In this document: positions 1-64,000 of the stretch, in pieces
Layout of the letters: every line of letters starts with the position of its first letter
Numbering within the stretch: position 1 is the stretch's first letter
NCBI RefSeq assembly: GCF_009761675.1
Contig: NZ_QUZH01000003.1
Span: 1 to 64,000 of the forward strand
Source: Bhargavaea sp. CC-171006
GTDB taxonomy: Bacteria; Bacillota; Bacilli; Bacillales_A; Planococcaceae
Length of the DNA stretch: 64,000 nt
Direction of reading: 5' to 3'
Notes under the pieces: model-generated
What the model saw: the letters and a program-made list of their open reading frames with translations, nothing else
Told to the model about the DNA's origin: nothing
The model's database searches: none
Program-made: the position numbers and the translations under genes

Positions 1-60
1 GACGGGTCGGGTTCCGGGAACACATTTCATCAGCGTTTTGCTGTTCAGTTTTCAAGGTTC
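1..60 (-). ncRNA. rRNA operon leader (boxA-like), 5' part only
   Basis: Reading the minus strand toward the left edge, positions 60 to 41 give GAACCTTGAAAACTGAACAG. This is the boxA-like antitermination motif found in leaders and spacers of Bacillales rRNA operons. Two strong promoters lie just upstream. The 16S gene itself would begin left of the window, matching B. subtilis, where ygxA is next to rrnD. The rRNA gene is inferred and not seen. Confidence 0.75.
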
Positions 61-89
61 ATGTTTGCCGCTCCGAAAGCGACTTCTCT

Positions 90-118
90 ATGATAGCACC
101 GGTCAACTTCAGTGTCAA
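90..118 (-). promoter_or_regulatory. rRNA operon promoter P2
   Basis: On the minus strand the -35 TTGACA (118-113) and -10 TATCAT (95-90) are separated by exactly 17 bp. The promoter faces the left edge and lies about 30 bp upstream of the boxA-like leader. The near-consensus elements and the tandem arrangement with the promoter at 184-212 fit an rRNA operon. Confidence 0.8.
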
Positions 119-183
119 CACTCTTTTTAAAGAAGTTTTGACGCCGCGTTTTCGCCGGCCGCCGCTCTCAAGCGACGTTTACT

Positions 184-212
184 ATCGTACTCAGTTCCTG
201 TCTTTCCGTCAA
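184..212 (-). promoter_or_regulatory. rRNA operon promoter P1
   Basis: On the minus strand the -35 TTGACG (212-207) and -10 TACGAT (189-184) have a 17-bp spacer. It is the upstream member of a tandem pair about 94 bp apart, typical of Bacillales rrn operons. Confidence 0.75.
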
Positions 213-246
213 GCGGTTTTTCAAAAAAACTCCGGATGCTCCCCAA

Positions 247-1125
247 TCACTGTTCTGTGATGGGAGCCACCCGGTAGTTCCTGTGCTCGATCCTGCCGTC
301 CTTGGCCTTCTTTCGTACAACTTCTATAAGGCCTCTTTCAATCAGATATTCAACAAACACTTCCAGGTCCACGGAATAGTTCCGGAGTTCATCGTGTTCG
401 TGAAGCTCCTGGATTGTCCAGTCCTCTTTCTCGGACATTGCGGAGAGAATGTGGCGTGCTCCGTCCGTCACCTTGGAATTGATGAAAAACTCGCCCGCCA
501 GGAACAGAAGCTCCAGTCGCTTTTCAAGCGTCTCGTCACTCAGCACAAGTTCTTCATATAGCTTATAGATGGCAGGGTCGATCTTTTTAACCTGTGACCA
601 GACCGTCACTTCGGGAAGCAGCCCGCTTTCAAGCACTGCCAGACGGGCGAGCCCGTGTAGTGAGCGGACGACATGATTATAGGCGTCCAGAAAGTTCTGT
701 TGTTCATAGAACATGCGCCCTTCCATATAGTTGCGGATCAGGCGTGCGAATTCGAGTCCGGTCTTGATCTGCCGTCCGTAAAACGGAAAATCCTTGAGTT
801 CCGTCTTCAGATTTTCGATGTATTCGTTCCGATCGAAGAGGATGCGCCCGAAAAAGAGCCAGTCCACGATTTTGCGGTTTGTGCCGAGGAGGAGCCATTT
901 CTTAAGCTGCCGCTCCGCGACAACATGCATGGCCGCCTTTTCCTGGCCGTCCGTATAATGTTTCGTGAATACCGGCCGCTCCGCATCCTGTACCAGGATG
1001 AGAAGAATGGCATCGAACGTATCGGTCACGGGGTCAAGCTTTCCCCGCTTCTCGACCAGAATGACACCAAGCGTGTTCGGGTCGCCCGCACGTTCCTGAT
1101 AAATCGGCCGCAATAGATGCTCCAT
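247..1125 (-). CDS. ygxA: YgxA-like nucleotidyltransferase-family protein
   Basis: The product is a 292-residue protein resembling B. subtilis YgxA, a conserved nucleotidyltransferase-like protein of unknown substrate. I chose the ATG at 1125 (protein begins MEHLLRPIYQERA) because an AAAAGGAGG Shine-Dalgarno lies just before it; the reading frame is open further upstream to 1164, but that stretch contains the ribosome binding site. The gene sits directly beside an rRNA operon and opposite ygzB, exactly as in B. subtilis. The protein looks soluble, with no signal peptide or membrane segment. The family assignment rests on similarity and synteny; the biochemical role is unknown. Confidence 0.85.
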   Translation of the reverse strand: MEHLLRPIYQERAGDPNTLGVILVEKRGKLDPVTDTFDAILLILVQDAERPVFTKHYTDGQEKAAMHVVAERQLKKWLLLGTNRKIVDWLFFGRILFDRNEYIENLKTELKDFPFYGRQIKTGLEFARLIRNYMEGRMFYEQQNFLDAYNHVVRSLHGLARLAVLESGLLPEVTVWSQVKKIDPAIYKLYEELVLSDETLEKRLELLFLAGEFFINSKVTDGARHILSAMSEKEDWTIQELHEHDELRNYSVDLEVFVEYLIERGLIEVVRKKAKDGRIEHRNYRVAPITEQ

Positions 1126-1265
1126 GGGGATTCCTCCTTTTATCTCCTGTTGCAAATTCGACAAGCATCGGCCGATTCCTTCCCGCCTCAGAAAAAAGGA
1201 AAGTCAAATTCCCCTTCCCTTCTTAAAATCGTCAATCTTGTGGATGCCTGACAGGAAACGGCGCC

Positions 1266-1288
1266 GGAGAATTGTGGTATAGTAGACG
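1266..1288 (+). promoter_or_regulatory. ygzB promoter, extended -10
   Basis: TGGTATAGT is an extended -10 (TGN before TATAGT) about 30 bp upstream of the ygzB start. No good -35 is visible, which fits an extended -10 promoter. Confidence 0.45.
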
Positions 1289-1311
1289 GGAAATGAGGAG
1301 GAAATCGATAC

Positions 1312-1674
1312 ATGAAACCATATAAGAATAAAATCAACCGGATCCGGTCCTTTGCCCTGGCATTGATCTTTATCGGATTTGTTGTAATGTACTTCGGAAT
1401 CTTCTTTAAGCAATATCCGCTTGTCATGGTCATCTTCATGATTCTTGGGCTACTCTGCATCATCGCAAGCACCGTCGTCTACTTCTGGATCGGGATGCTG
1501 TCTACCAAGGCCGTCCAGGTCGTCTGTCCGAACTGCGGCAGAGAGACAAAAATGCTCGGCCGTGTCGATATGTGCGGCCACTGCCGCGAACCCCTCACGC
1601 TCGACCCTGAACTGGAAGGGAAAGAATTCGACGAATCCTATAACCGCAAAAAACCTGCACAATCCGGAGAATGA
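1312..1674 (+). CDS. ygzB: YgzB family (UPF0295) membrane protein with zinc ribbon
   Basis: This 120-residue protein has two predicted membrane helices (about residues 13-33 and 40-62). A cytoplasmic zinc-ribbon-like tail follows, with a CPNCG motif near residue 73 and CGHC near residue 87. Length and layout match the UPF0295 family, B. subtilis YgzB, whose role is unknown. An AGGAGG ribosome binding site precedes the ATG. It lies divergent from ygxA and convergent with perR, as in B. subtilis. A rho-independent terminator follows immediately. Confidence 0.88.
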
Positions 1675-1683
1675 TCCGTACAG

Positions 1684-1710
1684 CCGCCCCGTTGAAAGGG
1701 CGGTTTTTTT
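1684..1710 (+). terminator. Terminator of ygzB
   Basis: Stem CCGCCC / GGGCGG with an 8-nt loop is followed by seven T residues, directly after ygzB. Confidence 0.85.
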
Positions 1711-1719
1711 ATTGGAAAT

Positions 1720-1750
1720 AAAAAAACACACGGGGCAAGGCCCGCGTGAG
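1720..1750 (-). terminator. Terminator of perR
   Basis: On the minus strand an 8-bp GC-rich stem (CACGCGGG / CCCGTGTG with one G-U pair) is followed by a run of T. It lies just past the perR stop codon. Confidence 0.75.
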
Positions 1751-1759
1751 TCCGGTCCT

Positions 1760-2215
1760 TTACTGGACCACTGAATTGGATTTGTTTTCTGCGCAGTCCG
1801 GGCATTTGCCGTAGACTTCCATCCTGTGGGTATCGACTTGGAATCCCGTAATGTGGGAGGCCAGATGCTCGACTTCGTCCAATCCCGGATAGTGGAAATC
1901 GACGATTTTTCCGCAGTCATTGCAGATGATGTGGTAATGGTGATGAGTCACAAAATCAAATCGACTCGAGGAATCTCCATAAGGAAGTTCCTTTACCAAG
2001 CCCGCCTCGCGAAATACGCGAAGGTTGTTATAGACGGTTGCGACACTCATATTCGGGAACTTATCCTCCAGCGCGCGATAAATTTCATCGGCAGTCGGAT
2101 GGGACATGGAAGTTACGAGAAATTCAAGAATCGCATGCCGTTGGGGCGTAATTCTCACGCCGCTCGTCTTCAACGTATCCAGCGCATTCTGCAGCACAGT
2201 TTCAGACATGGACAT
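1760..2215 (-). CDS. perR: Peroxide-responsive repressor PerR (Fur family)
   Basis: This is a 151-residue Fur-family metalloregulator. PerR senses peroxide through metal-catalysed oxidation of histidines and represses oxidative-stress genes. Its regulatory-metal ligands line up with B. subtilis PerR at an offset of two: His39, Asp87, His93, His95 and Asp106. The structural zinc site has Cys98, Cys101, Cys138 and Cys141. The N-terminal half carries the winged helix ([12 protein letters not shown] near residue 22). I prefer the ATG at 2215 over the GTG at 2221 because AAAGAGG is well spaced for it. The gene has its own promoter with a Per box, so autoregulation is likely. Synteny with bcp and ygzB is as in B. 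subtilis. Confidence 0.95.
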
Positions 2216-2244
2216 GCCCACCTCTTTCCATAGAGATTCCTTTG

Positions 2245-2259
2245 TAATAATTGTTATAA
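2245..2259 (-). promoter_or_regulatory. Per box (PerR operator) of perR
   Basis: The minus-strand 15-mer TTATAACAATTATTA matches the Bacillus Per box TTATAATNATTATAA at 13 of 15 positions. It lies directly downstream of the perR -10, a position where bound PerR would block transcription. This supports autorepression. Confidence 0.75.
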
Positions 2260-2263
2260 ATAG

Positions 2264-2291
2264 TTTATAGGAAAGAAGGCATTCCTGTCAA
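2264..2291 (-). promoter_or_regulatory. perR promoter
   Basis: On the minus strand -35 TTGACA (2291-2286) and -10 TATAAA (2269-2264) have a 16-bp spacer. The Per box follows within 5 bp. No terminator is visible between the upstream operon (ending at 2310) and this promoter, so read-through into perR is possible. Confidence 0.75.
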
Positions 2292-2309
2292 TGAAACCCC
2301 CTTGCCGCT

Positions 2310-2861
2310 TTATTCCGCGTGAAGCACATCCTCCGAGCGCCCCAGCTTCATATTGACATAGCGCGCTGCAACGAACAGGAAGTCCGAAAGGCGGTTCAGG
2401 TAAGCGAGAACATCCGGATTTACATGATCACCGACCCGAAGGGCGCCCCGCTCCGCCTTGCGGACGACTGTCCTTGCATAGTGCAGCCCCGCTGCCGCCG
2501 GGTGTCCGCCAGGCAGGATAAAGTTTTTGAGCGGTGTCAGTTCTGCGTCGTACCGATCGATCCATTGCTCGAGCTTCTCGATTTCAGTTTTTTCCAGTTT
2601 CCACTTGACCTCTTTCCCCTCAGGTGTCGCAAGCTCCGCGCCTACATGGAAAAGCACTGTCTGGATCTGGTGGAAAGTGGCCAGAAGCTCATCCTTCCCA
2701 TCAAAGAACTCCTGATGAAGGTGCGAAAGTCCGAGTCCGATTGCACTGTTGGCTTCATCACATGTCCCGTATGCATCAACGAGAGGGTCCGTCTTCGATA
2801 CCCGCTTTCCATAGATGAGGGAAGTCTGTCCCTTGTCGCCTGTCCGCGTATATATCTTCAT
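2310..2861 (-). CDS. yvqK: Cob(I)yrinic acid a,c-diamide adenosyltransferase, PduO type
   Basis: This 183-residue protein matches PduO-type ATP:cob(I)alamin adenosyltransferases, which transfer adenosyl from ATP to reduced cobalamin. The N-terminus (KIYTRTGDKGQTSL) is the family's ATP-binding signature. An Arg/Glu-rich helix in the C-terminal half (VRKAERGALRV) is also typical of the fold. The start has AAGGGG eight bases upstream and lies 2 bp after the previous stop, so it is the last gene of a three-gene operon with bcp and the dehydrogenase. The link between a B12 enzyme and peroxide defence is not obvious; the grouping may be only transcriptional. Confidence 0.9.
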   Translation of the reverse strand: MKIYTRTGDKGQTSLIYGKRVSKTDPLVDAYGTCDEANSAIGLGLSHLHQEFFDGKDELLATFHQIQTVLFHVGAELATPEGKEVKWKLEKTEIEKLEQWIDRYDAELTPLKNFILPGGHPAAAGLHYARTVVRKAERGALRVGDHVNPDVLAYLNRLSDFLFVAARYVNMKLGRSEDVLHAE

Positions 2862-2863
2862 AT

Positions 2864-3811
2864 TTAATATCCCCTTTCCGGATCGACCCGGTTTTCCATT
2901 TGATCCGCCTTTCCTTCCAGGTAGGCCCGAAGGTTCGGCATGAAGATTTCCAGGGACCGATCGATATACTTGCCCGAATGTGATGAGATGTGCGGGGAAA
3001 CGGTCACATTTTCCATCTTCCAGAGGGGATTGTCCGCAGGAAGCGGCTCCGTTTCGAACACATCCAGAACAGCAGCGGCAGGACGGCCGTTCTCCAGGGC
3101 TTCGATCAGCACCTTTTCCTCGTAGAGATCGCCTCTCCCGAAATTGAGGAACAGTGCCGTGTCTTTCATCGCGGCGAAATGATCCCTGCCGAGAAGACCT
3201 TTGGTTTCCGGGGTGCTCGGCAGGACCGAGATGACGGTATCCATCTCGGGAAGCGCTTCAAGCAGACCGTCGAAAGAAACCATCTCATCCATATATTCCG
3301 CGGGCCTGCCGGAGCGGTTGCAGCCAAAAGTCCGGACACCGAAAGCCTGCAGAAGCCTCCCGACTTCTCCCCCGATTGCGCCCGGCCCCAAAATCAGCGC
3401 CTTTGAGTCGAGCAGTTCCGTGCCGCGGATCTTCTGCTTCCACTCACTCCGCTCCTGTTGGTCATACACATCCCTTAACTTCTTCTTATATGCCAGAATA
3501 TGCGCCAGCATCGTTTCGGCCATCGGCGTCTTATGGATTCCCCGCACATTGGTTACGGGAATATCCATCTCCGCGATCCGGCCAAGTGGCATCTGTTCCA
3601 CTCCTGCCGACGCCACCATGATCCATTTCAGATTCTTCGCGCGATCCAGGACATTTTCATCGATGTCCACACCATAGGTGACAATGATTTCACTCGTCTC
3701 AATTGCAGGGTCGTCCGTCTTCCGGTCGAACAGGAAATGGACTCCCGGAAACTCTTTCTCCAGCATTTCTTCATGATGTTCCCTGATCCTGAATAAAAAC
3801 AATACATCCAC
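2864..3811 (-). CDS. D-isomer-specific 2-hydroxyacid dehydrogenase family protein
   Basis: This 315-residue NAD(P)-dependent dehydrogenase belongs to the D-2-hydroxyacid dehydrogenase superfamily. The nucleotide-binding glycine motif (LGPGAIGGEVG) is near residue 142. The catalytic Arg is in the NFGRGD segment, Glu in DVFETEPLP, and His in SPHISSHS. The N-terminal part forms the substrate-binding domain. The start is GTG with AAGGGGGAG upstream. It lies between bcp and the adenosyltransferase with gaps of 13 and 2 bp, so all three are co-transcribed. Substrate is not predictable; family members act on glyoxylate, hydroxypyruvate or branched hydroxyacids. Confidence 0.88.
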   Translation of the reverse strand: MDVLFLFRIREHHEEMLEKEFPGVHFLFDRKTDDPAIETSEIIVTYGVDIDENVLDRAKNLKWIMVASAGVEQMPLGRIAEMDIPVTNVRGIHKTPMAETMLAHILAYKKKLRDVYDQQERSEWKQKIRGTELLDSKALILGPGAIGGEVGRLLQAFGVRTFGCNRSGRPAEYMDEMVSFDGLLEALPEMDTVISVLPSTPETKGLLGRDHFAAMKDTALFLNFGRGDLYEEKVLIEALENGRPAAAVLDVFETEPLPADNPLWKMENVTVSPHISSHSGKYIDRSLEIFMPNLRAYLEGKADQMENRVDPERGY

Positions 3812-3824
3812 AGCCGGCTCCCCC

Positions 3825-4304
3825 TTATTTGTCTGTCAGTTGCCCCAGTGTCTCCAGTGCCTCTTCGACATGCCCCTTCACGCGCACTTTCCGCCATTCC
3901 TTGACGACCGTGCCGGTCGGGTCGATCAGGAAAGTCGAGCGCTCGATTCCCATGTATTCCTTCCCGAAGTTCTTTTTCAGCGTCCAGACGCCGTATTGTT
4001 CCGCCACCTTGTGGTCCTCATCAACCAGCAGCCTGAACGGCAAGCCGTGCTTGTCGATGAATTTCGCGTGGCTGGCTTCGCTGTCCGGGCTCACGCCGAG
4101 GATAACCGCGTTCAGCTTTTCGAATTCTCCGTGGCTGTCCCGGAAGTCGCACGCTTGCGTCGTGCATCCCGGTGTGTTGTCCTTTGGATAAAAGTAAAGG
4201 ATGACATACTGCTTCCCCTTATAGTCGGACAGCGAGACCATGTTCCCCTCGTTGTCTTTTAGTGAAAAATCCGGTGCTGTCAGGCCTTCCAGTGCTTCTG
4301 CCAT
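3825..4304 (-). CDS. bcp: Thioredoxin-dependent thiol peroxidase (Bcp/PrxQ)
   Basis: This 159-residue peroxiredoxin reduces hydrogen peroxide and organic hydroperoxides using thioredoxin. The motif PGCTTQAC has the peroxidatic Cys47 and resolving Cys52, the C-X4-C spacing of the PrxQ class. I chose the ATG at 4304 (protein begins MAEALEGL) because GGAGGG lies 8 bp upstream; the frame extends to 4358 without a ribosome binding site. It is the first gene of the operon bcp, dehydrogenase, adenosyltransferase, and is divergent from gsaB. In B. subtilis the homologue ygaF also sits between gsaB and perR. Confidence 0.93.
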   Translation of the reverse strand: MAEALEGLTAPDFSLKDNEGNMVSLSDYKGKQYVILYFYPKDNTPGCTTQACDFRDSHGEFEKLNAVILGVSPDSEASHAKFIDKHGLPFRLLVDEDHKVAEQYGVWTLKKNFGKEYMGIERSTFLIDPTGTVVKEWRKVRVKGHVEEALETLGQLTDK

Positions 4305-4368
4305 TCCCAATCCCTCCATGAATTCGTTTTCTTCATCGTACCGGAGCGCACGGAGCATGACAATTTTT

Positions 4369-4398
4369 TTGGTGTTCGCGGCTCTCTTTGTCTACAAT
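4369..4398 (+). promoter_or_regulatory. gsaB promoter
   Basis: TTGGTG and TACAAT with an 18-bp spacer lie about 33 bp upstream of the gsaB start, in the bcp-gsaB divergent gap. Confidence 0.5.
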
Positions 4399-4430
4399 GA
4401 GAATCGGAGATTATGATTGGAGGGGTTCCA

Positions 4431-5726
4431 TTGGAACGGAAACAGTCTGAACAGGTATACGGCGAAGCGCTGAAGCATATCGTAGGCGGGGTCAACAGCC
4501 CGTCACGCGCCTATAAGGCGGTCGGCGGAGGCGCCCCTACCGTAATGGAACGTGCGGAAGGCGCGTACTTCTGGGATGTCGACGGCAATAAATACATCGA
4601 CTATCTTGCCGCGTACGGCCCGATCATCACCGGCCATGCGCATCCGCATATTACGGAAGCGATCACGCACGCTGCGCAGACCGGTGTACTTTACGGCACA
4701 CCGACCCGCCACGAAGTGAAATTCGCAGAGATGCTGAAGGAAGCGATCCACTCACTCGACAAGGTGCGCTTTACAAATTCCGGCACGGAATCCGTGATGT
4801 CCACGATCCGTGTCGCCCGCGCCTACACCGGCCGCACGAAGGTGCTGAAGTTCGCCGGCTGCTACCACGGACACTCGGATCTTGTCCTCGTTGCCGCAGG
4901 CTCCGGCCCTGCGACTCTCGGCACACCGGATTCAGCAGGAGTTCCCAAATCCATCGCGGAAGAGATGATCACCATCCCGTTCAACGACACGGAATCCTAC
5001 CGCAAAGCGATGGAACAATGGGGAGACGAACTGGCCTGCATCCTCATCGAACCGATCGTCGGCAACTTCGGCATCGTCGAACCGGAAGAAGGATTTCTCG
5101 AGCTGGTACACGAGCTGGCCAAAAAACATGGTGCACTCACCATCTACGATGAAGTCATCACGGCGTTCCGCTTCCACTATGGCGGCGCACAGGACCTTCT
5201 TGGCCTGACCCCGGATCTTACCGCGATGGGCAAGATCATCGGCGGCGGACTGCCAATCGGCGCTTACGGCGGCCGCAAGGAGATCATGGACCATGTTGCA
5301 CCGCTGGGACCGGCCTACCAGGCAGGCACGATGGCAGGAAACCCTGCATCGATGCTGTCGGGCATCGCCTGCCTTGAAGTGCTGAAGGAACCGGGAGTCT
5401 ACGAGGAACTCGATCGCCTCGGCGCAATCCTCGAAGAGGGCTTGCTCGAAGCTGCCCGAAAGCACGGCATCACCATCACGATCAACCGTCTGAAGGGTGC
5501 CCTGACGGTGTTCTTTACGGAGGAAACCGTTAAAAACTATAAGCAGGCCGAAGACAGTGACGGCGAACAGTTTGCGAAATTCTTCCGCCTCATGCTGGAG
5601 CGCGGCATCAACCTCGCCCCTTCCAAGTACGAAGCATGGTTTCTCACAACCGCCCATACGGAAGAGGATATCCGCGAAACGATCAAGGCGGCGGACGAAT
5701 CCTTCGCTGAAATGGCCCGCGGATAA
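4431..5726 (+). CDS. gsaB: Glutamate-1-semialdehyde 2,1-aminomutase
   Basis: This PLP enzyme isomerises glutamate-1-semialdehyde to 5-aminolevulinate in the C5 tetrapyrrole pathway. It has 431 residues. The PLP-binding lysine is Lys268 in [12 protein letters not shown]. The N-terminus [20 protein letters not shown] is characteristic. I place the start at TTG 4431, because GGAGGGG lies 5 bp before it; the upstream ATG at 4413 would put the Shine-Dalgarno inside the gene. The position next to bcp and perR matches B. subtilis gsaB, the second HemL paralogue, so another hemL may lie in the hem operon elsewhere. Confidence 0.92.
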
Positions 5727-5815
5727 CCGGGACTATCGGAAACGATTGATTTCCCTTCCGACGTTGGGGTAAAGTATGGAAACAAAGTAAACAGCGCGGA
5801 AAGGACAATCACTGA

Positions 5816-6904
5816 ATGAAACTCGGTGCACGCATCTTAAAAACCGGTGTCGCGATCGTCCTTGCCCTGTTCCTTGCACAGACGTTCGGGCTGCCGACAC
5901 CGCTCTTCGCGGGGATCGCGGCCATCTTCGCAATCCAGCCGTCGATCTACCGCTCTTTTCGGACTATCATCCAACAGGTACAGGGAAATGTCATCGGGGC
6001 TTTTATTGCGATCATCTTCGCCCTCATCTTCGGTGACCACCTGATCGGCGTCGGTTTTGCCGCCATCACGATCATCGCAATTATGCTGAAACTGAAGCTG
6101 AGCGATGCGGTCACCCTCGCACTCGTCATGATGATCGGGATCATGGAGCTGCCGGACGAACATTTCATCTTGTATGCCGTTCTCCGGTTTGCGACAATGC
6201 TGACCGGGATCTTCTCGGCATTTCTCGTCAACATGCTATTCCTGCCGCCGAAATACGAGCCGCGCCTGTTCCAGTCACTTTATGATGTGCAGGATGAGAT
6301 CATCCGCTGGACGCGGCTGACCGGACGCCAGGCATCTGAGCACTCTGCAACGAAAAAGGCCATGGGCAAAATTAGTGACCGGTATGACAAGATCGACACG
6401 TATTATTCCCTTTTCAAAGAGGAACGGGGCTTCACGAAGGCATTCACCTTCCAGAAAGCGCGTAAGCTTGTCATCTATCGGCAGATGCTCGCTGCATCCC
6501 GGGACGGTTTCGATATCCTGAAACAGCTTCACCTCTATGAGAATGAACTGATCGATATGCCGCCGCATTTCCGGATGATGATCCAGGAACTTCTTGATGA
6601 ACTGCTCACCTATCACGAGCAGATTCTCCTGAAGTTTGCAGGCAAGCTAAAGGACGACCGGATGAGCCGTTCCGGACTGGAAGGAAGAATGGACCGGCAT
6701 GAAGTGATGGACATCTTCGTCAAGGAAATCAACATCGCCAAGCAGGAAGAGGAACAGGACTTCTCCGCCTATCACCTTCTGCACCTGCTTTCCTCGCTTC
6801 TTCAATACGAGGAGCAACTGGAGGACCTCGACCGGATGATTGTCCGGTACGTAAAGCGACACGGAGACGAAATGGACGAAAAACTGCAGGAAGACATCAT
6901 CTAA
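5816..6904 (+). CDS. ygaE: FUSC/aromatic acid exporter family membrane protein (YgaE-like)
   Basis: This 362-residue protein has an N-terminal membrane half with about six hydrophobic segments (residues 8-140). A long, charged, helical cytoplasmic half follows (residues 150-362). This is the aromatic acid exporter/FUSC architecture. The first 40 residues contain the family-typical LPTPLFAGIAAIFAIQPS. Start ATG has AAAGGA upstream. Synteny supports YgaE: it follows gsaB. In B. subtilis ygaD would come next, but here two inserted blocks intervene. The transported compound is unknown. Confidence 0.85.
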   Translation: MKLGARILKTGVAIVLALFLAQTFGLPTPLFAGIAAIFAIQPSIYRSFRTIIQQVQGNVIGAFIAIIFALIFGDHLIGVGFAAITIIAIMLKLKLSDAVTLALVMMIGIMELPDEHFILYAVLRFATMLTGIFSAFLVNMLFLPPKYEPRLFQSLYDVQDEIIRWTRLTGRQASEHSATKKAMGKISDRYDKIDTYYSLFKEERGFTKAFTFQKARKLVIYRQMLAASRDGFDILKQLHLYENELIDMPPHFRMMIQELLDELLTYHEQILLKFAGKLKDDRMSRSGLEGRMDRHEVMDIFVKEINIAKQEEEQDFSAYHLLHLLSSLLQYEEQLEDLDRMIVRYVKRHGDEMDEKLQEDII

Positions 6905-6912
6905 TGGCAAGA

Positions 6913-6943
6913 AACCCGGGGCATCCGATGCCCCGGGTTTTTT
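6913..6943 (+). terminator. Terminator of ygaE
   Basis: A perfect 12-bp stem (AACCCGGGGCAT / ATGCCCCGGGTT) with a 3-nt loop is followed by T residues. Confidence 0.88.
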
Positions 6944-6970
6944 CAGTCTTTAAGCGTTTGAATTCGCCCC

Positions 6971-7110
6971 ATACTACGATTTCCTGACCCATACTACGAG
7001 TTTAAACGTCATACTCCGATTTCAGTCGCGATAATCCGAAACTGCAAATTTAACTACGAATCCGGCTGCGATAGTACGATTTTCTTGCCCGTACTACGAT
7101 TTTTGAAAGC
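6971..7110. repeat. Phased 20-bp repeat array (seven units)
   Basis: Seven copies of a degenerate decamer, consensus ATACTACGAT, start at 6971, 6991, 7011, 7031, 7051, 7071 and 7091. The spacing is exactly 20 bp and each decamer is followed by 10 variable bases. The array lies between two terminators of convergent transcription units (ygaE and the opp operon). It has no coding potential that I trust. The variable halves do not look like CRISPR spacers because they are too short. Confidence 0.8.
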
Positions 7111-7180
7111 CAAGCTGGCACGGTCCTCCCATCTGTCCGCTCAAGTGATTACTGTTTTCCACAGCAGGAGGCCCGGTTAC

Positions 7181-7232
7181 ATCATTCGCCCGGTAGGTTT
7201 CATCATCCACAGTCCCAATCTCGTCATTCGCC
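7181..7232. repeat. Short 21-bp phased repeat (three units, TCATTCG family)
   Basis: ATCATTCGCC (7181), ATCATCCACA (7202) and GTCATTCGCC (7223) start exactly 21 bp apart. The core (T)TC(A/G)TCATTCG is the same as in the array at 58733-58897. It occupies the same convergent gap as the 20-bp array at 6971-7110. Confidence 0.65.
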
Positions 7233-7274
7233 CCCTTCAGTAAAAACCGGCAGGGTAAACTCCGGTTCACAGCA

Positions 7275-7309
7275 AGACAAATTCGCCCGCTGATCAACAA
7301 CAGCGGGCG
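7275..7309 (-). terminator. Terminator-like hairpin after the opp operon
   Basis: On the minus strand a 9-bp stem (CGCCCGCTG / CAGCGGGCG) lies just past the last permease gene. The T tract (AATTTGTCT) is weak. Confidence 0.55.
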
Positions 7310-7319
7310 CAGCATTAAT

Positions 7320-8213
7320 TTAGCTTTTCATTTTCGGGTCAAGCGCGTCGCGCAGGCCGTCGCCCATCAGGTTGAACCCGAGGACGGTGAGCATGATGGC
7401 GAGTCCCGGGAAAATCATTGTCCACGGGGCGTCCCGGAGATAGTTGCGGGCATCCGACAGCATCTTGCCCCACTCCGGATCCGGCGCCTGGGCACCGAGA
7501 CCGAGGAATCCGAGCGCAGCCGCCTCGAGGATCGCCGTGGCGACCGCGAGCGTACCCTGGACGATGACCGGGGCCATCGAATTCGGCAGGATATGAGAGA
7601 ACAGGATTCTGGAATCCTTCATGCCAATCCCCTTAGCCGCGGTGATGTATTCATCCTGCTTGATGCTTAGCACCCTGGATCGGATGAGCCGCCCGAAGTT
7701 CGGGACGTTAATGACGGCGATCGCGATGAGCGCGTTCTGGAGTGATGGACCGAGAACGGACACGATTGCGATGGCAAGCAAGATAGACGGGAACGCAAGC
7801 ATGATATCGAACAGACGGGAAATGATTGTATCGACCCATCGTCCGTAATAGCCCGCAATGATTCCGAGCAGGCTCCCGACGATCACTGACCCGATCACCG
7901 AGAAGAATCCGACCCATAGAGAAATTCTCGCACCGTGGACGACGCGCGACAGAATATCCCGTCCGAAGTCATCGGTACCGAACCAATGCTCAGCGCTCGG
8001 CGCCATCAGTCGTTTGGACATATCCTGCTCATTGATTCCTTCTGGCGCGATCAACGGACCGGCAAAGGCAAGCAAAACAAACATCAGGACAATTGCCGCA
8101 CCGAAGAGGGCGGCCTTGCTTTTCTTGAACCCGGTCCAGGCCTCTCTCCAGGGGCCGGCCGCTTTCTCTTCCTGCGGCGATTCCGGAACCGGCTGTGTAA
8201 TTGCTTCAGACAT
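7320..8213 (-). CDS. Oligopeptide/dipeptide ABC transporter permease (OppC/DppC type)
   Basis: This 297-residue inner-membrane permease is the last gene of a five-gene peptide-uptake operon. The N-terminal cytoplasmic tail (about 25 residues) precedes the first helix at about residue 33, as in OppC. Further helices span residues 97-290. The EAA-type loop that docks with the ATPases lies around residues 205-225 (EAAALGFLGLG is part of the conserved region). SD AAAGGGGG precedes the ATG. Family is clear; whether the substrate is a di- or oligopeptide, or nickel, cannot be told from the permease. Confidence 0.92.
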   Translation of the reverse strand: MSEAITQPVPESPQEEKAAGPWREAWTGFKKSKAALFGAAIVLMFVLLAFAGPLIAPEGINEQDMSKRLMAPSAEHWFGTDDFGRDILSRVVHGARISLWVGFFSVIGSVIVGSLLGIIAGYYGRWVDTIISRLFDIMLAFPSILLAIAIVSVLGPSLQNALIAIAVINVPNFGRLIRSRVLSIKQDEYITAAKGIGMKDSRILFSHILPNSMAPVIVQGTLAVATAILEAAALGFLGLGAQAPDPEWGKMLSDARNYLRDAPWTMIFPGLAIMLTVLGFNLMGDGLRDALDPKMKS

Positions 8214-8230
8214 GGCGCATCCCCCTTTCC

Positions 8231-9235
8231 TCAGTCATACTTGATGCGCGGATCGACGACGCTGTAAAGGATGTCGACGAGCAGGTTGATCATGACAAAG
8301 AAGAACGCGACGACGAGGATTCCGGACTGGATGACCGGATAGTCCCGGAAGCCGATGGCGTCATAGATATAGCGCCCGATACCCGGCCATCCGAAGATGG
8401 TCTCGGTCAGTATGGCACCGCCGAGCAGGATCCCCATCTGCAGGCCGATCACCGTCAGCACCGGGATGATTGCGTTCTTGAGCGCATGCTTGTACACGAC
8501 GAGCGACATCCGCTGTCCCTTCGAGCGCGCCGTGCGGACAAAGTCTGAACGCATGACTTCAAGCATGCTCGAGCGCGTCATCCTGGCAATGATCGCCATC
8601 GGGATGGTCGCAAGCGCGATTCCCGGCAGGACCAGGTGCCTGAGCACCTCACCAAGCTGGTCGAACCGCCCCTGGATGATCGTATCGATCACATACAGTC
8701 CGGTGATCGCGGTCACGGGATTCCGTACTTCCTCCCGGCCCGTCGTAGGCAGCATGTCCAGCTCGATGCCGAAGATCCACTGTTCCATGAGTCCGAGCCA
8801 GAAGATCGGCATCGACACCCCGATCAGGGCAACCACCATCGCCGCGTAGTCGAACCACGAGTTCTGGAACCAGGCGGAGATGATGCCGGCATTGACGCCG
8901 ATTACGATCGCGATGATCATGGCGAACACGGCAAGCTCGATCGTCGCCGCCAGATACGGCCAGATTTCCTGTGCGACCGGCGCGCGTGTCCTGAGCGATT
9001 CGCCGAGATCACCGGTCAGGATGCCGGCAAGAAAGTCAAAGTACTGCGTATACCACGGCTGGTCAAGGCCGAGTTTGGCTTCGAGTGAGGCGACCGCCTC
9101 CGGAGATGCCTGCTGGCCGAGGATGACCTGCGCCGGGTTGCCCGGGATCGCCCGGATGATCATGAAGACGATGAAAGTCATCCCGAGCAGCACCGGGATC
9201 AGCTGCAAAAGCCGTTTTCCGATGTATTGGAGCAT
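8231..9235 (-). CDS. Oligopeptide/dipeptide ABC transporter permease (OppB/DppB type)
   Basis: This 334-residue permease has six predicted helices. The OppB/DppB N-terminal signature is present: a first helix, then the periplasmic PGNPAQVILG segment near residue 31. It pairs with the OppC-type permease, whose gene begins 17 bp downstream, to form the membrane channel. The gene starts at ATG with GGGAGTGG upstream. A hairpin separates it from the binding-protein gene, so permease expression is probably lower than that of the binding protein. Confidence 0.92.
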   Translation of the reverse strand: MLQYIGKRLLQLIPVLLGMTFIVFMIIRAIPGNPAQVILGQQASPEAVASLEAKLGLDQPWYTQYFDFLAGILTGDLGESLRTRAPVAQEIWPYLAATIELAVFAMIIAIVIGVNAGIISAWFQNSWFDYAAMVVALIGVSMPIFWLGLMEQWIFGIELDMLPTTGREEVRNPVTAITGLYVIDTIIQGRFDQLGEVLRHLVLPGIALATIPMAIIARMTRSSMLEVMRSDFVRTARSKGQRMSLVVYKHALKNAIIPVLTVIGLQMGILLGGAILTETIFGWPGIGRYIYDAIGFRDYPVIQSGILVVAFFFVMINLLVDILYSVVDPRIKYD

Positions 9236-9275
9236 TGGTTACCACTCCCTGAGTTCAGATTCCATGAATGGGAAA

Positions 9276-9302
9276 GGGGAAGAGGCGGTCACGCCCTTCC
9301 CC
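9276..9302 (-). terminator. Intra-operon hairpin between binding protein and permease genes
   Basis: On the minus strand GGGGAAGGGCG pairs with CGCCTCTTCCCC. No strong T tract follows. Such hairpins commonly stabilise the upstream mRNA or partly terminate, giving more binding protein than permease. Confidence 0.5.
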
Positions 9303-9310
9303 TCCTTTTA

Positions 9311-10927
9311 TCAGTTGAAGTCGACGTTGCTCAAGATGTCCGAACCCGTCGGATGCGCCTTGAAGCCGGTGATGTCCGCCGAGCCTGCAAGGAGCGGTGT
9401 GGAGTGAGCGAGCGGCACCCAAGGCGCGTCATCATGGATGATCTCCTGGGCTTTTGCATAAAGTTCGTTCCGCTTGTCTTCATCCACTTCGGATTGCGCT
9501 TCAATCAGGATGTTGTGAAGCTCATCGTTTTCATAGTACGTATAGTTGTTGCTTCCGATATTGTCCTGGTCAAGGAGTGCGTAGATGAAGTTGTCCGCAT
9601 CCCCGTTATCGCCTGTCCAGCCGAGAAGGAATGCATCCGCTTCCCCTTTGCTCGCCTTTTCAAGGTAAGTGGCCCACTCATAGGAGACGATTTCTGCCGT
9701 CACGCCGATGTCGGCCAGGTTCTTCTGGATGACTTCCGCCACTTTCGCGCCATCCGGCATGTACGGACGAGGAACCGGCATCGCCCACAGCTCCATCTCG
9801 AAGCCGTCCGGGTAGCCTGCCTCGGCAAGAAGTTCCTTTGCTTTCTCAGGATCATACTCATAGCCTTCGATGCTGTCGTTAAATGCAGGGATCGACGGCG
9901 GAATCGGGTTCTTCGCCGGCTCTGCCGCCCCCTCGAAGAACGCATCGATGATCGCCTGCTTGTCAATTGCGTGGTTGAACGCCTGGCGTACAAGCTTATC
10001 GCCGAACGGTTCACGCGTCACGGTCATGCCAAGGTAACCGATGTTGAGCGACGGGCGTTCGAACAGCTGCAGATTATCATCACCGTCGATCGTTCCCTGG
10101 TCGGACGGGTTGATGCCGTCAGCGAGGTCGATGTCACCCGTGATGAGTGCATTGAGGCGGGCACCGTTGTCCGGAATGGAACGGAAGACGACGCGGTCCA
10201 GCTTCGGAAGGCCTTCCTTCCAGTACTCTTCATTTTTCTCGATTGTAATTGAATCGTTGCGCTTCCACTCGACAAACTTGAACGGCCCGGTGCCGACCGG
10301 ATTTTCGCCGAAGCCTTCGGAATCCGCTTCAAAAGCTTCCGGGCTGCCGATGCCGAACATTGTCATCGCGAGGTTTTTCAGGAACGGTGCCTGTGGGCGT
10401 TTCAGTGTGAAGACGACTGTATGATCGCCATCAGCCGTCACCGACTCGATGACATGGCCCTCATCATCCTTGAAGCCGCCGAACATCGACTGGTAGTAAG
10501 GGAAGGTATCTGCATCCCCGTTTGCCCAGCGCTCGAAGTTCTTGACGACCGCTTCGGCGTTGAAATCGGTACCGTCGTGGAACTTGACGCCTTCCTCAAG
10601 CTGGAGTGTATAGGTCAGGCCATCCTCCGATGCCTCCCACTCTTTGGCGAGTCCCGGCTGAAGCGTCGTGTCCTGTTCGCCGAAGTTGATCAGTGTTTCA
10701 AAGATATTGGCCGCGACTTTCATCGACTCTCCGTCCGTCACGCGGGACGGATCAAGCGAAACGGAGTCACCGCCGCGTCCGAAGACGAGTGTCTTGCTTC
10801 CCCCACTGCTCTCGCCTGCATTATCGCCTTCTGCCTCTCCTTCGTTCCCGCTGTCTGCACTGCAGGCCGCGAGGACCATGGAGACGATCAGCAGGACGGC
10901 AAGCGTCCATAATTTCCCCTTTTTCAC
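9311..10927 (-). CDS. Peptide-binding lipoprotein of the ABC transporter (SBP family 5)
   Basis: This 538-residue solute-binding protein has a lipoprotein signal peptide with lipobox LAAC; Cys22 is the lipidation site. A Gly/Ser/Glu-rich linker follows, then the family 5 fold ([23 protein letters not shown] near residue 46; broken here only as a description). It captures peptides outside the membrane and delivers them to the permeases. The start is GTG and overlaps the stop of the upstream ATPase gene by 4 bp (GTGA), so the two are translationally coupled. GGAGGGG precedes the start. Its mid-operon position differs from the common oppA-first layout. Confidence 0.92.
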
Positions 10928-11943
10928 AATGACCCCTCCGTCACTAGTGTTTTATTATCATCGCCGCGCGCTTCCTCCGTATAGAGGTGGCACGCGACAG
11001 AATGACCGGTTTCCTGTTCCGTCAGAGCCGGAACCTTTGACTTGCAGATTTCCATCCTGAACGGGCAGCGCGAATGGAACGGGCAGCCCGGAGGCGGATC
11101 GGCCGGGCTCGGGATGTCGCCTTCGAGGACGATCTGCTCTCTGACAAATCCCGGGTCCGGCACAGGCACCGCCGAAAGCAGTGCCTGCGTATACGGATGG
11201 AGCGGCATCCCGTAAAGCCGGTCGCTTTCCGCAATCTCAACGATCCGTCCGAGGTACATGACCGCGACACGGTCGCTGATGTGCCGTACAACGCTCAGGT
11301 CATGGGAGATGAAGATGTATGTGAGCCCGAACTCCCGCTGGAGATCCTGCATCAGGTTCAGAACCTGGGACTGGATCGAAACGTCGAGCGCCGAAACCGG
11401 CTCATCCGCGATGATCAGCTTCGGGTTCGTCATAAGTGCTCTTGCGATACCGATCCGCTGGCGCTGCCCTCCGCTGAACTGGTGCGGATATCTGGAGGCA
11501 TGGTAGCCGCTCAGCCCGACAATCTCGAGAAACTCCCGAACCTTCCGCTTACGCACTTTCGGGTCCTTCACTCCGTGAACAAGAAGCGGCTCCTCAAGGA
11601 TTTTCCCGATTGTATGCCGGGGATTGAGTGATGCATAAGGGTCCTGGAACACCATCTGGATGTCCCTGCGCATCTTCCTCATCTCATCTCCGCCGAGCGC
11701 CGTAAGCTCCCTGCCGTCGAAAGTGACCTTCCCTTCGGTTGGCTCCAGAAGCCTCATCAAAAGACGCCCGGTCGTCGACTTCCCGCATCCCGACTCGCCG
11801 ACTATGCCGAGCGTCTCACCCGGCATCACGTCAAAGCTGACTCCGTCGACCGCCTTCACGTGCCCCTTCACCCGGCCGAGCGCCCCCTTTCTGACGGGGA
11901 AGTGCTTTTTCAGACCCTCAACCTTCAGCAAGGGCTCCTTCAT
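10924..11943 (-). CDS. Peptide ABC transporter ATPase (OppF/DppF type)
   Basis: This 339-residue ATPase energises peptide import. Walker A is GESGCGKST near residue 48, the ABC signature is [15 protein letters not shown] near residue 158, and Walker B is [12 protein letters not shown] near residue 180. A C-terminal oligopeptide/dipeptide extension (residues 240-320) carries a Cys-rich stretch ([17 protein letters not shown]), as in OppF and DppF; in related proteins such cysteines can bind an Fe-S cluster. The start overlaps the preceding ATPase gene by 26 bp; AAAGGAGG lies 10 bp upstream. Confidence 0.93.
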
Positions 11944-12934
11944 ATGCGGCCGCCTCCTTTCTTTCTCTCAGGAAGCAGCGGGCACGATGACCGTCCCCTG
12001 TTTCATAGAGTTCGGGATCTTCCCCGGTGCACCGTCCGAATGCATATGGGCACCGTGCGGCGAAGCGGCATCCGGTTTGGATCGATCCAGGCCGCGGGAC
12101 ATTTCCCGGGATCGGGTCGAGCCGTTCCTGCTTGAACCGCATGTCGGGCACTGATTTCAACAGGCCTTCCGTGTACGGATGCTGGGGATTCCGGAAAATC
12201 TCCCCGACCGGGCCTTCCTCAACCACCTTGCCGGCATACATGACAATGACCCTGCTGCAAGTTTCCGCAACGACCCCCAGGTCATGCGTGATGAGAAGAA
12301 CCGCGGTGTCCAGCCGCTCGTTCAGGTCCTTCACCAGCTTGAGAATCTGCGCCTGGATCGTCACATCCAGAGCAGTGGTCGGCTCATCGGCAATCAGCAC
12401 TTTCGGCTCGCAGATGAGCGCCATCGCGATCATGACACGCTGGCGCATTCCTCCCGAAAGCTGGTGCGGGTATTCGTCCATGATTTCCTCGGCACGCGGT
12501 AGGCCGACGAGCCGGAGCATGTCGACCGCCTTGCCGCGGGCTGCCTTCTTGCTGATTTTCCGGTGGATGCGGAGCGGTTCGATCATCTGATCACCGATTG
12601 TGAACAGCGGGTTCAGTGAAGTCATCGGCTCCTGGAAAATCATCGCAATCTCATTTCCCCGGACTTTGCGCATTTTACGCTCATTGAGTTTCAGAAGATC
12701 CGTACCCCCATATACGATCTCCCCGCCGGTCACTTTGCCCGGCGGATTGGGGACAAGCCCCATGACAGAGAGCGATGTGACACTCTTGCCGCAACCGGAT
12801 TCCCCGACAATCCCCAGCACCTCGCCCCGGTAAAGGTCAAAATCCACTCCATCTACTGCCGGCACGACGCCCCCGTCGGTAAAGAATGACGTACGCAGCC
12901 CGCTCACCTCGAGCACTTTCTGTCGGCTGTCCAT
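11918..12934 (-). CDS. Peptide ABC transporter ATPase (OppD/DppD type)
   Basis: This 338-residue ATPase is the first gene of the operon. Walker A is GESGCGKSV near residue 43. The ABC signature is [15 protein letters not shown] near residue 160, and Walker B is [12 protein letters not shown] near residue 182. The C-terminal domain has the oligopeptide-transporter cysteine pattern ([15 protein letters not shown]). It forms a heterodimer with the OppF-type protein. Start ATG 12934 has AAAGGGGG upstream. The gene order ATPase, ATPase, binding protein, permease, permease is complete, so the system is probably functional. Confidence 0.93.
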
Positions 12935-13020
12935 GCCGTCTCCCCCTTTGTCTCTCTGCAGGTTTTTGCATTACCAGATTTGCATGCGCTTCCATTTTTC
13001 CGATGATTCTGCGTTATCTT

Positions 13021-13048
13021 ATTATACAAATCCTTACCAGAGATTCAA
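13021..13048 (-). promoter_or_regulatory. Promoter of the opp operon
   Basis: On the minus strand -35 TTGAAT (13048-13043) and consensus -10 TATAAT (13026-13021) have a 16-bp spacer, about 87 bp upstream of the first gene. The leader contains a direct repeat TTGCAT of unknown meaning. Confidence 0.7.
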
Positions 13049-13100
13049 GGCTTTCTTTGGAAGTCATACCTCTTACATGGTGAAATAGTCCCGAAATGAC

Positions 13101-13132
13101 AAAAATCCCGATTCTCCTAGGAGAATCGGGAT
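13101..13132 (-). terminator. Terminator of the sortase gene
   Basis: A perfect 14-bp palindrome (ATCCCGATTCTCCT and its complement) is followed on the minus strand by five T residues, just past the sortase stop. Confidence 0.88.
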
Positions 13133-13138
13133 ATAGAA

Positions 13139-13792
13139 TCATTGCTTTGATGAAATTAAATCTGCTACTAGAACATAGCGTTCCGGAGATGCTCCGATAA
13201 AATCAAATGGATAACATGTGGTAACAGTTAATACAGCCTTGGGTTTTGGGACAATCACTGTCCGGTCATCCTTGTCAACAATACGGACATTTTTTACTTT
13301 ATAAGTAAATTCCCCTGCAGATGTTTGAACGACAAGCAAATCCCCTATTCCTACCTCGCCCAGCTTGCGAAATACTGTATCACGATGCCCGGACAAAACT
13401 GAGTTATCATTTTCACCAGGCAAAACGCTGCCTGCGAAATGTCCGACTCCCTTTTCCAGTTCTTCTTCCGCAGTACCATGGTAGATCGGAAGCTTTGCCT
13501 CTAATTTCGGGATAATCAGATCCCCTATATTCTCCCCTTGATTTGGACGTTCAGGATATAGGGTTGCCGGTTCCTGTTCTATTGTTTGATCCCCTGTATG
13601 GATCTCTTCGAAGTCTTGTATCTTGTAGTCTTCAGCTGCTACTTCGCCAGTCTTAAAAAGCAGATAGCCTTTTAAAAACGTATAGGCATTTGAACTGCCG
13701 AACCACAGCCCAAAACCAATCAGCACAACTGATAAGGAAAGAAGAACCAAACGCCTGATGCGCCTGCTTCTTCTTTTGTTTGACCTTTTCAT
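13139..13792 (-). CDS. Class D sortase
   Basis: This 217-residue membrane-anchored transpeptidase has an N-terminal basic stretch and one helix (about residues 15-31). The sortase domain follows, with His136 in SGHRDT, Cys193 in TVTTCYPF and Arg205 in SPERY. The TLTC-type signature reads TVTTC. It would cleave the LPKTA motif of the upstream gene product and link it to the wall. The gene begins 3 bp after that gene's stop; TTG 13795 or ATG 13792 are possible starts, and I prefer the ATG. Both genes are visibly richer in A+T than their surroundings, which suggests horizontal transfer or a specific exchange unit. Confidence 0.9.
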   Translation of the reverse strand: MKRSNKRRSRRIRRLVLLSLSVVLIGFGLWFGSSNAYTFLKGYLLFKTGEVAAEDYKIQDFEEIHTGDQTIEQEPATLYPERPNQGENIGDLIIPKLEAKLPIYHGTAEEELEKGVGHFAGSVLPGENDNSVLSGHRDTVFRKLGEVGIGDLLVVQTSAGEFTYKVKNVRIVDKDDRTVIVPKPKAVLTVTTCYPFDFIGASPERYVLVADLISSKQ

Positions 13793-13795
13793 CAA

Positions 13796-14824
13796 TCAGA
13801 TCCCTTTGACTTTAAAGCGTCGAAGCAGGAAGACGCCAACCAGAACAATTGCCAGGCCGGCAATAGCGTTACCAGCGTAGTTGGAAGCCGTTTTTGGCAG
13901 CTTTCCTCCTTTGATTGTCTTGACGGATTGTTTCGGCTGAACGGACTTGGTGACGCCGGAAACAATTCCCTCTGCCTGTTTAATGTCATTTCCGGTTTCT
14001 TTAATGAGCTGAGAGCCAAACATGTCTGCTGTCAGCAATACGTCAGCAAGAAATACCCCTTGCTTGTTGTAGATCTCGATTAACAGGTCATAACTGTCTG
14101 TTGTGTCCATGTTCATCAATGTTTCAAATGAAACGGTCTGTTTTTCTCCATCTTTTACAAGATAGTATTTGGCATCCACTTGGAAAAGATTTAGCATGTC
14201 AGAGAAAATATCAATGAGTTCCGCGATTTGTTCAGCAGAAAGTTCGTCTGCAGTATCAAATTCCTCAAACGCCATCATTCTGTCGCTGAGTTCAATGAGT
14301 TGATTCAAAAAAGCAGGGTCTTCAAAATCAAGTGTCTCCAGATGAGCAAACAGTTTATCGAGCTCTTCATTAGTTAGGCCGATTTCTGTGAAAAGCCCAT
14401 ATATCTCTTCGTCCAGATATTCGTCAACCGGCGTTTCTTCCCAATCATTCAAATAAAAGTCGACACTTTCATGAAGTTCTTCAGAAAAAATAATATACGT
14501 ACCTTCTAATACGTCTTGTCCTTCTTCCAGCTCCCCAAATTCAACGAGCAGATCATTTAGCTCTTCACGATTCAAACCGAATTCAGCAAGTACAGTTTGG
14601 ACAGTTTCTTCGGTAATTGGTGTACCCAATTCATCGACGGACTCGAAATCCTCTAAATACCATCCTTTCTTTTCAAGATAATCAATATAATCTTGCTTAT
14701 CCCAACCGATGCTTCTTAAAAACTCTTCGAAACCTGGTTCATTGGACTCAATCGCATAGGTCATCGCAGGTAAAGCTCCAATTCCAATTACAAAAGCCAA
14801 CAGTACCGAAAGTAAACGTTTCAT
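13796..14824 (-). CDS. Processed acidic surface protein with LPKTA sorting signal
   Basis: This 342-residue secreted protein is very rich in Glu, Asp and Leu. A signal peptide covers about residues 1-24 (cleavage after a TYA motif). The acidic body has degenerate helical units with recurring I/FG(L/W)-(N/T)-x-EEL motifs. The C-terminus is a sorting signal: LPKTA at about residue 309, then a hydrophobic helix and RRFKVK. This matches the processed acidic surface protein family with an LPxTA motif, which is usually paired with a dedicated sortase, as here. Alternative start GTG 14827; ATG 14824 has a G-rich ribosome site. Function is unknown. The DNA is near 40% G+C in sampled lines, against the mid-50s around it. 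Confidence 0.88.
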   Translation of the reverse strand: MKRLLSVLLAFVIGIGALPAMTYAIESNEPGFEEFLRSIGWDKQDYIDYLEKKGWYLEDFESVDELGTPITEETVQTVLAEFGLNREELNDLLVEFGELEEGQDVLEGTYIIFSEELHESVDFYLNDWEETPVDEYLDEEIYGLFTEIGLTNEELDKLFAHLETLDFEDPAFLNQLIELSDRMMAFEEFDTADELSAEQIAELIDIFSDMLNLFQVDAKYYLVKDGEKQTVSFETLMNMDTTDSYDLLIEIYNKQGVFLADVLLTADMFGSQLIKETGNDIKQAEGIVSGVTKSVQPKQSVKTIKGGKLPKTASNYAGNAIAGLAIVLVGVFLLRRFKVKGI

Positions 14825-14827
14825 CAC

Positions 14828-15010
14828 TTGCCCCCCATATCCTTTTAAATTTTCTAAAGTAGTATAATTCTCAAAAATCCGTTTGGGAATAGGCCTTATG
14901 AACCTCCAAATAACTAAAGAACTATATTAATCCAATAGCCCCTTGTATATTCTTTGCTGAATTGAATTTGACTGCCACAGCAAAAGGAACAGTGGATGTG
15001 CCGCAACCAT
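14828..15010. other. AT-rich intergenic gap
   Basis: About 180 bp carry the probable promoter of the surface-protein gene (minus-strand TATACT near 14861-14866, weak -35). I see no other gene, RNA or repeat. Confidence 0.5.
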
Positions 15011-15045
15011 AAAAACCCTGCTCCTCGCAGGAGGAGCAGGGTTTT
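15011..15045 (-). terminator. Terminator of ygaD
   Basis: A 12-bp stem (AACCCTGCTCCT / AGGAGCAGGGTT) is followed by T residues on the minus strand, just past the ygaD stop. Confidence 0.88.
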
Positions 15046-15049
15046 ATCG

Positions 15050-16798
15050 TCATTTATCCGTTACATCCAGTTCCTGGACCTGGAACAAGTCATGATAGAT
15101 TCCGCCTTGTTCGATTAGTTCGGAATGGGTGCCGCTTTCCTTGAGTTCACCGTGGTCGATGACGAAGATGTTGTCGGCATGGGTGATCGTGGAAAGGCGG
15201 TGGGCCACGATGATGGTGGTCCGGTCATGCGCGAGCCGTTCCAGCGAGTCCTGGATGAGGGCTTCGCTTTCCAGATCAAGAGCGGAAGTCGCTTCATCGA
15301 GAATCAGGATCGGCGGGTTTTTCAGGAACACCCGGGCGATCGCGATCCGCTGCTTTTGTCCGCCGGAAAGCTTGACGCCGCGTTCCCCGACTTCCGTGTC
15401 ATACCCTTCAGGGAGACCCATGATGAAGTCATGCGCGTTCGCGGCTTTTGCGGCCGAAATCACTTCTTCATCCGTGGCCTCAGGCTTGCCCATCAGGATA
15501 TTGGATTTGACCGATGCGCTGAACAGCAGATTATCCTGCAGGACGATTCCGATATTCTTCCGCAGTGACCGGACTGTCACATCGCGGATGTCATGGCCGT
15601 CGATCCGGACAGCCCCTCCGGTCACATCATAGAACCGGGGGATCAGGCTGATGATTGTCGACTTCCCGCCGCCGCTCATTCCGACAAATGCGACCGTTTC
15701 GCCCGGGCTGACAGTAAGGTTGATACCCTTCAGCACATCCCCTGCTTCTTCCTCGTATCGGAAACGGACATGGTCGAACTCCACTTTGCCCTTGGCTTCC
15801 GGCATGGCGGACGCACCCGGCTTATCCGTGATGTCGTATTCCTCATCCATCAGTTCGAATACCCGGTCCATCGACGCAATCGACTGGGTGAGTGTCGTGG
15901 ACGAGTTGACAAGCCGGCGGAGCGGGTTATACAAACGGTCGATATAGGCGATGAACGCAACCATCGTCCCGATCGACAGGTCACCGCCGATCACATGCCA
16001 GCCCGCATAGGCAATGACGAGAAGCGGCGCGACATCAGTGATCGTATTGACGACAGCGAACGCTTTGGCGTTCCACTTCGTATGGTCGATCGCGGCGTCG
16101 AGGAATTCGCCGTTCGTTTCGTCGAATAGCCCCTTTTCCCGTTTTTCGAGCGAAAAACTTTTGATGACGCTCATGCCCGATACCCGCTCATGCAGATAGC
16201 TCTGGACGTTTGCGAGCTTCTGTGAACGTGCACGGGTGAGTTCACGCAGCCTGCCGAAGAAGTGCTTGACGCTCCATGCGTAGAAAGGGAAAGCGAGAAG
16301 CGTCACGAGGGTCAGCTTCACGTCCATCGTCAGCATGATGCCGACCGCAATCAGGATTGTGGCAAGGTCAAGCCAGACGTTCATGAGGCCGATCATGACA
16401 AAGTTCTTTGTCTGCTCGACATCATTGATGACCCTGGAGATGACCTCCCCCGCGCGTGTATTGGAATAATACTTGAGGCTCAGCTTTTGAAGATGTTCGT
16501 AAATCTGGCTCCGGATATCGAAGAGAATCTTATTCGATGTGTACTGGGCGTAATACTGCCGGAAATACTCGACCGGCGGACGGACGAGGAAAAACACCAG
16601 CATCGTGCCGCCGAGCCACCAGAGAAGCTGTTCTTTCTTATCTGCCGCGCTCATTGTTTCCACCGTGATGATATTGTCAATTACGATCTTGATGAGATAA
16701 GGAATAAAAAGAGGGATTGCAAACTTTAAAATCCCGATGAGTAGCGTGAGGATAATCATCCAAGTGTACGGTTTGACGAACGCCATGTACCGTTTCAT
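15050..16798 (-). CDS. ygaD: ABC transporter, fused permease-ATPase (YgaD-like)
   Basis: This 582-residue half-transporter has an N-terminal six-helix exporter domain (residues 12-310). A C-terminal ATPase follows with Walker A GMSGGGKST near residue 374, signature LSGGQKQRIAIARVF near residue 477, and Walker B ILILDEATSALD near residue 498. It should work as a homodimeric lipid or drug exporter of the MsbA/BmrA type. Position beside ygaC supports YgaD. The ATG at 16798 lacks a close Shine-Dalgarno; AAAGGATG lies about 20 bp upstream, and an in-frame stop just before the ATG rules out a longer protein. Confidence 0.9.
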   Translation of the reverse strand: MKRYMAFVKPYTWMIILTLLIGILKFAIPLFIPYLIKIVIDNIITVETMSAADKKEQLLWWLGGTMLVFFLVRPPVEYFRQYYAQYTSNKILFDIRSQIYEHLQKLSLKYYSNTRAGEVISRVINDVEQTKNFVMIGLMNVWLDLATILIAVGIMLTMDVKLTLVTLLAFPFYAWSVKHFFGRLRELTRARSQKLANVQSYLHERVSGMSVIKSFSLEKREKGLFDETNGEFLDAAIDHTKWNAKAFAVVNTITDVAPLLVIAYAGWHVIGGDLSIGTMVAFIAYIDRLYNPLRRLVNSSTTLTQSIASMDRVFELMDEEYDITDKPGASAMPEAKGKVEFDHVRFRYEEEAGDVLKGINLTVSPGETVAFVGMSGGGKSTIISLIPRFYDVTGGAVRIDGHDIRDVTVRSLRKNIGIVLQDNLLFSASVKSNILMGKPEATDEEVISAAKAANAHDFIMGLPEGYDTEVGERGVKLSGGQKQRIAIARVFLKNPPILILDEATSALDLESEALIQDSLERLAHDRTTIIVAHRLSTITHADNIFVIDHGELKESGTHSELIEQGGIYHDLFQVQELDVTDK

Positions 16799-16865
16799 GC
16801 TGCCGATGCTGCATCATCCTTTCAATAAAGACAACGGAACAGCCCGCCCGGATGTGGGCAGGCTG

Positions 16866-17411
16866 TCATTTCCGCGTCTGGAACTGTTTCTGGAATTCAT
16901 AACGGGACGTCCAGACGTCGATAAAGTCCGGTGCGAACGGTCCGCGCCGCTGTTTGATCCATCCGATCAGTTTATCGACGTTGCGCTTCAGGATTTTGTC
17001 GATGACGTCAGGATACTTCATTTTCGCCTTATGGTCTTCATACTCATCCTCATCCAGGATGTTGTATGACATGTCCGGAAATACCTTCACATCCAGGTCA
17101 TAGTCGATGTACTTGACCGTATTGTTATCAAAGACGAAGGGAGAGCTCATGTTGCAGTAGTAATAGACGCCGTCATCCCTCAGCATGCAGATGATATTGA
17201 ACCAATGCTGCGCATGGAAATAGACAATCGACGGTTCTCTTGTCAGCCAAGTGCGGCCGTCGGATTCGATGACCAGCGTGCGCTCGTTTGCTCCGATCAC
17301 TACATTGCGCGTTCCTTTCAGCACCGTCGTTTCCTGCCAGACCCGATGGATTTTTCCATCATGCTTGTAGCTGTGAATCTGGATCGTTTCCCCTTCTTTC
17401 GGGTTTGCCAT
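16866..17411 (-). CDS. ntdP: DUF402 nucleoside tri-/diphosphatase (YgaC/NtdP-like)
   Basis: This protein of about 181 residues belongs to the DUF402 family. The Staphylococcus aureus homologue was characterised as a nucleoside tri- and diphosphatase; B. subtilis YgaC is the orthologue. Conserved features are the [12 protein letters not shown] region (about residues 54-65), the YCN segment and the acidic metal-binding cluster [13 protein letters not shown] (about residues 103-115). The frame begins at 17417 (MIMANPKEG); the ATG at 17411 (MANPKEG) is better spaced from AAAGGTGGG. The gene lies upstream of ygaD in the same direction with a 67-bp gap. Confidence 0.85.
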
Positions 17412-17493
17412 AATCAACCCACCTTTGTCTGACGGCTGTTCGGAATGTTTTTGTATCGTTCTATTATATCAATGAACCCCTGAAAGCGAAATC

Positions 17494-17527
17494 AAAAAGA
17501 GCCGGCAGGGCAAATTGCCCCGCCGGC
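17494..17527 (-). terminator. Terminator of sspE
   Basis: On the minus strand GCCGGC-centred stem (GCCGGCGGGGCAA / TGCCCTGCCGGC) is followed by TCTTTTT. Confidence 0.8.
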
Positions 17528-17548
17528 CGGTGGTTTCCATCCATTCCG

Positions 17549-17803
17549 TTATTTGTTGAAGCGATTGTTCGCGCGACCAGAGTTCTGCTGCTTTTTAGCT
17601 TCAGACTGCTGGTTTTGGCGACGAACCTGCTGCACGTCCGTTTCAGAACCGAACTCTTCGTTGCGGATCTGTTTGCGAACTTGCTGAATGTCCGTCTCAG
17701 TGCCAAATTCTTCACGCTGAGGCTGCTGCTGGTTGTTGCGCTGGTTGTTGCGTTGGTTGCGCTCATCCTGCTGGTTACGCTGCCTGTCGTTGTTCTTCGT
17801 CAT
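17549..17803 (-). CDS. sspE: Gamma-type small acid-soluble spore protein
   Basis: This 84-residue protein is rich in Gln, Asn and Arg. It carries two copies of the gamma-SASP repeat, EFGTETDIQQVRKQ near residue 32 and EFGSETDVQQVRRQ near residue 50; each holds the germination-protease cleavage region. Gamma-SASPs are forespore amino-acid stores degraded at germination; they do not bind DNA. The gene has a strong GGAGGTG ribosome site and a sigma-G-like promoter. It sits between mutY and ygaC; B. subtilis has fabL between mutY and sspE, which is absent here. This is direct evidence for a sporulating lineage. Confidence 0.95.
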   Translation of the reverse strand: MTKNNDRQRNQQDERNQRNNQRNNQQQPQREEFGTETDIQQVRKQIRNEEFGSETDVQQVRRQNQQSEAKKQQNSGRANNRFNK

Positions 17804-17826
17804 GGATTTCTCACCTCCGTGCTCAT

Positions 17827-17857
17827 TAAGATGGCTCGCAGGCGGGTGGAATATTCA
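17827..17857 (-). promoter_or_regulatory. Sigma-G-like promoter of sspE
   Basis: On the minus strand -35 TGAATA (17857-17852) and -10 CATCTTA (17833-17827) have an 18-bp spacer. They fit the forespore sigma-G pattern (GNATR, CATNNTA) and sit about 25 bp upstream of the start codon. Confidence 0.75.
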
Positions 17858-17949
17858 ACTGGATTTTTTTTTATTTTTCAAGGGTGGAAATCGGCTGCAG
17901 AGCAACTGCTCCCGGTGCGGTACACCTCTCGCCCTGCATATGCTCATAT

Positions 17950-18996
17950 TCAGAGCGCTGCCCGCACCTTTTTCGTGGGATTGGGCAAAGTAAGGGCATC
18001 AAGCTCCTCGGGCAGGAACCAGCCGCTCCGGTCCGCGGGTGTGCCACCATCCGGAACGGATGCAGTGTATGCAGTGACTTCCCAAATCCGGTGGGTGAAC
18101 ACATGCCGGAAACGGACCGCTTCTTCAATCGGGCCGACAGACAGGCCGTGGCGTTCCGAGATCATTCGGACAGCCTCTGCCGGATCCGCGGTTTCCGCAG
18201 TGGGAAACTGCCACATGCCTGCGAGCAGCCCTTCTTCCGGCCGCTGCTCCATGAGCAAGCGACCTTCCCGGTCCTGTACGGCGATGACTATATAGGGGTA
18301 AGACTGCTGTTTTTTCTTTTTCGATTTGACCGGAAGCTCTTCTTCCCTGCCTTCATGGTAAGCTCCGCAAAAATCCCTCACGGGGCACAGCAGGCACTTG
18401 GGCCGCCTCGGTGTGCAGACGACGGCCCCCAGTTCCATCAGTCCCTGGTTAAACGAGGAGGGATCTTCCGTGTCGATCAGATCCATGACCGCCTCTTCAA
18501 ACAGGCGGCGGGTCTTCGGCTTGGCGATATCTTCATCGATCAGCAAGATACGCGAGAGGACCCGCATGACGTTCCCGTCAACTGCCGGTGCCGGGATGCC
18601 GTAGGCGATGCTCATGACCGCGCCTTCCGTGTAGGGTCCGACACCTTTCAGCTTGCCGAACCGTTCCGGGTCAGCCGGCACCTCTCCGTAGGTTTCGTAG
18701 GCCTCCCGGACGGCCGATTGCAGATTTCTAGCCCGCGAATAATAGCCGAGCCCTTCCCACATTTTCATCAGTTCCTCTTCAGGAGCATAAGCAAGTTCCT
18801 TCATATCGGAAAATCGCTCTGTAAACCGGGCATAATAAGGGATGACCGTATCAACCCGGGTCTGCTGCAGCATCACTTCCGAAATCCAGATAAAATACGG
18901 GTTACTGGTGTGCCGCCACGGCAGGTCCCGCTTTTCTTCACGGTACCAGCCGGTCAGCGCTTCCCGGAATTCTTGTTTCCAATTCAGCGGCTTCAC
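17950..18996 (-). CDS. mutY: A/G-specific adenine DNA glycosylase
   Basis: This 348-residue base-excision enzyme removes adenine mispaired with 8-oxoguanine. The catalytic Glu40 is in WISEVMLQQTRVD. The helix-hairpin-helix (LKGVGPYTEGAV) is at about residues 116-127, with the catalytic Asp140 just after it. The 4Fe-4S cluster loop has Cys194, Cys201, Cys204 and Cys210 (C-X6-C-X2-C-X5-C). A C-terminal NUDIX-like domain (residues 230-345) recognises 8-oxoG. Corresponds to B. subtilis YfhQ, and is divergent from yfhP as in that species. Confidence 0.95.
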   Translation of the reverse strand: MKPLNWKQEFREALTGWYREEKRDLPWRHTSNPYFIWISEVMLQQTRVDTVIPYYARFTERFSDMKELAYAPEEELMKMWEGLGYYSRARNLQSAVREAYETYGEVPADPERFGKLKGVGPYTEGAVMSIAYGIPAPAVDGNVMRVLSRILLIDEDIAKPKTRRLFEEAVMDLIDTEDPSSFNQGLMELGAVVCTPRRPKCLLCPVRDFCGAYHEGREEELPVKSKKKKQQSYPYIVIAVQDREGRLLMEQRPEEGLLAGMWQFPTAETADPAEAVRMISERHGLSVGPIEEAVRFRHVFTHRIWEVTAYTASVPDGGTPADRSGWFLPEELDALTLPNPTKKVRAAL

Positions 18997-19107
18997 GTCT
19001 TGCCTCCTGTTCGTGTTATGCTACGATTACTCCAAAACATTCAAGGGTATATTATTGTGTAGATTCCGGACGCACAAAGCGCCCGGCAAGAAAGGGGGAT
19101 GGCGCAG

Positions 19108-20094
19108 ATGGATACGGGAACCCATATAGTGATGGGGCTTGCGCTGTGCGGACTCGCACAGGCCGACCCTCTTGTGGCAGAGCATGTGCCGACGGCGACC
19201 GCTGTCTATGCCGGCCTCATGCTCGGCTCCCAGGCACCGGATGTGGACACCGTCCTGAAGCTCAGGAACAACGCTGTCTATATCCGCAACCACAGGGGAT
19301 TCACCCATTCGATCCCGATGGTGCTCGCCTGGCCGCTCATCATCTCGCTCCCCCTCGCGCTGATCCTGCCTGAAGCGGATCTTCTCCATCTTTGGCTCTG
19401 GACACAGCTTGCTGTCTTTCTCCATGTGTTTGTGGATATATTCAATTCATACGGCACGCAGGCGCTCCGGCCGTTTTCAGAACAGTGGGTGGCACTCGGT
19501 GTCATCAACACCTTCGACCCGATCATCTTTTTTGCACATCTGGTGGCGCTCGCCGCCTGGTTTTTCGGTGCCGAACCGGTTCTGACGATGCTGATCCTGT
19601 ACGCATTGCTGGCGCTTTATTATTTTGTCAGGTTTTCCGTACAGGCGGCCGTCCGCCACGCCGTCCGGAAGACGATTCCGGATGCGGGCGATATCATCAT
19701 TGCTCCGACGATGCGGTTTTACCAGTGGCGCATAGCGGCATGCTCCGATACCCACCATTATGTGGGCCGGGCATACGGCCGCTCCATCACCATTCTCGAC
19801 AAGTTTCCGCGTCGGCCGATTCCGGACAACGAACTTGTCCGGACCGCTTTCACAGACCCGAATTTCCGGGCATTCATCGCATTCTCCCCAATCTACCGCT
19901 GGGAGATCACCGACCTTGGAACGGTCTGCGAAGTGCGGCTGATCGACCTTCGCTACCGCAGCAAGGAATATTATCCGTTTGTCGCCGTCGCTCATATCGA
20001 TGAGGAGATGGAGATCCGGAATTCATTCACCGGCTGGATCTTCAGCGAGGATAAATTAAGGAAAAAGCTGAGCTTCGCACACGAAGAGGGCTGA
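19108..20094 (+). CDS. yfhP: YfhP family membrane-bound metal-dependent hydrolase
   Basis: This 328-residue protein belongs to the LexA-binding/inner-membrane metal-dependent hydrolase family (YfhP, YdjM group). The N-terminal MDTGTHIVMG and GSQAPDVDT motifs and the NHRGFTHS segment (about residue 67) hold the conserved metal-binding His and Asp residues. Four or five hydrophobic segments lie between residues 70 and 180, then a soluble C-terminal part. I prefer the ATG at 19108, since AAAGGGGG is immediately against the ATG at 19099 and too close to use. B. subtilis YfhP has been linked to cell-surface and secondary-metabolite phenotypes; its enzyme activity is not established. A dispersed repeat starts 2 bp after the stop. 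Confidence 0.85.
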   Translation: MDTGTHIVMGLALCGLAQADPLVAEHVPTATAVYAGLMLGSQAPDVDTVLKLRNNAVYIRNHRGFTHSIPMVLAWPLIISLPLALILPEADLLHLWLWTQLAVFLHVFVDIFNSYGTQALRPFSEQWVALGVINTFDPIIFFAHLVALAAWFFGAEPVLTMLILYALLALYYFVRFSVQAAVRHAVRKTIPDAGDIIIAPTMRFYQWRIAACSDTHHYVGRAYGRSITILDKFPRRPIPDNELVRTAFTDPNFRAFIAFSPIYRWEITDLGTVCEVRLIDLRYRSKEYYPFVAVAHIDEEMEIRNSFTGWIFSEDKLRKKLSFAHEEG

Positions 20095-20095
20095 A

Positions 20096-20262
20096 AACAA
20101 AAGCGCAAGCGCCCGTTCAGCAACGTACAAACTGGAGCCCTTCGCAATGAGATAAAGGAAACACGGCGAGGAACGAGCCGATGTTGACTTATCGCAGTCT
20201 GGAAGTGGCCAACACGTGAATAATATGATCCACAGAGTAAAGTTTTAGAATTCCCTATGCTA
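20096..20262. repeat. Dispersed 101-bp element, copy 1, with shared tail
   Basis: Positions 20096-20196 match 51758-51858 at 97 of 101 bases by my alignment. The element begins AACAAAAGCGCAAGCGCCCG. A related tail with GATCCACAGAGT follows up to about 20262, but the middle piece present in copy 2 is missing. It starts 2 bp after the yfhP stop and ends before a terminator, so it is probably part of the yfhP 3' untranslated region. No reading frame of interest. Confidence 0.9.
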
Positions 20263-20269
20263 CAAGGGA

Positions 20270-20302
20270 AACCGCCGGACCGGGTTGGCCTGGCGGTTTT
20301 TT
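20270..20302 (+). terminator. Terminator downstream of yfhP and its repeat
   Basis: AACCGCC / GGCGGTT stem with additional inner pairs, followed by TTTTTT on the plus strand. It is positioned to end the yfhP transcript after the dispersed repeat. Confidence 0.75.
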
Positions 20303-20313
20303 CGTGTGCGGAT

Positions 20314-20592
20314 TCAGTGAAGCATCCCATCTTTCCCGAGCAGTTCCCTGATCCTCGGGTTCGAAGCGACAAACTCATCAAGCCGGTTCCCATAGGCGTC
20401 AATCCAGCGCATAATCATCTGGGAAACTTGTTCTTCGTCCATCATCCCGTACCCGGCTTTGGCATAGGAGGATTCAATGTCAGACGCCATGAGTTCGATC
20501 CAGGTTCTCGCCTTGTGGGCGGACAGCTGAGCGTTGCCATCCATCAGGCGGACTGCCAGACGTTCGATCAGATCCGGTGACATCCGGTTCAC
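20314..20592 (-). CDS. yfhJ: YfhJ family (WVELL) protein
   Basis: This small protein of 89-92 residues matches the YfhJ family; the diagnostic segment reads TWIELMASDIESSYAKAGY here. It looks soluble and largely helical. Function is unknown. GTG at 20592 overlaps the yfhH stop by 4 bp; ATG at 20583 is the alternative. An AAGGGG ribosome site lies only 2 bp before the GTG and 11 bp before the ATG, so the ATG is a real possibility. The order recX, yfhH, yfhJ is as in B. subtilis (without yfhI). Confidence 0.88.
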   Translation of the reverse strand: MNRMSPDLIERLAVRLMDGNAQLSAHKARTWIELMASDIESSYAKAGYGMMDEEQVSQMIMRWIDAYGNRLDEFVASNPRIRELLGKDGMLH

Positions 20593-20918
20593 TTCCCCTT
20601 CTTGAGATTCTGGAGCATCGAGATCGGCAAAGCTTCCGTATGCAGTTCGCCGCCGAGCCGGTGACCCCAGGCAAACCGTCCCTTCAGATAGTCCACTTGG
20701 AAGAAGTTTCCTTCATCACCGAGGATCCGGTACACTTCCCCCGGAATGATCTCTTTCGGGTCCATCATATAAGCCTGCGCCATCAGCGCCTTCCGTTCGT
20801 ATACCGCAAATTCATTGATGATGCCGAGCTGCTCGGCCTTGCGGGCCTTTTCCTTCAGGCGCGCGATTTCCTGCCTGAGTTCGTGCTCGGTCATTTCGCT
20901 GTAATTTTTCTCACTCAT
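20589..20918 (-). CDS. yfhH: YfhH family protein (DUF1811)
   Basis: This 109-residue protein matches YfhH: a charged N-terminal helix (EMTEHELRQEIARLKEKARKAE), then a beta-rich domain containing IPGEVYRILGDEGNFFQVDY. I place the start at ATG 20918, which overlaps the recX stop by 8 bp; the frame runs open to 21146, but that part is the recX gene in another frame. Function is not known. Translational coupling with recX suggests a shared operon recX-yfhH-yfhJ. Confidence 0.88.
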   Translation of the reverse strand: MSEKNYSEMTEHELRQEIARLKEKARKAEQLGIINEFAVYERKALMAQAYMMDPKEIIPGEVYRILGDEGNFFQVDYLKGRFAWGHRLGGELHTEALPISMLQNLKKGK

Positions 20919-21729
20919 TTTCCAATTCTTCCTCCTTCGCCTCGATGAACCGGCTGATCCGATCCGGCGGGATGCCCTTCTGGTACATCGCCTGCTGCAC
21001 ACGGCGCCGGAGTTCTTTGCCGCTGTGCTTTCTGCTGTAGGTGCGCCAGGCTTTTTCGCCTGTTTTTTCCGTGAGCTCGTCCCATTCGTCTTCTTCAGGC
21101 TCGAGATCGGTTTCAATCCTCTCGATGGCCGTGCTGATGATGTCATAGGAATAACCTTTTCGCATGAGTGAGTCCTGGATTTTCTGACGGATCTGCTGTG
21201 GCGTCTTTCCTGAAGAGCGTGCGGCGATCTTCCCCGCCAGTTCTTCCGCCAGCTTCAGCTGCTCCTCCTCGGGAAACGCGTCAAGGGCTTCTTCCTGGAG
21301 CTCCTTGCTGATTCCCTTCCGGACCAGTTCCTGCCTGATTGCTCCAGGGCCTTTTTTGGCGGTCCGCTTGCGTGTCTCGAGAAGCGCCTTTGAAAACGAG
21401 TCGTCGTCGAGGAACTTCTGCTCCTTCAGCTTATTGATGGCCTCCAGCGCCACCGCCTCGCCGAATCCCGATGCCATCAGTTTCTCCTTCACTTCATGCT
21501 CGCTGCGCATCCGGAATCCGAGAAAATGAAGCGCCTTATTGTAAGCTTTGCGGATCTCGTCGCCAAAGATGATCTCATCGATCTCCCAATCGTCGAGCAC
21601 TTTGCCCTTGGTCAGGCCGAACTGGATCAGCACCTGCTCATCGGCGCTGAATGAATACTTTCCGTCCAGGAAAATATTATATCGTTCCGCATTGTTTTTC
21701 TGCGTTGAAATCTTGGTGATTTCGGGCAT
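20911..21729 (-). CDS. recX: Recombination regulator RecX
   Basis: This 272-residue protein is the long Bacillales form of RecX. It binds RecA filaments and modulates strand exchange. Three-helix RecX repeats run from about residue 60 to the end; the signature segment AYNKALHFLGFRMRSEHEV is near residues 71-89. ATG 21729 (MPEITKIST) has GGGGG eight bases upstream, so I do not extend to 21744. It corresponds to B. subtilis YfhG and is divergent from yfhF. Confidence 0.92.
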   Translation of the reverse strand: MPEITKISTQKNNAERYNIFLDGKYSFSADEQVLIQFGLTKGKVLDDWEIDEIIFGDEIRKAYNKALHFLGFRMRSEHEVKEKLMASGFGEAVALEAINKLKEQKFLDDDSFSKALLETRKRTAKKGPGAIRQELVRKGISKELQEEALDAFPEEEQLKLAEELAGKIAARSSGKTPQQIRQKIQDSLMRKGYSYDIISTAIERIETDLEPEEDEWDELTEKTGEKAWRTYSRKHSGKELRRRVQQAMYQKGIPPDRISRFIEAKEEELENE

Positions 21730-21840
21730 TATCCGTACCCCCAATCTTCCTTTCCATTATACCTGTTCGGGGAGATTCCTTCATCCATGCGGCATGGATG
21801 GTAAAACGGGTATACTGGTTGAAAATGGAGGGATGCCGAC

Positions 21841-22740
21841 ATGAGAGTGGCCATAGCGGGAGGGACCGGATTCCTCGGTTCCGTCCTGGTGAGACTGCTG
21901 AAAGAAAACGGACATGAGGCCATCATCCTGACGAGAAGGTCGGAAGCCTCAGATAATCCCCGGATGGTCGGGTACCTTTCTGAAGGTGCCAGGCCCGAGC
22001 GGGAACTCAAAGATATCGATGCATTTGTCAACCTGGCCGGCACCTCGATCAATGCCGGAAGATGGACGGAACAAAGGAAGCAGGACATCCTTACAAGCCG
22101 GATTACGGCGACAGATGAGATTGTCAGGATCATCCGGTCCATGAAAAAGAAGCCGGATGTGCTCGTAAATGCAAGTGCCATCGGTCTTTATCCGACGTCA
22201 GAAACCGCCATCTACAATGAAGAAGGCGACTCAGGCAACGATTTTCTTGCAGATGTCGTGAAAACTTGGGAGCACCGGGCCGCGGAAGCCGGCAAAGAAG
22301 GTGTCCGGACCGTGTTTATGCGGTTCGGCGTGATCCTGGGCAAAAACGACGGAGCCCTGCCGCTGATCACGCTGCCTTACCGCCTTTACGCCGGCGGAAC
22401 GGTCGGCACCGGCCGGCAGTGGGTCAGCTGGATACATGTGCTGGATGCGGCGCGAGCCATCCTGTTCGCATTAGAAAACGACTCGGTCAGAGGGCCTGTC
22501 AACACTGTGGCACCGAACCCGCTCCGCATGAAAGAGTTTGGCCGGACGGTCGGCCGTGTACTCGGCAGGCCGCACTTCCTGCCGGTTCCCTCCTTCGCAC
22601 TGAAAGTGGCACTCGGGGAAAAAAGCAAGCTTGTCCTGGAGGGCCAGCGCGTTGCACCGTCAAAGCTCGGCAGCCTTGGTTTCCGCTTTCTGTATCCCGA
22701 TGCAGAAGAGGCGCTCCGCGAAATTTTAAAAAACGAATAA
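21841..22740 (+). CDS. yfhF: TIGR01777-type epimerase/SDR family protein
   Basis: This 299-residue protein is an extended short-chain dehydrogenase/reductase of the SDR39U1 (YfcH/YfhF) group. The NAD(P)-binding motif IAGGTGFLGS is at residues 5-14. The conserved FVNLAGTSI segment is near residue 63. A C-terminal DUF1731-like region follows after residue 245. The substrate is unknown throughout the family. ATG 21841 has GGAGGG upstream. An inverted repeat CATCCATG-CGG-CATGGATG lies just upstream of its probable -10 (TATACT, 21811-21816). Synteny with recX is conserved. Confidence 0.88.
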   Translation: MRVAIAGGTGFLGSVLVRLLKENGHEAIILTRRSEASDNPRMVGYLSEGARPERELKDIDAFVNLAGTSINAGRWTEQRKQDILTSRITATDEIVRIIRSMKKKPDVLVNASAIGLYPTSETAIYNEEGDSGNDFLADVVKTWEHRAAEAGKEGVRTVFMRFGVILGKNDGALPLITLPYRLYAGGTVGTGRQWVSWIHVLDAARAILFALENDSVRGPVNTVAPNPLRMKEFGRTVGRVLGRPHFLPVPSFALKVALGEKSKLVLEGQRVAPSKLGSLGFRFLYPDAEEALREILKNE

Positions 22741-22763
22741 TCCCAAGCCTCTTGCGCAACCTA
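22734..22763 (+). promoter_or_regulatory. Possible sigma-G promoter of pdaA
   Basis: CGAATA and CAACCTA with a 17-bp spacer resemble the forespore pattern GNATR / CATNNTA with one mismatch in the -10. B. subtilis pdaA is forespore-expressed, which fits. The -10 overlaps the first arm of the yfhF terminator. Confidence 0.4.
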
Positions 22764-22787
22764 ACGAAAAACGAAAGGTTGCGTTTT
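22755..22787 (+). terminator. Terminator of yfhF
   Basis: An 8-bp stem CGCAACCT / AGGTTGCG is followed by TTTT, 14 bp past the yfhF stop. It ends only 3 bp before the pdaA start codon. Confidence 0.75.
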
Positions 22788-22790
22788 ATT

Positions 22791-23585
22791 ATGCTCAGAA
22801 ACCATATCGCCGGTTTTATGCTGGCTTCGGTCCTGATTGCCGCGGGGCTGGTGATGAGCCCGTTCACTGCGGAGGCGGGCGAATTCCACTGGGGCTTCAA
22901 AAAGGCTACTGACGGAATCCCGCCGGATGCAGGCGCGGAGATGAACACCCTCCTTGAGAATAACGGCGCGCTCTACAAAGGCTCGCCGGACAAGAAAATC
23001 GTCTACCTTACGTTCGACAACGGCTACGAGGCCGGGTATACCGAATCGATCCTGGATACGCTTAAAAAAGAAGACATATCCGCGACCTTCTTCCTGACGG
23101 GACATTACCTGAACAGCGCGGATGGCCTCGTCAAACGAATGGTCAAGGACGGACACACGATCGGCAACCACTCGTACGGGCATCCGAATATGGCAAAAAT
23201 GTCTCCTGCGGAAATGGAGGCCGAATGGAAAAAGTTCGATGACCGCCTCCGCGAAGTCGCCGGCGTCGAGCGGACGCATTACGCCCGGCCGCCGGAAGGG
23301 ATCTTCAACGAGCAGGTGCTCAAGACCGGCAACAAGCTCGGCTATCGCCATATCTTCTGGTCGGTGGCGTACATCGACTGGCACCGGGACAGGAAACAGG
23401 GCGGCCAGTATGCTTATAATGAACTGATGAAGCAGCTTCATCCGGGCGCGGTCATCCTCATGCATACCGTCTCCCCGGACAACTCCGACGGACTGCCTGA
23501 CTTTATCCGGGATGCCAAAAAACAGGGCTACACATTCGGGACGCTGGATGAGCTGGTAGAAGAGGCATTCATGCCGGATATGTAA
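22791..23585 (+). CDS. pdaA: Delta-lactam-biosynthetic de-N-acetylase PdaA
   Basis: This 264-residue secreted enzyme removes acetyl groups from muramic acid so that muramic-delta-lactam, required for spore cortex hydrolysis at germination, can form. A signal peptide spans about residues 1-29. The deacetylase motifs are TFDNGYE (Asp76), GNHSYGHP (His127 and His131) and a late His in LMHTVSPDN. The length equals B. subtilis PdaA (263). The frame extends far upstream but that is the yfhF region. The ATG at 22791 lacks a strong Shine-Dalgarno (GAAAGG about 14 bp away). It is a second sporulation marker in the window. Confidence 0.9.
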   Translation: MLRNHIAGFMLASVLIAAGLVMSPFTAEAGEFHWGFKKATDGIPPDAGAEMNTLLENNGALYKGSPDKKIVYLTFDNGYEAGYTESILDTLKKEDISATFFLTGHYLNSADGLVKRMVKDGHTIGNHSYGHPNMAKMSPAEMEAEWKKFDDRLREVAGVERTHYARPPEGIFNEQVLKTGNKLGYRHIFWSVAYIDWHRDRKQGGQYAYNELMKQLHPGAVILMHTVSPDNSDGLPDFIRDAKKQGYTFGTLDELVEEAFMPDM

Positions 23586-23597
23586 TATAACGAACAA

Positions 23598-23628
23598 ACG
23601 GCAAGGACCCACTCGTCCTTGCCGTTTC
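23598..23628. terminator. Bidirectional terminator between pdaA and the MFS gene
   Basis: A perfect 11-bp stem (ACGGCAAGGAC / GTCCTTGCCGT) with a 6-nt loop lies between convergent genes. T-rich flanks are short. Confidence 0.7.
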
Positions 23629-23656
23629 CCATATATGTATTTCGGCTGGCCCCTCT

Positions 23657-24820
23657 TCACACTTCCTTCGGCTTCGTCTTCCCGAACAGAAAGACGGCGA
23701 AAAGCGCAGCGACAAAAAGGGAGATGAAGGTCAGATAACTTGTTCCCGATTCGACGATGACACCGCCCAGAATCGGTCCTGAAAGGCTCCCGATACTAAA
23801 GAAAATTCCGCACAGGAGATTGCCCATCGGCAAAAACGGTTTGGGGGTCAGGTCAGTCATATATGCGATGCCGAGCGTGAACGTGGAACCGACCAGCATT
23901 CCCGCTATCATGACTGCAGCCAGCACGCCCCATTCGCTGCTTCCGGCAAGGCCGCCGGCAAAGAAGGAGAAAATCCCGCCGATCAGCGCAAGCAGCAACA
24001 CATTGCGCCGGCCGATCCGGTCACTCAGCATGCCTAGCGGTATCTGGGACAGGATTGCCCCGACCGAGAAGGATGCAAGGATCACCGAAACCATTCCGAC
24101 ATCGATTCCCGTCCTTAGGGCATACACCGGGTAGATGGCATTCAGCGAAGACTCCAGAAACCCGTATCCGAATGGCGGAATAAACGCGACCCACGCATAT
24201 TTCATCGTCGTAAGCACCCTTGTGTGAAACTTCATTGCCGCTTCCTTTTCCTGAACGGCTTCCGGCCGGCCGTTGTCCAGGAAAAAGACGAGCGACCAGG
24301 CAGTCATGCAAAGCACTCCCGACACGATGAACGGCAGCCCTTCAAAAATACCGATCAGCGGGACGAAAAGCGGGCCGACGGCGAAACCGGCACTGAACAT
24401 GAGACCGTAGACGGCGATGTTGCGACCGAGCCTCGCCTGAGGAGAAGTGCTCGTAATCCACGTCTGGGTGGCGAAATGAAGCGCATTGTCCCCCATTCCG
24501 ATCAGCAGACGGAGGATGAACCAGAAGGTCACACTCTTATAGAGGGGAAACAGGAAAAGTGCCAGGAACACGGTCAGGCCGCCCACTACAATGACCGGCT
24601 TGTAGCCGAACCGCCTGAGCGGCGCCTCCATGAACGGGGAGATCAGCAATGTCCCGATATAAAGACCTGTCGCATTCAGCCCGTTCAGCGTGGATGAAAC
24701 CCCGTCCTGTTCAAAAATGACCGAAATCAGAGGCAGGAGCATGCCTTGAGAGAATCCTGATATGGATACGATGATGACGAGAATCCAGAATCTCGTCCTT
24801 TCCGAAAGCCGTGCAGCCAA
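23657..24820 (-). CDS. Major facilitator superfamily transporter
   Basis: This 387-residue membrane protein has 12 predicted helices. The MFS loop motif between helices 2 and 3 is degenerate (EAPLRRFGYKP), and a second copy after helix 8 reads GMLSDRIGRRNVL. Closest in style to drug-efflux-like Bacillus MFS proteins such as YfkF; the substrate is unknown. I place the start at TTG 24820 because GGGAGG lies about 8 bp before it; the open frame reaches an ATG at 24850, upstream of that site. It is divergent from the OsmC-family gene. Confidence 0.85.
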   Translation of the reverse strand: MAARLSERTRFWILVIIVSISGFSQGMLLPLISVIFEQDGVSSTLNGLNATGLYIGTLLISPFMEAPLRRFGYKPVIVVGGLTVFLALFLFPLYKSVTFWFILRLLIGMGDNALHFATQTWITSTSPQARLGRNIAVYGLMFSAGFAVGPLFVPLIGIFEGLPFIVSGVLCMTAWSLVFFLDNGRPEAVQEKEAAMKFHTRVLTTMKYAWVAFIPPFGYGFLESSLNAIYPVYALRTGIDVGMVSVILASFSVGAILSQIPLGMLSDRIGRRNVLLLALIGGIFSFFAGGLAGSSEWGVLAAVMIAGMLVGSTFTLGIAYMTDLTPKPFLPMGNLLCGIFFSIGSLSGPILGGVIVESGTSYLTFISLFVAALFAVFLFGKTKPKEV

Positions 24821-24904
24821 ATGTTGAAGCCTCCCGCGCCGGCATTCCATTCGAATCCGGCAGTCAAATCCTGTACAATTCTATCATACCAAGGAGGGAT
24901 TCAG

Positions 24905-25291
24905 ATGAAGTTTTCCATGACTGAACACGGCTTTGAAACCACTACTCAATACGGCACACTCCATATTTCTCCCAAGGATGAACACGGCTTCCGCCCCTAC
25001 CAGCTCCTCGTCTCATCAGTAGCTGTCTGCAGCGGTGGCGTGATGAGGAAAGTGCTCCAAAAAATGCGCATGCCGGCGGATGACATCCAGATTGAAGTGA
25101 AGGAAGTCCACAGGAATCCAGATGTCGCTGACCGCGTCGAACGCATCCATCTTCACTTCACGGTCATGGGAACCGAAATCGACGAATCCAAGATGCCCCG
25201 CATCATGGAACTCACATCGAAAAACTGCTCGATGGTCCAGTCCGTCAAAGACGCCATCGACATCCGGGAAACCTATGAAGTCGTCCGCTGA
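24905..25291 (+). CDS. OsmC family protein
   Basis: This 128-residue protein has the OsmC/Ohr fold. The two conserved cysteines of the family are in SVAVCSGG (about residue 42) and KNCSMVQSV (about residue 107). Canonical OsmC and Ohr reduce organic hydroperoxides; this short group is not proved to do so. ATG 24905 has AAGGAGGGA five bases upstream. The frame is open to 24821 but that part overlaps the divergent promoter. A -10 TACAAT occurs about 30 bp upstream. Confidence 0.85.
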   Translation: MKFSMTEHGFETTTQYGTLHISPKDEHGFRPYQLLVSSVAVCSGGVMRKVLQKMRMPADDIQIEVKEVHRNPDVADRVERIHLHFTVMGTEIDESKMPRIMELTSKNCSMVQSVKDAIDIRETYEVVR

Positions 25292-25310
25292 CTTATACAA
25301 TAAGCGCATT

Positions 25311-25350
25311 AAAAAGCCCAGTCCCTCCGGCGTTCCGGACGGCTGGGCTT
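25311..25350 (-). terminator. Terminator on the minus strand
   Basis: AAGCCCAG / CTGGGCTT with an inner CCGG stem; the T run (TTTTTAATG) is on the minus strand. It would end the short minus-strand frame at 25357-25506 and may also stop osmC-family transcription. Confidence 0.75.
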
Positions 25351-25356
25351 CAGCTT

Positions 25357-25506
25357 CTATTGCACCTTTTTAAATTGTCCATTTTTATCGTATTCAAGGG
25401 GCGCATTCGCCCGTGAAATGTCCGAATCCCCTCCTTCGCTTTCGTTCAGGATTTCAATTCTGACTTTTTCACCTTGGCCTCCCCTCTGTGTTGAAGTTAA
25501 GTTCAT
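25357..25506 (-). CDS. Possible small hypothetical protein (49 aa)
   Basis: A 49-residue hydrophilic frame (begins MNLTSTQRGGQGE, ends NGQFKKVQ) ends 6 bp before a well-formed minus-strand terminator, which supports a transcript here. I do not recognise the product. There is no clear Shine-Dalgarno before the ATG. A possible promoter (TTTACA, 17 bp, TAACAT) overlaps the ATG itself, so the true start may be further in or the transcript may be non-coding. An AGGGGAGG inside the frame precedes an 8-codon GTG frame in another phase. Confidence 0.35.
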   Translation of the reverse strand: MNLTSTQRGGQGEKVRIEILNESEGGDSDISRANAPLEYDKNGQFKKVQ

Positions 25507-25624
25507 GTTAACACGTTATTAAACTTTTGTAAATATTCAATTATCATTTTTTCTGATTTTTTTTTGTGGCATCCTTGCAGGGCCAGCCGGGTAAAGCAGA
25601 GTAAATGCCCTTTTCTGCCGGGCG
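25507..25624. other. AT-rich intergenic gap
   Basis: About 120 bp with poly-T (25557-25566) and no convincing gene. It holds the upstream region of the minus-strand small frame and of the SE1561-family gene. Confidence 0.4.
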
Positions 25625-25653
25625 TTGATTCCCGGACGGTTTCCCTTTAAAAT
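25625..25653 (+). promoter_or_regulatory. Promoter of the SE1561-family gene
   Basis: TTGATT and TAAAAT with a 17-bp spacer, ending 25 bp before the start codon. Confidence 0.65.
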
Positions 25654-25678
25654 CAACCATAGGAATTGAGGTGTACTG

Positions 25679-25858
25679 ATGGAACCGACTGAACACAAGC
25701 AGCAGGTGGACCTGCTGAAAGAACGGCTCAACGATTTCCTCGAGACGCTTGATCATCTGGAGCCGGAAACTGCCGATCTCGAGGAGATCGACCGGCTGAT
25801 CTCCATGATCGATGAAATCGATGCCAAGGTCGCACAGCTCAGGAACAGCGAAAATTGA
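25679..25858 (+). CDS. SE1561 family small protein
   Basis: This 59-residue acidic, all-helical protein (MEPTEHKQQVDLLKERL...) matches the conserved Bacillales SE1561 family in length and in the LKERL, PE(T/S)xDLE(E/D)IDRL pattern. A coiled-coil-like heptad runs from residue 10 to 55. Function is unknown. GAGGTG lies 6 bp before the ATG and a promoter is present, so it is its own unit. It is too short for standard gene-length cut-offs. Confidence 0.8.
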   Translation: MEPTEHKQQVDLLKERLNDFLETLDHLEPETADLEEIDRLISMIDEIDAKVAQLRNSEN

Positions 25859-25940
25859 ACCGGGCAAATATCGTGCCAGTTTCATAAACTGATGGTAAAA
25901 TATAGTCATCAATAGAAGCACTGGCACCAAAATAGTACGA

Positions 25941-25974
25941 AAGCTGGTTTCCCGTCACGGGGAACCGGCTTTTG
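25941..25974 (+). terminator. Terminator or attenuator between SE1561 gene and P-type ATPase
   Basis: A 14-bp stem with two G-U pairs (AAGCTGGTTTCCCG / CGGGGAACCGGCTT) is followed by TTTTG. It lies 56 bp upstream of the ATPase start. Confidence 0.65.
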
Positions 25975-25992
25975 TGCTATAAGGGGAACTTT

Positions 25993-26011
25993 GATAACCA
26001 GTCTCATTCTC
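25993..26011 (+). promoter_or_regulatory. Possible Fur box upstream of the P1B-4 ATPase
   Basis: The complement of this 19-mer, GAGAATGAGACTGGTTATC, matches the classic Fur box GATAATGATAATCATTATC at 14 of 19 positions by my count. It is 18 bp before the start codon. It does not fit a Per box well. Confidence 0.4.
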
Positions 26012-26029
26012 AATGATAGGGGGATTCAT

Positions 26030-27940
26030 ATGACCACTGCCGGACAGGTTGCAGCTCGCGGGCAGATGGAACGGTTCGCGTGGCTTAACGGAGAAATGAT
26101 TGCCGCCTTGGGTGCAGGTGTCCTGATTGTCACGGCCTATTTTGTCGGCGAAGCGGGATTTGGCACGGCATCAGCCATGATCTATCTTCTCGCTTTTGTC
26201 ATCGGGGGCTACGCCAAGGCTAAAGAGGGCGTCACCGAAACAATCCGGAACAGAACACTGAATGTGGAGATTCTGATGATCCTCGCCGCAATCGGTTCCG
26301 CTGCCATCGGCTATTGGACGGAAGGCGCAATCCTGATCTTTATATTTGCGGTCAGCGGCGCGCTCGAAACGTACTCGATGGAAAAAAGCCGGAAAGAAAT
26401 TTCTGCACTGCTCAACCTCAAACCCGAGGAAGCATTGCGCCTGAAGGAAGACGGTTCGACCGAACGGGTCGGAGTGTCGGACATCAGGGTCGGTGATTCA
26501 GTTCTTGTCAGGCCAGGAGAACGGATACCGGTCGATGGCACGATCGTGAGCGGAATGAGTTCAATCGACGAATCCGCAATAAGCGGCGAGTCACTGCCTC
26601 TGGAAAAAGGCACAGACCATGAAGTGTTTGCCGGCACCGTCAACCTGAGCGGCGCACTGACCGTGGAGGTCAATAAGCTCAGTTCGGATACCCTTTTCCA
26701 AAAAATCATCGACCTTGTGGAAGAAGCACAAAGTGAAAAGCCTCCTTCCCAACAGTTTATCGAACGGTTCGAAAGCACTTATGTGTATGTGGTTCTTGGC
26801 GTGGTAGTCCTGATGATGTTCCTGCCCCATTACCTGTTCGGCTGGGACTGGACGACAACGATCTACAGGGCGATGGTGCTATTGGTGGTCGCCTCCCCGT
26901 GTGCACTGGTCGCTTCGATCATGCCCGCCACCTTATCCGCCATCTCAAACGGCGCGCGACATGGGGTTTTGTTCAAGGGCGGAAGTCATCTGGAAAGTTT
27001 GTCTTCTGTCAAAGCAATCGCATTCGATAAGACCGGCACCCTGACGGAAGGGCGTCCGGCAGTGACCGACCTGATCATCAGGGACGGCCTGGACCGCTCG
27101 GAGACCCTTTCTCTTCTCGGTACGATTGAATCGCTGTCCTCCCACCCTCTAGCCGTGGCGATCCAGGCTTTTGCGGAACGGGAAGGGGCCGGGCTGCTGC
27201 AGGGTGTTGAAATCCGCGACATACCAGGATCGGGCCTTGAAGCCGACTGGGAACGGAGAACCTATCGAGTCGGAAAACCCGGATTCGTAGGCAAGGAGGA
27301 AGCAACCGTGTTTGCGGATGGTGCGCTGGAACGGCTCGGGAACGAAGGAAAGACAGTGGTTTTCCTTCGTGACGATACCGGGATCCTGGCGCTGGCAGCA
27401 CTTAAAGACACGCTGCGCCCGGAAGCCGTGGAAGCCCTGGGCGCCCTCCGTGCAATAGGCATCCGTACGGTGATGCTGACGGGTGACAATGAACAGACAG
27501 CACGGGCGATTGCCGAAGAAGCGGGAATCGACGAATATACGGCAGAATGCCTGCCGGAGACAAAGGTCGCCAGACTAAAAGAGCTCGAGAAGGATTACGG
27601 CACGGTCGCGATGATCGGAGATGGAATCAACGACGCTCCGGCCCTTGCCACTGCATCGATCGGAATCGCGATGGGCGACGGAACGGGCGTGGCGCTTGAG
27701 ACGGCGGACGTGGTCCTCATGAAAAACGACTTGAGACGCCTTCCTTACGCCAGCAGGCTGTCCGGCCGGATGAACCGGATTGTGAAGCAGAACATCATTT
27801 TCTCCATTTCCGTGATCCTCCTGCTCGTGCTGTCCAATTTCCTGCAAGTCATCGATCTTCCGCTGGGTGTCCTGGGTCACGAAGGCAGTACCATCCTGGT
27901 CATCCTGAATGGCCTCCGGTTGCTGAAAAGCGGCGACTGA
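26030..27940 (+). CDS. P1B-4-type heavy-metal ATPase, probable Fe(II) exporter (PfeT/FrvA-like)
   Basis: This 636-residue P-type ATPase pumps metal ions outward using ATP. The membrane metal site has SPC at residues 289-291 and a last-helix motif HEGSTILVILNGLR near residue 617, the P1B-4 signature. The phosphorylated Asp333 is in FDKTGTLTEG; the hinge is GDGINDAPAL near residue 530. There is no N-terminal CxxC metal domain. Length matches B. subtilis PfeT (formerly ZosA) and Listeria FrvA, both iron exporters controlled by PerR or Fur. AGGGGG lies 7 bp before ATG 26030. Cobalt or zinc specificity cannot be excluded. Confidence 0.85.
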   Translation: MTTAGQVAARGQMERFAWLNGEMIAALGAGVLIVTAYFVGEAGFGTASAMIYLLAFVIGGYAKAKEGVTETIRNRTLNVEILMILAAIGSAAIGYWTEGAILIFIFAVSGALETYSMEKSRKEISALLNLKPEEALRLKEDGSTERVGVSDIRVGDSVLVRPGERIPVDGTIVSGMSSIDESAISGESLPLEKGTDHEVFAGTVNLSGALTVEVNKLSSDTLFQKIIDLVEEAQSEKPPSQQFIERFESTYVYVVLGVVVLMMFLPHYLFGWDWTTTIYRAMVLLVVASPCALVASIMPATLSAISNGARHGVLFKGGSHLESLSSVKAIAFDKTGTLTEGRPAVTDLIIRDGLDRSETLSLLGTIESLSSHPLAVAIQAFAEREGAGLLQGVEIRDIPGSGLEADWERRTYRVGKPGFVGKEEATVFADGALERLGNEGKTVVFLRDDTGILALAALKDTLRPEAVEALGALRAIGIRTVMLTGDNEQTARAIAEEAGIDEYTAECLPETKVARLKELEKDYGTVAMIGDGINDAPALATASIGIAMGDGTGVALETADVVLMKNDLRRLPYASRLSGRMNRIVKQNIIFSISVILLLVLSNFLQVIDLPLGVLGHEGSTILVILNGLRLLKSGD

Positions 27941-27947
27941 ACATACG

Positions 27948-27990
27948 AAAAGCGGCGTTGCCGGGGTCATGCCCCGACAGCGCCGCTTTT
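27948..27990. terminator. Bidirectional terminator between the ATPase and yfkH
   Basis: AAAAGCGGCG / CGCCGCTTTT with an inner CGGGG/CCCCG stem. It spans the 3' end of yfkH and serves both convergent genes. Confidence 0.8.
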
Positions 27991-28944
27991 GGCTTTCGCT
28001 TTATTTTCTTCCCGTCTTTCCTGCATGACGGCATTTACCTGCCCGCCAAGTATCAGGATGATGGATGAGAGATACATCCATATCATCAGCACGATGATGC
28101 CACCGATACTGCCGTACATATTGGAGTAATTTGCGAAGTTACCTACATAGAACGAGAATGCCAGGGAGGAAAGAATCCAGCCGACTGTCGCAAAAACGGC
28201 ACCGGGAATCGCATCTATGATCCTGACTTTCGCTGCAGGCACCAGCCAGTAGACCAGCGTGAATACCACGAAAATCAGAAGCGGCGGAATCGTCCACCGG
28301 ATGCTGTTCCACACTGTCAGGAATTCCTCATCCAGTCCCATATAGGAGAAAATGGTTTTGCCGATCTGCTCGCCGAATACCGGAAGTACAAGCGCCACCG
28401 CGACCACTGCAATCAGCATGAGGGTGAACACGATCGAAAGCACCCGCTTCTTGATGAATGACCGCTTAACGTGTGAAAAATACGATTGGTTGAGTGCCCG
28501 GGTCAATGCATTCATGCCATTTGACGCGGACCAGATGGTACCAATGATACCGATCGACAGCAGGCCGCCGCTTCGATTTTCCAGCACTTCGCCTAATGTA
28601 TTCTCGATGATGTTATACACGTTTGTCGGTGCATATTCCTTAATGAAGTCAAAAAGTGCCGAATGGTCGATGTTCAGATACGGCAAAAGCGTAAGCATGA
28701 AGATAAGGAGCGGAAACAGGGATAGGAGAAAGAAATAGGCAAGCTGGGAGCCCAGCCCGACGACATCCACCAGCTTGACGCGGGTTATGAGTTCTTTGAA
28801 GAAGCCCTGGCCCGTCGTTACGTCGAAGCGATCCAGATCACCCTCCTTCACGTCCCCGACAAATCCCATCACTTTCTCTTTCAGGCTATCGTCCCGGTTG
28901 TCCGGATTATCCGCACCCGTTTCCAGCCTCTTATCATCCGCCAT
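27967..28944 (-). CDS. yfkH: YihY/UPF0761 family membrane protein (YfkH-like)
   Basis: This 325-residue integral membrane protein belongs to the YihY (formerly BrkB) family. Six hydrophobic segments run from about residue 60 to 310, with the family motif LGSQLAYFFLLSLFPLL near residue 64. A charged N-terminal tail of about 40 residues precedes. It is not a ribonuclease despite older annotations of the family; the role is unknown. ATG 28944 has GGGGGCGG upstream. It follows the YtxH-type gene in the same direction by 26 bp, so the two may be co-transcribed. Confidence 0.85.
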   Translation of the reverse strand: MADDKRLETGADNPDNRDDSLKEKVMGFVGDVKEGDLDRFDVTTGQGFFKELITRVKLVDVVGLGSQLAYFFLLSLFPLLIFMLTLLPYLNIDHSALFDFIKEYAPTNVYNIIENTLGEVLENRSGGLLSIGIIGTIWSASNGMNALTRALNQSYFSHVKRSFIKKRVLSIVFTLMLIAVVAVALVLPVFGEQIGKTIFSYMGLDEEFLTVWNSIRWTIPPLLIFVVFTLVYWLVPAAKVRIIDAIPGAVFATVGWILSSLAFSFYVGNFANYSNMYGSIGGIIVLMIWMYLSSIILILGGQVNAVMQERREENKAKAKSGAVGA

Positions 28945-28970
28945 CTGTCATCCGCCCCCTTCCCCGTGCA

Positions 28971-29531
28971 TCAGTTTTTCATAGTGTCCCGGGCTTCTCC
29001 GGCCACTTGGCCCTCCCGGTAAGCCTCTTCCGGTACAAACGTGCCTTTAGAAGCGTTTCCGCCTGATGAGCTTTTCCCGGTTGCGCCGCCGTCAACCTGG
29101 CCTTCACTGTAAGCCTCTTCCGGCACGAATGTTTCGTCGGTGCCCGGGTGGTTGCCTTTGAACGCTTCGGTCGCCATCTGCTTGTAGTCGTCTTTGGCTT
29201 CCATGACCGCATCCTTCGAGTCGACGAAAGCCGTTTTCGTATCTTCCACCAGCGTCTTGACGGTAGGCGTCAATTGCTTCAGTTCTGACGCCTTTGATTG
29301 GATATACTGCTTATCCGAGTCAAACTGCTCATAGAGTGCCTTCAGCTTGTCGGATTTGTCCTGGATCTTCCACCGGAGCACATCCGGGTTTTTCATGTAA
29401 TACTTTGCATCCTCGCTTAGTCCCTTGGCTCTGCGTGACATTTCTGACCTCGTCGTCTTGTCGAACATGCTGATGACCGCTCCTGTAAGCGCACCGACCA
29501 GCACCAATTTCCCAAACTTGCTTCCTGCCAT
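28971..29531 (-). CDS. YtxH-like general stress protein with duplicated C-terminal motif
   Basis: This 186-residue protein has one N-terminal hydrophobic segment (about residues 5-22), then a long charged helical region. That is the layout of YtxH-family general stress proteins. The C-terminus has a duplication: TFVPEEAYSEGQV near residue 134 and TFVPEEAYREGQV near residue 164, joined by a Gly/Ser linker. ATG 29531 has GGAGGG seven bases upstream, so I do not use 29549. A sigma-B-like promoter lies upstream. The function is unknown; association with desiccation or stress is a family-level inference. Confidence 0.75.
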   Translation of the reverse strand: MAGSKFGKLVLVGALTGAVISMFDKTTRSEMSRRAKGLSEDAKYYMKNPDVLRWKIQDKSDKLKALYEQFDSDKQYIQSKASELKQLTPTVKTLVEDTKTAFVDSKDAVMEAKDDYKQMATEAFKGNHPGTDETFVPEEAYSEGQVDGGATGKSSSGGNASKGTFVPEEAYREGQVAGEARDTMKN

Positions 29532-29578
29532 TAAGAATCCCTCCATCACTATGGTTTAGACGCTTTGCATACTCCATT

Positions 29579-29604
29579 ATACCCTCACTATTCCGGGCAC
29601 AAAC
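29579..29604 (-). promoter_or_regulatory. Sigma-B-like promoter of the YtxH-type gene
   Basis: On the minus strand GTTTGT (29604-29599) and GGGTAT (29584-29579) are 14 bp apart. The sigma-B pattern is GTTTAA-N12-15-GGGTAT, so the -10 is perfect and the -35 has two mismatches. Confidence 0.6.
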
Positions 29605-29770
29605 AAGGAGTCAGGAAGCCCATTTTTAAAATTGGGTCTTGACGGGAGAGCGGAACTTTCGGAATATTAGTTCTAAGGTGATATAGAACAGTAGGTGATA
29701 TGGAGCAGAATTGCACAGACAGCAATGATTTTCGGGGGAACGTTCACTAAATAAAAAGGGGGAACAAAAA
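29605..29770. other. Intergenic gap upstream of the alanine/glycine symporter
   Basis: It contains a possible promoter (TTGACG at 29639-29644) and a partial repeat, GTTCTAAGGTGATATAGA then ACAGTAGGTGATATGG. I see no riboswitch: the CGGGAGAG start of a glycine riboswitch is present but its remaining conserved parts are not. Confidence 0.4.
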
Positions 29771-31153
29771 ATGGAAGCTTTTGAGAACTTCTTGGGAACA
29801 CTGAGCGGCCTCGTTTGGGGACCGTGGCTGCTCGTCCTGCTTGTAGGTACCGGGATATTCCTTACCTTCAGGCTCGCATTCATTCAGGTACGGTTACTGC
29901 CTTATTCTCTTAAACAGGTATTTTCCCGCAAGCATGATAAAAAAGCGGAAGGCGACATTTCGCAGTTCCAGGCACTGATGACCGCCATGGCGGCGACCGT
30001 CGGGGTCGGCAACATCGTCGGTGTGGCAACCGCTGTTGTCCTCGGGGGACCCGGTGCGGTCTTCTGGATGTGGCTTGCCGGCTTCTTCGGGATGGCCACC
30101 AAATACGGTGAAGCGATTCTTGCCGTCAAATACCGCACAAAGGATGCAAACGGCCAGATGGCCGGCGGACCGATGTACTATCTGGAACATGGCCTGAAGG
30201 CCCGCTGGCTTGGAGTCAGCTTCGCCCTGTTCGGCACGCTTGCTGCGTTCGGCATCGGGAACGGGACCCAGTCCAAAGCTGTAGCAGACGCCATGAACAT
30301 GAACTTCAACACGCCGTACTGGGTCACGGGCCTTGTCCTGATGGTCGTTGCGGCGGCCGTCATCCTCGGCGGGATCAAGTCGATCGGCCGTGTCGCCGCC
30401 TTCTTTGTTCCGATCATGGCACTCTTCTACTTTATTGCCGGTGCGATTATCATGATCACGAATTTCGAACTTGTCCCTTCTGCATTCGCTACGATCTTCT
30501 CTTATGCGTTCGGCATTGAGTCGTTCGCGGGCGGAGCAGTCGGTGCAGCCATCCGCTTCGGGATTGCCCGCGGTCTGTTCTCGAACGAGGCCGGTCTCGG
30601 TTCCGCACCGATTGCAGCTGCAGCAGCCCGTACGGATATGCCTGGTCGTCAGGCACTCATCTCCATGACCCAGGTGCTGTTCGATACCCTGATCATCTGC
30701 TCGATCACGGGCATCACAATCGTTATGTCGGGAGCGTGGCAAGATGAAGGAGCCGAAGCGGGGACGCTCACAGCCATGGCGTTCGGCACATTCTTCGGAG
30801 ATGCAGGACAGTATATTGTCGGACTCGGCATCGTCTTCTTCGCCGCCTCCACTATTTTTGGATGGGCTTATTACGGAGAAAAGTGCTTCCAGTATCTTTT
30901 CCCGAATCCGAAACTTCTCAAGTTCTACCGTTTGGTATTTGTAGTGGTGGTTTATTTCGGCGCCACAGCCACGCTTGATGTCGTCTGGCTGTTCTCCGAT
31001 GTCATGAACGGCCTCATGGCCATTCCGAACCTGATCGGCCTTCTGGGCCTGTCCGGTGTCATCGTGGCGGAGACCAAGCTCTTCCAGAAAAAAATCAAGG
31101 AAGAGAAAGAGGCCGAATTGGCAGCTGTTCCGGCTGTCAACCCTAACGACTGA
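29771..31153 (+). CDS. Alanine/glycine:cation symporter (AGCS family)
   Basis: This 460-residue sodium-coupled amino-acid transporter has about 10-11 helices. AGCS markers are TLSGLVWGPW near the N-terminus, the GVGNIVGVATAVVLGGPGAVFWMW stretch (residues about 77-100) and GLFSNEAGLGSAPIAAAAA near residue 273. It is of typical family length (B. subtilis AlsT, YrbD and GlnT are 465-478). ATG has GGGGG upstream. It is a monocistronic unit ending in a strong terminator. Alanine, glycine or glutamine are all possible substrates. Confidence 0.93.
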   Translation: MEAFENFLGTLSGLVWGPWLLVLLVGTGIFLTFRLAFIQVRLLPYSLKQVFSRKHDKKAEGDISQFQALMTAMAATVGVGNIVGVATAVVLGGPGAVFWMWLAGFFGMATKYGEAILAVKYRTKDANGQMAGGPMYYLEHGLKARWLGVSFALFGTLAAFGIGNGTQSKAVADAMNMNFNTPYWVTGLVLMVVAAAVILGGIKSIGRVAAFFVPIMALFYFIAGAIIMITNFELVPSAFATIFSYAFGIESFAGGAVGAAIRFGIARGLFSNEAGLGSAPIAAAAARTDMPGRQALISMTQVLFDTLIICSITGITIVMSGAWQDEGAEAGTLTAMAFGTFFGDAGQYIVGLGIVFFAASTIFGWAYYGEKCFQYLFPNPKLLKFYRLVFVVVVYFGATATLDVVWLFSDVMNGLMAIPNLIGLLGLSGVIVAETKLFQKKIKEEKEAELAAVPAVNPND

Positions 31154-31165
31154 TTGCCATATTTG

Positions 31166-31204
31166 AACAGCCTCCGGGATGCCATTGTTCCCGGAGGCTG
31201 TTTG
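31166..31204 (+). terminator. Terminator of the AGCS symporter gene
   Basis: A 14-bp stem (AACAGCCTCCGGGA / TCCCGGAGGCTGTT) lies 12 bp after the stop. Confidence 0.85.
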
Positions 31205-31264
31205 ACTTCGCATTCTAATAGTGTAAGAATAATGGCAATCCGATGAAAGGCAGGAACACCAAAA

Positions 31265-31486
31265 ATGGACCTTACGAATCCCACTGCGGAAAACGTGGAG
31301 TATATGATCAGCGCCATCAAGGAAAAGCTTCGAATGGTCAATGTCGATGCGATGAAGTCCGAGCACTTCAATACATCCGACTATGAAGATCTGCGCGATA
31401 TCTATGACATGGTCATGAAACGCAGCAACTTCAGCCCAAGCGAGATGCAGGCGATTGCAGCCGAACTCGGCAGCCTGCGTAAATAA
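31265..31486 (+). CDS. yfkK: DUF1128 family protein (YfkK-like)
   Basis: This 73-residue acidic soluble protein matches the UPF0435/DUF1128 family, with [17 protein letters not shown] at about residue 10 and [14 protein letters not shown] near residue 43. Function is unknown. GAAAGG lies upstream and a terminator follows. It precedes ampS, as yfkK lies near the ampS-type gene in Bacillus. Confidence 0.88.
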
Positions 31487-31498
31487 GCACACTTCCTT

Positions 31499-31530
31499 CC
31501 CCCGTCTGCTTCCGCAGACGGGGGATTTTC
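31499..31530 (+). terminator. Terminator of yfkK
   Basis: An 11-bp stem (CCCCCGTCTGC / GCAGACGGGGG) with a TTCC tetraloop is followed by ATTTTCC. Confidence 0.82.
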
Positions 31531-31591
31531 CGTTGCCGGCCATACCCGGCTCTTGGTAGACTATGGTTAGAACAGAAAGGGGATTTGGACA

Positions 31592-32824
31592 ATGGGGACA
31601 TTTGAAGAAAATCTCGACAAGTATGCAGAACTGGCAGTAAAAGTCGGCGTGAATATCCAGCCCGGACAGCCTCTCTACATCGGTGCGTCGACCGAGTCCG
31701 CAGAATTCGTGCGGCTTGTAACGAAAAAGGCATACGAAGCCGGTGCAAGGCATGTCGTCGTTGACTGGCAAGATGATGAAATTTCACGTCTCCGGTACGA
31801 GATGGCACCTGAAGATTCTTTCAGTGACTTCCCTGCCTGGATTCCAAAAATGCGTGAAGAGCTGGTCGGCATGAATGCAGCGTTCATGAATATCGTGTCC
31901 CAGAGTCCCGATCTTCTGAAAGGAATCGATCCGACGAGGATCGCCAACTTCCAGAAGGCTGCCGGCCAGGCCCTGGAGTCCTATCGCCAGGCCGTACAAT
32001 CCGATAAGGTGAGCTGGACGGTCATTGCGGCCCCGTCGAAGGCATGGGCAGCAAAGGTGTTTGCCGACCTGCCTGAAGAGGATCAGGTGCCGGCCCTTTG
32101 GGATGCCATCTTCAAGGCTGTCCGTGCCGATGCCGACGACCCGGTCGAAGCATGGAAAAAGCATGATGAGACGCTTCACGAAAAAGCGGAGCACCTGAAC
32201 AAGAAGAAATACTCAAAACTCCATTACACGGCTCCTGGAACAGACCTGACCATCGGCCTGCCGGAAGGCCATATCTGGGCAGGTGCCGGCAGCATCAACG
32301 CCCAAGGTGCTTCTTTCATGGCCAACATGCCGACCGAGGAAGTATTCACGGTCCCCCACAAAGACCGGATCGACGGCTTTGTATCAAGCACGAAGCCGCT
32401 CAGCTATGGGGGCAACATCATCGACAATTTCAAGATCACGTTCAAAGACGGGCGGATCACAGAAGTTGAGGCCGAACAGGGCGAAGATGTGCTGAAACAC
32501 CTGATCGAGGCGGATGAGGGCGCGAAATCGCTGGGAGAAGTTGCGCTCGTTCCGCACTCCTCCCCGATTTCGACTTCCGGCCTGCTTTTCTATAACACGC
32601 TATTCGATGAAAATGCCTCGAACCACCTGGCGATTGGCAGCGCATATGCATTCTGCATAGAAGGCGGCAAGGAAATGGACAGCAATGAGCTGAAAAAGCA
32701 TGGTCTCAACCAGAGCATCACTCACGTCGACTTCATGATCGGCTCGGACAAAATGGACATCGACGGCATTCTTGATGATGGTACGGCAGAGCCCGTCCTC
32801 CGCGGCGGCGAGTGGGCTTTCTGA
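31592..32824 (+). CDS. ampS: Aminopeptidase AmpS (M29 family)
   Basis: This 410-residue metallo-aminopeptidase removes N-terminal residues from peptides in the cytoplasm. M29 ligands are visible: Glu in PTEEVFTVPHKDRIDG (about residue 248), the second Glu after the ITEVEAEQGED stretch, His in EVALVPHSSPIS, and HVDFMIG near the C-terminus. Full family length. AAAGGGG precedes the ATG. It fits with PepF, DtpT and the Opp system as part of peptide nutrition. Confidence 0.93.
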   Translation: MGTFEENLDKYAELAVKVGVNIQPGQPLYIGASTESAEFVRLVTKKAYEAGARHVVVDWQDDEISRLRYEMAPEDSFSDFPAWIPKMREELVGMNAAFMNIVSQSPDLLKGIDPTRIANFQKAAGQALESYRQAVQSDKVSWTVIAAPSKAWAAKVFADLPEEDQVPALWDAIFKAVRADADDPVEAWKKHDETLHEKAEHLNKKKYSKLHYTAPGTDLTIGLPEGHIWAGAGSINAQGASFMANMPTEEVFTVPHKDRIDGFVSSTKPLSYGGNIIDNFKITFKDGRITEVEAEQGEDVLKHLIEADEGAKSLGEVALVPHSSPISTSGLLFYNTLFDENASNHLAIGSAYAFCIEGGKEMDSNELKKHGLNQSITHVDFMIGSDKMDIDGILDDGTAEPVLRGGEWAF

Positions 32825-32911
32825 TCCCATTTCATCAGGACAGCATGGCCATTCGCCTTGGAAGATAGGTTCACATTTGTCACAATTGAGGCGGATTCCA
32901 GCAATGTCCTA

Positions 32912-32940
32912 TTAAAAACAGGCATATTTTGTTGTATAAT
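32912..32940 (+). promoter_or_regulatory. Promoter of the small membrane protein gene
   Basis: TTAAAA and consensus TATAAT with a 17-bp spacer, about 48 bp upstream of the start codon. Confidence 0.6.
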
Positions 32941-32988
32941 GAGTTATAGAAATAAAGAGGATAAGTTATAGAGAGGAGCATTCCGATT

Positions 32989-33141
32989 ATGTGGCTGATG
33001 TTTACAACCGTTTTCGGTTTCACAGTTCTGCTGATTATAGGTATGCTGGTCATGGTCCACTTCCTGCAACGTGCGATGATCTCGGAAGACTCGACGACCA
33101 TCGACGAGAAACCCGAGACGACATACAACCTCAACTCGTAA
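32989..33141 (+). CDS. Small single-pass membrane protein (50 aa)
   Basis: A 50-residue protein with one strong hydrophobic helix (about residues 5-25: FTTVFGFTVLLIIGMLVMV) and a polar, acidic C-terminal tail. It has a promoter with perfect -10, GAGAGGAG about 10 bp before the ATG, and its own terminator 1 bp after the stop. So it is probably a real gene. I do not recognise the family. Confidence 0.7.
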   Translation: MWLMFTTVFGFTVLLIIGMLVMVHFLQRAMISEDSTTIDEKPETTYNLNS

Positions 33142-33142
33142 A

Positions 33143-33172
33143 GAACTGCCGGATTTCCGGCAGTTCTTTTTT
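33143..33172 (+). terminator. Terminator of the small membrane protein gene
   Basis: An 11-bp stem (GAACTGCCGGA / TCCGGCAGTTC) with a 2-nt loop is followed by six T residues. Confidence 0.88.
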
Positions 33173-33322
33173 ATTACAGATGAAATTTCTCTTACAATCA
33201 GGTTTCAAATCGTGTTGAATTCTGTAACATTCTGTCCTAATCGCTTTAGCAGGATTCCATTATAAGGTTATATATGGTCCTAAAGAATCACCATCACTTG
33301 TCATATTCCAATATCTACTAAT

Positions 33323-33350
33323 TTGCGGACAGGATATTTTCTACTATACT
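33323..33350 (+). promoter_or_regulatory. Promoter of mreBH
   Basis: TTGCGG and TATACT with a 16-bp spacer, 41 bp before the start codon. The region 33173-33322 upstream is AT-rich and holds nothing else I can name. Confidence 0.55.
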
Positions 33351-33390
33351 TATCATCAGCAGAAAGTATCGTTACCGGGAGGCAATTTAC

Positions 33391-34395
33391 ATGTGGAATT
33401 CTACTGATATCGGCATCGACCTTGGCACCGCCAATTTACTTATCTATACAAAATCCAAAGAAATCGTATTTGATGAACCCTCTGTCGTCGCCGTCGACCC
33501 TGCTGGACGGCTGATCGCCATCGGCCACGAGGCGAAAGTGATGCTCGGAAAAACACCTGAACAGATCACAGCAATCCGTCCGCTCCGTGATGGAGTCATC
33601 GCGGACTATGACATGACAGCAGAACTGCTTAAATCCGCCATGGCCAAGGCATCAAAGAAACTGGGCCAAACACTCCGGAAGCCCCGTGTGGTCGTTTCCA
33701 TTCCTTGTGGCGCGACATCCGTCGAACAGCGCGCAATTGTGGACGCCGTAAAATCCGGAGGTGCCAAAGAAGTTCATCTGATTGAAGAACCGGTAGCGGC
33801 AGCCATCGGAGCCGATCTCCCTGTGAGCGAACCGATAGCGAACGTCATCGTCGATATCGGCGGCGGCACGACTGAAGTCGCCATCATCTCGTTCGGCGGT
33901 GTCGTCTCTTCCAATAGCGTGAAATTTGCCGGCGACAAGATGGATGAGGAAATCATCCATCACATCCGGAAGCGTCATAACCTCATCATCGGGGAACAGA
34001 CGGCCGAAGCGATCAAGAAAGAGATCGGTTTTGCGCCGATCGCCCATGAGGCAAAAACAATGGATATCCGGGGCCGCGATGTCGTCACCGGCCTGCCGAA
34101 GACCATCACACTCCACTCCCGGGATATTCAACAATGTCTTAAAGAGGGAATGGAAACGATTCTTGAGGCCATCCGCACGACACTCGAGCAATGCCCGGCG
34201 GAACTGTCCGGCGACATCGTTGACCAGGGCATCGTCCTCACCGGAGGCGGCGCCCTCATGAACGGCATGCAGGACTGGCTGTCAGAGGTTATATCCGTAC
34301 CGGTCCATACCTCCCCTGATCCGATGAAGGCAGTGGTATTCGGCACCGGAAAGGCCCTCGGCACGATCAAAACGATGCGAAAAATTGCAAACTGA
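33391..34395 (+). CDS. mreBH: MreB-family cell-shape protein, MreBH-like
   Basis: This 334-residue bacterial actin organises cell-wall elongation on the inner membrane face. Actin-fold motifs are [13 protein letters not shown] (phosphate 1, residue 7), [19 protein letters not shown] (phosphate 2, about residue 152) and [13 protein letters not shown] (adenosine, about residue 281). It resembles B. subtilis MreBH most: single gene, 335-residue length and C-terminus [18 protein letters not shown]. MreBH interacts with lytic enzymes such as LytE. GGGAGG lies 11 bp before the ATG. MreB or Mbl identity cannot be fully excluded. Confidence 0.88.
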
Positions 34396-34408
34396 ACATG
34401 ACAAGTCC

Positions 34409-34441
34409 CCCCGGGAATGCAGCCCCTGCTTCCCGGGGTTC
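34409..34441 (+). terminator. Terminator-like hairpin after mreBH
   Basis: CCCCGGGAA / TTCCCGGGG stem with a 12-nt loop; the T tail is short. Confidence 0.65.
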
Positions 34442-34464
34442 TTACGTTCACAACACAAAGCAAA

Positions 34465-34501
34465 AGGACCCTGTTCCGGCTCATGGCCGGAATAGGGTCC
34501 T
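34465..34501. terminator. Terminator of the pepF-acetyltransferase operon
   Basis: AGGACCCT-TTCCGGC / GCCGGAA-AGGGTCCT stem; the minus strand has TTTTGCTTTG after it. Confidence 0.72.
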
Positions 34502-34540
34502 CAGTTTTGCAATGGGTTTCCGCAAAGCGGCCTTACCCTT

Positions 34541-35086
34541 TCAATGCCCATCCTCAATGATGGAATAGATGTAGTGGTCCTCCCATACACCGTTGATGAA
34601 AAGCAGTTGGCGCAGCAAGCCTTCCCGCTCCATGCCGGCCTTCTCAAGCACCCTGACCGATGCCTGGTTCCTCGGGGAAACATAAGCCTCGATCCGGTGC
34701 AGCCCTGCACGCTCAAATCCGAACTGCAGCACAAGCCTCAGTGCCTCTGTCGCGATGCCGCGGCCCGCTTCCCCTTGGTCGACCGAGTAACCGACAAAGC
34801 CGCTCAGGAAAGGCAGCCGTTTAAGTCCGTACAGGGAGATATGGCCGATCAACCGGCCGTCCTCCGCCCGGAAAATGCCGAAACTGTATTCCCGCTTTTC
34901 CCTGAGCTGCTGGAGGGACTCACGGATCTTTTCCCGCTGGACGCCTACCGTATAGTAGGAACTGTCATGCCGAGGCTCATAAACCGACCAGTAATACTTG
35001 TTCCTGGATACGAGGTTGGTCATGGCGAGAGCGTCGTCGTCGGTGAGGACGCGTAAAATGACTTTTTCGCCCTTCAGCGTGATCAC
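34541..35086 (-). CDS. GNAT family N-acetyltransferase (RimJ/RimL-like)
   Basis: This 181-residue acetyl-CoA-dependent transferase belongs to the RimJ/RimL group. The acetyl-CoA-binding segment is YSVDQGEAGRGIATEALRLV (about residues 103-122), followed by the conserved RIEAYVSPRNQASVRVLEKAGM. Members acetylate ribosomal proteins or small amines; the target here is unknown. The start is GTG, 6 bp after the pepF stop, and its AAGGGTGA ribosome site overlaps the end of pepF. That implies coupling to pepF. Confidence 0.9.
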   Translation of the reverse strand: MITLKGEKVILRVLTDDDALAMTNLVSRNKYYWSVYEPRHDSSYYTVGVQREKIRESLQQLREKREYSFGIFRAEDGRLIGHISLYGLKRLPFLSGFVGYSVDQGEAGRGIATEALRLVLQFGFERAGLHRIEAYVSPRNQASVRVLEKAGMEREGLLRQLLFINGVWEDHYIYSIIEDGH

Positions 35087-35092
35087 GTCGGC

Positions 35093-36895
<1,803 letters not shown>

Positions 36896-37061
36896 CCCAA
36901 TTCCCCCTGACTGTTTGCCAATTTTCTAATAACATTTTCCTTACAATTATAACACGGTTGTTCGGAAGGCGAAACTTGCCAACTGGCAAAAAAGCGTCAC
37001 ACTTTCCGCCGTTAATGTCTTAAAACCCATGTATACTAATACGGGTAGGAGGTGAAGAAGA

Positions 37062-37805
37062 TTGATCCGAAAACTGTTGATGGGGATCGCCCTGATTGCG
37101 GCGGTCGGCTTCCATGCCTCGGCGATGTTCATGCCGGCGTTCGGGCGGCCCGCCGGGGAGATTGCTGCGCGGCTTCCGGTCGTCTTCATGCCGTCCATGT
37201 TCTCGGCGCTGATCCTGCTTGTCCTCGTGCCGCTGCTGGCGCTGTACGTCATCCGGGGCGGCGGGCAGGCGGACCGGCCCGCAATCGCCAATCTGCGTGC
37301 CGCTCTTTTCATCACGGCTTCCATTCTTCATATTATCGAACTCATCACTTGGCAGGAAGAACGGTTTCTCCTGTTTACAGCGTCCGAAGTTGCCATGCTG
37401 GCCGTTTTGGCTGCCCTCTACTTCACTTATCCGAAGAAAGAAAACCGCCTTTCCGGACGGATTCCCATTTCAGGGATGTTCTCTTACTTCTTCTTCAGCC
37501 TCCTTGTCGCGGTCCACTACACGCTTGAGGCAAATGACTGGGGCGGGCTTGGCCTGAGTGATGCACTTTGGGCGATCATCACGCTGACATTTGCCGCGGC
37601 AGTCGCGCTGCATTTCCTTTATCATCACAGTGATGATATGTTTGCGGGCGTCTTTGCCTGGATGTCTATCATGGTCGCCGCGAGGAACGGGATTGACGAG
37701 CCGCTTGTCTCCGCTGCTTCCCTTTTCCTTGCCGGCACCGTCATCACCTGGATGGTCATGAGCAGAAGGCAAAGCAAAAAAGTGTCCCGAACGGCAGAAG
37801 ATTAA
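37062..37805 (+). CDS. Hypothetical multi-pass membrane protein
   Basis: This 247-residue protein has about seven or eight hydrophobic segments (residues 4-22, 40-63, 81-97, 105-120, 134-150, 163-188, 191-205, 212-230). I do not recognise the family. Start is TTG at 37062 with an excellent AGGAGGTG 7 bp upstream, so the gene is probably real. A -10 TATACT lies at 37032-37037. Two His residues (YHH near residue 187) and several Met residues lie in the helices. It stands alone between pepF and map. Confidence 0.7.
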   Translation: MIRKLLMGIALIAAVGFHASAMFMPAFGRPAGEIAARLPVVFMPSMFSALILLVLVPLLALYVIRGGGQADRPAIANLRAALFITASILHIIELITWQEERFLLFTASEVAMLAVLAALYFTYPKKENRLSGRIPISGMFSYFFFSLLVAVHYTLEANDWGGLGLSDALWAIITLTFAAAVALHFLYHHSDDMFAGVFAWMSIMVAARNGIDEPLVSAASLFLAGTVITWMVMSRRQSKKVSRTAED

Positions 37806-37814
37806 TCATCATAC

Positions 37815-37851
37815 GCAAAATGGTCCCGGGATATTTTCCCGGGACCGTTTT
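37815..37851 (-). terminator. Terminator of map
   Basis: GGTCCCGGGA / TCCCGGGACC stem followed on the plus strand by GTTTTTT and on the minus strand by ATTTTGC. It lies between the convergent membrane-protein gene and map and can serve both. Confidence 0.75.
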
Positions 37852-38643
<792 letters not shown>

Positions 38644-38674
38644 CTATACCACAGACCGGACCTCCGCCAAACAG

Positions 38675-39016
38675 TCACGATTTCAGCGCCCGGATTCCCG
38701 CCGCTGCACACCAGACAAACGCCGCCCCCTGAAAAACGGCATATAAAAGAGACAGCAAGGCAGCAGTGCCCGCATGCCCGAAAGACGGTGCCATGCCGGT
38801 GAACGCCGCTTCCCTCACCTCGTTCGCCGCGATGATCGTGGTGACAAGAAGGGCTGCGAGCGGCACGGCCGGAATCAGCTGGATGGCAAGCGCCCGCTTC
38901 GCGTGGCGCCGGACCATCCCGTCGCCCGATGCGAAAAGCAGAACAAGCGGGAACAGGACGGGAGCGAACAGGATGCTGAAGTAGTTGAATGAAGCGATCA
39001 GGCGGGGATTGTCCAT
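38675..39016 (-). CDS. Small membrane protein (DUF4870-like)
   Basis: This 113-residue protein has three to four hydrophobic segments (about residues 12-28, 43-63, 83-105). A basic loop with MVRRHAKRALAIQL precedes the second segment. That pattern, with a polar helix rich in His/Lys/Arg before a hydrophobic helix, is typical of DUF4870-type proteins, but the match is loose. GGAGGG lies 6 bp before the ATG. It follows nothing obvious and precedes map in the same direction. Confidence 0.6.
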   Translation of the reverse strand: MDNPRLIASFNYFSILFAPVLFPLVLLFASGDGMVRRHAKRALAIQLIPAVPLAALLVTTIIAANEVREAAFTGMAPSFGHAGTAALLSLLYAVFQGAAFVWCAAAGIRALKS

Positions 39017-39128
39017 GAGGCCCTCCTTCCGGAATGTGGCACAGCAGCTGTTATCATCGTATGACGGGCCGGGTTGAAAACGGCGGGCGGGTAGTCTAAA
39101 CTTGGAGTGTCCATACTGAATAGTTGAA

Positions 39129-39222
39129 CCACAAGGGGAGCCGCGGATTGTCGCGGCTGAGAGTGGGCGGACGGCGCCCAGACCCTTTGAACCTGTAAGG
39201 TCATGCTTGCGCAGGGATGTGG
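39129..39222 (+). ncRNA. TPP (thiamine pyrophosphate) riboswitch
   Basis: It has the THI-box core: GGGGAGC near 39135, GCTGAGAG near 39156, ACCCTTTGAACCTG near 39182 and GCGCAGGGATGTGG near 39210. The outer helix P1 is CCACA (39129-39133) with TGTGG (39218-39222). A terminator follows at 39243-39270, so ligand binding should end transcription before thiT. Confidence 0.95.
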
Positions 39223-39242
39223 ATGGAAAACGATGCCTGCAG

Positions 39243-39270
39243 GCGTCCGGCTCTGTCCCGGACGCTTTTT
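39243..39270 (+). terminator. Regulatory terminator of the TPP riboswitch
   Basis: GCGTCCGG / CCGGACGC stem with a 7-nt loop then TTTTT, between riboswitch and thiT. Confidence 0.85.
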
Positions 39271-39320
39271 ATATTGGTCATCCCCATCTTGCGACAATAT
39301 TAATTGGGGGGAATCTTCCG

Positions 39321-39884
39321 ATGCAACGGAATCAACGTCTTCAGTTCCTGATCGAGGTCGCAATCTTTTCCGCGATCGGCTTTGTCTTGGATCAGATATC
39401 CATCAAACTCTGGTTTCAGGGCGGCTCCATCAGCCTCACGATGGTGCCGATCGTCCTGATGGCCTTTCGCTGGGGACTCGGGGGTGGCCTGCTTACCGGC
39501 CTGATCCTCGGAATTCTCCAGACATTTGCCGGAGCCTACATTATCCATCCGGTACAGGGCTTCCTGGATTATATCGCGGCATTCGTCGTGATCGGCGCGG
39601 CCGCTTTCCTCCGCCCGATGGTGCTGCGGGGCGCCGACGCCGGCGAAAAGGGACGGATGGTGACCGGCATCGTCATCGGTACGGTCATCGGCGGCCTGCT
39701 CCGCTACGTCATGCACGTCCTGTCGGGCGTCGTATTCTTTGGCGCTGCTGCGATTGATGCCGGAGACAATGTCTGGTGGTATTCAATCGTCTACAACGCA
39801 GGCTACATGATCCCGTCGATCATCCTGACTGCCGCCGCCTGCGCACTCCTCTTCAGCACAGCGCCTCGGCTGCTGAAGCGATAA
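39321..39884 (+). CDS. thiT: Energy-coupled thiamine transporter ThiT
   Basis: This 187-residue membrane protein is the thiamine-binding S component of an ECF transporter; it uses a shared EcfAAT module encoded elsewhere. Six helices are predicted. Aromatic residues typical of the thiamine site are in the C-terminal half (VWWYSIVYNAGYMIPS near residue 152). ATG 39321 has GGGGGGAA upstream; the frame runs open to 39207, but this overlaps the riboswitch. Control by the TPP riboswitch supports the function. Confidence 0.93.
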   Translation: MQRNQRLQFLIEVAIFSAIGFVLDQISIKLWFQGGSISLTMVPIVLMAFRWGLGGGLLTGLILGILQTFAGAYIIHPVQGFLDYIAAFVVIGAAAFLRPMVLRGADAGEKGRMVTGIVIGTVIGGLLRYVMHVLSGVVFFGAAAIDAGDNVWWYSIVYNAGYMIPSIILTAAACALLFSTAPRLLKR

Positions 39885-39940
39885 GCCCAGCCTGCCCATG
39901 CGGCGGCTGGAATAAACCGGAATTCAGATGGACAGACGGA

Positions 39941-39966
39941 CCCCCGCCGGGATCGGCGGGGGTTTT
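39941..39966 (+). terminator. Terminator of thiT
   Basis: CCCCCGCC / GGCGGGGG stem followed by TTTT. Confidence 0.8.
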
Positions 39967-40012
39967 GGATTAGGGACGTTGCAACTGAGATTGTCAACGT
40001 TTCTCGACCTTA

Positions 40013-40936
40013 TCAGATAAACGAAAACCCCTCCGGCGATTCGGAGGGGTTAAAGTAAATGGCATGGATGCCCTGAAGATGTTCATCGACTGCAGATCGG
40101 GACGGTGTCTCGCCACCGCCATAAGCACTTCGCCCGTCCGCTTCCTGCATCCGCCTGTTCATCTCCTCAAACGAGACCGGGTTCGGCGGCGGCACCTCCC
40201 ACGGTTCGACGGTCAGACGGTAAGGGGAGTTTTCAAAGAAGGCGTTCGCCATCCGCCGGTATCCTTCAAGCGTCGGATGGACGTCAGCCGGGTTCGGAAG
40301 CAGCTGGCTGCCTTCTGAGGCAAACGCCTTTTCTACCGGTACGAACACGGCTCCCGCAGCCTCCGCCTCCTGTTTCAGGATCGCATTCAGCCGGCCGAGC
40401 TCTTTTCGGAGACCCGATTTCATCTCCTCACGGGCATGTGGATACGGGAAATAATAGCCCATGATGTAAACAGTCGCCCGCGGCGCCCGCTCCGCCAGTT
40501 CATCCAGTATGGACGCCACATTCATCCTGACCCCGTTCAGCGCATAATCAGCCGGGATCCGCTCGTAGGCAATCGTGCCTGCCCGGGAATCGTAGCGCAC
40601 CAGACCGAGGAGGTCATTGGCGCCCGCGGAAACCGTGATCAGTGTGGACCGTTCCAGAATAGGCCTTGCTTCATCCGACCGGACCCTCTCCAGCACCTGG
40701 CCGCTCGTGAGCCCCGGATAGCTGAGGTCCTTTGAATAAAAGGCGACCGGTACATGCCGGCGCATCTCCATCGCGATCATGTCCGCATAGCCGAAATCGA
40801 TCGCCCGGTCCGGGGTCTGGCCGGCTGCAAGAGAATCGCCGAGTGCGACATAGGAGACGGGAGCCGCGGCCTGTACGTTTCCGGCCTGCGGAATCAGAAG
40901 GAAAAGAGCGCCTACAAGGAAGGCAAGACGCCTCAT
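40013..40936 (-). CDS. SGNH/GDSL hydrolase, secreted
   Basis: This 307-residue lipase/esterase-like protein has a signal peptide (about residues 1-23). The blocks are GDSLAAG (nucleophile Ser near residue 35), VSAGANDLLG (about residue 103) and DVHPTLEGYRRMA with the catalytic Asp and His near residue 218. It resembles Bacillus YpmR-like extracellular SGNH proteins. Its start overlaps the helicase stop by 4 bp, so the two are coupled. Substrate unknown. A terminator hairpin overlaps its last codons. Confidence 0.88.
   Translation of the reverse strand: MRRLAFLVGALFLLIPQAGNVQAAAPVSYVALGDSLAAGQTPDRAIDFGYADMIAMEMRRHVPVAFYSKDLSYPGLTSGQVLERVRSDEARPILERSTLITVSAGANDLLGLVRYDSRAGTIAYERIPADYALNGVRMNVASILDELAERAPRATVYIMGYYFPYPHAREEMKSGLRKELGRLNAILKQEAEAAGAVFVPVEKAFASEGSQLLPNPADVHPTLEGYRRMANAFFENSPYRLTVEPWEVPPPNPVSFEEMNRRMQEADGRSAYGGGETPSRSAVDEHLQGIHAIYFNPSESPEGFSFI
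40021..40050 (-). terminator. Terminator overlapping the end of the SGNH gene
   Basis: ACCCCTCCG / CGGAGGGGT stem followed on the minus strand by TTTTCGTTT. Part of the stem is coding sequence. Confidence 0.78.
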
Positions 40937-42159
40937 CGGCGTTTCCCGCCCTTGTTCCCTTCCATCTTCTTGCCGTTCCGCTGTCCCTTGCCGGCATTGC
41001 CCGCCGGCTTCCCGGATGACGCGGCCTGCACGGTCTTGGAGGAGCCTTCGATCAGGCTCCCCTTGTGCCAGACTTTCTGGACCGGTTTGCCCGTCAGCGC
41101 ACGGGTCAGCTTCCGGTACGTCTTCTCGTCCGGGTATGAAACGAACGACAGCACTTCTCCGTCTGCACCCGCGCGCCCCGTCCTGCCCGAGCGGTGCGTG
41201 TACTGTTCTTCAGTGCGCGGCACATCGATATGGATCACATGCGTCAGGCCGGTGATATCAAGCCCGCGTGCCGCAACATCGGTCGCGATGAGGATGCGCA
41301 CCGTACCGTCACGGAACCCGTCAAGCGCCTGTTTGCGCTCCATCTTGTTCATGCCGGAATGAAGCACGGCCACCGGCGCTCCCTCGAACTTCAGCTTCGA
41401 CTCCTTCATGAGCAGCTGGTCCGTATTGTTGATAAAAGCAAGCGCCCGCAAGCCTTCCACATGGGACAGCCTGCGGATCAGGTCCGTTTTGTCACGCTCG
41501 TCCACCTTGGTGAAGGAATGGATGACCTCGCCCTGCTTCGGCAGCTCTTCCGCGGTCACTTTCAGCTGGAGCGGATCATCCATGAACCGCTCCGCGACAA
41601 GTCGGATTTCATCGGTGATGGTTGCCGAGACGACCGCGACCCGGCAGTCGGATGCGGCAGCACTGATCAGCGATTTGACGTCGGTCCGGTGGTCGCGCCC
41701 CAGAAGCTGGTCCCCTTCATCCAAAACGATATGCCGGATGTCATGCATCTTCAGCTTCCGGTCATTCGCCAGCTCCCAAACGCGTCCCGGCGTCCCGACG
41801 ACAATCGTCGGCTTCTTTTTCAGCTTCTCGATCTGGCGCTGTTTGTTCGCGCCTCCGATCAACTGCGTGACCGTGACGTCCGTGCCTTCCGTCCATTCGC
41901 GGAACACTTCGACGATCTGCATGCAGAGCTCCTGGGAAGGCGCCATGACAAGTGCCTCCGTTTTCTTTGAAGTGCCATCAACAAGCGACAGAAGCGGGAT
42001 GACATAGGCGAGCGTCTTCCCCGACCCTGTCGGCGATTCCGCGACAATGTCCCGTCCGTCGATCATTGCGGGAATCATCTTTGACTGAATCGGCATCTCC
42101 TCTTCAAATGTCCATTTTTCCCGGAACTGCGGCTCCAGCCGTTCGATCCAACTCATCAT
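40933..42159 (-). CDS. yfmL: DEAD-box-type RNA helicase (YfmL-like)
   Basis: This 408-residue ATP-dependent RNA helicase has Q-motif region QSKMIPAMIDGRD, motif I AESPTGSGKT (about residue 38), motif Ia APSQEL, motif III SAT, and motif VI HRSGRTGRAG near residue 321. Motif II reads DEGD instead of DEAD. A basic, Gly/Asn/Lys-rich tail (residues 370-408) should bind RNA. Length and region resemble B. subtilis YfmL, linked to 50S ribosome assembly. The gene overlaps the SGNH gene by 4 bp. Confidence 0.9.
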   Translation of the reverse strand: MMSWIERLEPQFREKWTFEEEMPIQSKMIPAMIDGRDIVAESPTGSGKTLAYVIPLLSLVDGTSKKTEALVMAPSQELCMQIVEVFREWTEGTDVTVTQLIGGANKQRQIEKLKKKPTIVVGTPGRVWELANDRKLKMHDIRHIVLDEGDQLLGRDHRTDVKSLISAAASDCRVAVVSATITDEIRLVAERFMDDPLQLKVTAEELPKQGEVIHSFTKVDERDKTDLIRRLSHVEGLRALAFINNTDQLLMKESKLKFEGAPVAVLHSGMNKMERKQALDGFRDGTVRILIATDVAARGLDITGLTHVIHIDVPRTEEQYTHRSGRTGRAGADGEVLSFVSYPDEKTYRKLTRALTGKPVQKVWHKGSLIEGSSKTVQAASSGKPAGNAGKGQRNGKKMEGNKGGKRR

Positions 42160-42266
42160 CCATTCCCCGTTTCACAACAATATTTTTCTCCATTCCATTG
42201 TTTCTCCGAATTAATCATCGATATGCAAAACGGATGGCAGAGAAACGTTTACCATCCGCATGATCT

Positions 42267-42974
42267 TCATTTATCTATTCTGAGACTGTGGCCGCATGCC
42301 AGGATCGCCTTTTCTGCAAGAACGAGAAGCGAATCGATGTAATGATCATTCAACGACAGCTCCTTTTTCACTATAGACAGTTCGGTGCAGCCGAGCACGA
42401 CTTTGTCACAGCCTTTTTCCTTCATATCCTCTTCCACCCTGGCCCACAAATCGGGGTCTGCCGGGCGACCGGCCTTTACATAATCATAAATAATCGACAT
42501 GACGGTTTTCTGAACATCTTCATCCGGCAAGACCGGCATGATCCCTTTGGCTTCACATGCATTCTGATAAACCCGGCTGATAAGGGTCCCGTCCGTTGCC
42601 AGGATACCAAGCGTCTCGGCTCCCTCTTCGGCTGCACGTTTTATCGTCTCTTCGATCATGTTCAGAACCGGCACCGGGGACGCCGCTGCGATCTCCCGAT
42701 AAAATGAGTGGGCCGTATTGCACGGAATCGCAATCAGGTCCGCCCCTGCCCTTGCAAGCCGCTCTGTATCGCGGACAATGAAAGGGACAGGGTCAGTCTC
42801 TCCCGGATCGATGATGAAGGCTGTACGGTCAGGAATGGCTGTGTTATTTGTGATCACCATGTCCACGTGATCCTGATCACGATCAGCATCCGTATGCCGG
42901 ACAATCATCTCTCCGATATACATCGTGGCGAGCGGTCCGACTCCCCCGAGGATTCCAAGTGTTTTCTTCTCCAT
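42267..42974 (-). CDS. Aspartate/glutamate racemase family protein
   Basis: This 235-residue cofactor-independent racemase interconverts L- and D-amino acids. The two catalytic cysteines are in IPCNTAH (about residue 83) and LGCTELS (about residue 193). It is closer to the YgeA/RacX group than to the cell-wall MurI. ATG 42974 is preceded by a modest AAAGGA; the frame extends to 43097 but that portion contains the promoter. The context (FemAB and ATP-grasp genes 3-4 kb away) suggests supply of D-Asp or D-Glu for peptidoglycan bridges, an inference. Confidence 0.88.
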   Translation of the reverse strand: MEKKTLGILGGVGPLATMYIGEMIVRHTDADRDQDHVDMVITNNTAIPDRTAFIIDPGETDPVPFIVRDTERLARAGADLIAIPCNTAHSFYREIAAASPVPVLNMIEETIKRAAEEGAETLGILATDGTLISRVYQNACEAKGIMPVLPDEDVQKTVMSIIYDYVKAGRPADPDLWARVEEDMKEKGCDKVVLGCTELSIVKKELSLNDHYIDSLLVLAEKAILACGHSLRIDK

Positions 42975-43014
42975 GTTGTCCAATCCTTTGCTGTCTATCT
43001 GTTTATGGGTGTAA

Positions 43015-43023
43015 ATTATATCA
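43015..43023 (-). promoter_or_regulatory. Extended -10 promoter of the racemase gene
   Basis: On the minus strand TGATATAAT is TGN plus consensus TATAAT, about 40 bp upstream of the start. No good -35, as expected for an extended -10. Confidence 0.65.
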
Positions 43024-43053
43024 CAGAAGGCATTCGTTTCGATATAAATGCCA

Positions 43054-44514
43054 TTACTCGTTCGGCGGCTTGACGCGCCCCTGCTCCCGCTGCTCAAAGG
43101 CGTAAGCGAATCCGATCAGAAGCGGTTCTGCGAATGCCCTGCCATAGAAAGCGATGCCGAATGGCTCGCCTTCCTCTGTCTTCCCGGCCTGCACGGCGAC
43201 GCCCGGGTAGCCGGCTGCAGCGCCAAAGCTGAGGCCGTGGGACTGCGGAAAGACGAGGGCAGTGATATCATGTTCGCGGAATGCCCGTTCCAGTGCGAGT
43301 TCGGACGACAGATGCCTGTTCCGCTCGAGCGCTTCCAGATAGGCACGCTCGGTCAGCGTCCCCGATGTCCGGTCCGACTGTTCCAGCATGTTCTGGCCGA
43401 ACTTCAGCGTTTCCTCCGGATGTCGATTGTTGAATTCGATGACGTCAGACAGTGTCCGGACCGGATTGCTTGCGGGCGTCCTACCAAGGTAGGCGTTTAC
43501 CGCTACCTTGAATTCATGCATGAGCACATCATAACCCAGGTCATCTTCCATGACGCCAAGGTCAATGTCATCGATGATTTCAGCTCCGCACGCTTTCAGT
43601 ACTTCCAGCTTTCGGTCGAACAGGTCCTGGACCTCACTGTCCGCCTCGTTTTCGAAGATGTTGCGGGCAACGCCGATGCGCGCACCTTTTAGCGCATCCG
43701 GATCAAGGCAGGCTTCCCAGTCCTGGCCTTCCCATGCACCGCTCAGGGATGTCACCGGGTCAGACGGATCCTCTCCGACCATCTCCCGGAACAAGAGCAG
43801 CGCATCTTCCACGGTCCTGGCAAGCGGACCGGGGATATCCTGTGTCATGGACAGCGGGATGACACCGGTCCGGCTGATGGCGCCGACGGTCGGCTTGATC
43901 CCGACAAGGCTATTCTGCACGGCCGGCTCGATGATGGACCCGGTCGTTTCAGTGCCGACCGATGCCGCCGCCAGGTTTGCAGCGACTGCCACTGCCGCAC
44001 CCGAGCTTGAGCCGCCGCAGTCAAACTGTCCGTAAGGGCTCTTGACCTGTCCGCCCCTTGAGCTGTAGCCGTTCGTCATTTTGTCGGACATGAAGTTTGC
44101 CCACTCGGTCATGTTCGTCTTGCCTAGGATGACTGCACCGGCCTCCCGCAGTTTCTTGACGAGAAAGGCGTCTGCGGCTGCGTAATGATCGGCCAGGGCA
44201 AGCGCCCCGCAGCTGGTATGCATCTTGTCACCGGTATCCATGTTGTCCTTTAGAAGGACCGGGATGCCGTGGAGTGGTGATCGCATCCCCTTCACCTGAC
44301 GCTCATAGTCCAGCTGCCTGGCGATCTGGAGGGCATCCGGGTTTACCTCAAGGACGGCGTTGACGTTGCGGCCGAATTCCGAAATCCTCGACAGGTACAT
44401 GACCGTGAGCTCCTCCGCCGTAACCTCCCCTTTCACCATCTTCTGCTGCATCTCCCGGATGGTCGCCTCTTCCAGCCATTCATCCCTGATACGTTCCAGT
44501 CGTTCGTTCTGCAT
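43054..44514 (-). CDS. Amidase signature family protein
   Basis: This 486-residue hydrolase has the Ser-cisSer-Lys triad: Lys in VLLKDNMDT (about residue 88), the cis-Ser in GGSSSGAAVAVAANL (about residue 167), and the nucleophile Ser in GTETTGSI (about residue 188). It resembles AdhT/YhaA-type and peptide amidases more than GatA, as it lacks GatBC neighbours. ATG 44514 has GGAGGG seven bases upstream. The natural amide is unknown. Confidence 0.9.
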   Translation of the reverse strand: MQNERLERIRDEWLEEATIREMQQKMVKGEVTAEELTVMYLSRISEFGRNVNAVLEVNPDALQIARQLDYERQVKGMRSPLHGIPVLLKDNMDTGDKMHTSCGALALADHYAAADAFLVKKLREAGAVILGKTNMTEWANFMSDKMTNGYSSRGGQVKSPYGQFDCGGSSSGAAVAVAANLAAASVGTETTGSIIEPAVQNSLVGIKPTVGAISRTGVIPLSMTQDIPGPLARTVEDALLLFREMVGEDPSDPVTSLSGAWEGQDWEACLDPDALKGARIGVARNIFENEADSEVQDLFDRKLEVLKACGAEIIDDIDLGVMEDDLGYDVLMHEFKVAVNAYLGRTPASNPVRTLSDVIEFNNRHPEETLKFGQNMLEQSDRTSGTLTERAYLEALERNRHLSSELALERAFREHDITALVFPQSHGLSFGAAAGYPGVAVQAGKTEEGEPFGIAFYGRAFAEPLLIGFAYAFEQREQGRVKPPNE

Positions 44515-44531
44515 CCTGATCCCTCCGATAG

Positions 44532-44561
44532 AAAAAGCCGGCCGGCTGATGGCCGTCCGGC
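44532..44561 (-). terminator. Terminator of the FbpA-like gene
   Basis: GCCGGACGGC / GCCGGCCGGC stem followed on the minus strand by TTTTTC. It separates the small gene from the amidase. Confidence 0.82.
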
Positions 44562-44567
44562 ATACGA

Positions 44568-44723
44568 TTATTGTTCGTGAAGTTCGGTGTATTGCTTCAA
44601 TAATGTATAGATGGGTAGCTCATACAGTTGCTTGCCGTCGATCTTGAAAATCCCTTCATCCACCAGCTTATCGATAATGGACTGCTTTTTTTCATCCATC
44701 GGTCCTTCATGTAATTCTCTCAT
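44568..44723 (-). CDS. Fur-regulated basic protein A (FbpA)-like small protein
   Basis: This 51-residue protein (MRELHEGPMDEKKQSI...) carries the pattern IIDKLVDEGIFKIDGKQLYEL near residue 16 (written here in pieces: IIDKLVDEGIFK, then DGKQLYEL). That resembles the FbpA family of small proteins, which in B. subtilis act with the FsrA sRNA in iron sparing. AAGGAG lies 11 bp before the ATG and a terminator follows. It is acidic rather than basic and I see no clear Fur box upstream, so the assignment is tentative. Confidence 0.6.
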   Translation of the reverse strand: MRELHEGPMDEKKQSIIDKLVDEGIFKIDGKQLYELPIYTLLKQYTELHEQ

Positions 44724-44807
44724 GGTGCATTCTTCTCCTTGCTCATGATGATACCGACTTCATCTTTCCCGTATTGGACGAAAACGAAACCGGATTTGTT
44801 CCATCGG

Positions 44808-45869
44808 TCAAAGGAAGAAGAACCCGATGCCCATGATCAGATAGGCGGCAAGCAGGGTCAGCCCCTCGAACCAATTTGACTCCCCATCCAGCGTGATGAC
44901 GATTGTCAGCAGTGCCGCCGTGATCATCGCGACCAATTCCGCGACCGTGAACACGAGCGGCATCTGCACCGGCATCATCAGGGAGATGAGGACCAAGGCA
45001 GGTGCAACGAACATCGCGACCTGGAGTGTCGAACCGACGGCGATCTCCACGGATACATCCATCTTGTTCTTGACCGCCAGGATCAGGGCGGAAGCGTGTT
45101 CCGCGGCATTTCCGACGATGGCGACGATGATGACCCCGATAAAGAGCTCCGACCATCCGAAGCGCTCTCCGATGTCCTCAAATGTATGGACAAGGTTCTC
45201 AGACACAAATGCCACCGCTGCCGTAGCCAGAAGCAGAATGAGGATCGCTTTCCCCTTTGACCATTCTGCCTCTTCTTCTTCCTGCTCGCCATGACTTTCT
45301 TTGTCGGATCCCGTAAAATATCCCCGATGTGTGACCAGCTTGAAAAACAGCCCGGCCAGATAAAGAAGGATCATGATGACCGAGATCCCGATGCTCAGGC
45401 TGATCGTGCCGCGGTCGTCCATACCCTGGGAGAAAATCTCGGGGATGACGAATGCGACAATGATGGCGAAAATCAGGAGTCCCGCATTATATCGGGCATC
45501 CCGCAAACTGAAGTTCTGCCGTTTGTGCTTGAGACCGCCAATGAAAAATGACAGCCCGAGCACAAGAAGCAGGTTGCCGATCACCGAACCGGTCAGTGAA
45601 GCAAGAACGATTCCGACCAATCCAGCCTTGAGAGAGAAAATGGCGATGATCAGCTCTACTGCGTTCCCGAACGTCGCGTTCAGCAGACCGCCAATACGCG
45701 GTCCGGATATGATTGTCAGTGATTCGGTCGCTCTTCCCATGATTGCGGACAGGCCAATGATGCTCACACAACAAAGGATGAACATGATGACACTTGACCA
45801 GTGGAGAAAAGAGCCTGCCACAACGAGCGGCACACCGACGAACGAAACGATTGTAAAAATCCTATTCAA
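44808..45869 (-). CDS. chaA: Calcium/proton antiporter (CaxA/ChaA family)
   Basis: This 353-residue CaCA-superfamily exchanger expels Ca2+ in exchange for H+. It has 11 predicted helices in two inverted halves. The halves carry the alpha repeats: GGLLNATFGNAVELIIA (about residue 58) and GNAAEHASALILA (about residue 252), with the key Glu residues. An acidic loop (HGEQEEEEAEW) separates them. I choose the start at TTG 45869, with GGAGGGG 6 bp before it; the product then begins MNRIFTIVSFVGVP, like B. subtilis ChaA (YfkE). The frame is open to 45896. Confidence 0.92.
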   Translation of the reverse strand: MNRIFTIVSFVGVPLVVAGSFLHWSSVIMFILCCVSIIGLSAIMGRATESLTIISGPRIGGLLNATFGNAVELIIAIFSLKAGLVGIVLASLTGSVIGNLLLVLGLSFFIGGLKHKRQNFSLRDARYNAGLLIFAIIVAFVIPEIFSQGMDDRGTISLSIGISVIMILLYLAGLFFKLVTHRGYFTGSDKESHGEQEEEEAEWSKGKAILILLLATAAVAFVSENLVHTFEDIGERFGWSELFIGVIIVAIVGNAAEHASALILAVKNKMDVSVEIAVGSTLQVAMFVAPALVLISLMMPVQMPLVFTVAELVAMITAALLTIVITLDGESNWFEGLTLLAAYLIMGIGFFFL

Positions 45870-45999
45870 CGAATTCCCCTCCATTGCGTCGACCATTATG
45901 AGGAACTATACCCCACTGCGATTTGGGTATAACCCGGATCATGGCGGCAGGGCCGGGAACTGAGCGGCGATCATCAGAGGACATTGGTCATAAAAGATA

Positions 46000-46046
46000 G
46001 AAAACCGCCCTGTGGACGGAATATTCTCCGGCCACAGGGCGGTTTA
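46000..46046 (-). terminator. Terminator of the ATP-grasp/FemAB operon
   Basis: A perfect 14-bp stem (AAACCGCCCTGTGG / CCACAGGGCGGTTT) with a 16-nt loop, then TTTTCTATC on the minus strand. Confidence 0.85.
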
Positions 46047-46055
46047 GGTCTGCGC

Positions 46056-47096
46056 TCAGCGACGCAGTTTCTTTTTCAGTTTCTGAAGCTTCGGCACAAC
46101 ATTGACGAACATTGTATAGAGCAGCGGGTTATAGACTTTGTCCACTTCGCCGATGTATTCCGTATGCCCATCCTTATCACAGAAGCTTTTCTTGAACAGA
46201 TACAATCCGTCTTTCGGACTCAGTTCAAAGACGCCTCCAAAGTCATATTGTTCGGCGCCTTCCGAGATTCCCCATTTGATCATCTCATAGTTCATCAGAT
46301 GGTTCGGGTTCAGGTTGCGCTTCTCGTTGGTGCTTCCTGCATACAGATAGTACAGCTTGCCGCTGTAATTGATTGTCAGCCCGGCAGCCAGCTGGTCACC
46401 TTCATGTTCGGCAATATAAATGCGGAAGTTTTCCCCGAACGCCTCGCGCATCCGCTTAAAGTAATCGATCGAGCGCGTCGTGATTCCGTTCCGCTCCGCC
46501 ATCGTCCTGTAGATCGAATAGAAGTCTTCCAGGTACTCGTCGCTATCACCATAACTCACAGTGACGCCCTTCTTGATTGCGCCCCGGATGATATTCCGGC
46601 ATTTCTTCGAAAACTTCATCATGATCGACTCTTCGTCGTGATCCTCAAAATAGAGGATCATGTTGAGACGGGGCTGGATGAGTGCTTCCTTTTCCTCATC
46701 ACGGTTATGGACTTTGAAGCCCATCGATGTGAACTGCTGTTCAAGCGATCCGGAATAGCGCACTTCCGGATCGAACTTTAAAGCAAACGCCTTATGTTTC
46801 TTCACCAGCGGCTCGACTTCTTTCACGAGCCTGAAAAGGAGTTCCCGGTCGGTGACATCGCATACCGGACCCCGGGGTGCATACAGCAATGAGAACCCTC
46901 CAGGCACTTTCCTGACGAGAATCGACATTGCCGCTACGATCTCTCCATCCTGTTCCACATACACCTGTTCATTGCCCCAGTCGTTCTTCACTTTCGACCA
47001 TTGCAAGTCCTGCGTGATGGCGCGGTGCGGAGATGTTTTCACAAACTCTTCATACCTGGCCGTCATTTCTTTGTTGTTGCGATCTAAGATTGGCAC
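46056..47096 (-). CDS. FemAB-family aminoacyltransferase / peptidoglycan bridge protein
   Basis: This 346-residue protein belongs to the FemXAB (lipid II:glycine/alanine transferase) family with two GNAT-like domains. Visible family stretches are QDLQWSKVKNDWGNEQVYVE near residue 30 and KGVTVSYGDSDEYLEDFYSIY near 195. The KKCRNIIRGAIKKG helix precedes the second domain. I choose GTG 47096 (protein begins MPILDRNNKEMTARYEEF), with GGAGG about 10 bp upstream, over the frame start at 47156. It is the second gene of a pair with the ATP-grasp ligase. Whether it uses an aminoacyl-tRNA for bridge formation is inferred from the family. Confidence 0.87.
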   Translation of the reverse strand: MPILDRNNKEMTARYEEFVKTSPHRAITQDLQWSKVKNDWGNEQVYVEQDGEIVAAMSILVRKVPGGFSLLYAPRGPVCDVTDRELLFRLVKEVEPLVKKHKAFALKFDPEVRYSGSLEQQFTSMGFKVHNRDEEKEALIQPRLNMILYFEDHDEESIMMKFSKKCRNIIRGAIKKGVTVSYGDSDEYLEDFYSIYRTMAERNGITTRSIDYFKRMREAFGENFRIYIAEHEGDQLAAGLTINYSGKLYYLYAGSTNEKRNLNPNHLMNYEMIKWGISEGAEQYDFGGVFELSPKDGLYLFKKSFCDKDGHTEYIGEVDKVYNPLLYTMFVNVVPKLQKLKKKLRR

Positions 47097-47152
47097 CCTA
47101 TGTAAACCTCCATATCCATCAGCAAGAAAACCCGCCTCCAAGCAAGGCGGGA

Positions 47153-48373
47153 TCACCCTCTCGGATTGAAGTATTCTTCAAACCGCTGATGGTAAGTCTT
47201 ATAGTATGAGTAAAGCTTGAATCGGCGGATAAAGCTCCGGTCCTTTTCATAGTAAAGCGTCGAGGCGGTCTTCCCTTCCCGAATCAGGCGCTGGACCTGT
47301 TCTTTCAGCTCCGGGTCGGTCGTGTATTTCACGACGATATCGAGAGGGATGCCATGCCAGAGCACTTCGTTATCCCCGTAGACGACAGGGTTGTCACGGT
47401 GATAGACCCTGTCCTCTACAAGATATTTCGACATGTTGTATCCGTTTGCAGTCACAAAAAAGCTGCTTCGGCCCTGGCGGATGTTCAGTTCAAAGATCTT
47501 GAACTTCCCGTCACGCCGGTCGTACTTCAGGTCGATGTTCGCAAAGCCTGTGAAGTTGATCGCTTCCAGGAAACGCTTGTACTGGTCATACAGTTCCTGA
47601 TTTTTGTCACCGACAATGGCCACATAATTGCCGATCAGGATCGGAGTCGGGTCTTCCAGAACCACATGGCCGAGGCACATCATCCGGACTTTGCCGTTCC
47701 TGTCGCAATAGGCGTTCAATACGTACATCGTCGTGTCATCACCCGGGATATAGTCCTGGATGATGAGCGTCCCGTCATACGTGGAACCGTAAATCTTGGT
47801 GATTGCGTCGACGAACTCTTCACGGCTGTCGACAACGTATGCCTTTTTCTTCCCTTCGAATTGTGCATTGAAATAGCGCATGCTATCCGAAGGCTTCACA
47901 ACGGCCGGGAAGTCGAACGGCAATTCCATATGCGGGTCCATTCCTTTTTTGAAGATGACTGTTCCGGGATAATCCAGTCCGTACTCCTCGCACATCGAAT
48001 AGAACTTTTCCTTGAAGATGATATCGTCCATCATCTGCTCACTGACGAAAGGAAGGATATAGTGCGGTTCCAGGACCGCCCGCGCCCGGACAGCAAGCTC
48101 TACATAGTTCTCATTGCTGGCGACCAATATCAGCTTTTCCGCCCGCTCTTTCAGTTCGTCCTTTAATGATAGCAAACTCTCCGCGAAAGTCTTCGGATCG
48201 TCGAAATTCTCAAAGATCTTCTTTTCTAAGATTTTGCTGTGCATCGTGGACAGGAGATGCCCTTTCGTCGCCACGATGCTCCTGATGCCGTACTCCTCAT
48301 GGAAGGCACGCGCCATTCCATACGCATTATCATCCGATCCCAAAATAACGGGCAAGAAATCCATTTTCGGCAT
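47153..48373 (-). CDS. ATP-grasp carboxylate-amine ligase, possible D-Asp/D-Glu bridge ligase
   Basis: This 406-residue ATP-grasp enzyme has an N-terminal pre-ATP domain (VILGSDDNAYGMARAF), the central nucleotide-binding part (FPAVVKPSDSMRY near residue 150, TLIIQDYIPGDD near residue 203) and metal-binding residues in KIFELNIRQGRSS near residue 300. The layout resembles D-aspartate ligases of the Aslfm type, which add D-Asp to the lysine of peptidoglycan precursors. Neighbouring FemAB and racemase genes point the same way. Other carboxylate-amine ligases have the same fold, so the substrate is unproved. AAGGGG lies 9 bp before the ATG. Confidence 0.85.
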   Translation of the reverse strand: MPKMDFLPVILGSDDNAYGMARAFHEEYGIRSIVATKGHLLSTMHSKILEKKIFENFDDPKTFAESLLSLKDELKERAEKLILVASNENYVELAVRARAVLEPHYILPFVSEQMMDDIIFKEKFYSMCEEYGLDYPGTVIFKKGMDPHMELPFDFPAVVKPSDSMRYFNAQFEGKKKAYVVDSREEFVDAITKIYGSTYDGTLIIQDYIPGDDTTMYVLNAYCDRNGKVRMMCLGHVVLEDPTPILIGNYVAIVGDKNQELYDQYKRFLEAINFTGFANIDLKYDRRDGKFKIFELNIRQGRSSFFVTANGYNMSKYLVEDRVYHRDNPVVYGDNEVLWHGIPLDIVVKYTTDPELKEQVQRLIREGKTASTLYYEKDRSFIRRFKLYSYYKTYHQRFEEYFNPRG

Positions 48374-48593
48374 AGTTTAAACCCCTTCATTCTTGTACGG
48401 TGCCATCATTTTTCGACATCCGCAAATCAACTTTCAGTCTATCTTACGCCGCTCTGTCAAGTCAAGGAAGCCGCGGACCCGCGGTGTGGTCATGATGGGA
48501 ACGGAATGGGGAGCCCGTGGGTTCCCTTCCCTGACTTTCTTCCCCTTTCAAGAACGGGTTTTTCGCAATATCAGACATGATTCGATAATCCGG
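48374..48593. other. Intergenic gap between the ATP-grasp gene and the M48 gene
   Basis: About 220 bp between divergent genes. It has short GC-rich palindromes (CCGCGGACCCGCGG near 48470) and no frame I would call a gene. Confidence 0.4.
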
Positions 48594-48622
48594 TTGACGA
48601 GTTCATTTCTGAAAGCTAGATT
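48594..48622 (+). promoter_or_regulatory. Promoter of the M48-ankyrin gene
   Basis: TTGACG and TAGATT with a 17-bp spacer, 60 bp upstream of the start. Confidence 0.6.
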
Positions 48623-48681
48623 TAATGAAGCGGGATGGAAGAAATAGACTCATCCGCCAAATTATCAAAAGGGGAACCGTC

Positions 48682-49971
48682 ATGAATCTGAATACTATCA
48701 CGTCACCGAGGGAAACGGTTTATCTGATCCTCTCGGCAATTGCGAGCGTCCTGATTTATCTGGCCGCCGCGGTATCCATCATCGGGATCGGCATCGCGCT
48801 CATCGTGTTCGCGTTCGTCCTGTTCACCAATGCGATCATGCTCGGATCGGTCCGGGGCAATGGCGTCCGTCTTTCTGAACGCCAGTTTCCGGATGTATAT
48901 GGGCGTGCGGCTGAACTGTCTGCAAAAATGGGGCTGCGCAGCGTGCCGGACATCTTCCTCGTACAGTCCGAAGGGGCGCTGAATGCCTTTGCCACCCGCT
49001 TTTTCGGGCGGAATATGATCGTCCTGTATTCCGAAGTGTTTGAGCTGGCCCGCGAGAAAGGGGAAAAGGAACTGGATTTCATCATCGCCCATGAGCTGGC
49101 CCATATCCGGAGACGCCACATCTGGAAAAACCTCCTCATCATGCCGGCCCGTTTCATCCCATTCCTTGCGCAGGCCTACAGCCGGTCCTGTGAATATTCA
49201 TGTGACCGGGAAGCCGCATATATAACCGGGGACGGCGCTGCGGCAAAGCGAGCGCTCACATTGCTCGGTGCCGGCAAGGGGGTCTACAGGGAAGTCGACG
49301 AGACGGTCTGGCTGGAACAGATTCATTCCGAATCAAACGGCGCCGTCTGGCTGAGCGAAATCCTCTCTTCGCATCCCAACCTGCCGAAACGCGTACAGGC
49401 AGTCGGCCATTTCATGCAGGTTGAGGGCACGCCCCATTACCGGCAGAACAACGGGCGGATTGCACTCTGGGCCGCGGGATTGACTGCGATTGCGGTTGCC
49501 GTCTATGTCGGTGTCCTCGTTTCCTTTGCCGGAGGCGGTCTAGTCTACGGCAACTTGCTGCCGGCCGCTGTCGCAGAACCGGAAGCGTTTTTCGAGGAAT
49601 ACGATCTTCCTCCCCTCTCGGATGCGGTCTATGAGTTCGATGACGACCGGCTCAGGGAACTGATCGCGGACGGAGCGGATCTGGAAGAAACCGACGAAGA
49701 CGGGACGACCGCGCTTCACTATGCCTCCTATGCGGGCAATGCTCCTGCAGCCGCCATCCTCCTTGAGGCGGGGGCCGACCCGAATGCAACTGACATTAAC
49801 GGCACCGCCCTCACCACCGCTCTTGATTTCGGCTATTATGATATCGCGCTGCTTCTTTACGAAGCCGGTGCAGATCCGTATGCCAAAAGCGTGGAGGGCA
49901 TAGATGCCCTTGAATCCCTCGGAGTCACAACACCGGAGGAATTTGAACAAGAACTGAAAAACAACCTTTAA
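48682..49971 (+). CDS. M48 family metallopeptidase with C-terminal ankyrin repeats
   Basis: This 429-residue protein joins two parts. The N-terminal part has two hydrophobic helices (about residues 14-52) and an M48 peptidase domain with the zinc site AHELAH (His137, Glu138, His141) and a third-ligand region CEYSCDREAAYI. Another helix follows at about residues 265-290. The C-terminal part has ankyrin repeats (DGTTALHYASYAGN near residue 340, DINGTALTTALDFGYYD near 373). HtpX-type proteins degrade damaged membrane proteins; the ankyrin part may bind a partner. AAAAGGGG lies 8 bp before ATG 48682. Confidence 0.88.
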   Translation: MNLNTITSPRETVYLILSAIASVLIYLAAAVSIIGIGIALIVFAFVLFTNAIMLGSVRGNGVRLSERQFPDVYGRAAELSAKMGLRSVPDIFLVQSEGALNAFATRFFGRNMIVLYSEVFELAREKGEKELDFIIAHELAHIRRRHIWKNLLIMPARFIPFLAQAYSRSCEYSCDREAAYITGDGAAAKRALTLLGAGKGVYREVDETVWLEQIHSESNGAVWLSEILSSHPNLPKRVQAVGHFMQVEGTPHYRQNNGRIALWAAGLTAIAVAVYVGVLVSFAGGGLVYGNLLPAAVAEPEAFFEEYDLPPLSDAVYEFDDDRLRELIADGADLEETDEDGTTALHYASYAGNAPAAAILLEAGADPNATDINGTALTTALDFGYYDIALLLYEAGADPYAKSVEGIDALESLGVTTPEEFEQELKNNL

Positions 49972-49983
49972 CTGAACGGACAG

Positions 49984-50026
49984 CACCCCGGAGAATACGC
50001 GCAGAGCGTGGTTCCGGGGTGTTTTT
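49984..50026 (+). terminator. Terminator of the M48-ankyrin gene
   Basis: CACCCCGGA / TCCGGGGTG stem followed by TTTTT. Confidence 0.8.
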
Positions 50027-50029
50027 CAA

Positions 50030-50210
50030 CGTCTTTCCCAACATCAGGATTCAAACACGGGCAATCAGGGCAAACAACAAGGTAGATATCCTTTCTCGAT
50101 TTAATTGTTATAGAAATCGAATCCCTCCGACTACTTTTATTATTTCAATATAGAATTTATATTCAGAATAACGCTTTAATTCTTGATTATTCACTGGAAT
50201 AAAATTATTT
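50030..50210. other. AT-rich regulatory gap upstream of dtpT
   Basis: It holds an inverted repeat TCGATTT-N11-AAATCGA (about 50097-50121) and a weak CodY-like motif TATATTCAGAATAAC at 50158-50172 (10 of 15 consensus positions by my count). No gene is seen. Confidence 0.4.
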
Positions 50211-50239
50211 TTGACAATTGAAAATGCCGGGAGTAGTAT
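50211..50239 (+). promoter_or_regulatory. Promoter of dtpT
   Basis: Consensus -35 TTGACA (50211-50216) and TAGTAT (50234-50239) with a 17-bp spacer, 33 bp before the start codon. Confidence 0.75.
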
Positions 50240-50271
50240 AAGATGGTCTACAATTAAGGAGGTAGCACAAC

Positions 50272-51756
50272 ATGTCGCGTCTATCGCACCGTGAAATTGT
50301 GGAAAGTGTCCCTCAGAAAGGGTTCTTCGGACATCCGAAAGGACTGTTCACCCTCTTCTTCACTGAATTCTGGGAACGTTTTTCCTACTACGGGATGAGG
50401 GCCATCCTCGTCTTCTATATGTACTACGAAGTTTCAGAAGGCGGTCTCGGCCTCAGCGAACCGCTTGCCCTTTCGATCATGTCGATCTACGGCTCGCTCG
50501 TCTACATGTCCGGAATCATCGGCGGCTGGCTAGCCGACCGTGTGTTCGGCACATCGAAAGCCGTCTTCTACGGCGGTATCCTCATTATGTTCGGCCATAT
50601 CGCCTTGGCCATTCCGGGGAATGTCGCCCTGTTCTTTATCTCGATGGTGCTGATCGTCCTCGGTACAGGTCTTCTGAAGCCGAACGTATCGAGCGCAGTC
50701 GGCGAGATCTACCCTAAAGACGACCACCGGCTTGATGCCGGGTTCTCCATCTTCTACATGGGGATCAACCTCGGCGGGTTCCTTGCACCGCTGATTGTCG
50801 GCGCTCTCATGGGCGTAAGCTTCCACCTTGGATTCGCTGTCGCTGCGGTCGGGATGTTCATAGGCCTCGTCACGTTCGTCATCACAAAGAAAAAGAACCT
50901 GGGACTTGCAGGCACGCAAGTACCAAACCCCCTGACTCCAGACGAAAAGAAAAAGTGGATCAGGAACACGGTCATCGGCCTGGTTGTCATTGCAGTCATT
51001 CTGGCAGTGATGATTCCACAGGGCCTGGTCACGATCGAGGGCGTCATTGCGCTTGTCGGTGTACTCGGGATCCTGATTCCGACCGCCTACTTCATCGTCA
51101 TGTACCGCAGCCCGAAAACGACGCCGACCGAGCAGTCGCGTCTCATCGCATACATCCCGCTGTTCATCGCATCGGTCATGTTCTGGGCGATTCAGGAACA
51201 AGGTTCCACCATCCTGGCGCGCTATGCGGACAAGCGGACAGACCTGAATGCATTCGGCTTTGAGATCTCTCCTGCCTGGTTCCAGTCGCTGAACCCGCTG
51301 TTCATCATTATCCTGGCGCCGGTGTTTGCCTGGATGTGGACGCGCCTCGGTGACCGGAACCCGACGATTCCACGGAAGTTCTCGTTCGGTCTCCTGTTTG
51401 CAGGTCTGTCGTTCCTCGTCATCCTCCTCCCGGGTATGCTCGGAGGAGAAGGCGCCCTGGTCAACCCGATGTGGCTTGTCCTGAGCTACTTCCTCGTTGT
51501 CCTCGGTGAGCTTTGCCTGTCACCTGTCGGCCTCGCTGCGACAACGCGTCTCGCGCCTGCAGCATTCTCCGCCCAGACCATGAGCCTCTGGTTCCTGTCG
51601 AACGCGGCTGCACAGGCGATCAACGCACAGATCGTCAAGCTGAACACACCTGAAACAGAAAACATTTACTTCGGAACTATCGGAGGCCTGGCGATTGTCC
51701 TCGGGATCATCCTCTTCCTCGCAGCACCGAAGATTATGAAATTCATCAAAGATTAA
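50272..51756 (+). CDS. dtpT: Proton-dependent di-/tripeptide transporter (POT family)
   Basis: This 494-residue symporter imports di- and tripeptides with protons. The POT signature FFTEFWERFSYYGMRAILVFYM is at about residues 28-49 (the ExxERFxYY motif); a second signature region, GAIYLGVNLGGFLAPL-like, reads FYMGINLGGFLAPL near residue 160. It has 14 predicted helices. AAGGAGG lies 9 bp before the ATG. It complements the Opp-type ABC system. A dispersed repeat begins 2 bp after the stop. Confidence 0.95.
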   Translation: MSRLSHREIVESVPQKGFFGHPKGLFTLFFTEFWERFSYYGMRAILVFYMYYEVSEGGLGLSEPLALSIMSIYGSLVYMSGIIGGWLADRVFGTSKAVFYGGILIMFGHIALAIPGNVALFFISMVLIVLGTGLLKPNVSSAVGEIYPKDDHRLDAGFSIFYMGINLGGFLAPLIVGALMGVSFHLGFAVAAVGMFIGLVTFVITKKKNLGLAGTQVPNPLTPDEKKKWIRNTVIGLVVIAVILAVMIPQGLVTIEGVIALVGVLGILIPTAYFIVMYRSPKTTPTEQSRLIAYIPLFIASVMFWAIQEQGSTILARYADKRTDLNAFGFEISPAWFQSLNPLFIIILAPVFAWMWTRLGDRNPTIPRKFSFGLLFAGLSFLVILLPGMLGGEGALVNPMWLVLSYFLVVLGELCLSPVGLAATTRLAPAAFSAQTMSLWFLSNAAAQAINAQIVKLNTPETENIYFGTIGGLAIVLGIILFLAAPKIMKFIKD

Positions 51757-51757
51757 G

Positions 51758-51957
51758 AACAAAAGCGCAAGCGCCCGCTTAGCAACGTACAAATTGGAGC
51801 CCTTCGCAATGAGATAAAGGAAACACGTCGAGGAACGAGCCGATGTTGACTTATCGCAATGGAGAAGGGTGAAGTTTGCTAGTTGCTGGGCGCTGGAGCT
51901 GGCCGTGGAAGCCAAGTGAATAGTGTTATCCACAGAGTGACGATTTATAATTTCCTG
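51758..51957. repeat. Dispersed 101-bp element, copy 2, with longer tail
   Basis: Positions 51758-51858 match 20096-20196 at 97 of 101 bases. This copy continues with TTGCTGGGCGCTGGAGCTGG (about 51883-51902), which is partly complementary to the element's start (GCGCCCGCTTAGCAA), so the ends can pair. A tail with TATCCACAGAGT is shared with copy 1. It lies in the 3' untranslated region of dtpT. Confidence 0.9.
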
Positions 51958-51968
51958 AGCAACATACG

Positions 51969-52002
51969 AAAAGACGCCCGCCATCATGGCCGGGCGTCTT
52001 TT
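51969..52002. terminator. Bidirectional terminator between dtpT and the zinc peptidase
   Basis: AAAAGACGCCCG / CGGGCGTCTTTT, a 12-bp stem with T runs in both directions. Confidence 0.85.
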
Positions 52003-52006
52003 GCTG

Positions 52007-52882
52007 TTACCGCAGAAGTTCAGAGAATGTATCGCCGTGATCAAGGTCGCCGTATTTAAATCCTCGGTTGAACCAATCCATCCGCTGCTCAGATGTACCG
52101 TGGGTGAAACTTTCCGGAACGACGTATCCCCGGGACCGGCGCTGGATCGTATCGTCCCCGATGGCGCTGGCCGCGTTCATCGCTTCCTCAAAGTCGCCTT
52201 CCTCCAGGTAGCCCCGTTCCTGGGCATGCTTTGCCCAGACACCGGACAAGTAGTCGGCCTGAAGCTCCATTGCAACAGAATAACGGTTGTACTCTTCCTT
52301 GCTCACCTGCTGGCGGACCCGGTTTACTTCCTCGTTGACGCCGAGAAGCGTCTGGACGTGGTGGCCGACCTCATGGGCGACGACATATGCCATTGCAAAG
52401 TCTCCGGGTGCATTGAACTGGTTTTTCAATTCGTTATAAAAACTCAGATCGATATAAAGCTTGTGGTCGCCCGGACAATAAAACGGACCGACCGCGGCGC
52501 TGTTGAAACCGCACGCCGACTGGACGCTTCCGGTATAAAGGACGAGTGTAGGCTCCTGGTAAGTCATGCCGTTTTCCTCAAAGATGTCTCCCCAGATTTC
52601 TTCGGTATCGGCCAGAACGACTCCAACGAAATCCGCCAGTTCCTCTTCCTCGGCCGTCTCCACATAACCTGTGCCGCCTTCCTGTCCTCCCGAACCTGCC
52701 TGATCCGAGCCGCCCATGCCGAACAGCCCGTCCAGTCCGCCGCCGAACAGCAGGAACAGGATAATCCCGACAATTCCGAGTCCCCCGCCGCCGATCGCGA
52801 CAGGGCCACCGAACCCGCCCGGACTTCTCTGTCCGCGCCGGTCCTCGATATTTGAACTTTGTCTCCTGCCTCTCGTCTTCAT
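52007..52882 (-). CDS. Neutral zinc metallopeptidase (YpfJ family)
   Basis: This 291-residue protein belongs to the putative neutral zinc metallopeptidase family (YpfJ type). A basic N-terminus is followed by a Gly-rich region with one helix (about residues 28-50). The zinc site is VAHEVGHHVQ near residue 166 (HExxH), and the third ligand region is MELQADYLSG. A CGFNSAAVGPFYCPGD stretch is family-typical. ATG 52882 has GGGAGG eight bases upstream; the frame opens at 52912. It probably acts at or outside the membrane. Substrate unknown. Confidence 0.9.
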   Translation of the reverse strand: MKTRGRRQSSNIEDRRGQRSPGGFGGPVAIGGGGLGIVGIILFLLFGGGLDGLFGMGGSDQAGSGGQEGGTGYVETAEEEELADFVGVVLADTEEIWGDIFEENGMTYQEPTLVLYTGSVQSACGFNSAAVGPFYCPGDHKLYIDLSFYNELKNQFNAPGDFAMAYVVAHEVGHHVQTLLGVNEEVNRVRQQVSKEEYNRYSVAMELQADYLSGVWAKHAQERGYLEEGDFEEAMNAASAIGDDTIQRRSRGYVVPESFTHGTSEQRMDWFNRGFKYGDLDHGDTFSELLR

Positions 52883-53027
52883 GCTATTTCCTCCCTGCCG
52901 TTCTTCATGCAAATGTCATTGATTGTTCTTTACCCAAAAACATCACAGGTCATACGCAGGGATATGATTTCAGGGTTATGCAGCAAAGACAAAAGGCCGC
53001 CCGCCGGCAGCCTGATATGTAATGGTA

Positions 53028-53876
53028 TTATCTTCCTTGTCCCGCTGCATCCTCCAGCGCCTGCCTGAGCGATCCGTAGGTACGGATCATGCCGAAGTCG
53101 ATCCCGAGGTGAATCGAAGTCTGCGCGATTTCAGGCCGGATGCCGGTCATGGTGGAGCGCATACCGAGCAGGCTGAGAATCTGGGTAAGTTCATACATCT
53201 GCTGGGCAACCATTGTGTCGATGATGGTCACGCCGGACAAGTCGATGAACAGGTGAACGATATCCAGTTCCAAACAGCGCTCCGGCACCGCCGTTTTAAG
53301 GATTTTGGCCCGGCCGGTATCGATATCGCCGATCAGCGGAAGGATGCCCCGCTCCCCGTCAATTTTAATCACAGGCGTACCAAGCTCCCGGATCAGCGAC
53401 TGCTGTGCAGTCAGCCGTTCTTCTGTGATTTCGTGGTAGGCCATGGAAAACTCATGGAACAACTCATCAAAAGACTCATTCATTTCGCTTCCCCACCGCA
53501 AGACGTCCGCACGCAGGACTTCATCATTATTCGCGCGGATAAAGCGTTCGATAAACGACCAGTAGATGGTGCGGAACCGCATGACCGCATCGAACACTTC
53601 ATGGATCGGTGTATTGCTCCGGATCCGGCTTTCCGCCACCAGCTCCGCCCAATTCTTTTTCAGCCTCTCAAAATGGCCTGGCTGGCCGGACAGACGGGTT
53701 GCGATGGAACGGATTGTCAGCCGATTCTGTTTACGCAGCGTCTCGACCGCATGATCGTCTGCTGATGATGAATAAACCGAACCGATTTTAAAATCCCGAT
53801 TTGACAGCCATTCGTCGGTCATGTGTTCCGCATTCTCCAACAGATAATCATAAAGCTTTTCGTTCACTAAATTCAC
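53028..53876 (-). CDS. RsbR-type stressosome protein (RsbT co-antagonist)
   Basis: This 282-residue protein has an N-terminal non-haem globin-like helical domain (residues 1-150) and a C-terminal STAS domain (about residues 165-278). That is the layout of RsbR paralogues, which form the stressosome with RsbS and hold RsbT until stress. The phospho-site Thr of the linker is probably Thr167 in RELGTPVIKI; a second site lies in DLSGVTIIDT (about residues 212-221). Start GTG 53876 with AAAGGGGG upstream. There is no rsbS or rsbT beside it, as for B. subtilis RsbRB, RC and RD. Confidence 0.88.
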   Translation of the reverse strand: MNLVNEKLYDYLLENAEHMTDEWLSNRDFKIGSVYSSSADDHAVETLRKQNRLTIRSIATRLSGQPGHFERLKKNWAELVAESRIRSNTPIHEVFDAVMRFRTIYWSFIERFIRANNDEVLRADVLRWGSEMNESFDELFHEFSMAYHEITEERLTAQQSLIRELGTPVIKIDGERGILPLIGDIDTGRAKILKTAVPERCLELDIVHLFIDLSGVTIIDTMVAQQMYELTQILSLLGMRSTMTGIRPEIAQTSIHLGIDFGMIRTYGSLRQALEDAAGQGR

Positions 53877-54034
53877 AAGAACAGGCCCCCTTTTCTGCTC
53901 GTGTATCTTCCTTATTCCTTTAGTTTACCATTAACACCATTTCATTTCAGAAAGGGCGGTGACTCCGGTCCTTCTTCCGATTATTAAAATACGGCGCAGG
54001 GTAGAGAAGGTCAAACAGGGAAAGAAGGGATCTG

Positions 54035-54535
54035 ATGGAACTCTTTCGAGTAGACGGAAAGATGGACGGAAAAAAATTAGCTGTCGCCATCGCCGTTCCG
54101 CTTATTGGCGGAGCGGCAGCGGGATGGCTGGCCAACCGGAATGCACAGGATAAATTCAAGCGTCTCGATAAACCCGGATTCGCCCCGCCGCCGGCTACTT
54201 TTCCGATTGTCTGGAACATCCTCTACACAACGATGGGCATTGCACGCTATCGGGCCGGCATGAGCCGGACCCACAAAGGGATGGAGGAATCCTTTCCCCC
54301 GTATAACATCCAGCTTGGCCTGAACTTCCTCTGGTCTTTTCTGTTCTTCAAGTGGCGGCTGCGCGGAACAGCACTGATTGAGATGACAATCCTTCTTGGC
54401 GCGATTGCCCTGACGGCGGAACGATTCTACAGGGAAGACTGCACCGCCGGATTGCTGATGGTTCCTTATATGGGTTGGGTGCTATATGCACTCGCACTGA
54501 ATGCATCCATATGGGAAAAGAATGATCTGGAGTAA
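54035..54535 (+). CDS. TspO/MBR family protein
   Basis: This 166-residue five-helix membrane protein belongs to the TspO family (translocator protein homologues that bind tetrapyrroles). Conserved parts are KPGFAPPPATFPIVWNILYTTMGIA near residues 46-70 and NFLWSFLFFKWR near residue 95, with the Trp/Asn pattern of the family. AAGGGA lies 6 bp before ATG 54035; ATG 54062 is an alternative. Bacterial TspO proteins have been linked to stress and porphyrin handling. Confidence 0.9.
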   Translation: MELFRVDGKMDGKKLAVAIAVPLIGGAAAGWLANRNAQDKFKRLDKPGFAPPPATFPIVWNILYTTMGIARYRAGMSRTHKGMEESFPPYNIQLGLNFLWSFLFFKWRLRGTALIEMTILLGAIALTAERFYREDCTAGLLMVPYMGWVLYALALNASIWEKNDLE

Positions 54536-54539
54536 GAAA

Positions 54540-54575
54540 AAAGCCGGCACCAGCCCTACAGGGCGCGTGCCGGAT
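54540..54575 (-). terminator. Terminator of the glycine-zipper protein gene
   Basis: CCGGCAC...GTGCCGG stem with inner GCCCTGTAGGGC, then TTTTTTC on the minus strand. Confidence 0.75.
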
Positions 54576-54592
54576 TCTATTTGTATGGGGAA

Positions 54593-55213
54593 TCATCCTT
54601 GCCGTCCGGCCATCAGGTTTGCAAAATCGGATTTTACGGTCACTTTCAGATCCTGCACCCTTTTGTCGCGCTGGGCAGTACGTTCTTCCGTCAATTCATC
54701 ACGCACCATTTTTTCCAGCCGGTCCTGAAGGTTCCTGGCATGCTCGATCTCTTCCTGGACTTCCGCAGCCCCGAAGCGTTCGGTGACGGAGGTGTAACCG
54801 CCGAACAGCTGATCAAGCGGAGCCTGGTCCAATTCCTGGACAACCGCGACGATGGCGATATGCCCGTCCTTCATCCGGAGCGTCATGGACCAGAAGAGGT
54901 TGGCATCAGGCATCATGTGAGGGGCGTTTTCATCTGTTCCGACCGAACCGCCGACACCTACACTGAGCAGCGTCCCGACCGGTCCCGCGATGACCCCTGT
55001 GATTCCCCCGATGATGCCGCCGATGATCGACTCGTCGGCTTCCGCTCCCGAATCGAAGGAACGGCGAAGACTGATCATCCCCTGTTCTTTTTTGAAGATG
55101 CCGACCTGTGCGACCTGCGTTTCGCCACTTGCTTTCTGCAAGCTTTCCAAATCCGCCAGCGCGTCAAGCGTGGCCTGTTCTTCACTGAAATAACCCACAA
55201 TGACACTTTCCAA
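54593..55213 (-). CDS. Glycine-zipper membrane protein, DUF1269-like, unknown function
   Basis: This 206-residue protein has a central Gly-rich hydrophobic hairpin (about residues 64-93, GGIIGGITGVIAGPVG) resembling a glycine zipper. An N-terminal alpha/beta part and a charged C-terminal helix flank it. It is similar in style to DUF1269-type putative general stress proteins; I cannot name it further. Start is TTG 55213, with AAAGGAG about 9 bp upstream. A terminator follows. Confidence 0.6.
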   Translation of the reverse strand: MESVIVGYFSEEQATLDALADLESLQKASGETQVAQVGIFKKEQGMISLRRSFDSGAEADESIIGGIIGGITGVIAGPVGTLLSVGVGGSVGTDENAPHMMPDANLFWSMTLRMKDGHIAIVAVVQELDQAPLDQLFGGYTSVTERFGAAEVQEEIEHARNLQDRLEKMVRDELTEERTAQRDKRVQDLKVTVKSDFANLMAGRQG

Positions 55214-55466
55214 CGCGATAAACTCCTTTCGCCTTTAAAATCCTCTTGTCTTTATTGGTATTCCCGCTTCAGCGGAATTCAAGCCAATGCTTTTGCAGCC
55301 CGGTTCCGGTCGGCCCATCCGTCAGGACAAACAGGAGCAGAATCCTCCCTCCCCAAGAAACACGAACATTCGATACCCAAAACCCTTAATTTCTTGCTTT
55401 TTATAATGAAAACCCTTACAAAAGTTCATTCTTATAAAAATAAAGTCCCGAAATCCGAATGATGGG
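55214..55466. other. Intergenic gap before the serine operon
   Basis: About 250 bp. Two short repeats AACCCTTA occur (near 55380 and 55411). No gene, tRNA or riboswitch is visible. Confidence 0.4.
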
Positions 55467-55494
55467 TTGACATCCGTTTTTAGCGTGTTATGAT
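55467..55494 (+). promoter_or_regulatory. Promoter of the T-box serine operon
   Basis: Consensus TTGACA (55467-55472) and TATGAT (55489-55494) with a 16-bp spacer. Confidence 0.8.
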
Positions 55495-55499
55495 AGTCA

Positions 55500-55767
55500 C
55501 AACTTAAGAAATCGTCTAACAATTTCGAGGGAGACATGCGTCAGAGTCCAGGGATTTTCAGAGAGCCGGTGTTTGGTGCAAACCGGCAATCCCACCCAGG
55601 CGTTCCGCTCCTGATGTTGGCGGGCTGAAACCGAGTAAGCCCGTCCGGCCATGGCCGTTATCCATGTCAACGAAGGCCGCCGGATTCCGGCGGCGAATGA
55701 GGGTGGCACCGCGTGGCTGAAAGCCGTTCGCCCCTTGCAGAAACTGCAGGGGACGAACGGCTTTTTT
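55500..55767 (+). ncRNA. T-box leader, probably serine-specific
   Basis: The T-box sequence AGGGTGGCACCGCG is at about 55700-55713. Stem I has the distal AGAGAG and GGTGCAAACCGG elements near 55560-55590. In the 3' side of stem I, the segment GCGTTCCGCTC (about 55603-55613) can present UCC, a Ser codon, in the specifier loop. A terminator follows. Uncharged tRNA-Ser would switch on the downstream serine genes. The specifier assignment is inferred from my folding by eye. Confidence 0.9.
55721..55767 (+). terminator. Regulatory terminator of the T-box
   Basis: AAGCCGTTCG-CCCCTTGCAG / CTGCAGGGGA-CGAACGGCTT with a 3-nt loop then TTTTTT. The 5' arm region overlaps the T-box so that an antiterminator can compete. 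Confidence 0.88.
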
Positions 55768-55802
55768 CATTTCATTTTGATCTGACCGAGGAGGAAACAG
55801 AC

Positions 55803-56963
55803 ATGCTGAAAGACCAACAGTATCTTCGTATTCCGGGACCGACACCGGTACCGCCCAGCGTCCAGCGCGCCATGGCGCAGCCGATGGTCGGCCACCGCGC
55901 AAGCGAGACCGCCGAGCTGATCCGGCGCATCCGTCCGGGTCTCAAGAAAGTGTTCGGCACGGAACAGGACGTCATGATTTTTGCGGGAAGCGGCACATCC
56001 GGCCTCGAAGCGGCAGTTGTCAATACAGTCGGTGAAGGAGACGAAGTCATCGTTGCCGTCACCGGAGCATTCGGCAGGCGTTTTGTGAAGATCCTTGACG
56101 CTTACGGGGTGAACGTCCATGAGATCGAAACGGAATGGGGACATTCGGTCACGCCTGACGAGGTACGTGAAGCACTGAAGAATCATCCGGAAGCCAAAGC
56201 AGTCTTCGCCACTTTCTGTGAGACGTCGACCGGCGTACTGAACCCGGTGGCCGAACTGGCACAGGCAGTCCATGAAGAGTCGGACGCGCTGTTCATCGTC
56301 GACGGCGTATCCTGCATCGGGGGTGTCGATTCAAAAATGGATGAATGGGGCATCGACATTCTCGTCACCGGTTCACAAAAAGCGATGATGCTACCGGGCG
56401 GCCTCATGTTCGCAGCCTGCAGCGAACGCACATGGAACGTGATCGAAGCGAACCCGCGACGTGGATTTTATCTCGACTTCACGAAATACCGGGACAACCT
56501 GAAAAAGGATTCGACCCCGTTCACTCCTGCCACTTCCCTTCTTTACGGTCTGGAGCAGGCGATCCGGCTGATTGAGGAAGAAGGATTCGAGGAAGTCATC
56601 GCCCGGCACGAACTCATGAAAGACATGACACGCGCCGCATACAAGGCACTCGGCGTCCCGCTACTGGCAAACGACGAAGATGCCTCCCCGACCGTCACGG
56701 CGGTCCGGCCGGATGCCTTCGATGCCGCCAAGCTGCGCAAAGTGCTGAAGGAAGAATTTAACCTGATTATCGCCGGCGGCCAGGAACATCTGAAAGATGC
56801 CATCTTCCGGATCGGCCATATGGGCTACTGCTCGCCGGGTGATGTCCTGCAGACACTTGCAATGATTGAAATCGGCATTTTCAAGTCGGGCATGGAGATT
56901 GAACTTGGCAAAGGTGTCGCAGCCGCACAGCAGGTTTACCTAGGGAAAGGGGATCATCAATGA
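55803..56963 (+). CDS. Class V aminotransferase (alanine-glyoxylate/serine-pyruvate type)
   Basis: This 386-residue PLP enzyme begins with RIPGPTPVPPSVQRAM, typical of alanine-glyoxylate/serine-glyoxylate aminotransferases. The PLP lysine is in TGSQKAMMLPGG near residue 195. It is first in a serine T-box operon with serA, so it probably acts in phosphoserine or serine formation in place of, or along with, classical SerC. That role is an inference. AGGAGG lies 10 bp before ATG 55803; the frame runs open to 55713, inside the T-box. Confidence 0.88.
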   Translation: MLKDQQYLRIPGPTPVPPSVQRAMAQPMVGHRASETAELIRRIRPGLKKVFGTEQDVMIFAGSGTSGLEAAVVNTVGEGDEVIVAVTGAFGRRFVKILDAYGVNVHEIETEWGHSVTPDEVREALKNHPEAKAVFATFCETSTGVLNPVAELAQAVHEESDALFIVDGVSCIGGVDSKMDEWGIDILVTGSQKAMMLPGGLMFAACSERTWNVIEANPRRGFYLDFTKYRDNLKKDSTPFTPATSLLYGLEQAIRLIEEEGFEEVIARHELMKDMTRAAYKALGVPLLANDEDASPTVTAVRPDAFDAAKLRKVLKEEFNLIIAGGQEHLKDAIFRIGHMGYCSPGDVLQTLAMIEIGIFKSGMEIELGKGVAAAQQVYLGKGDHQ

Positions 56964-58579
56964 TGAATACAACGATCGAAAAGACCACAGTGAAAAATGC
57001 AGTCATCCTTATCAGCGACCCGCTCAGCGAAGAAGGGCTTCAGCCACTCCGTGAAGCGGAAGGCGTCGAACTCAAAATCCAGACCGGCATGACACCCGAG
57101 GAACTGCTTCATGCCGTAAAAGACGCGGATGCCCTCCTCGTCCGCAGTCAGACCCAGGTGACCCGCGAAGTCATCGAAGCTGCCGGCAACCTAAAGATCA
57201 TCGGACGCGCCGGAGTCGGGGTCGATAACATCGACCTTGAAGCGGCCACTGAGCGAGGCATCATCGTCGTCAATGCGCCGGACGGCAACACCAACTCGGC
57301 AGCAGAGCATACGATTGCCATGATGACCGCCCTTGCACGCAACATTCCCCAGGCCTTTCTTTCGCTGAAGGAAGGCAAATGGGACCGGAAAAAGTTCGTA
57401 GGCGTGGAACTTAAAGAAAAGACGCTCGGTATTGTCGGCCTCGGACGGATCGGCGCGGAAGTCGCGCGCCGCGCAAAGGGCCAGCGCATGTCGGTCATCG
57501 CCTATGACCCGTTCCTGACCGGGGAACGTGCCAAGGAAATGGGCATTGCCGTCGGCACGCTGGATGAAGTGGTGGCCGCAGCCGACTTCATCACCGTCCA
57601 CACGCCCCTCATGAAAGAAACCCGTCACCTCATCAATGCGGACCGATTCTCCAAGATGAAAGACGGAGTGCGCATCATCAACTGCGCCCGGGGCGGCATC
57701 ATCGACGAGGACGCGCTTTACGATGCGATCGAATCGGGGAAAGTCGCCGGCGCTGCGCTGGACGTTTTCGAGACAGAGCCGTTCGTCGGACACCGTCTGC
57801 TCGATCTGCCGCAGGTCATCGCCACGCCCCACCTCGGCGCAAGCACGATCGAGGCGCAGGAAAGCGTCGCGATCGACGTAGGCCGGGATGTCGTGCGATT
57901 CTTCGGCGGCAATCCTGTCCGCAACCCGGTCAACATGCCGTCCGTGTCGCGCGAAGTCCTGGCGAAGATCGGGCCGTTCTTTGACCTGGCCGAAGATCTA
58001 GGCGCCTTCATCTCCCACCTGGCCGACCAGCCGCTGACCGAAGTGAACATCCGCTATGCCGGCGACCTGGCCGAGTACGATGTGCGCCCGCTCACACGCA
58101 ATGCGCTGAAAGGGATCCTGAAGCGCAATCTCGGCACGCATGTAAATGATGTCAACGCCAAATTTCTCGCCGATTCGATCGGCATCGGTGTCTCCGAACA
58201 CAAAACGACCCAGTCGAAAGGCTTCCAGCACCTGATCACCGTTGAAGTGAAGGCCGGCGATGAGGCGCACAGCGTATCCGGCACCTTGCTGAACGGACTC
58301 GGGGAGCGCATCGTCAAGGTCGATGACTATGTCGTCGATGTCGTTCCGGCAGGCCACCTGCTCCTCATCAAGCACAAGGACCAGCCGGGCGCGATCGGCC
58401 GCGTCGGCACCCTCCTTGCGGAAGAAAACATCAACATCGCCACCATGCAGGTCGGCCGTTCCGCTGCAGGCGGAGACGCGATCATGATGATCACCGTCGA
58501 CAATGAGGTGAAGCCGGAAGAAGTCAGCCGCCTTCACAAAATTGAAGACATCCACGCAGTCCGGACGATTGATCTTTAA
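56960..58579 (+). CDS. serA: D-3-phosphoglycerate dehydrogenase
   Basis: This 539-residue enzyme oxidises 3-phosphoglycerate, the first step of serine synthesis. The NAD site is GLGRIGAEVARRAKG (about residue 157), with catalytic Arg in NCARGGIIDE, Glu in DVFETEPF and His in ATPHLGAST. It is the long form: an ASB domain (about residues 320-450) and a C-terminal ACT domain (about 465-539) that usually senses serine. Its ATG overlaps the previous stop by 4 bp, so the two are coupled. Confidence 0.95.
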   Translation: MMNTTIEKTTVKNAVILISDPLSEEGLQPLREAEGVELKIQTGMTPEELLHAVKDADALLVRSQTQVTREVIEAAGNLKIIGRAGVGVDNIDLEAATERGIIVVNAPDGNTNSAAEHTIAMMTALARNIPQAFLSLKEGKWDRKKFVGVELKEKTLGIVGLGRIGAEVARRAKGQRMSVIAYDPFLTGERAKEMGIAVGTLDEVVAAADFITVHTPLMKETRHLINADRFSKMKDGVRIINCARGGIIDEDALYDAIESGKVAGAALDVFETEPFVGHRLLDLPQVIATPHLGASTIEAQESVAIDVGRDVVRFFGGNPVRNPVNMPSVSREVLAKIGPFFDLAEDLGAFISHLADQPLTEVNIRYAGDLAEYDVRPLTRNALKGILKRNLGTHVNDVNAKFLADSIGIGVSEHKTTQSKGFQHLITVEVKAGDEAHSVSGTLLNGLGERIVKVDDYVVDVVPAGHLLLIKHKDQPGAIGRVGTLLAEENINIATMQVGRSAAGGDAIMMITVDNEVKPEEVSRLHKIEDIHAVRTIDL

Positions 58580-58632
58580 TAGAAGATAAAGAAGGCTCCC
58601 GCCAACGGAGATCGCTGTTTAAGTCCATAGTA

Positions 58633-58668
58633 AAGCCGCCACTCAGATTTTTGAGCGGCGGCTTTTTT
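58633..58668 (+). terminator. Terminator of the serine operon
   Basis: AAGCCGCC-CTCA / TGAG-GGCGGCTT stem with one bulge on each side, then TTTTTT. Confidence 0.85.
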
Positions 58669-58732
58669 CATGATTTGCGAACTGACTTAGCCTGGCAACG
58701 GCAAAAGATAGCGGAAAACGGCGGTCTGTCGG

Positions 58733-58897
58733 TTTCGTCATTCGGGCACCTGATTTCGTCATTCGGGCGCTTGGTTTCGTCATTCGACGCCCAGATTTCG
58801 TCATTCGTCCTTTTCCGGGAAGCGAATGACGAGATTGAACGGATGAATGACGAGATTGAACCCGTGAATGAAGAGATTGAACCCACGAATGACGAAA
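58733..58897. repeat. Mirror array of 21-bp repeats (four direct, four inverted)
   Basis: TTTCGTCATTCG starts at 58733, 58754, 58775 and 58796, exactly 21 bp apart. After a short centre, the complementary unit (C/T)GAATGA(C/A)GA starts at 58823, 58844, 58865 and 58886, again exactly 21 bp apart. The nine bases between units vary on the left arm and are more alike on the right (TTGAAC). The array lies between two terminators of convergent genes. A frame runs through it because 21 is a multiple of 3, but it has no ribosome site. Confidence 0.88.
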
Positions 58898-58910
58898 TGA
58901 CCTTCTGCCC

Positions 58911-58941
58911 AAAAAATTAACGGGACCGGCTTCGGTCCCGT
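58911..58941 (-). terminator. Terminator of the HAD gene
   Basis: ACGGGACCG / CGGTCCCGT stem followed on the minus strand by TAATTTTTT. Confidence 0.82.
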
Positions 58942-58948
58942 TTACAGC

Positions 58949-59740
58949 TTATCTGTTTGCATCGCTGATCACGTCTGCCAGTTTGCCGAGGTGGTCGATT
59001 TCGTAAGTCGGTTTCACTTCTGGATTCGGTTTGCTGCCTTCCCGGTTCAACCAGACGGAGCGGATGCCGGCACGGTTTGCACCGAGGATATCGGTCATCA
59101 GGTTGTCGCCGACCATCAATGCCTCATCTGCCTGTGTGCCCATTTTCTCGAGAACATGAAGGAAAATTGAGGCATCCGGTTTTCCTTTTCCGAAATCGCC
59201 CGAGATGAGAATGAAATCAAAATACGGCGAGATTTCAGGAGTGATGGTCAGTTTCTCGTTCTGGAGGCTCGGTGCACCGTTTGTGAGGAGTACGAGCCGG
59301 TAGTCTTTTTTAAGGGATTCCAGTACTTCAAACGATTCGCCAAAGACGAACGGGGCTTTGCGGCGTTCCGAGATGAACTTTGCGACCAGCTCGTTTGCCA
59401 GTTCGTAATCTTCCACGCCGACTTTCTTCAGCCCTTTTGTCCAGGCGTCCTTCTGGTAAGTCCGGATGATGTCGCGCATCCGCCGGAAATCATCCCCCTC
59501 ATCCTCGAAGGAACCCCATAGACCTTCGAACGGGTTAATGCCGATCATCTGGGTGAACTCGTATGTATCATACGAAGCGTATAGCTCGCGTGCTGACTCC
59601 CGCACTTTTTCCTCAAGCTGCTTCGGGTCGACTTTGGCCTTTTCAGCGGCAAATTCGCATGTGCGGTCGAATGCCGTCTGGATGCTTTTCTTGTCCCACA
59701 GGATCGTATCGTCCAAGTCGAAAATAATCGTCCGTATCAT
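58949..59740 (-). CDS. HAD family hydrolase (YjjG/YfnB-like)
   Basis: This 263-residue phosphatase-like protein has HAD motif I FDLDDTILWD (nucleophile Asp8, acid Asp10), motif II LLTNGA (about residue 154), motif III Lys in GKGKPD (about residue 190) and motif IV GDNLMTDI (about residue 217). It has an inserted helical cap after motif I, as in nucleotide 5'-phosphatases of the YjjG type. GAAAGGAGG lies 9 bp before the ATG. It converges on the serine operon; a phosphoserine phosphatase role is possible but unsupported. Confidence 0.88.
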   Translation of the reverse strand: MIRTIIFDLDDTILWDKKSIQTAFDRTCEFAAEKAKVDPKQLEEKVRESARELYASYDTYEFTQMIGINPFEGLWGSFEDEGDDFRRMRDIIRTYQKDAWTKGLKKVGVEDYELANELVAKFISERRKAPFVFGESFEVLESLKKDYRLVLLTNGAPSLQNEKLTITPEISPYFDFILISGDFGKGKPDASIFLHVLEKMGTQADEALMVGDNLMTDILGANRAGIRSVWLNREGSKPNPEVKPTYEIDHLGKLADVISDANR

Positions 59741-60035
59741 CGGGATCGGCCTCCTTTCAACTGGTATCCATTATAGCGGATATCCGGAGCAACAGGCGAA
59801 AATATTGGAATGTTCCGCACATCCGAAAGAAGCTTGCAAAAATCGCCCCATTTTATCTTTCACCCCTATCTCTTTAGTCTGCCTATTTTAAAAAAACTCC
59901 GATTTACGACTCTTTCCTTCCGATCCCTTAGCACCATTTTTATCCTTCTCATCGTTTCCTCATGATTCTCTCATCAGGTTTTATCTTTCAGCGGATAAAG
60001 TGGCGATGACATCAAACGAACGAGGAGGAATTGAC
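59741..60035. promoter_or_regulatory. Regulatory gap upstream of glycerate kinase
   Basis: TTTTATCTTTCA occurs twice as a direct repeat (59851-59862 and 59979-59990). The second copy also forms an inverted repeat TTTATC-N8-GATAAA (59980-59999). These are candidate operator sites of an unknown regulator of the glycerate operon. I find no strong promoter or gene here. Confidence 0.5.
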
Positions 60036-61229
60036 ATGGATATGAAAATTGTAATGGTACCGTCAGGATTCAAAGAGTGCCTCGATGCAGAAAATGTGGC
60101 GGAGGCGATGGCGAGAGGTGCCAGGAGGCTCGGAAGCAACATCCGGGTGGAGATGCTGCCGATGATCGACGGCGGCGAAGGCTTCGCAAAGGCAATCACT
60201 CAACTGAAAAGCGGCGAGCTGGTTCCCTTGCAAGTTACCGGGCCTGTAGGGGAACCGGTGATGAGCCACTTTGGACTCTTTTCTGAACGGGGAATCAGAA
60301 CTGCTGTGATTGAGATGGCGGCGGTGGCCGGGCTTACTCTTGTTCCCCGTGACATGAGGAATCCGTTGCGCACGACGACTTATGGGGTCGGGGAACTCGT
60401 CCGCTCAGCCCTTGATGCAGGTGCGAAACGCATTCTGATCGGGTGCGGGGATTCCGGAACATCAGATGGCGGCGCAGGGATGGCCCAGGCGCTAGGCGTC
60501 CGTTTTCTCGATCACCGCGGATTGCCTGTGACCGTCGTAGGAGGCGGAGATCTCTTGCAGGCGGAGCGGATTGATACTTCCGGCATCGATCCTCGTCTGG
60601 AACATGTCAAAATCGATGTAGCCTGCAACCACCGTAATATTTTGTGCGGCGGTCGAGGTGTTGCCCGGGTGTTCGGACCGCAGAAAGGCGCGACACCCGA
60701 GCAGGTCGAGGAGCTGGCAACGGCGCTCGAACACTATGGCGTACTAATCCGTGATGCAACGGGCAAAGACATCCGTTTCCAGCCGGGAAGCGGCGCATCC
60801 GGAGGCCTGGGCGCCGGACTTGCTGTGTTCACCGGTGCACAGCTGCATTCCCGTTTTGACATCATCCGGGATTACATCAATATGGAGCACGTCATCGCCG
60901 ATGCGGACCTGGTCATCACCGCCGAAGGAAGTCTCGACTTCCAGACACCTGACGGGAAGATACCGGCAGAAGTAGCCCGGATCGCCAAACAGCACAATAT
61001 CCCGGTCGTCGCAATTGCCGGCACAATCGGCAAGGGAGCGGACCTGAACTACGGTGCCGGTATCGATGCGTTCATGAGCATTATCCAAAAACCCGCAACC
61101 TTGGAGAAATCGATCCAAAAAGCGCCGAAATGGATTGAAGACACGACGGAGTGTGTGCTCCGCCAAATCTCAATCGGCCTTTCAATCGCGGAAAGGACCC
61201 GGGCAAATGTAGGAAGTACAGCGCAATGA
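60036..61229 (+). CDS. glxK: Glycerate kinase
   Basis: This 397-residue protein is a GlxK/GarK-type glycerate kinase that phosphorylates D-glycerate. The N-terminus KIVMVPSGFKECLDAENVAEAM is diagnostic (begins at residue 4). Further signatures are MIDGGEGFAKA near residue 47, GCGDSGTSDGGAGMAQALG near 137 and ITAEGSLDFQT near 292. GAGGAGG lies 6 bp before ATG 60036; the frame is open to 60000. The stop overlaps the start of the transporter gene by 4 bp, so both are coupled. Its product enters the 2-/3-phosphoglycerate pool that SerA uses. Confidence 0.93.
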   Translation: MDMKIVMVPSGFKECLDAENVAEAMARGARRLGSNIRVEMLPMIDGGEGFAKAITQLKSGELVPLQVTGPVGEPVMSHFGLFSERGIRTAVIEMAAVAGLTLVPRDMRNPLRTTTYGVGELVRSALDAGAKRILIGCGDSGTSDGGAGMAQALGVRFLDHRGLPVTVVGGGDLLQAERIDTSGIDPRLEHVKIDVACNHRNILCGGRGVARVFGPQKGATPEQVEELATALEHYGVLIRDATGKDIRFQPGSGASGGLGAGLAVFTGAQLHSRFDIIRDYINMEHVIADADLVITAEGSLDFQTPDGKIPAEVARIAKQHNIPVVAIAGTIGKGADLNYGAGIDAFMSIIQKPATLEKSIQKAPKWIEDTTECVLRQISIGLSIAERTRANVGSTAQ

Positions 61230-62671
61230 CGACACGGGCTGAACTTCACCGGAGGCATCGTACCGGGGCTCTTCATGTGCTTCGCAAGGTACCAAAACCG
61301 GTTCTCACGGTTGTTGGGCTACACATTCTGTATGCTGCACTGATCGCACCTGCAGGCAGCCTCGGATACGATGGCAAAGTAGCTCTTTTCGCGTTTCTGT
61401 CCGCCATGACACTCTGGGCCGGAACCCAGCTCCCAACCGGCTATGTGGCCCTCTCCCTCGTCTTGTTCATCATCTTGTTGAAAGCGGGCGAACCGGATCT
61501 GCTTTACCTGTCGATGGCGGAACCCGTTGTCTGGCTCATGATCGGCGCTTTCATCATCGGTGAGGCCTTTACCCGTTCGGGGCTCGCGGATCGGATGACA
61601 CATGCGGCACTTCGCCATTTCGGGAGAAAAGGGAGCCTGGTGAATGCACTGACTGGCCTGCTGTTCGCCACATCTTTTTTCATTCCGTCCACTTCCGGGC
61701 GGGCGGCGCTGGCCAAGCCAATCCTCAATCGGCTTGGCAGCCGGTTTACCGCACGCGAACAGCATGTGCTCTCAATCCTCGCTCCTGCAGTCATTCTGAT
61801 GAGCACATCAGCAACTCTTCTTGGAGCGGGTTCCCACCTGATCGGGGTCGGGCTGCTCGAGACAACTGCAGGCCAGTCGATTTCATTTATCCGATGGCTT
61901 GTCTGGGGCGTTCCATTTGCCGCAGCGGCGACATGGGTCACCGTTGTGGCCATCCGGCTGACGCTGTGGCCAAAAAATGAAACGACCGTTAAGGAAGATG
62001 GGCTTGAAACAGCCCCGCCCCCTATTAAAATGAGCGCCACAGAAAAAAGGACGCTCATTCTCATTTCAGTCATGCTGATCGGCTGGTTGACGGACGGCCT
62101 CCATGGTTACGGAATTGCTTTCGTGACGATGGCTGGGGCTGCTCTGGCGATGGTGCCCGGGTATGGTGTCCTTTCTTTTAAGGAAGGTGTCCGTTCCGTT
62201 TCCTGGAATCTGATTCTCTTTGTCGCTGCCGCAACAGCGCTTGGAACGGCCCTGATTGATACAGGTGTCGTCAAGGTGGCCGAAGAAAAGCTTTCCGGAC
62301 TGCTTCTGTCTGCCGGGCAGGCCCCTGAGTGGCTGCTTGTCCTCGCGCTTGCCGCGGTCTCGGTGACAAGCCATCTCTACATCACGTCCCATACGACCCG
62401 TGCCGTGGTGCTGGTGCCGACACTGATCCTGTTTGCCCGCAGCATTGGCGCCGATCCGGCAGCGGCCGTGTTCCTTGGTCTCATCGGCATGAACTATTGC
62501 CTGACAATGCCCGTCAGCTCCAAGGCTCTGCTTTTGTTCTATGAGGAGGGTGATGCCTCCTTCAGTGTGAAGGACCTCGCCAAGCTCAGTTGTATCCTTG
62601 CTCCTGTTTACATCGCGCTTATGGTGTTGTTCTACTTCACCTACTGGAAATGGACGGGGCTGGGGCTGTAA
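61226..62671 (+). CDS. SLC13/DASS-type anion symporter
   Basis: This 481-residue transporter has about 12 helices and matches the divalent anion:sodium symporter (SLC13/CitT) superfamily. Helix-hairpin motifs with conserved Ser-Thr-Ser occur at FIPSTSGRAAL (about residue 152) and VTSHLYITSHTTRAV near residue 380. The ATG overlaps the glxK stop (ATGA). The link with glycerate kinase suggests import of glycerate, tartrate or a related organic anion, an inference from context. The first 25 residues are basic and cytoplasmic. Confidence 0.88.
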   Translation: MTTRAELHRRHRTGALHVLRKVPKPVLTVVGLHILYAALIAPAGSLGYDGKVALFAFLSAMTLWAGTQLPTGYVALSLVLFIILLKAGEPDLLYLSMAEPVVWLMIGAFIIGEAFTRSGLADRMTHAALRHFGRKGSLVNALTGLLFATSFFIPSTSGRAALAKPILNRLGSRFTAREQHVLSILAPAVILMSTSATLLGAGSHLIGVGLLETTAGQSISFIRWLVWGVPFAAAATWVTVVAIRLTLWPKNETTVKEDGLETAPPPIKMSATEKRTLILISVMLIGWLTDGLHGYGIAFVTMAGAALAMVPGYGVLSFKEGVRSVSWNLILFVAAATALGTALIDTGVVKVAEEKLSGLLLSAGQAPEWLLVLALAAVSVTSHLYITSHTTRAVVLVPTLILFARSIGADPAAAVFLGLIGMNYCLTMPVSSKALLLFYEEGDASFSVKDLAKLSCILAPVYIALMVLFYFTYWKWTGLGL

Positions 62672-62678
62672 TAAAAAT

Positions 62679-62713
62679 GAAGCGAAGCATGCCCTCTTGC
62701 ATGCTTCGTTCTT
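62679..62713 (+). terminator. Terminator of the glycerate operon
   Basis: GAAGCATGC / GCATGCTTC stem (extended by GC pairs) then GTTCTTG; the minus strand side has TTTTTAT. Confidence 0.65.
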
Positions 62714-62878
62714 GTAAGTTCCGGAAGTACACTTTCTCCCTAAGAAAAACCGTTTTTCTAAAAAACACCTTCCCGCTCCATGATGGTAATAATAAATTAC
62801 TGCAACAGGCAGGGTTCTCTTCCAATCTATGCTACGATAGGGAACATATAGAGTCAGGAGGGAAACGCCATCAAAAGA

Positions 62879-63658
62879 ATGGACCCGCAAACCCAGAATT
62901 TACTTCTTGAAGCGATGCTGGACGGCAGCCAGACAGCCGCTTTAATCACGGATCCTTCACAGGAAGATCATCCGGTCCTCTACGCCAATAAAACGTTTGA
63001 AAAACTGACCGGATATAGCCCGGAAGAAACGATCGGCCACAACTGCCGATTCCTTCAGGGGCCTGACACCGAGCTGAAAGACGTGCAGAAAATGCGCGAT
63101 GCAATTAGAGATGAACACTCTGTCACCGTTACATTGAAGAACTATAGGAAAAACGGCACACCATTCTGGAACCGGGTCAATATCGAACCGGTCCGTACGG
63201 GAGGACGCCTTTTCTTTATCGGTACCCAGACCGATGTCACAGTCGAAGTGCAGCAACGAAAGAGTCTGGAGGAGAAGGAACGGGAGATCGAGCGCCTGTC
63301 CCTGCCTGTTCTGGAAATCGATGACGGCATCGCGGCCATTTCCCTGAATGGTGAAATGGGTGTCGAGCGCTATCGGCGTCTGACCGTCAAACTCAGCGAA
63401 TATGTCCAGCAACATCATTCCCATTCGGTCATCGTGGATATTTCAGGGCTATACTGGGACGAGGACACGCCGGTGTTTGACCTGCTCCAGCTCCAGGATG
63501 TCCTGAGACTGATGGGATGCCAGCTGTTCGTCACCGGCATTTCCCCGAAAGCGGCACGCGATATCGGATCGGAAGTGGACAAGGACCGCAAGCTGATCGC
63601 TTTCTCCTCATTTAAACAGGCCGTGGTCTCTGCGAAAAGAGCCGGTTCCTTTTCCTGA
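62879..63658 (+). CDS. pfyP: LOV-STAS blue-light photoreceptor (YtvA-like)
   Basis: This 259-residue protein has an N-terminal LOV domain (about residues 15-125) with GHNCRFLQG, where Cys56 forms the flavin adduct, a helical linker (126-148), and a C-terminal STAS domain (150-255). B. subtilis YtvA (261 residues) has the same layout and feeds blue light into the sigma-B pathway via the stressosome. AGGAGGG lies about 17 bp before this ATG, further than usual; an in-frame ATC closer to it is the only nearer candidate, and I keep the ATG. A -10 TACGAT lies near 62832. Confidence 0.92.
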   Translation: MDPQTQNLLLEAMLDGSQTAALITDPSQEDHPVLYANKTFEKLTGYSPEETIGHNCRFLQGPDTELKDVQKMRDAIRDEHSVTVTLKNYRKNGTPFWNRVNIEPVRTGGRLFFIGTQTDVTVEVQQRKSLEEKEREIERLSLPVLEIDDGIAAISLNGEMGVERYRRLTVKLSEYVQQHHSHSVIVDISGLYWDEDTPVFDLLQLQDVLRLMGCQLFVTGISPKAARDIGSEVDKDRKLIAFSSFKQAVVSAKRAGSFS

Positions 63659-63672
63659 CTCGTAAACACGCA

Positions 63673-63706
63673 AAGCCCCTTCCGGCAGTTGCCGGAAGGG
63701 GCTTAT
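63673..63706. terminator. Bidirectional terminator between pfyP and the FMN reductase gene
   Basis: A 15-bp stem (AAGCCCCTTCCGGCA / TGCCGGAAGGGGCTT) with a 2-nt loop lies between the convergent genes. Confidence 0.82.
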
Positions 63707-63712
63707 TCGAAA

Positions 63713-64000
63713 TTATTGAGTGACAGCAGCTTTTTCGCGGACTGTCTTGAGCGCGCCTGCCCAAGCATTCACTTCGTCAAGCATTGCAGTGACGTTTGTA
63801 AGGTGCAGTTCAGCCGGCTTGAACTCGGAGAAGTTTTCGAAGTCTGTGAACAGCGAGAGTGTAGGGTGCGTGCGCACGTCTGCCACTTTCAGTTCGCCGA
63901 GGATGCCGCGGAGGTGTTCCGCTGCACGCGCGCCGCCAGTTGAACCGTAGCTCACGATTCCTGCAGCTTTGTCGTGCCATACTTCACGTGCGAAGTCGAT
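63713..64000 (-). CDS. NADPH-dependent FMN reductase family protein, 3' part
   Basis: The last 95 residues of a flavoprotein are seen; the 5' end lies beyond the right edge. The frame reads from 64000 as IDFAREVWHDKAAGIVSYG, then GGARAAEHLRGILGELKV. This is typical of the NAD(P)H-dependent FMN reductase (flavodoxin-like) family. The GTG near 63955 is internal to the coding sequence and is not the start. The complete protein should be about 185 residues by family standard. Confidence 0.82.
   Translation of the reverse strand: MDFAREVWHDKAAGIVSYGSTGGARAAEHLRGILGELKVADVRTHPTLSLFTDFENFSEFKPAELHLTNVTAMLDEVNAWAGALKTVREKAAVTQ

What the first reader, a model, noticed from the sequence alone, without database searches (positions are those of the whole stretch)
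58733..58897. Mirror array: four direct and four inverted 21-bp units in exact phase
Seen directly: TTTCGTCATTCG starts at 58733, 58754, 58775 and 58796, then the complementary unit at 58823, 58844, 58865 and 58886. All steps are exactly 21 bp, which is two helical turns and also seven codons. The arms could form a long imperfect cruciform or RNA hairpin. The array sits between two terminators of convergent genes, so it may be untranscribed and act at the DNA level, for example as a phased protein-binding site. I know of no named element with this design.
Basis: partly seen in the sequence, partly recalled or inferred. Interest (0 to 1): 0.68.

Follow-up and report, generated by a model that had tools for sequence, protein, structure and literature searches.

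The report
Phased 21-bp intergenic repeat arrays
Between two genes lies a mirror-image array of eight short DNA signs spaced exactly two helix turns apart; it belongs to a family of such arrays, in several sequence dialects, found at the ends of genes in this one bacterial genus, and it probably acts as DNA bound by an unidentified protein.

Summary
Four TTTCGTCATTCG units and four inverted, partly diverged units (0-3 mismatches) lie in phase between serA and a convergent HAD-hydrolase gene, each with its own terminator. The array is one of at least 30 in this genome, and such arrays occur in all 8 genus genomes searched, in one dialect or another (Bhargavaea, by contig-length matches). In 253 other genomes of the family only isolated, near-control-level matches appeared. 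The hexamer CAYTCR/YGARTG repeats every 21 bp, also across the mirror axis (313 of 320 same-direction distances and 52 of 62 junctions are multiples of 21). Two genomes use a different core; seven core types share YGARTG and the step, sometimes at the same orthologous locus. Between two species cores differ 5%, spacers 18%. Coding, palindromic REP units and intrinsic curvature were tested and not supported. This array can form a hairpin, but opposite-arm spacers are less complementary than chance, and the other dialects fetched run one way. Best reading: a clade-specific 3'-end DNA element bound in phase by a protein (inferred, unidentified). Main rival: a selfish minisatellite family.

The parts
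58733..58807 (+). left arm: four TTTCGTCATTCG units (58733, 58754, 58775, 58796), 9-bp spacers
   Evidence: exact copies
58808..58822 (.). 15-bp junction (mirror axis)
   Evidence: 15 bp in 52 of 61 tallied junctions in four genomes
58823..58897 (-). right arm: four inverted units (58823, 58844, 58865, 58886) with 1, 2, 3 and 0 mismatches
58739..58891 (.). hexamer lattice CAYTCR/YGARTG at 58739, 58760, 58781, 58802, 58823, 58844, 58865, 58886, all 21 bp apart
   Evidence: sequence; tested over 75 arrays
58632..58671 (+). terminator-like hairpin plus T run downstream of serA
   Evidence: (I5)
58912..58942 (-). terminator-like hairpin plus T run downstream of the HAD gene
56960..58579 (+). serA-type D-3-phosphoglycerate dehydrogenase, left neighbour
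   Evidence: Pfam
58949..59740 (-). HAD-family hydrolase, right neighbour
   Evidence: Pfam

Best explanation
SHOWN: the array is one copy of a genus-specific family of intergenic arrays built on a 21-bp lattice. Each unit is a near-constant hexamer (YGARTG) plus 8-9 bp typical of the dialect plus 6-7 nearly unconstrained bp. Arrays are biased to gene 3' ends, are mostly found at the same loci in a related species, gain and lose units, and keep core and phase while spacers drift. INFERRED: the array works as double-stranded DNA. A sequence-specific protein (probably with dialect-specific relatives) binds each 14-15 bp core, and because the step is two helical turns all copies lie on one face of the helix and bind cooperatively. 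In the mirrored form two such runs point outward from a central junction. Placed at the ends of transcription units, such a bound stretch would act as a boundary or topological element (limiting read-through, absorbing supercoils between converging genes, or anchoring a nucleoid protein). Which of these, and the protein itself, are not known.
For: Family: 76 exact 11-mer cores and 150 phased pairs within 2 mismatches, control 0. Background: no run of three or more YGARTG at 21-bp steps in 40 sampled 9-kb stretches of G005. Phase: 313 of 320 same-direction and 52 of 62 across-junction hexamer distances are multiples of 21, although spacers diverge. Constraint: in 18 G000-G005 array pairs identity is 94.9% in the 12-bp core, 81.6% in spacers and junctions and 86.9% in non-coding flanks; positions 6-9 are 98-100%. 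Individual core variants are inherited (14 of 29 G000 deviations shared by the G005 ortholog), so homogenisation alone does not explain the conservation. 3'-end bias: 15 convergent, 14 tandem, 2 divergent of 31, against 43, 165 and 44 of 252 gene pairs in the same stretches. One-directional arrays lie most often between converging genes (23 of 48) and in tandem settings point both ways (9 against 11; rows include related loci), as expected for a DNA rather than an RNA signal. Dialects sharing hexamer and step. Non-coding.
Against: No binding protein was identified and no experiment exists. No intrinsic curvature beyond shuffles (mean z -0.26 over 21 arrays, recalled wedge values). Some distances break phase (18, 20, 22, 26, 43), and one array of about 21 units (L227) has repeated 19-bp steps. 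Ten of 62 junctions are off-lattice. At the window's locus 5 of 7 congeners have no lattice run (G001, G002, G003, G006, G007), so no single array is indispensable. Small gaps are common in array alignments (only 9 of 79 gaps are multiples of 21, against 1 of 122 in the flanks), though repeats align ambiguously. In one-directional arrays the upstream gene does tend to run the same way (33 of 49, p 0.02), which follows from the convergent bias but could also hint at a transcript. Detecting arrays through their core favours core identity somewhat. A place at gene ends is also what a harmless selfish repeat would show.
Confidence: 0.45

Rival explanations
1. Selfish or passively amplified minisatellite family (REP/MITE-like): arrays are copied to new gene ends by a transposase or template switching and grow by slippage; the core is what the copying enzyme recognises, with no host function.
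For: The window array and the one at L171:8248 share one 6-bp spacer exactly, another with one difference, 11 of 15 junction letters and part of the upstream flank, so copies do reach new loci. Array plus terminator-like hairpin duplicated in L185. Four identical neighbouring spacers in L168 show slippage. Neighbouring spacers in one arm are slightly more alike than across arrays (G000 0.330 against 0.279). Clade restriction and dialects. Composite loci with two dialects. Absence at the window locus in 5 of 7 congeners.
Against: 23 of 30 G000 arrays have a flank match of at least 250 bp to an array-holding stretch of G005, G003 or G002, so most are older than these species splits, and they still keep core and phase far better than spacers, more than expected of decaying copies without function. 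Lattice kept across the inverted junction. No unit palindrome of the REP kind.
Confidence: 0.33
2. RNA element: read-through transcripts form a long hairpin that ends or protects transcripts.
For: The window array folds as RNA at -78.4 kcal/mol, z -7.15. Half of the facing gene ends (22 of 44) have no recognisable terminator before the array.
Against: Opposed spacers are less complementary than between arrays (G000 0.190 against 0.291, 1 of 1000 permutations as low; G005 24 of 1000; pooled 0.226 against 0.301, 0 of 1000; G003 and G002 alone not significant; non-opposed pairs show the same kind of deficit). Of 33 loci fetched for the other dialects, 30 hold runs of three or more units and none has an opposite run of two or more within 200 bp. 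No Rfam match near its gathering score in window 58000-59800. One-directional arrays point both ways in tandem settings.
Confidence: 0.1
3. Rho-type or pyrimidine-rich backup terminator: the TC-rich strand of the core serves as a loading site.
For: The TTTCGTCATTCG strand is rich in TC pairs in types A and B (inspection), and arrays follow genes.
Against: Stricter sequence and phase than such sites are known to need (recalled); types C and D keep fewer TC pairs (inspection); both directions in tandem settings.
Confidence: 0.06
4. The array encodes a heptad-repeat peptide (21 bp = 7 codons).
For: Frames are open over the window array (89-aa ORFs); core types give hydrophobic residues at heptad-like spacing in one frame (inspection).
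Against: Core position 7, a four-fold site in one forward frame, is A in 193 of 195 units; position 3, a four-fold site in a reverse frame, is C in 193 of 195. In that reverse frame YGA is TGA in 73 of 195 units. Out-of-frame 19-bp and 20-bp steps. The window ORFs start inside or run through terminator-like hairpins and have no Pfam match. One reverse frame (NDE) has only two-fold sites and is less well excluded.
Confidence: 0.02

Closest known systems
REP / BIME elements (repetitive extragenic palindromes; PMC3733652 abstract and passages; PMC2817692 passages)
   Same: Short extragenic repeats, mostly between tandem and convergent genes, in families that differ between species but share a short tag; clustered; opposite-orientation dimers whose partners often differ; bind proteins such as gyrase and IHF.
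   Different: Unit is not palindromic; strict 21-bp direct-repeat lattice with usually one flip instead of regularly alternating orientations; the shared tag is YGARTG, not GTAG or a terminal CGTC; a RAYT transposase was not searched for.
MIRU-type interspersed minisatellites / bacterial VNTR loci (recalled)
   Same: Direct tandem repeats dispersed over many intergenic loci with varying copy number.
   Different: 21-bp unit with only 14-15 bp conserved and spacers nearly free; mirrored arms; several dialects with a shared hexamer.
Plasmid iterons and parC-type centromere repeats (recalled)
   Same: Runs of about 20-bp direct repeats two helical turns apart, bound on one DNA face by a cooperative protein.
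   Different: Dozens of chromosomal intergenic loci; the two neighbours at the window locus are metabolic genes; mostly 3-5 units per arm; spacers diverged.
Intergenic heptamer direct repeats such as TAACTGA in Beggiatoaceae (PMC4679880, abstract and passages)
   Same: Lineage-restricted short direct repeats between genes, function unknown.
   Different: 7-bp units mainly just upstream of start codons; here 21-bp units biased to gene 3' ends.
DNA uptake sequence dialects (DUS; recalled)
   Same: Species dialects of a short motif with an invariant part, often inverted near terminators.
   Different: Dozens of arrays instead of many single copies; strict phase.

Membership tests
REP/BIME | each unit is a 20-40 bp imperfect palindrome (stem-loop) | tested here: not met
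   199 G000 units: longest perfect stem mean 2.81 bp against 2.80 in shuffles, single-unit MFE -1.18 against -1.28
REP/BIME | terminal GTAG or CGTC tag | tested here: not met
   CGTC is internal in type A (and E) and absent from the consensus of types B, C, D, F and H
REP/BIME | extragenic, downstream of genes, convergent/tandem | tested here: met
   29 of 31 arrays convergent or tandem
REP/BIME | regularly alternating orientations (BIME) | tested here: not met
   arms are runs of direct repeats with usually one flip
REP/BIME | cognate RAYT transposase in the genome | not tested
Interspersed minisatellite (VNTR/MIRU-like) | tandem direct repeats at many intergenic loci | tested here: met
   30 arrays in the G000 stretches fetched
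Interspersed minisatellite (VNTR/MIRU-like) | copy number varies between relatives | tested here: met
   unit counts differ at many orthologous loci, e.g. 8 against 7 at the window locus, 9 against 4 at L168
Interspersed minisatellite (VNTR/MIRU-like) | whole unit repeated, not only a core | tested here: not met
   variable positions carry 0.01-0.2 bit, core positions 0-10 carry 1.3-2.05 bits
Phased protein-binding array (iteron/parC-like) | fixed step of about two helical turns | tested here: met
   313 of 320 and 52 of 62 distances are multiples of 21
Phased protein-binding array (iteron/parC-like) | cognate binding protein | not testable with these tools
   no binding data; no candidate gene was sought or found
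Known RNA family | Rfam match above gathering score | tested here: not met
   best match over the array 23.3 bits against 52.2 needed, window 58000-59800

The most novel reading that the evidence does not exclude
A new class of bacterial chromosomal boundary element: a phase-locked, orientation-tolerant lattice (hexamer every 21 bp) read by a family of cooperative DNA-binding proteins whose specificity has split into dialects within one genus, with sites and proteins changing together while the hexamer and the two-turn step stay fixed.
Probability: 0.25. Interest if true: 0.85.

Novelty: new variant of a known kind. Interest (0 to 1): 0.62.

Why it matters
If the binding reading is right, a Bhargavaea genome carries dozens of natural, divergent copies of one phased site, with within-array spacers as a near-neutral control and several dialects as natural swaps. 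That makes it a direct test bed for how helical phase, site number and orientation set cooperative binding, and for how a protein and its many sites change together. If it is selfish, it is a non-palindromic counterpart of REP elements with an unusually strict geometry, which bears on how such families keep their form.

Tried and rejected
Coding heptad protein: rejected. RNA hairpin as the selected feature: not supported; opposite-arm spacers are anti-complementary. Strand GC skew as the cause of that deficit: top-strand skew of the two arms is uncorrelated in G000 (r 0.03), weakly and not significantly correlated when pooled (r 0.23, p 0.085, which then stopped with an error). Intrinsic curvature: no excess. 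REP unit palindrome: no. Plasmid and phage collections: no match to the array. Phase constraint from indel lengths in pairwise alignments: inconclusive because repeats align ambiguously; direct distance counts used instead. Terminus clustering: sampled GC skew of G005 puts a skew switch between about 79 and 150 kb of C6, near four A arrays, but C5 arrays do not fit a simple terminus bias and gene orientation could explain it; no claim made. The 'order' search returned the same 261 genomes as the family search, so it added nothing. Rows left out before counts: of the array pairs, L185-L236 was not used, and the matches L165-L241 and L178-L247 were never aligned; G000 arrays without an exact 11-mer (one known, C6:157269) were not extracted. 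Papers: ten searches listed no description of these arrays; the library holds open-licence papers only.

Full report
OBSERVATION. The array is as described. Four exact TTTCGTCATTCG units (58733, 58754, 58775, 58796) are followed after 15 bp by four inverted units (58823, 58844, 58865, 58886; 1, 2, 3 and 0 mismatches). Pairs in phase are far above chance (5 found, mean 0.01 in 100 shuffles). It lies between serA (+) and a HAD hydrolase (-), each with a terminator-like hairpin before the array. Looking at the hexamer CAYTCR/YGARTG instead of the 12-mer, the eight sites form one unbroken 21-bp lattice across the mirror axis.

THE GENOME. In the window's genome (3.27 Mb) the exact 11-mer occurs 76 times and phased pairs within two mismatches 150 times, with none for the reversed control. 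In the stretches I fetched and the window I extracted 30 arrays with 199 units: 22 have both arms, 8 one. Two further stretches (L172, L179) hold an isolated core without an array, and an array at C6:157269 without an exact 11-mer was not extracted, so the total is higher. The unit logo over 195 units is YRRTYTCGTCATTCR plus six nearly free positions. Of 54 one-direction chains, 40 have 3 or 4 units.

PHASE. Taking core matches with at most two mismatches inside the 75 arrays from four genomes, 295 of 320 same-direction distances are 21 and 313 are multiples of 21; across the junction 52 of 62 are multiples of 21. By the first tally 52 of 61 junctions are exactly 15 bp. Because the hexamer keeps its place when the unit flips, helical position rather than unit direction seems to be what is kept (inference). 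As background, 40 sampled 9-kb stretches of G005 contain no run of three or more YGARTG at 21-bp steps.

WHERE. Of 31 arrays listed by hand, 15 lie between convergent, 14 between tandem and 2 between divergent genes, against 43, 165 and 44 of 252 neighbouring pairs in the same stretches (my own ORF caller; one tandem case overlaps a called ORF). At 22 of 44 gene ends facing an array a terminator-like hairpin precedes it (segments up to about 400 bp); 35 of 400 random 150-bp segments have one, a control not matched in length. So this array appears to lie outside both transcripts, but others may lie inside 3' regions.

OTHER SPECIES. All eight genomes of the genus carry such arrays, but not in one dialect. 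Six have type A, the window's core; the other two (G004, G006) have no phased pair within two mismatches (two isolated 11-mers each), yet carry type B, YGAGTGAGGAGAGTT plus six free bases, with the same 21-bp step. Further types: C YGARTGTTAAGMAA and D YGARTGTTACGNAAC, E YGAGTGACGCAAGTT (three units, L220), F YGAGTGGCGRGAWY, H about YGAATGTCYCGATWC (L310). An eighth, in L221, has the 21-bp step but fits the hexamer only loosely. Types B-F and H share YGARTG with A. In the other 253 genomes of the family the A pattern had 0 matches, the degenerate A/B pattern 1 isolated match with 4 control matches, and the C/D pattern 9 isolated matches with 5 control matches.

SAME PLACE, DIFFERENT DIALECT. 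At the window's locus G005 has the orthologous A array with one unit fewer, G004 a one-directional B array, and G001, G002, G003, G006 and G007 no lattice run. At locus L181, G000, G001, G005 and G007 have A and G004 has B beside another core; G002, G003 and G006 gave no match. At locus L183, G000, G002 and G003 have A, G005 has F and D, and G001 and G007 have traces of A beside D-like units; G004 and G006 gave no match. Several loci hold two dialects side by side (L220, L221, L278, L304). Either arrays persist while their core changes, or gene ends of this kind are shared targets.

CONSTRAINT. For 18 G000-G005 array pairs, identity is 94.9% in cores (1249 of 1316), 81.6% in spacers and junctions (763 of 935), 86.9% in non-coding flanks and 88.2% in coding flanks. 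For 30 pairs with three species (some G000 arrays used more than once) the figures are 94.1% core, 76.8% spacer, 78.2% junction, 86.3% flanks. Positions 6-9 are 98-100% conserved. At the ten non-degenerate core positions G000 deviates 29 times, and 14 of these deviations are shared by the G005 ortholog: units are inherited one by one rather than homogenised. Arrays were found through their core, which raises core identity somewhat; the spacer control is internal.

STRUCTURE TESTS. The window array as RNA folds at -78.4 kcal/mol (z -7.15) and as DNA at -39.7 (z -5.09). But in 55 mirrored arrays opposed spacers match less than when arms are exchanged between arrays (pooled 0.226 against 0.301, 0 of 1000 permutations as low; G000 1 of 1000, G005 24 of 1000, G003 and G002 not significant; non-opposed pairs show the same kind of deficit). 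Avoidance of long palindromes would explain this; a preference for unlike partners is reported for REP dimers (PMC3733652, passages read). Of 33 loci fetched for the other dialects, 30 hold runs of three or more units (not L224, L225, L306), and none has an opposite run of two or more within 200 bp. Units are not palindromes. Predicted curvature is not above shuffles.

MOBILITY. The window array and the one at L171:8248 share one spacer exactly, another with one difference, 11 of 15 junction letters and parts of the upstream flank, so copies do reach new places; L185 holds a duplicated array with a terminator-like hairpin. Nevertheless 23 of 30 G000 arrays have a flank match to an array-holding stretch of G005, G003 or G002.

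MECHANISM. Shown: lattice, constraint, location, dialects. Inferred: a protein bound cooperatively on one DNA face at gene ends. I could not identify it, and a selfish minisatellite remains a serious rival.

OUTSIDE THE GENUS. Nine are Bhargavaea; the other 106 are plain or degenerate arrays of 7-bp units around ATTCGTC in many phyla (104 of 106 keep TTCG or one change at both tested intermediate 7-bp positions, 2 at one, against 0 of 9 Bhargavaea stretches). This is a different, simpler repeat that shares the CATTCG string.

NOVELTY. Ten paper searches listed no description. The element resembles REP/BIME in place and dialects but fails their defining palindrome, and resembles interspersed minisatellites but conserves only a core and a phase. 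I rate it a new variant of a known kind.

Noticed in passing
L046-L160: Arrays of 7-bp units around ATTCGTC (with variants such as ATTCGTA, CACTCGT) occur in Verrucomicrobia, Planctomycetes, Chloroflexi, Bacteroidetes, Nostoc, Shewanella and Burkholderia; they share CATTCG with the window element, and 21 = 3 x 7.
   Followed up: partly
L227:5340-5790 (G006): A type-B array of about 21 units with several 19-bp steps, apparently grown by block duplication.
   Followed up: partly
L220, L221, L278, L304, L310: Composite loci where two dialects of the 21-bp array sit side by side or close together.
   Followed up: partly
L185:4894-5291: Two very similar mirrored arrays, with a terminator-like hairpin, duplicated in tandem.
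   Followed up: no
L168:5038-5133: Four consecutive identical spacers (CTACGGTCA), a slippage expansion not seen in the shorter G005 ortholog.
   Followed up: partly
L189, L190 (G002, G003 window-locus intergenic): In place of the array, another long repeat-like insert containing GGACGCTTTCCGCGGGGAAGG and CCGCAGGAGTCGCC; a related-looking insert is in L194 (G006).
   Followed up: no
L332-L334 (G005 C6): GC skew and gene direction switch between about 79 and 150 kb, compatible with the replication terminus; four type-A arrays lie at about 57-144 kb.
   Followed up: partly
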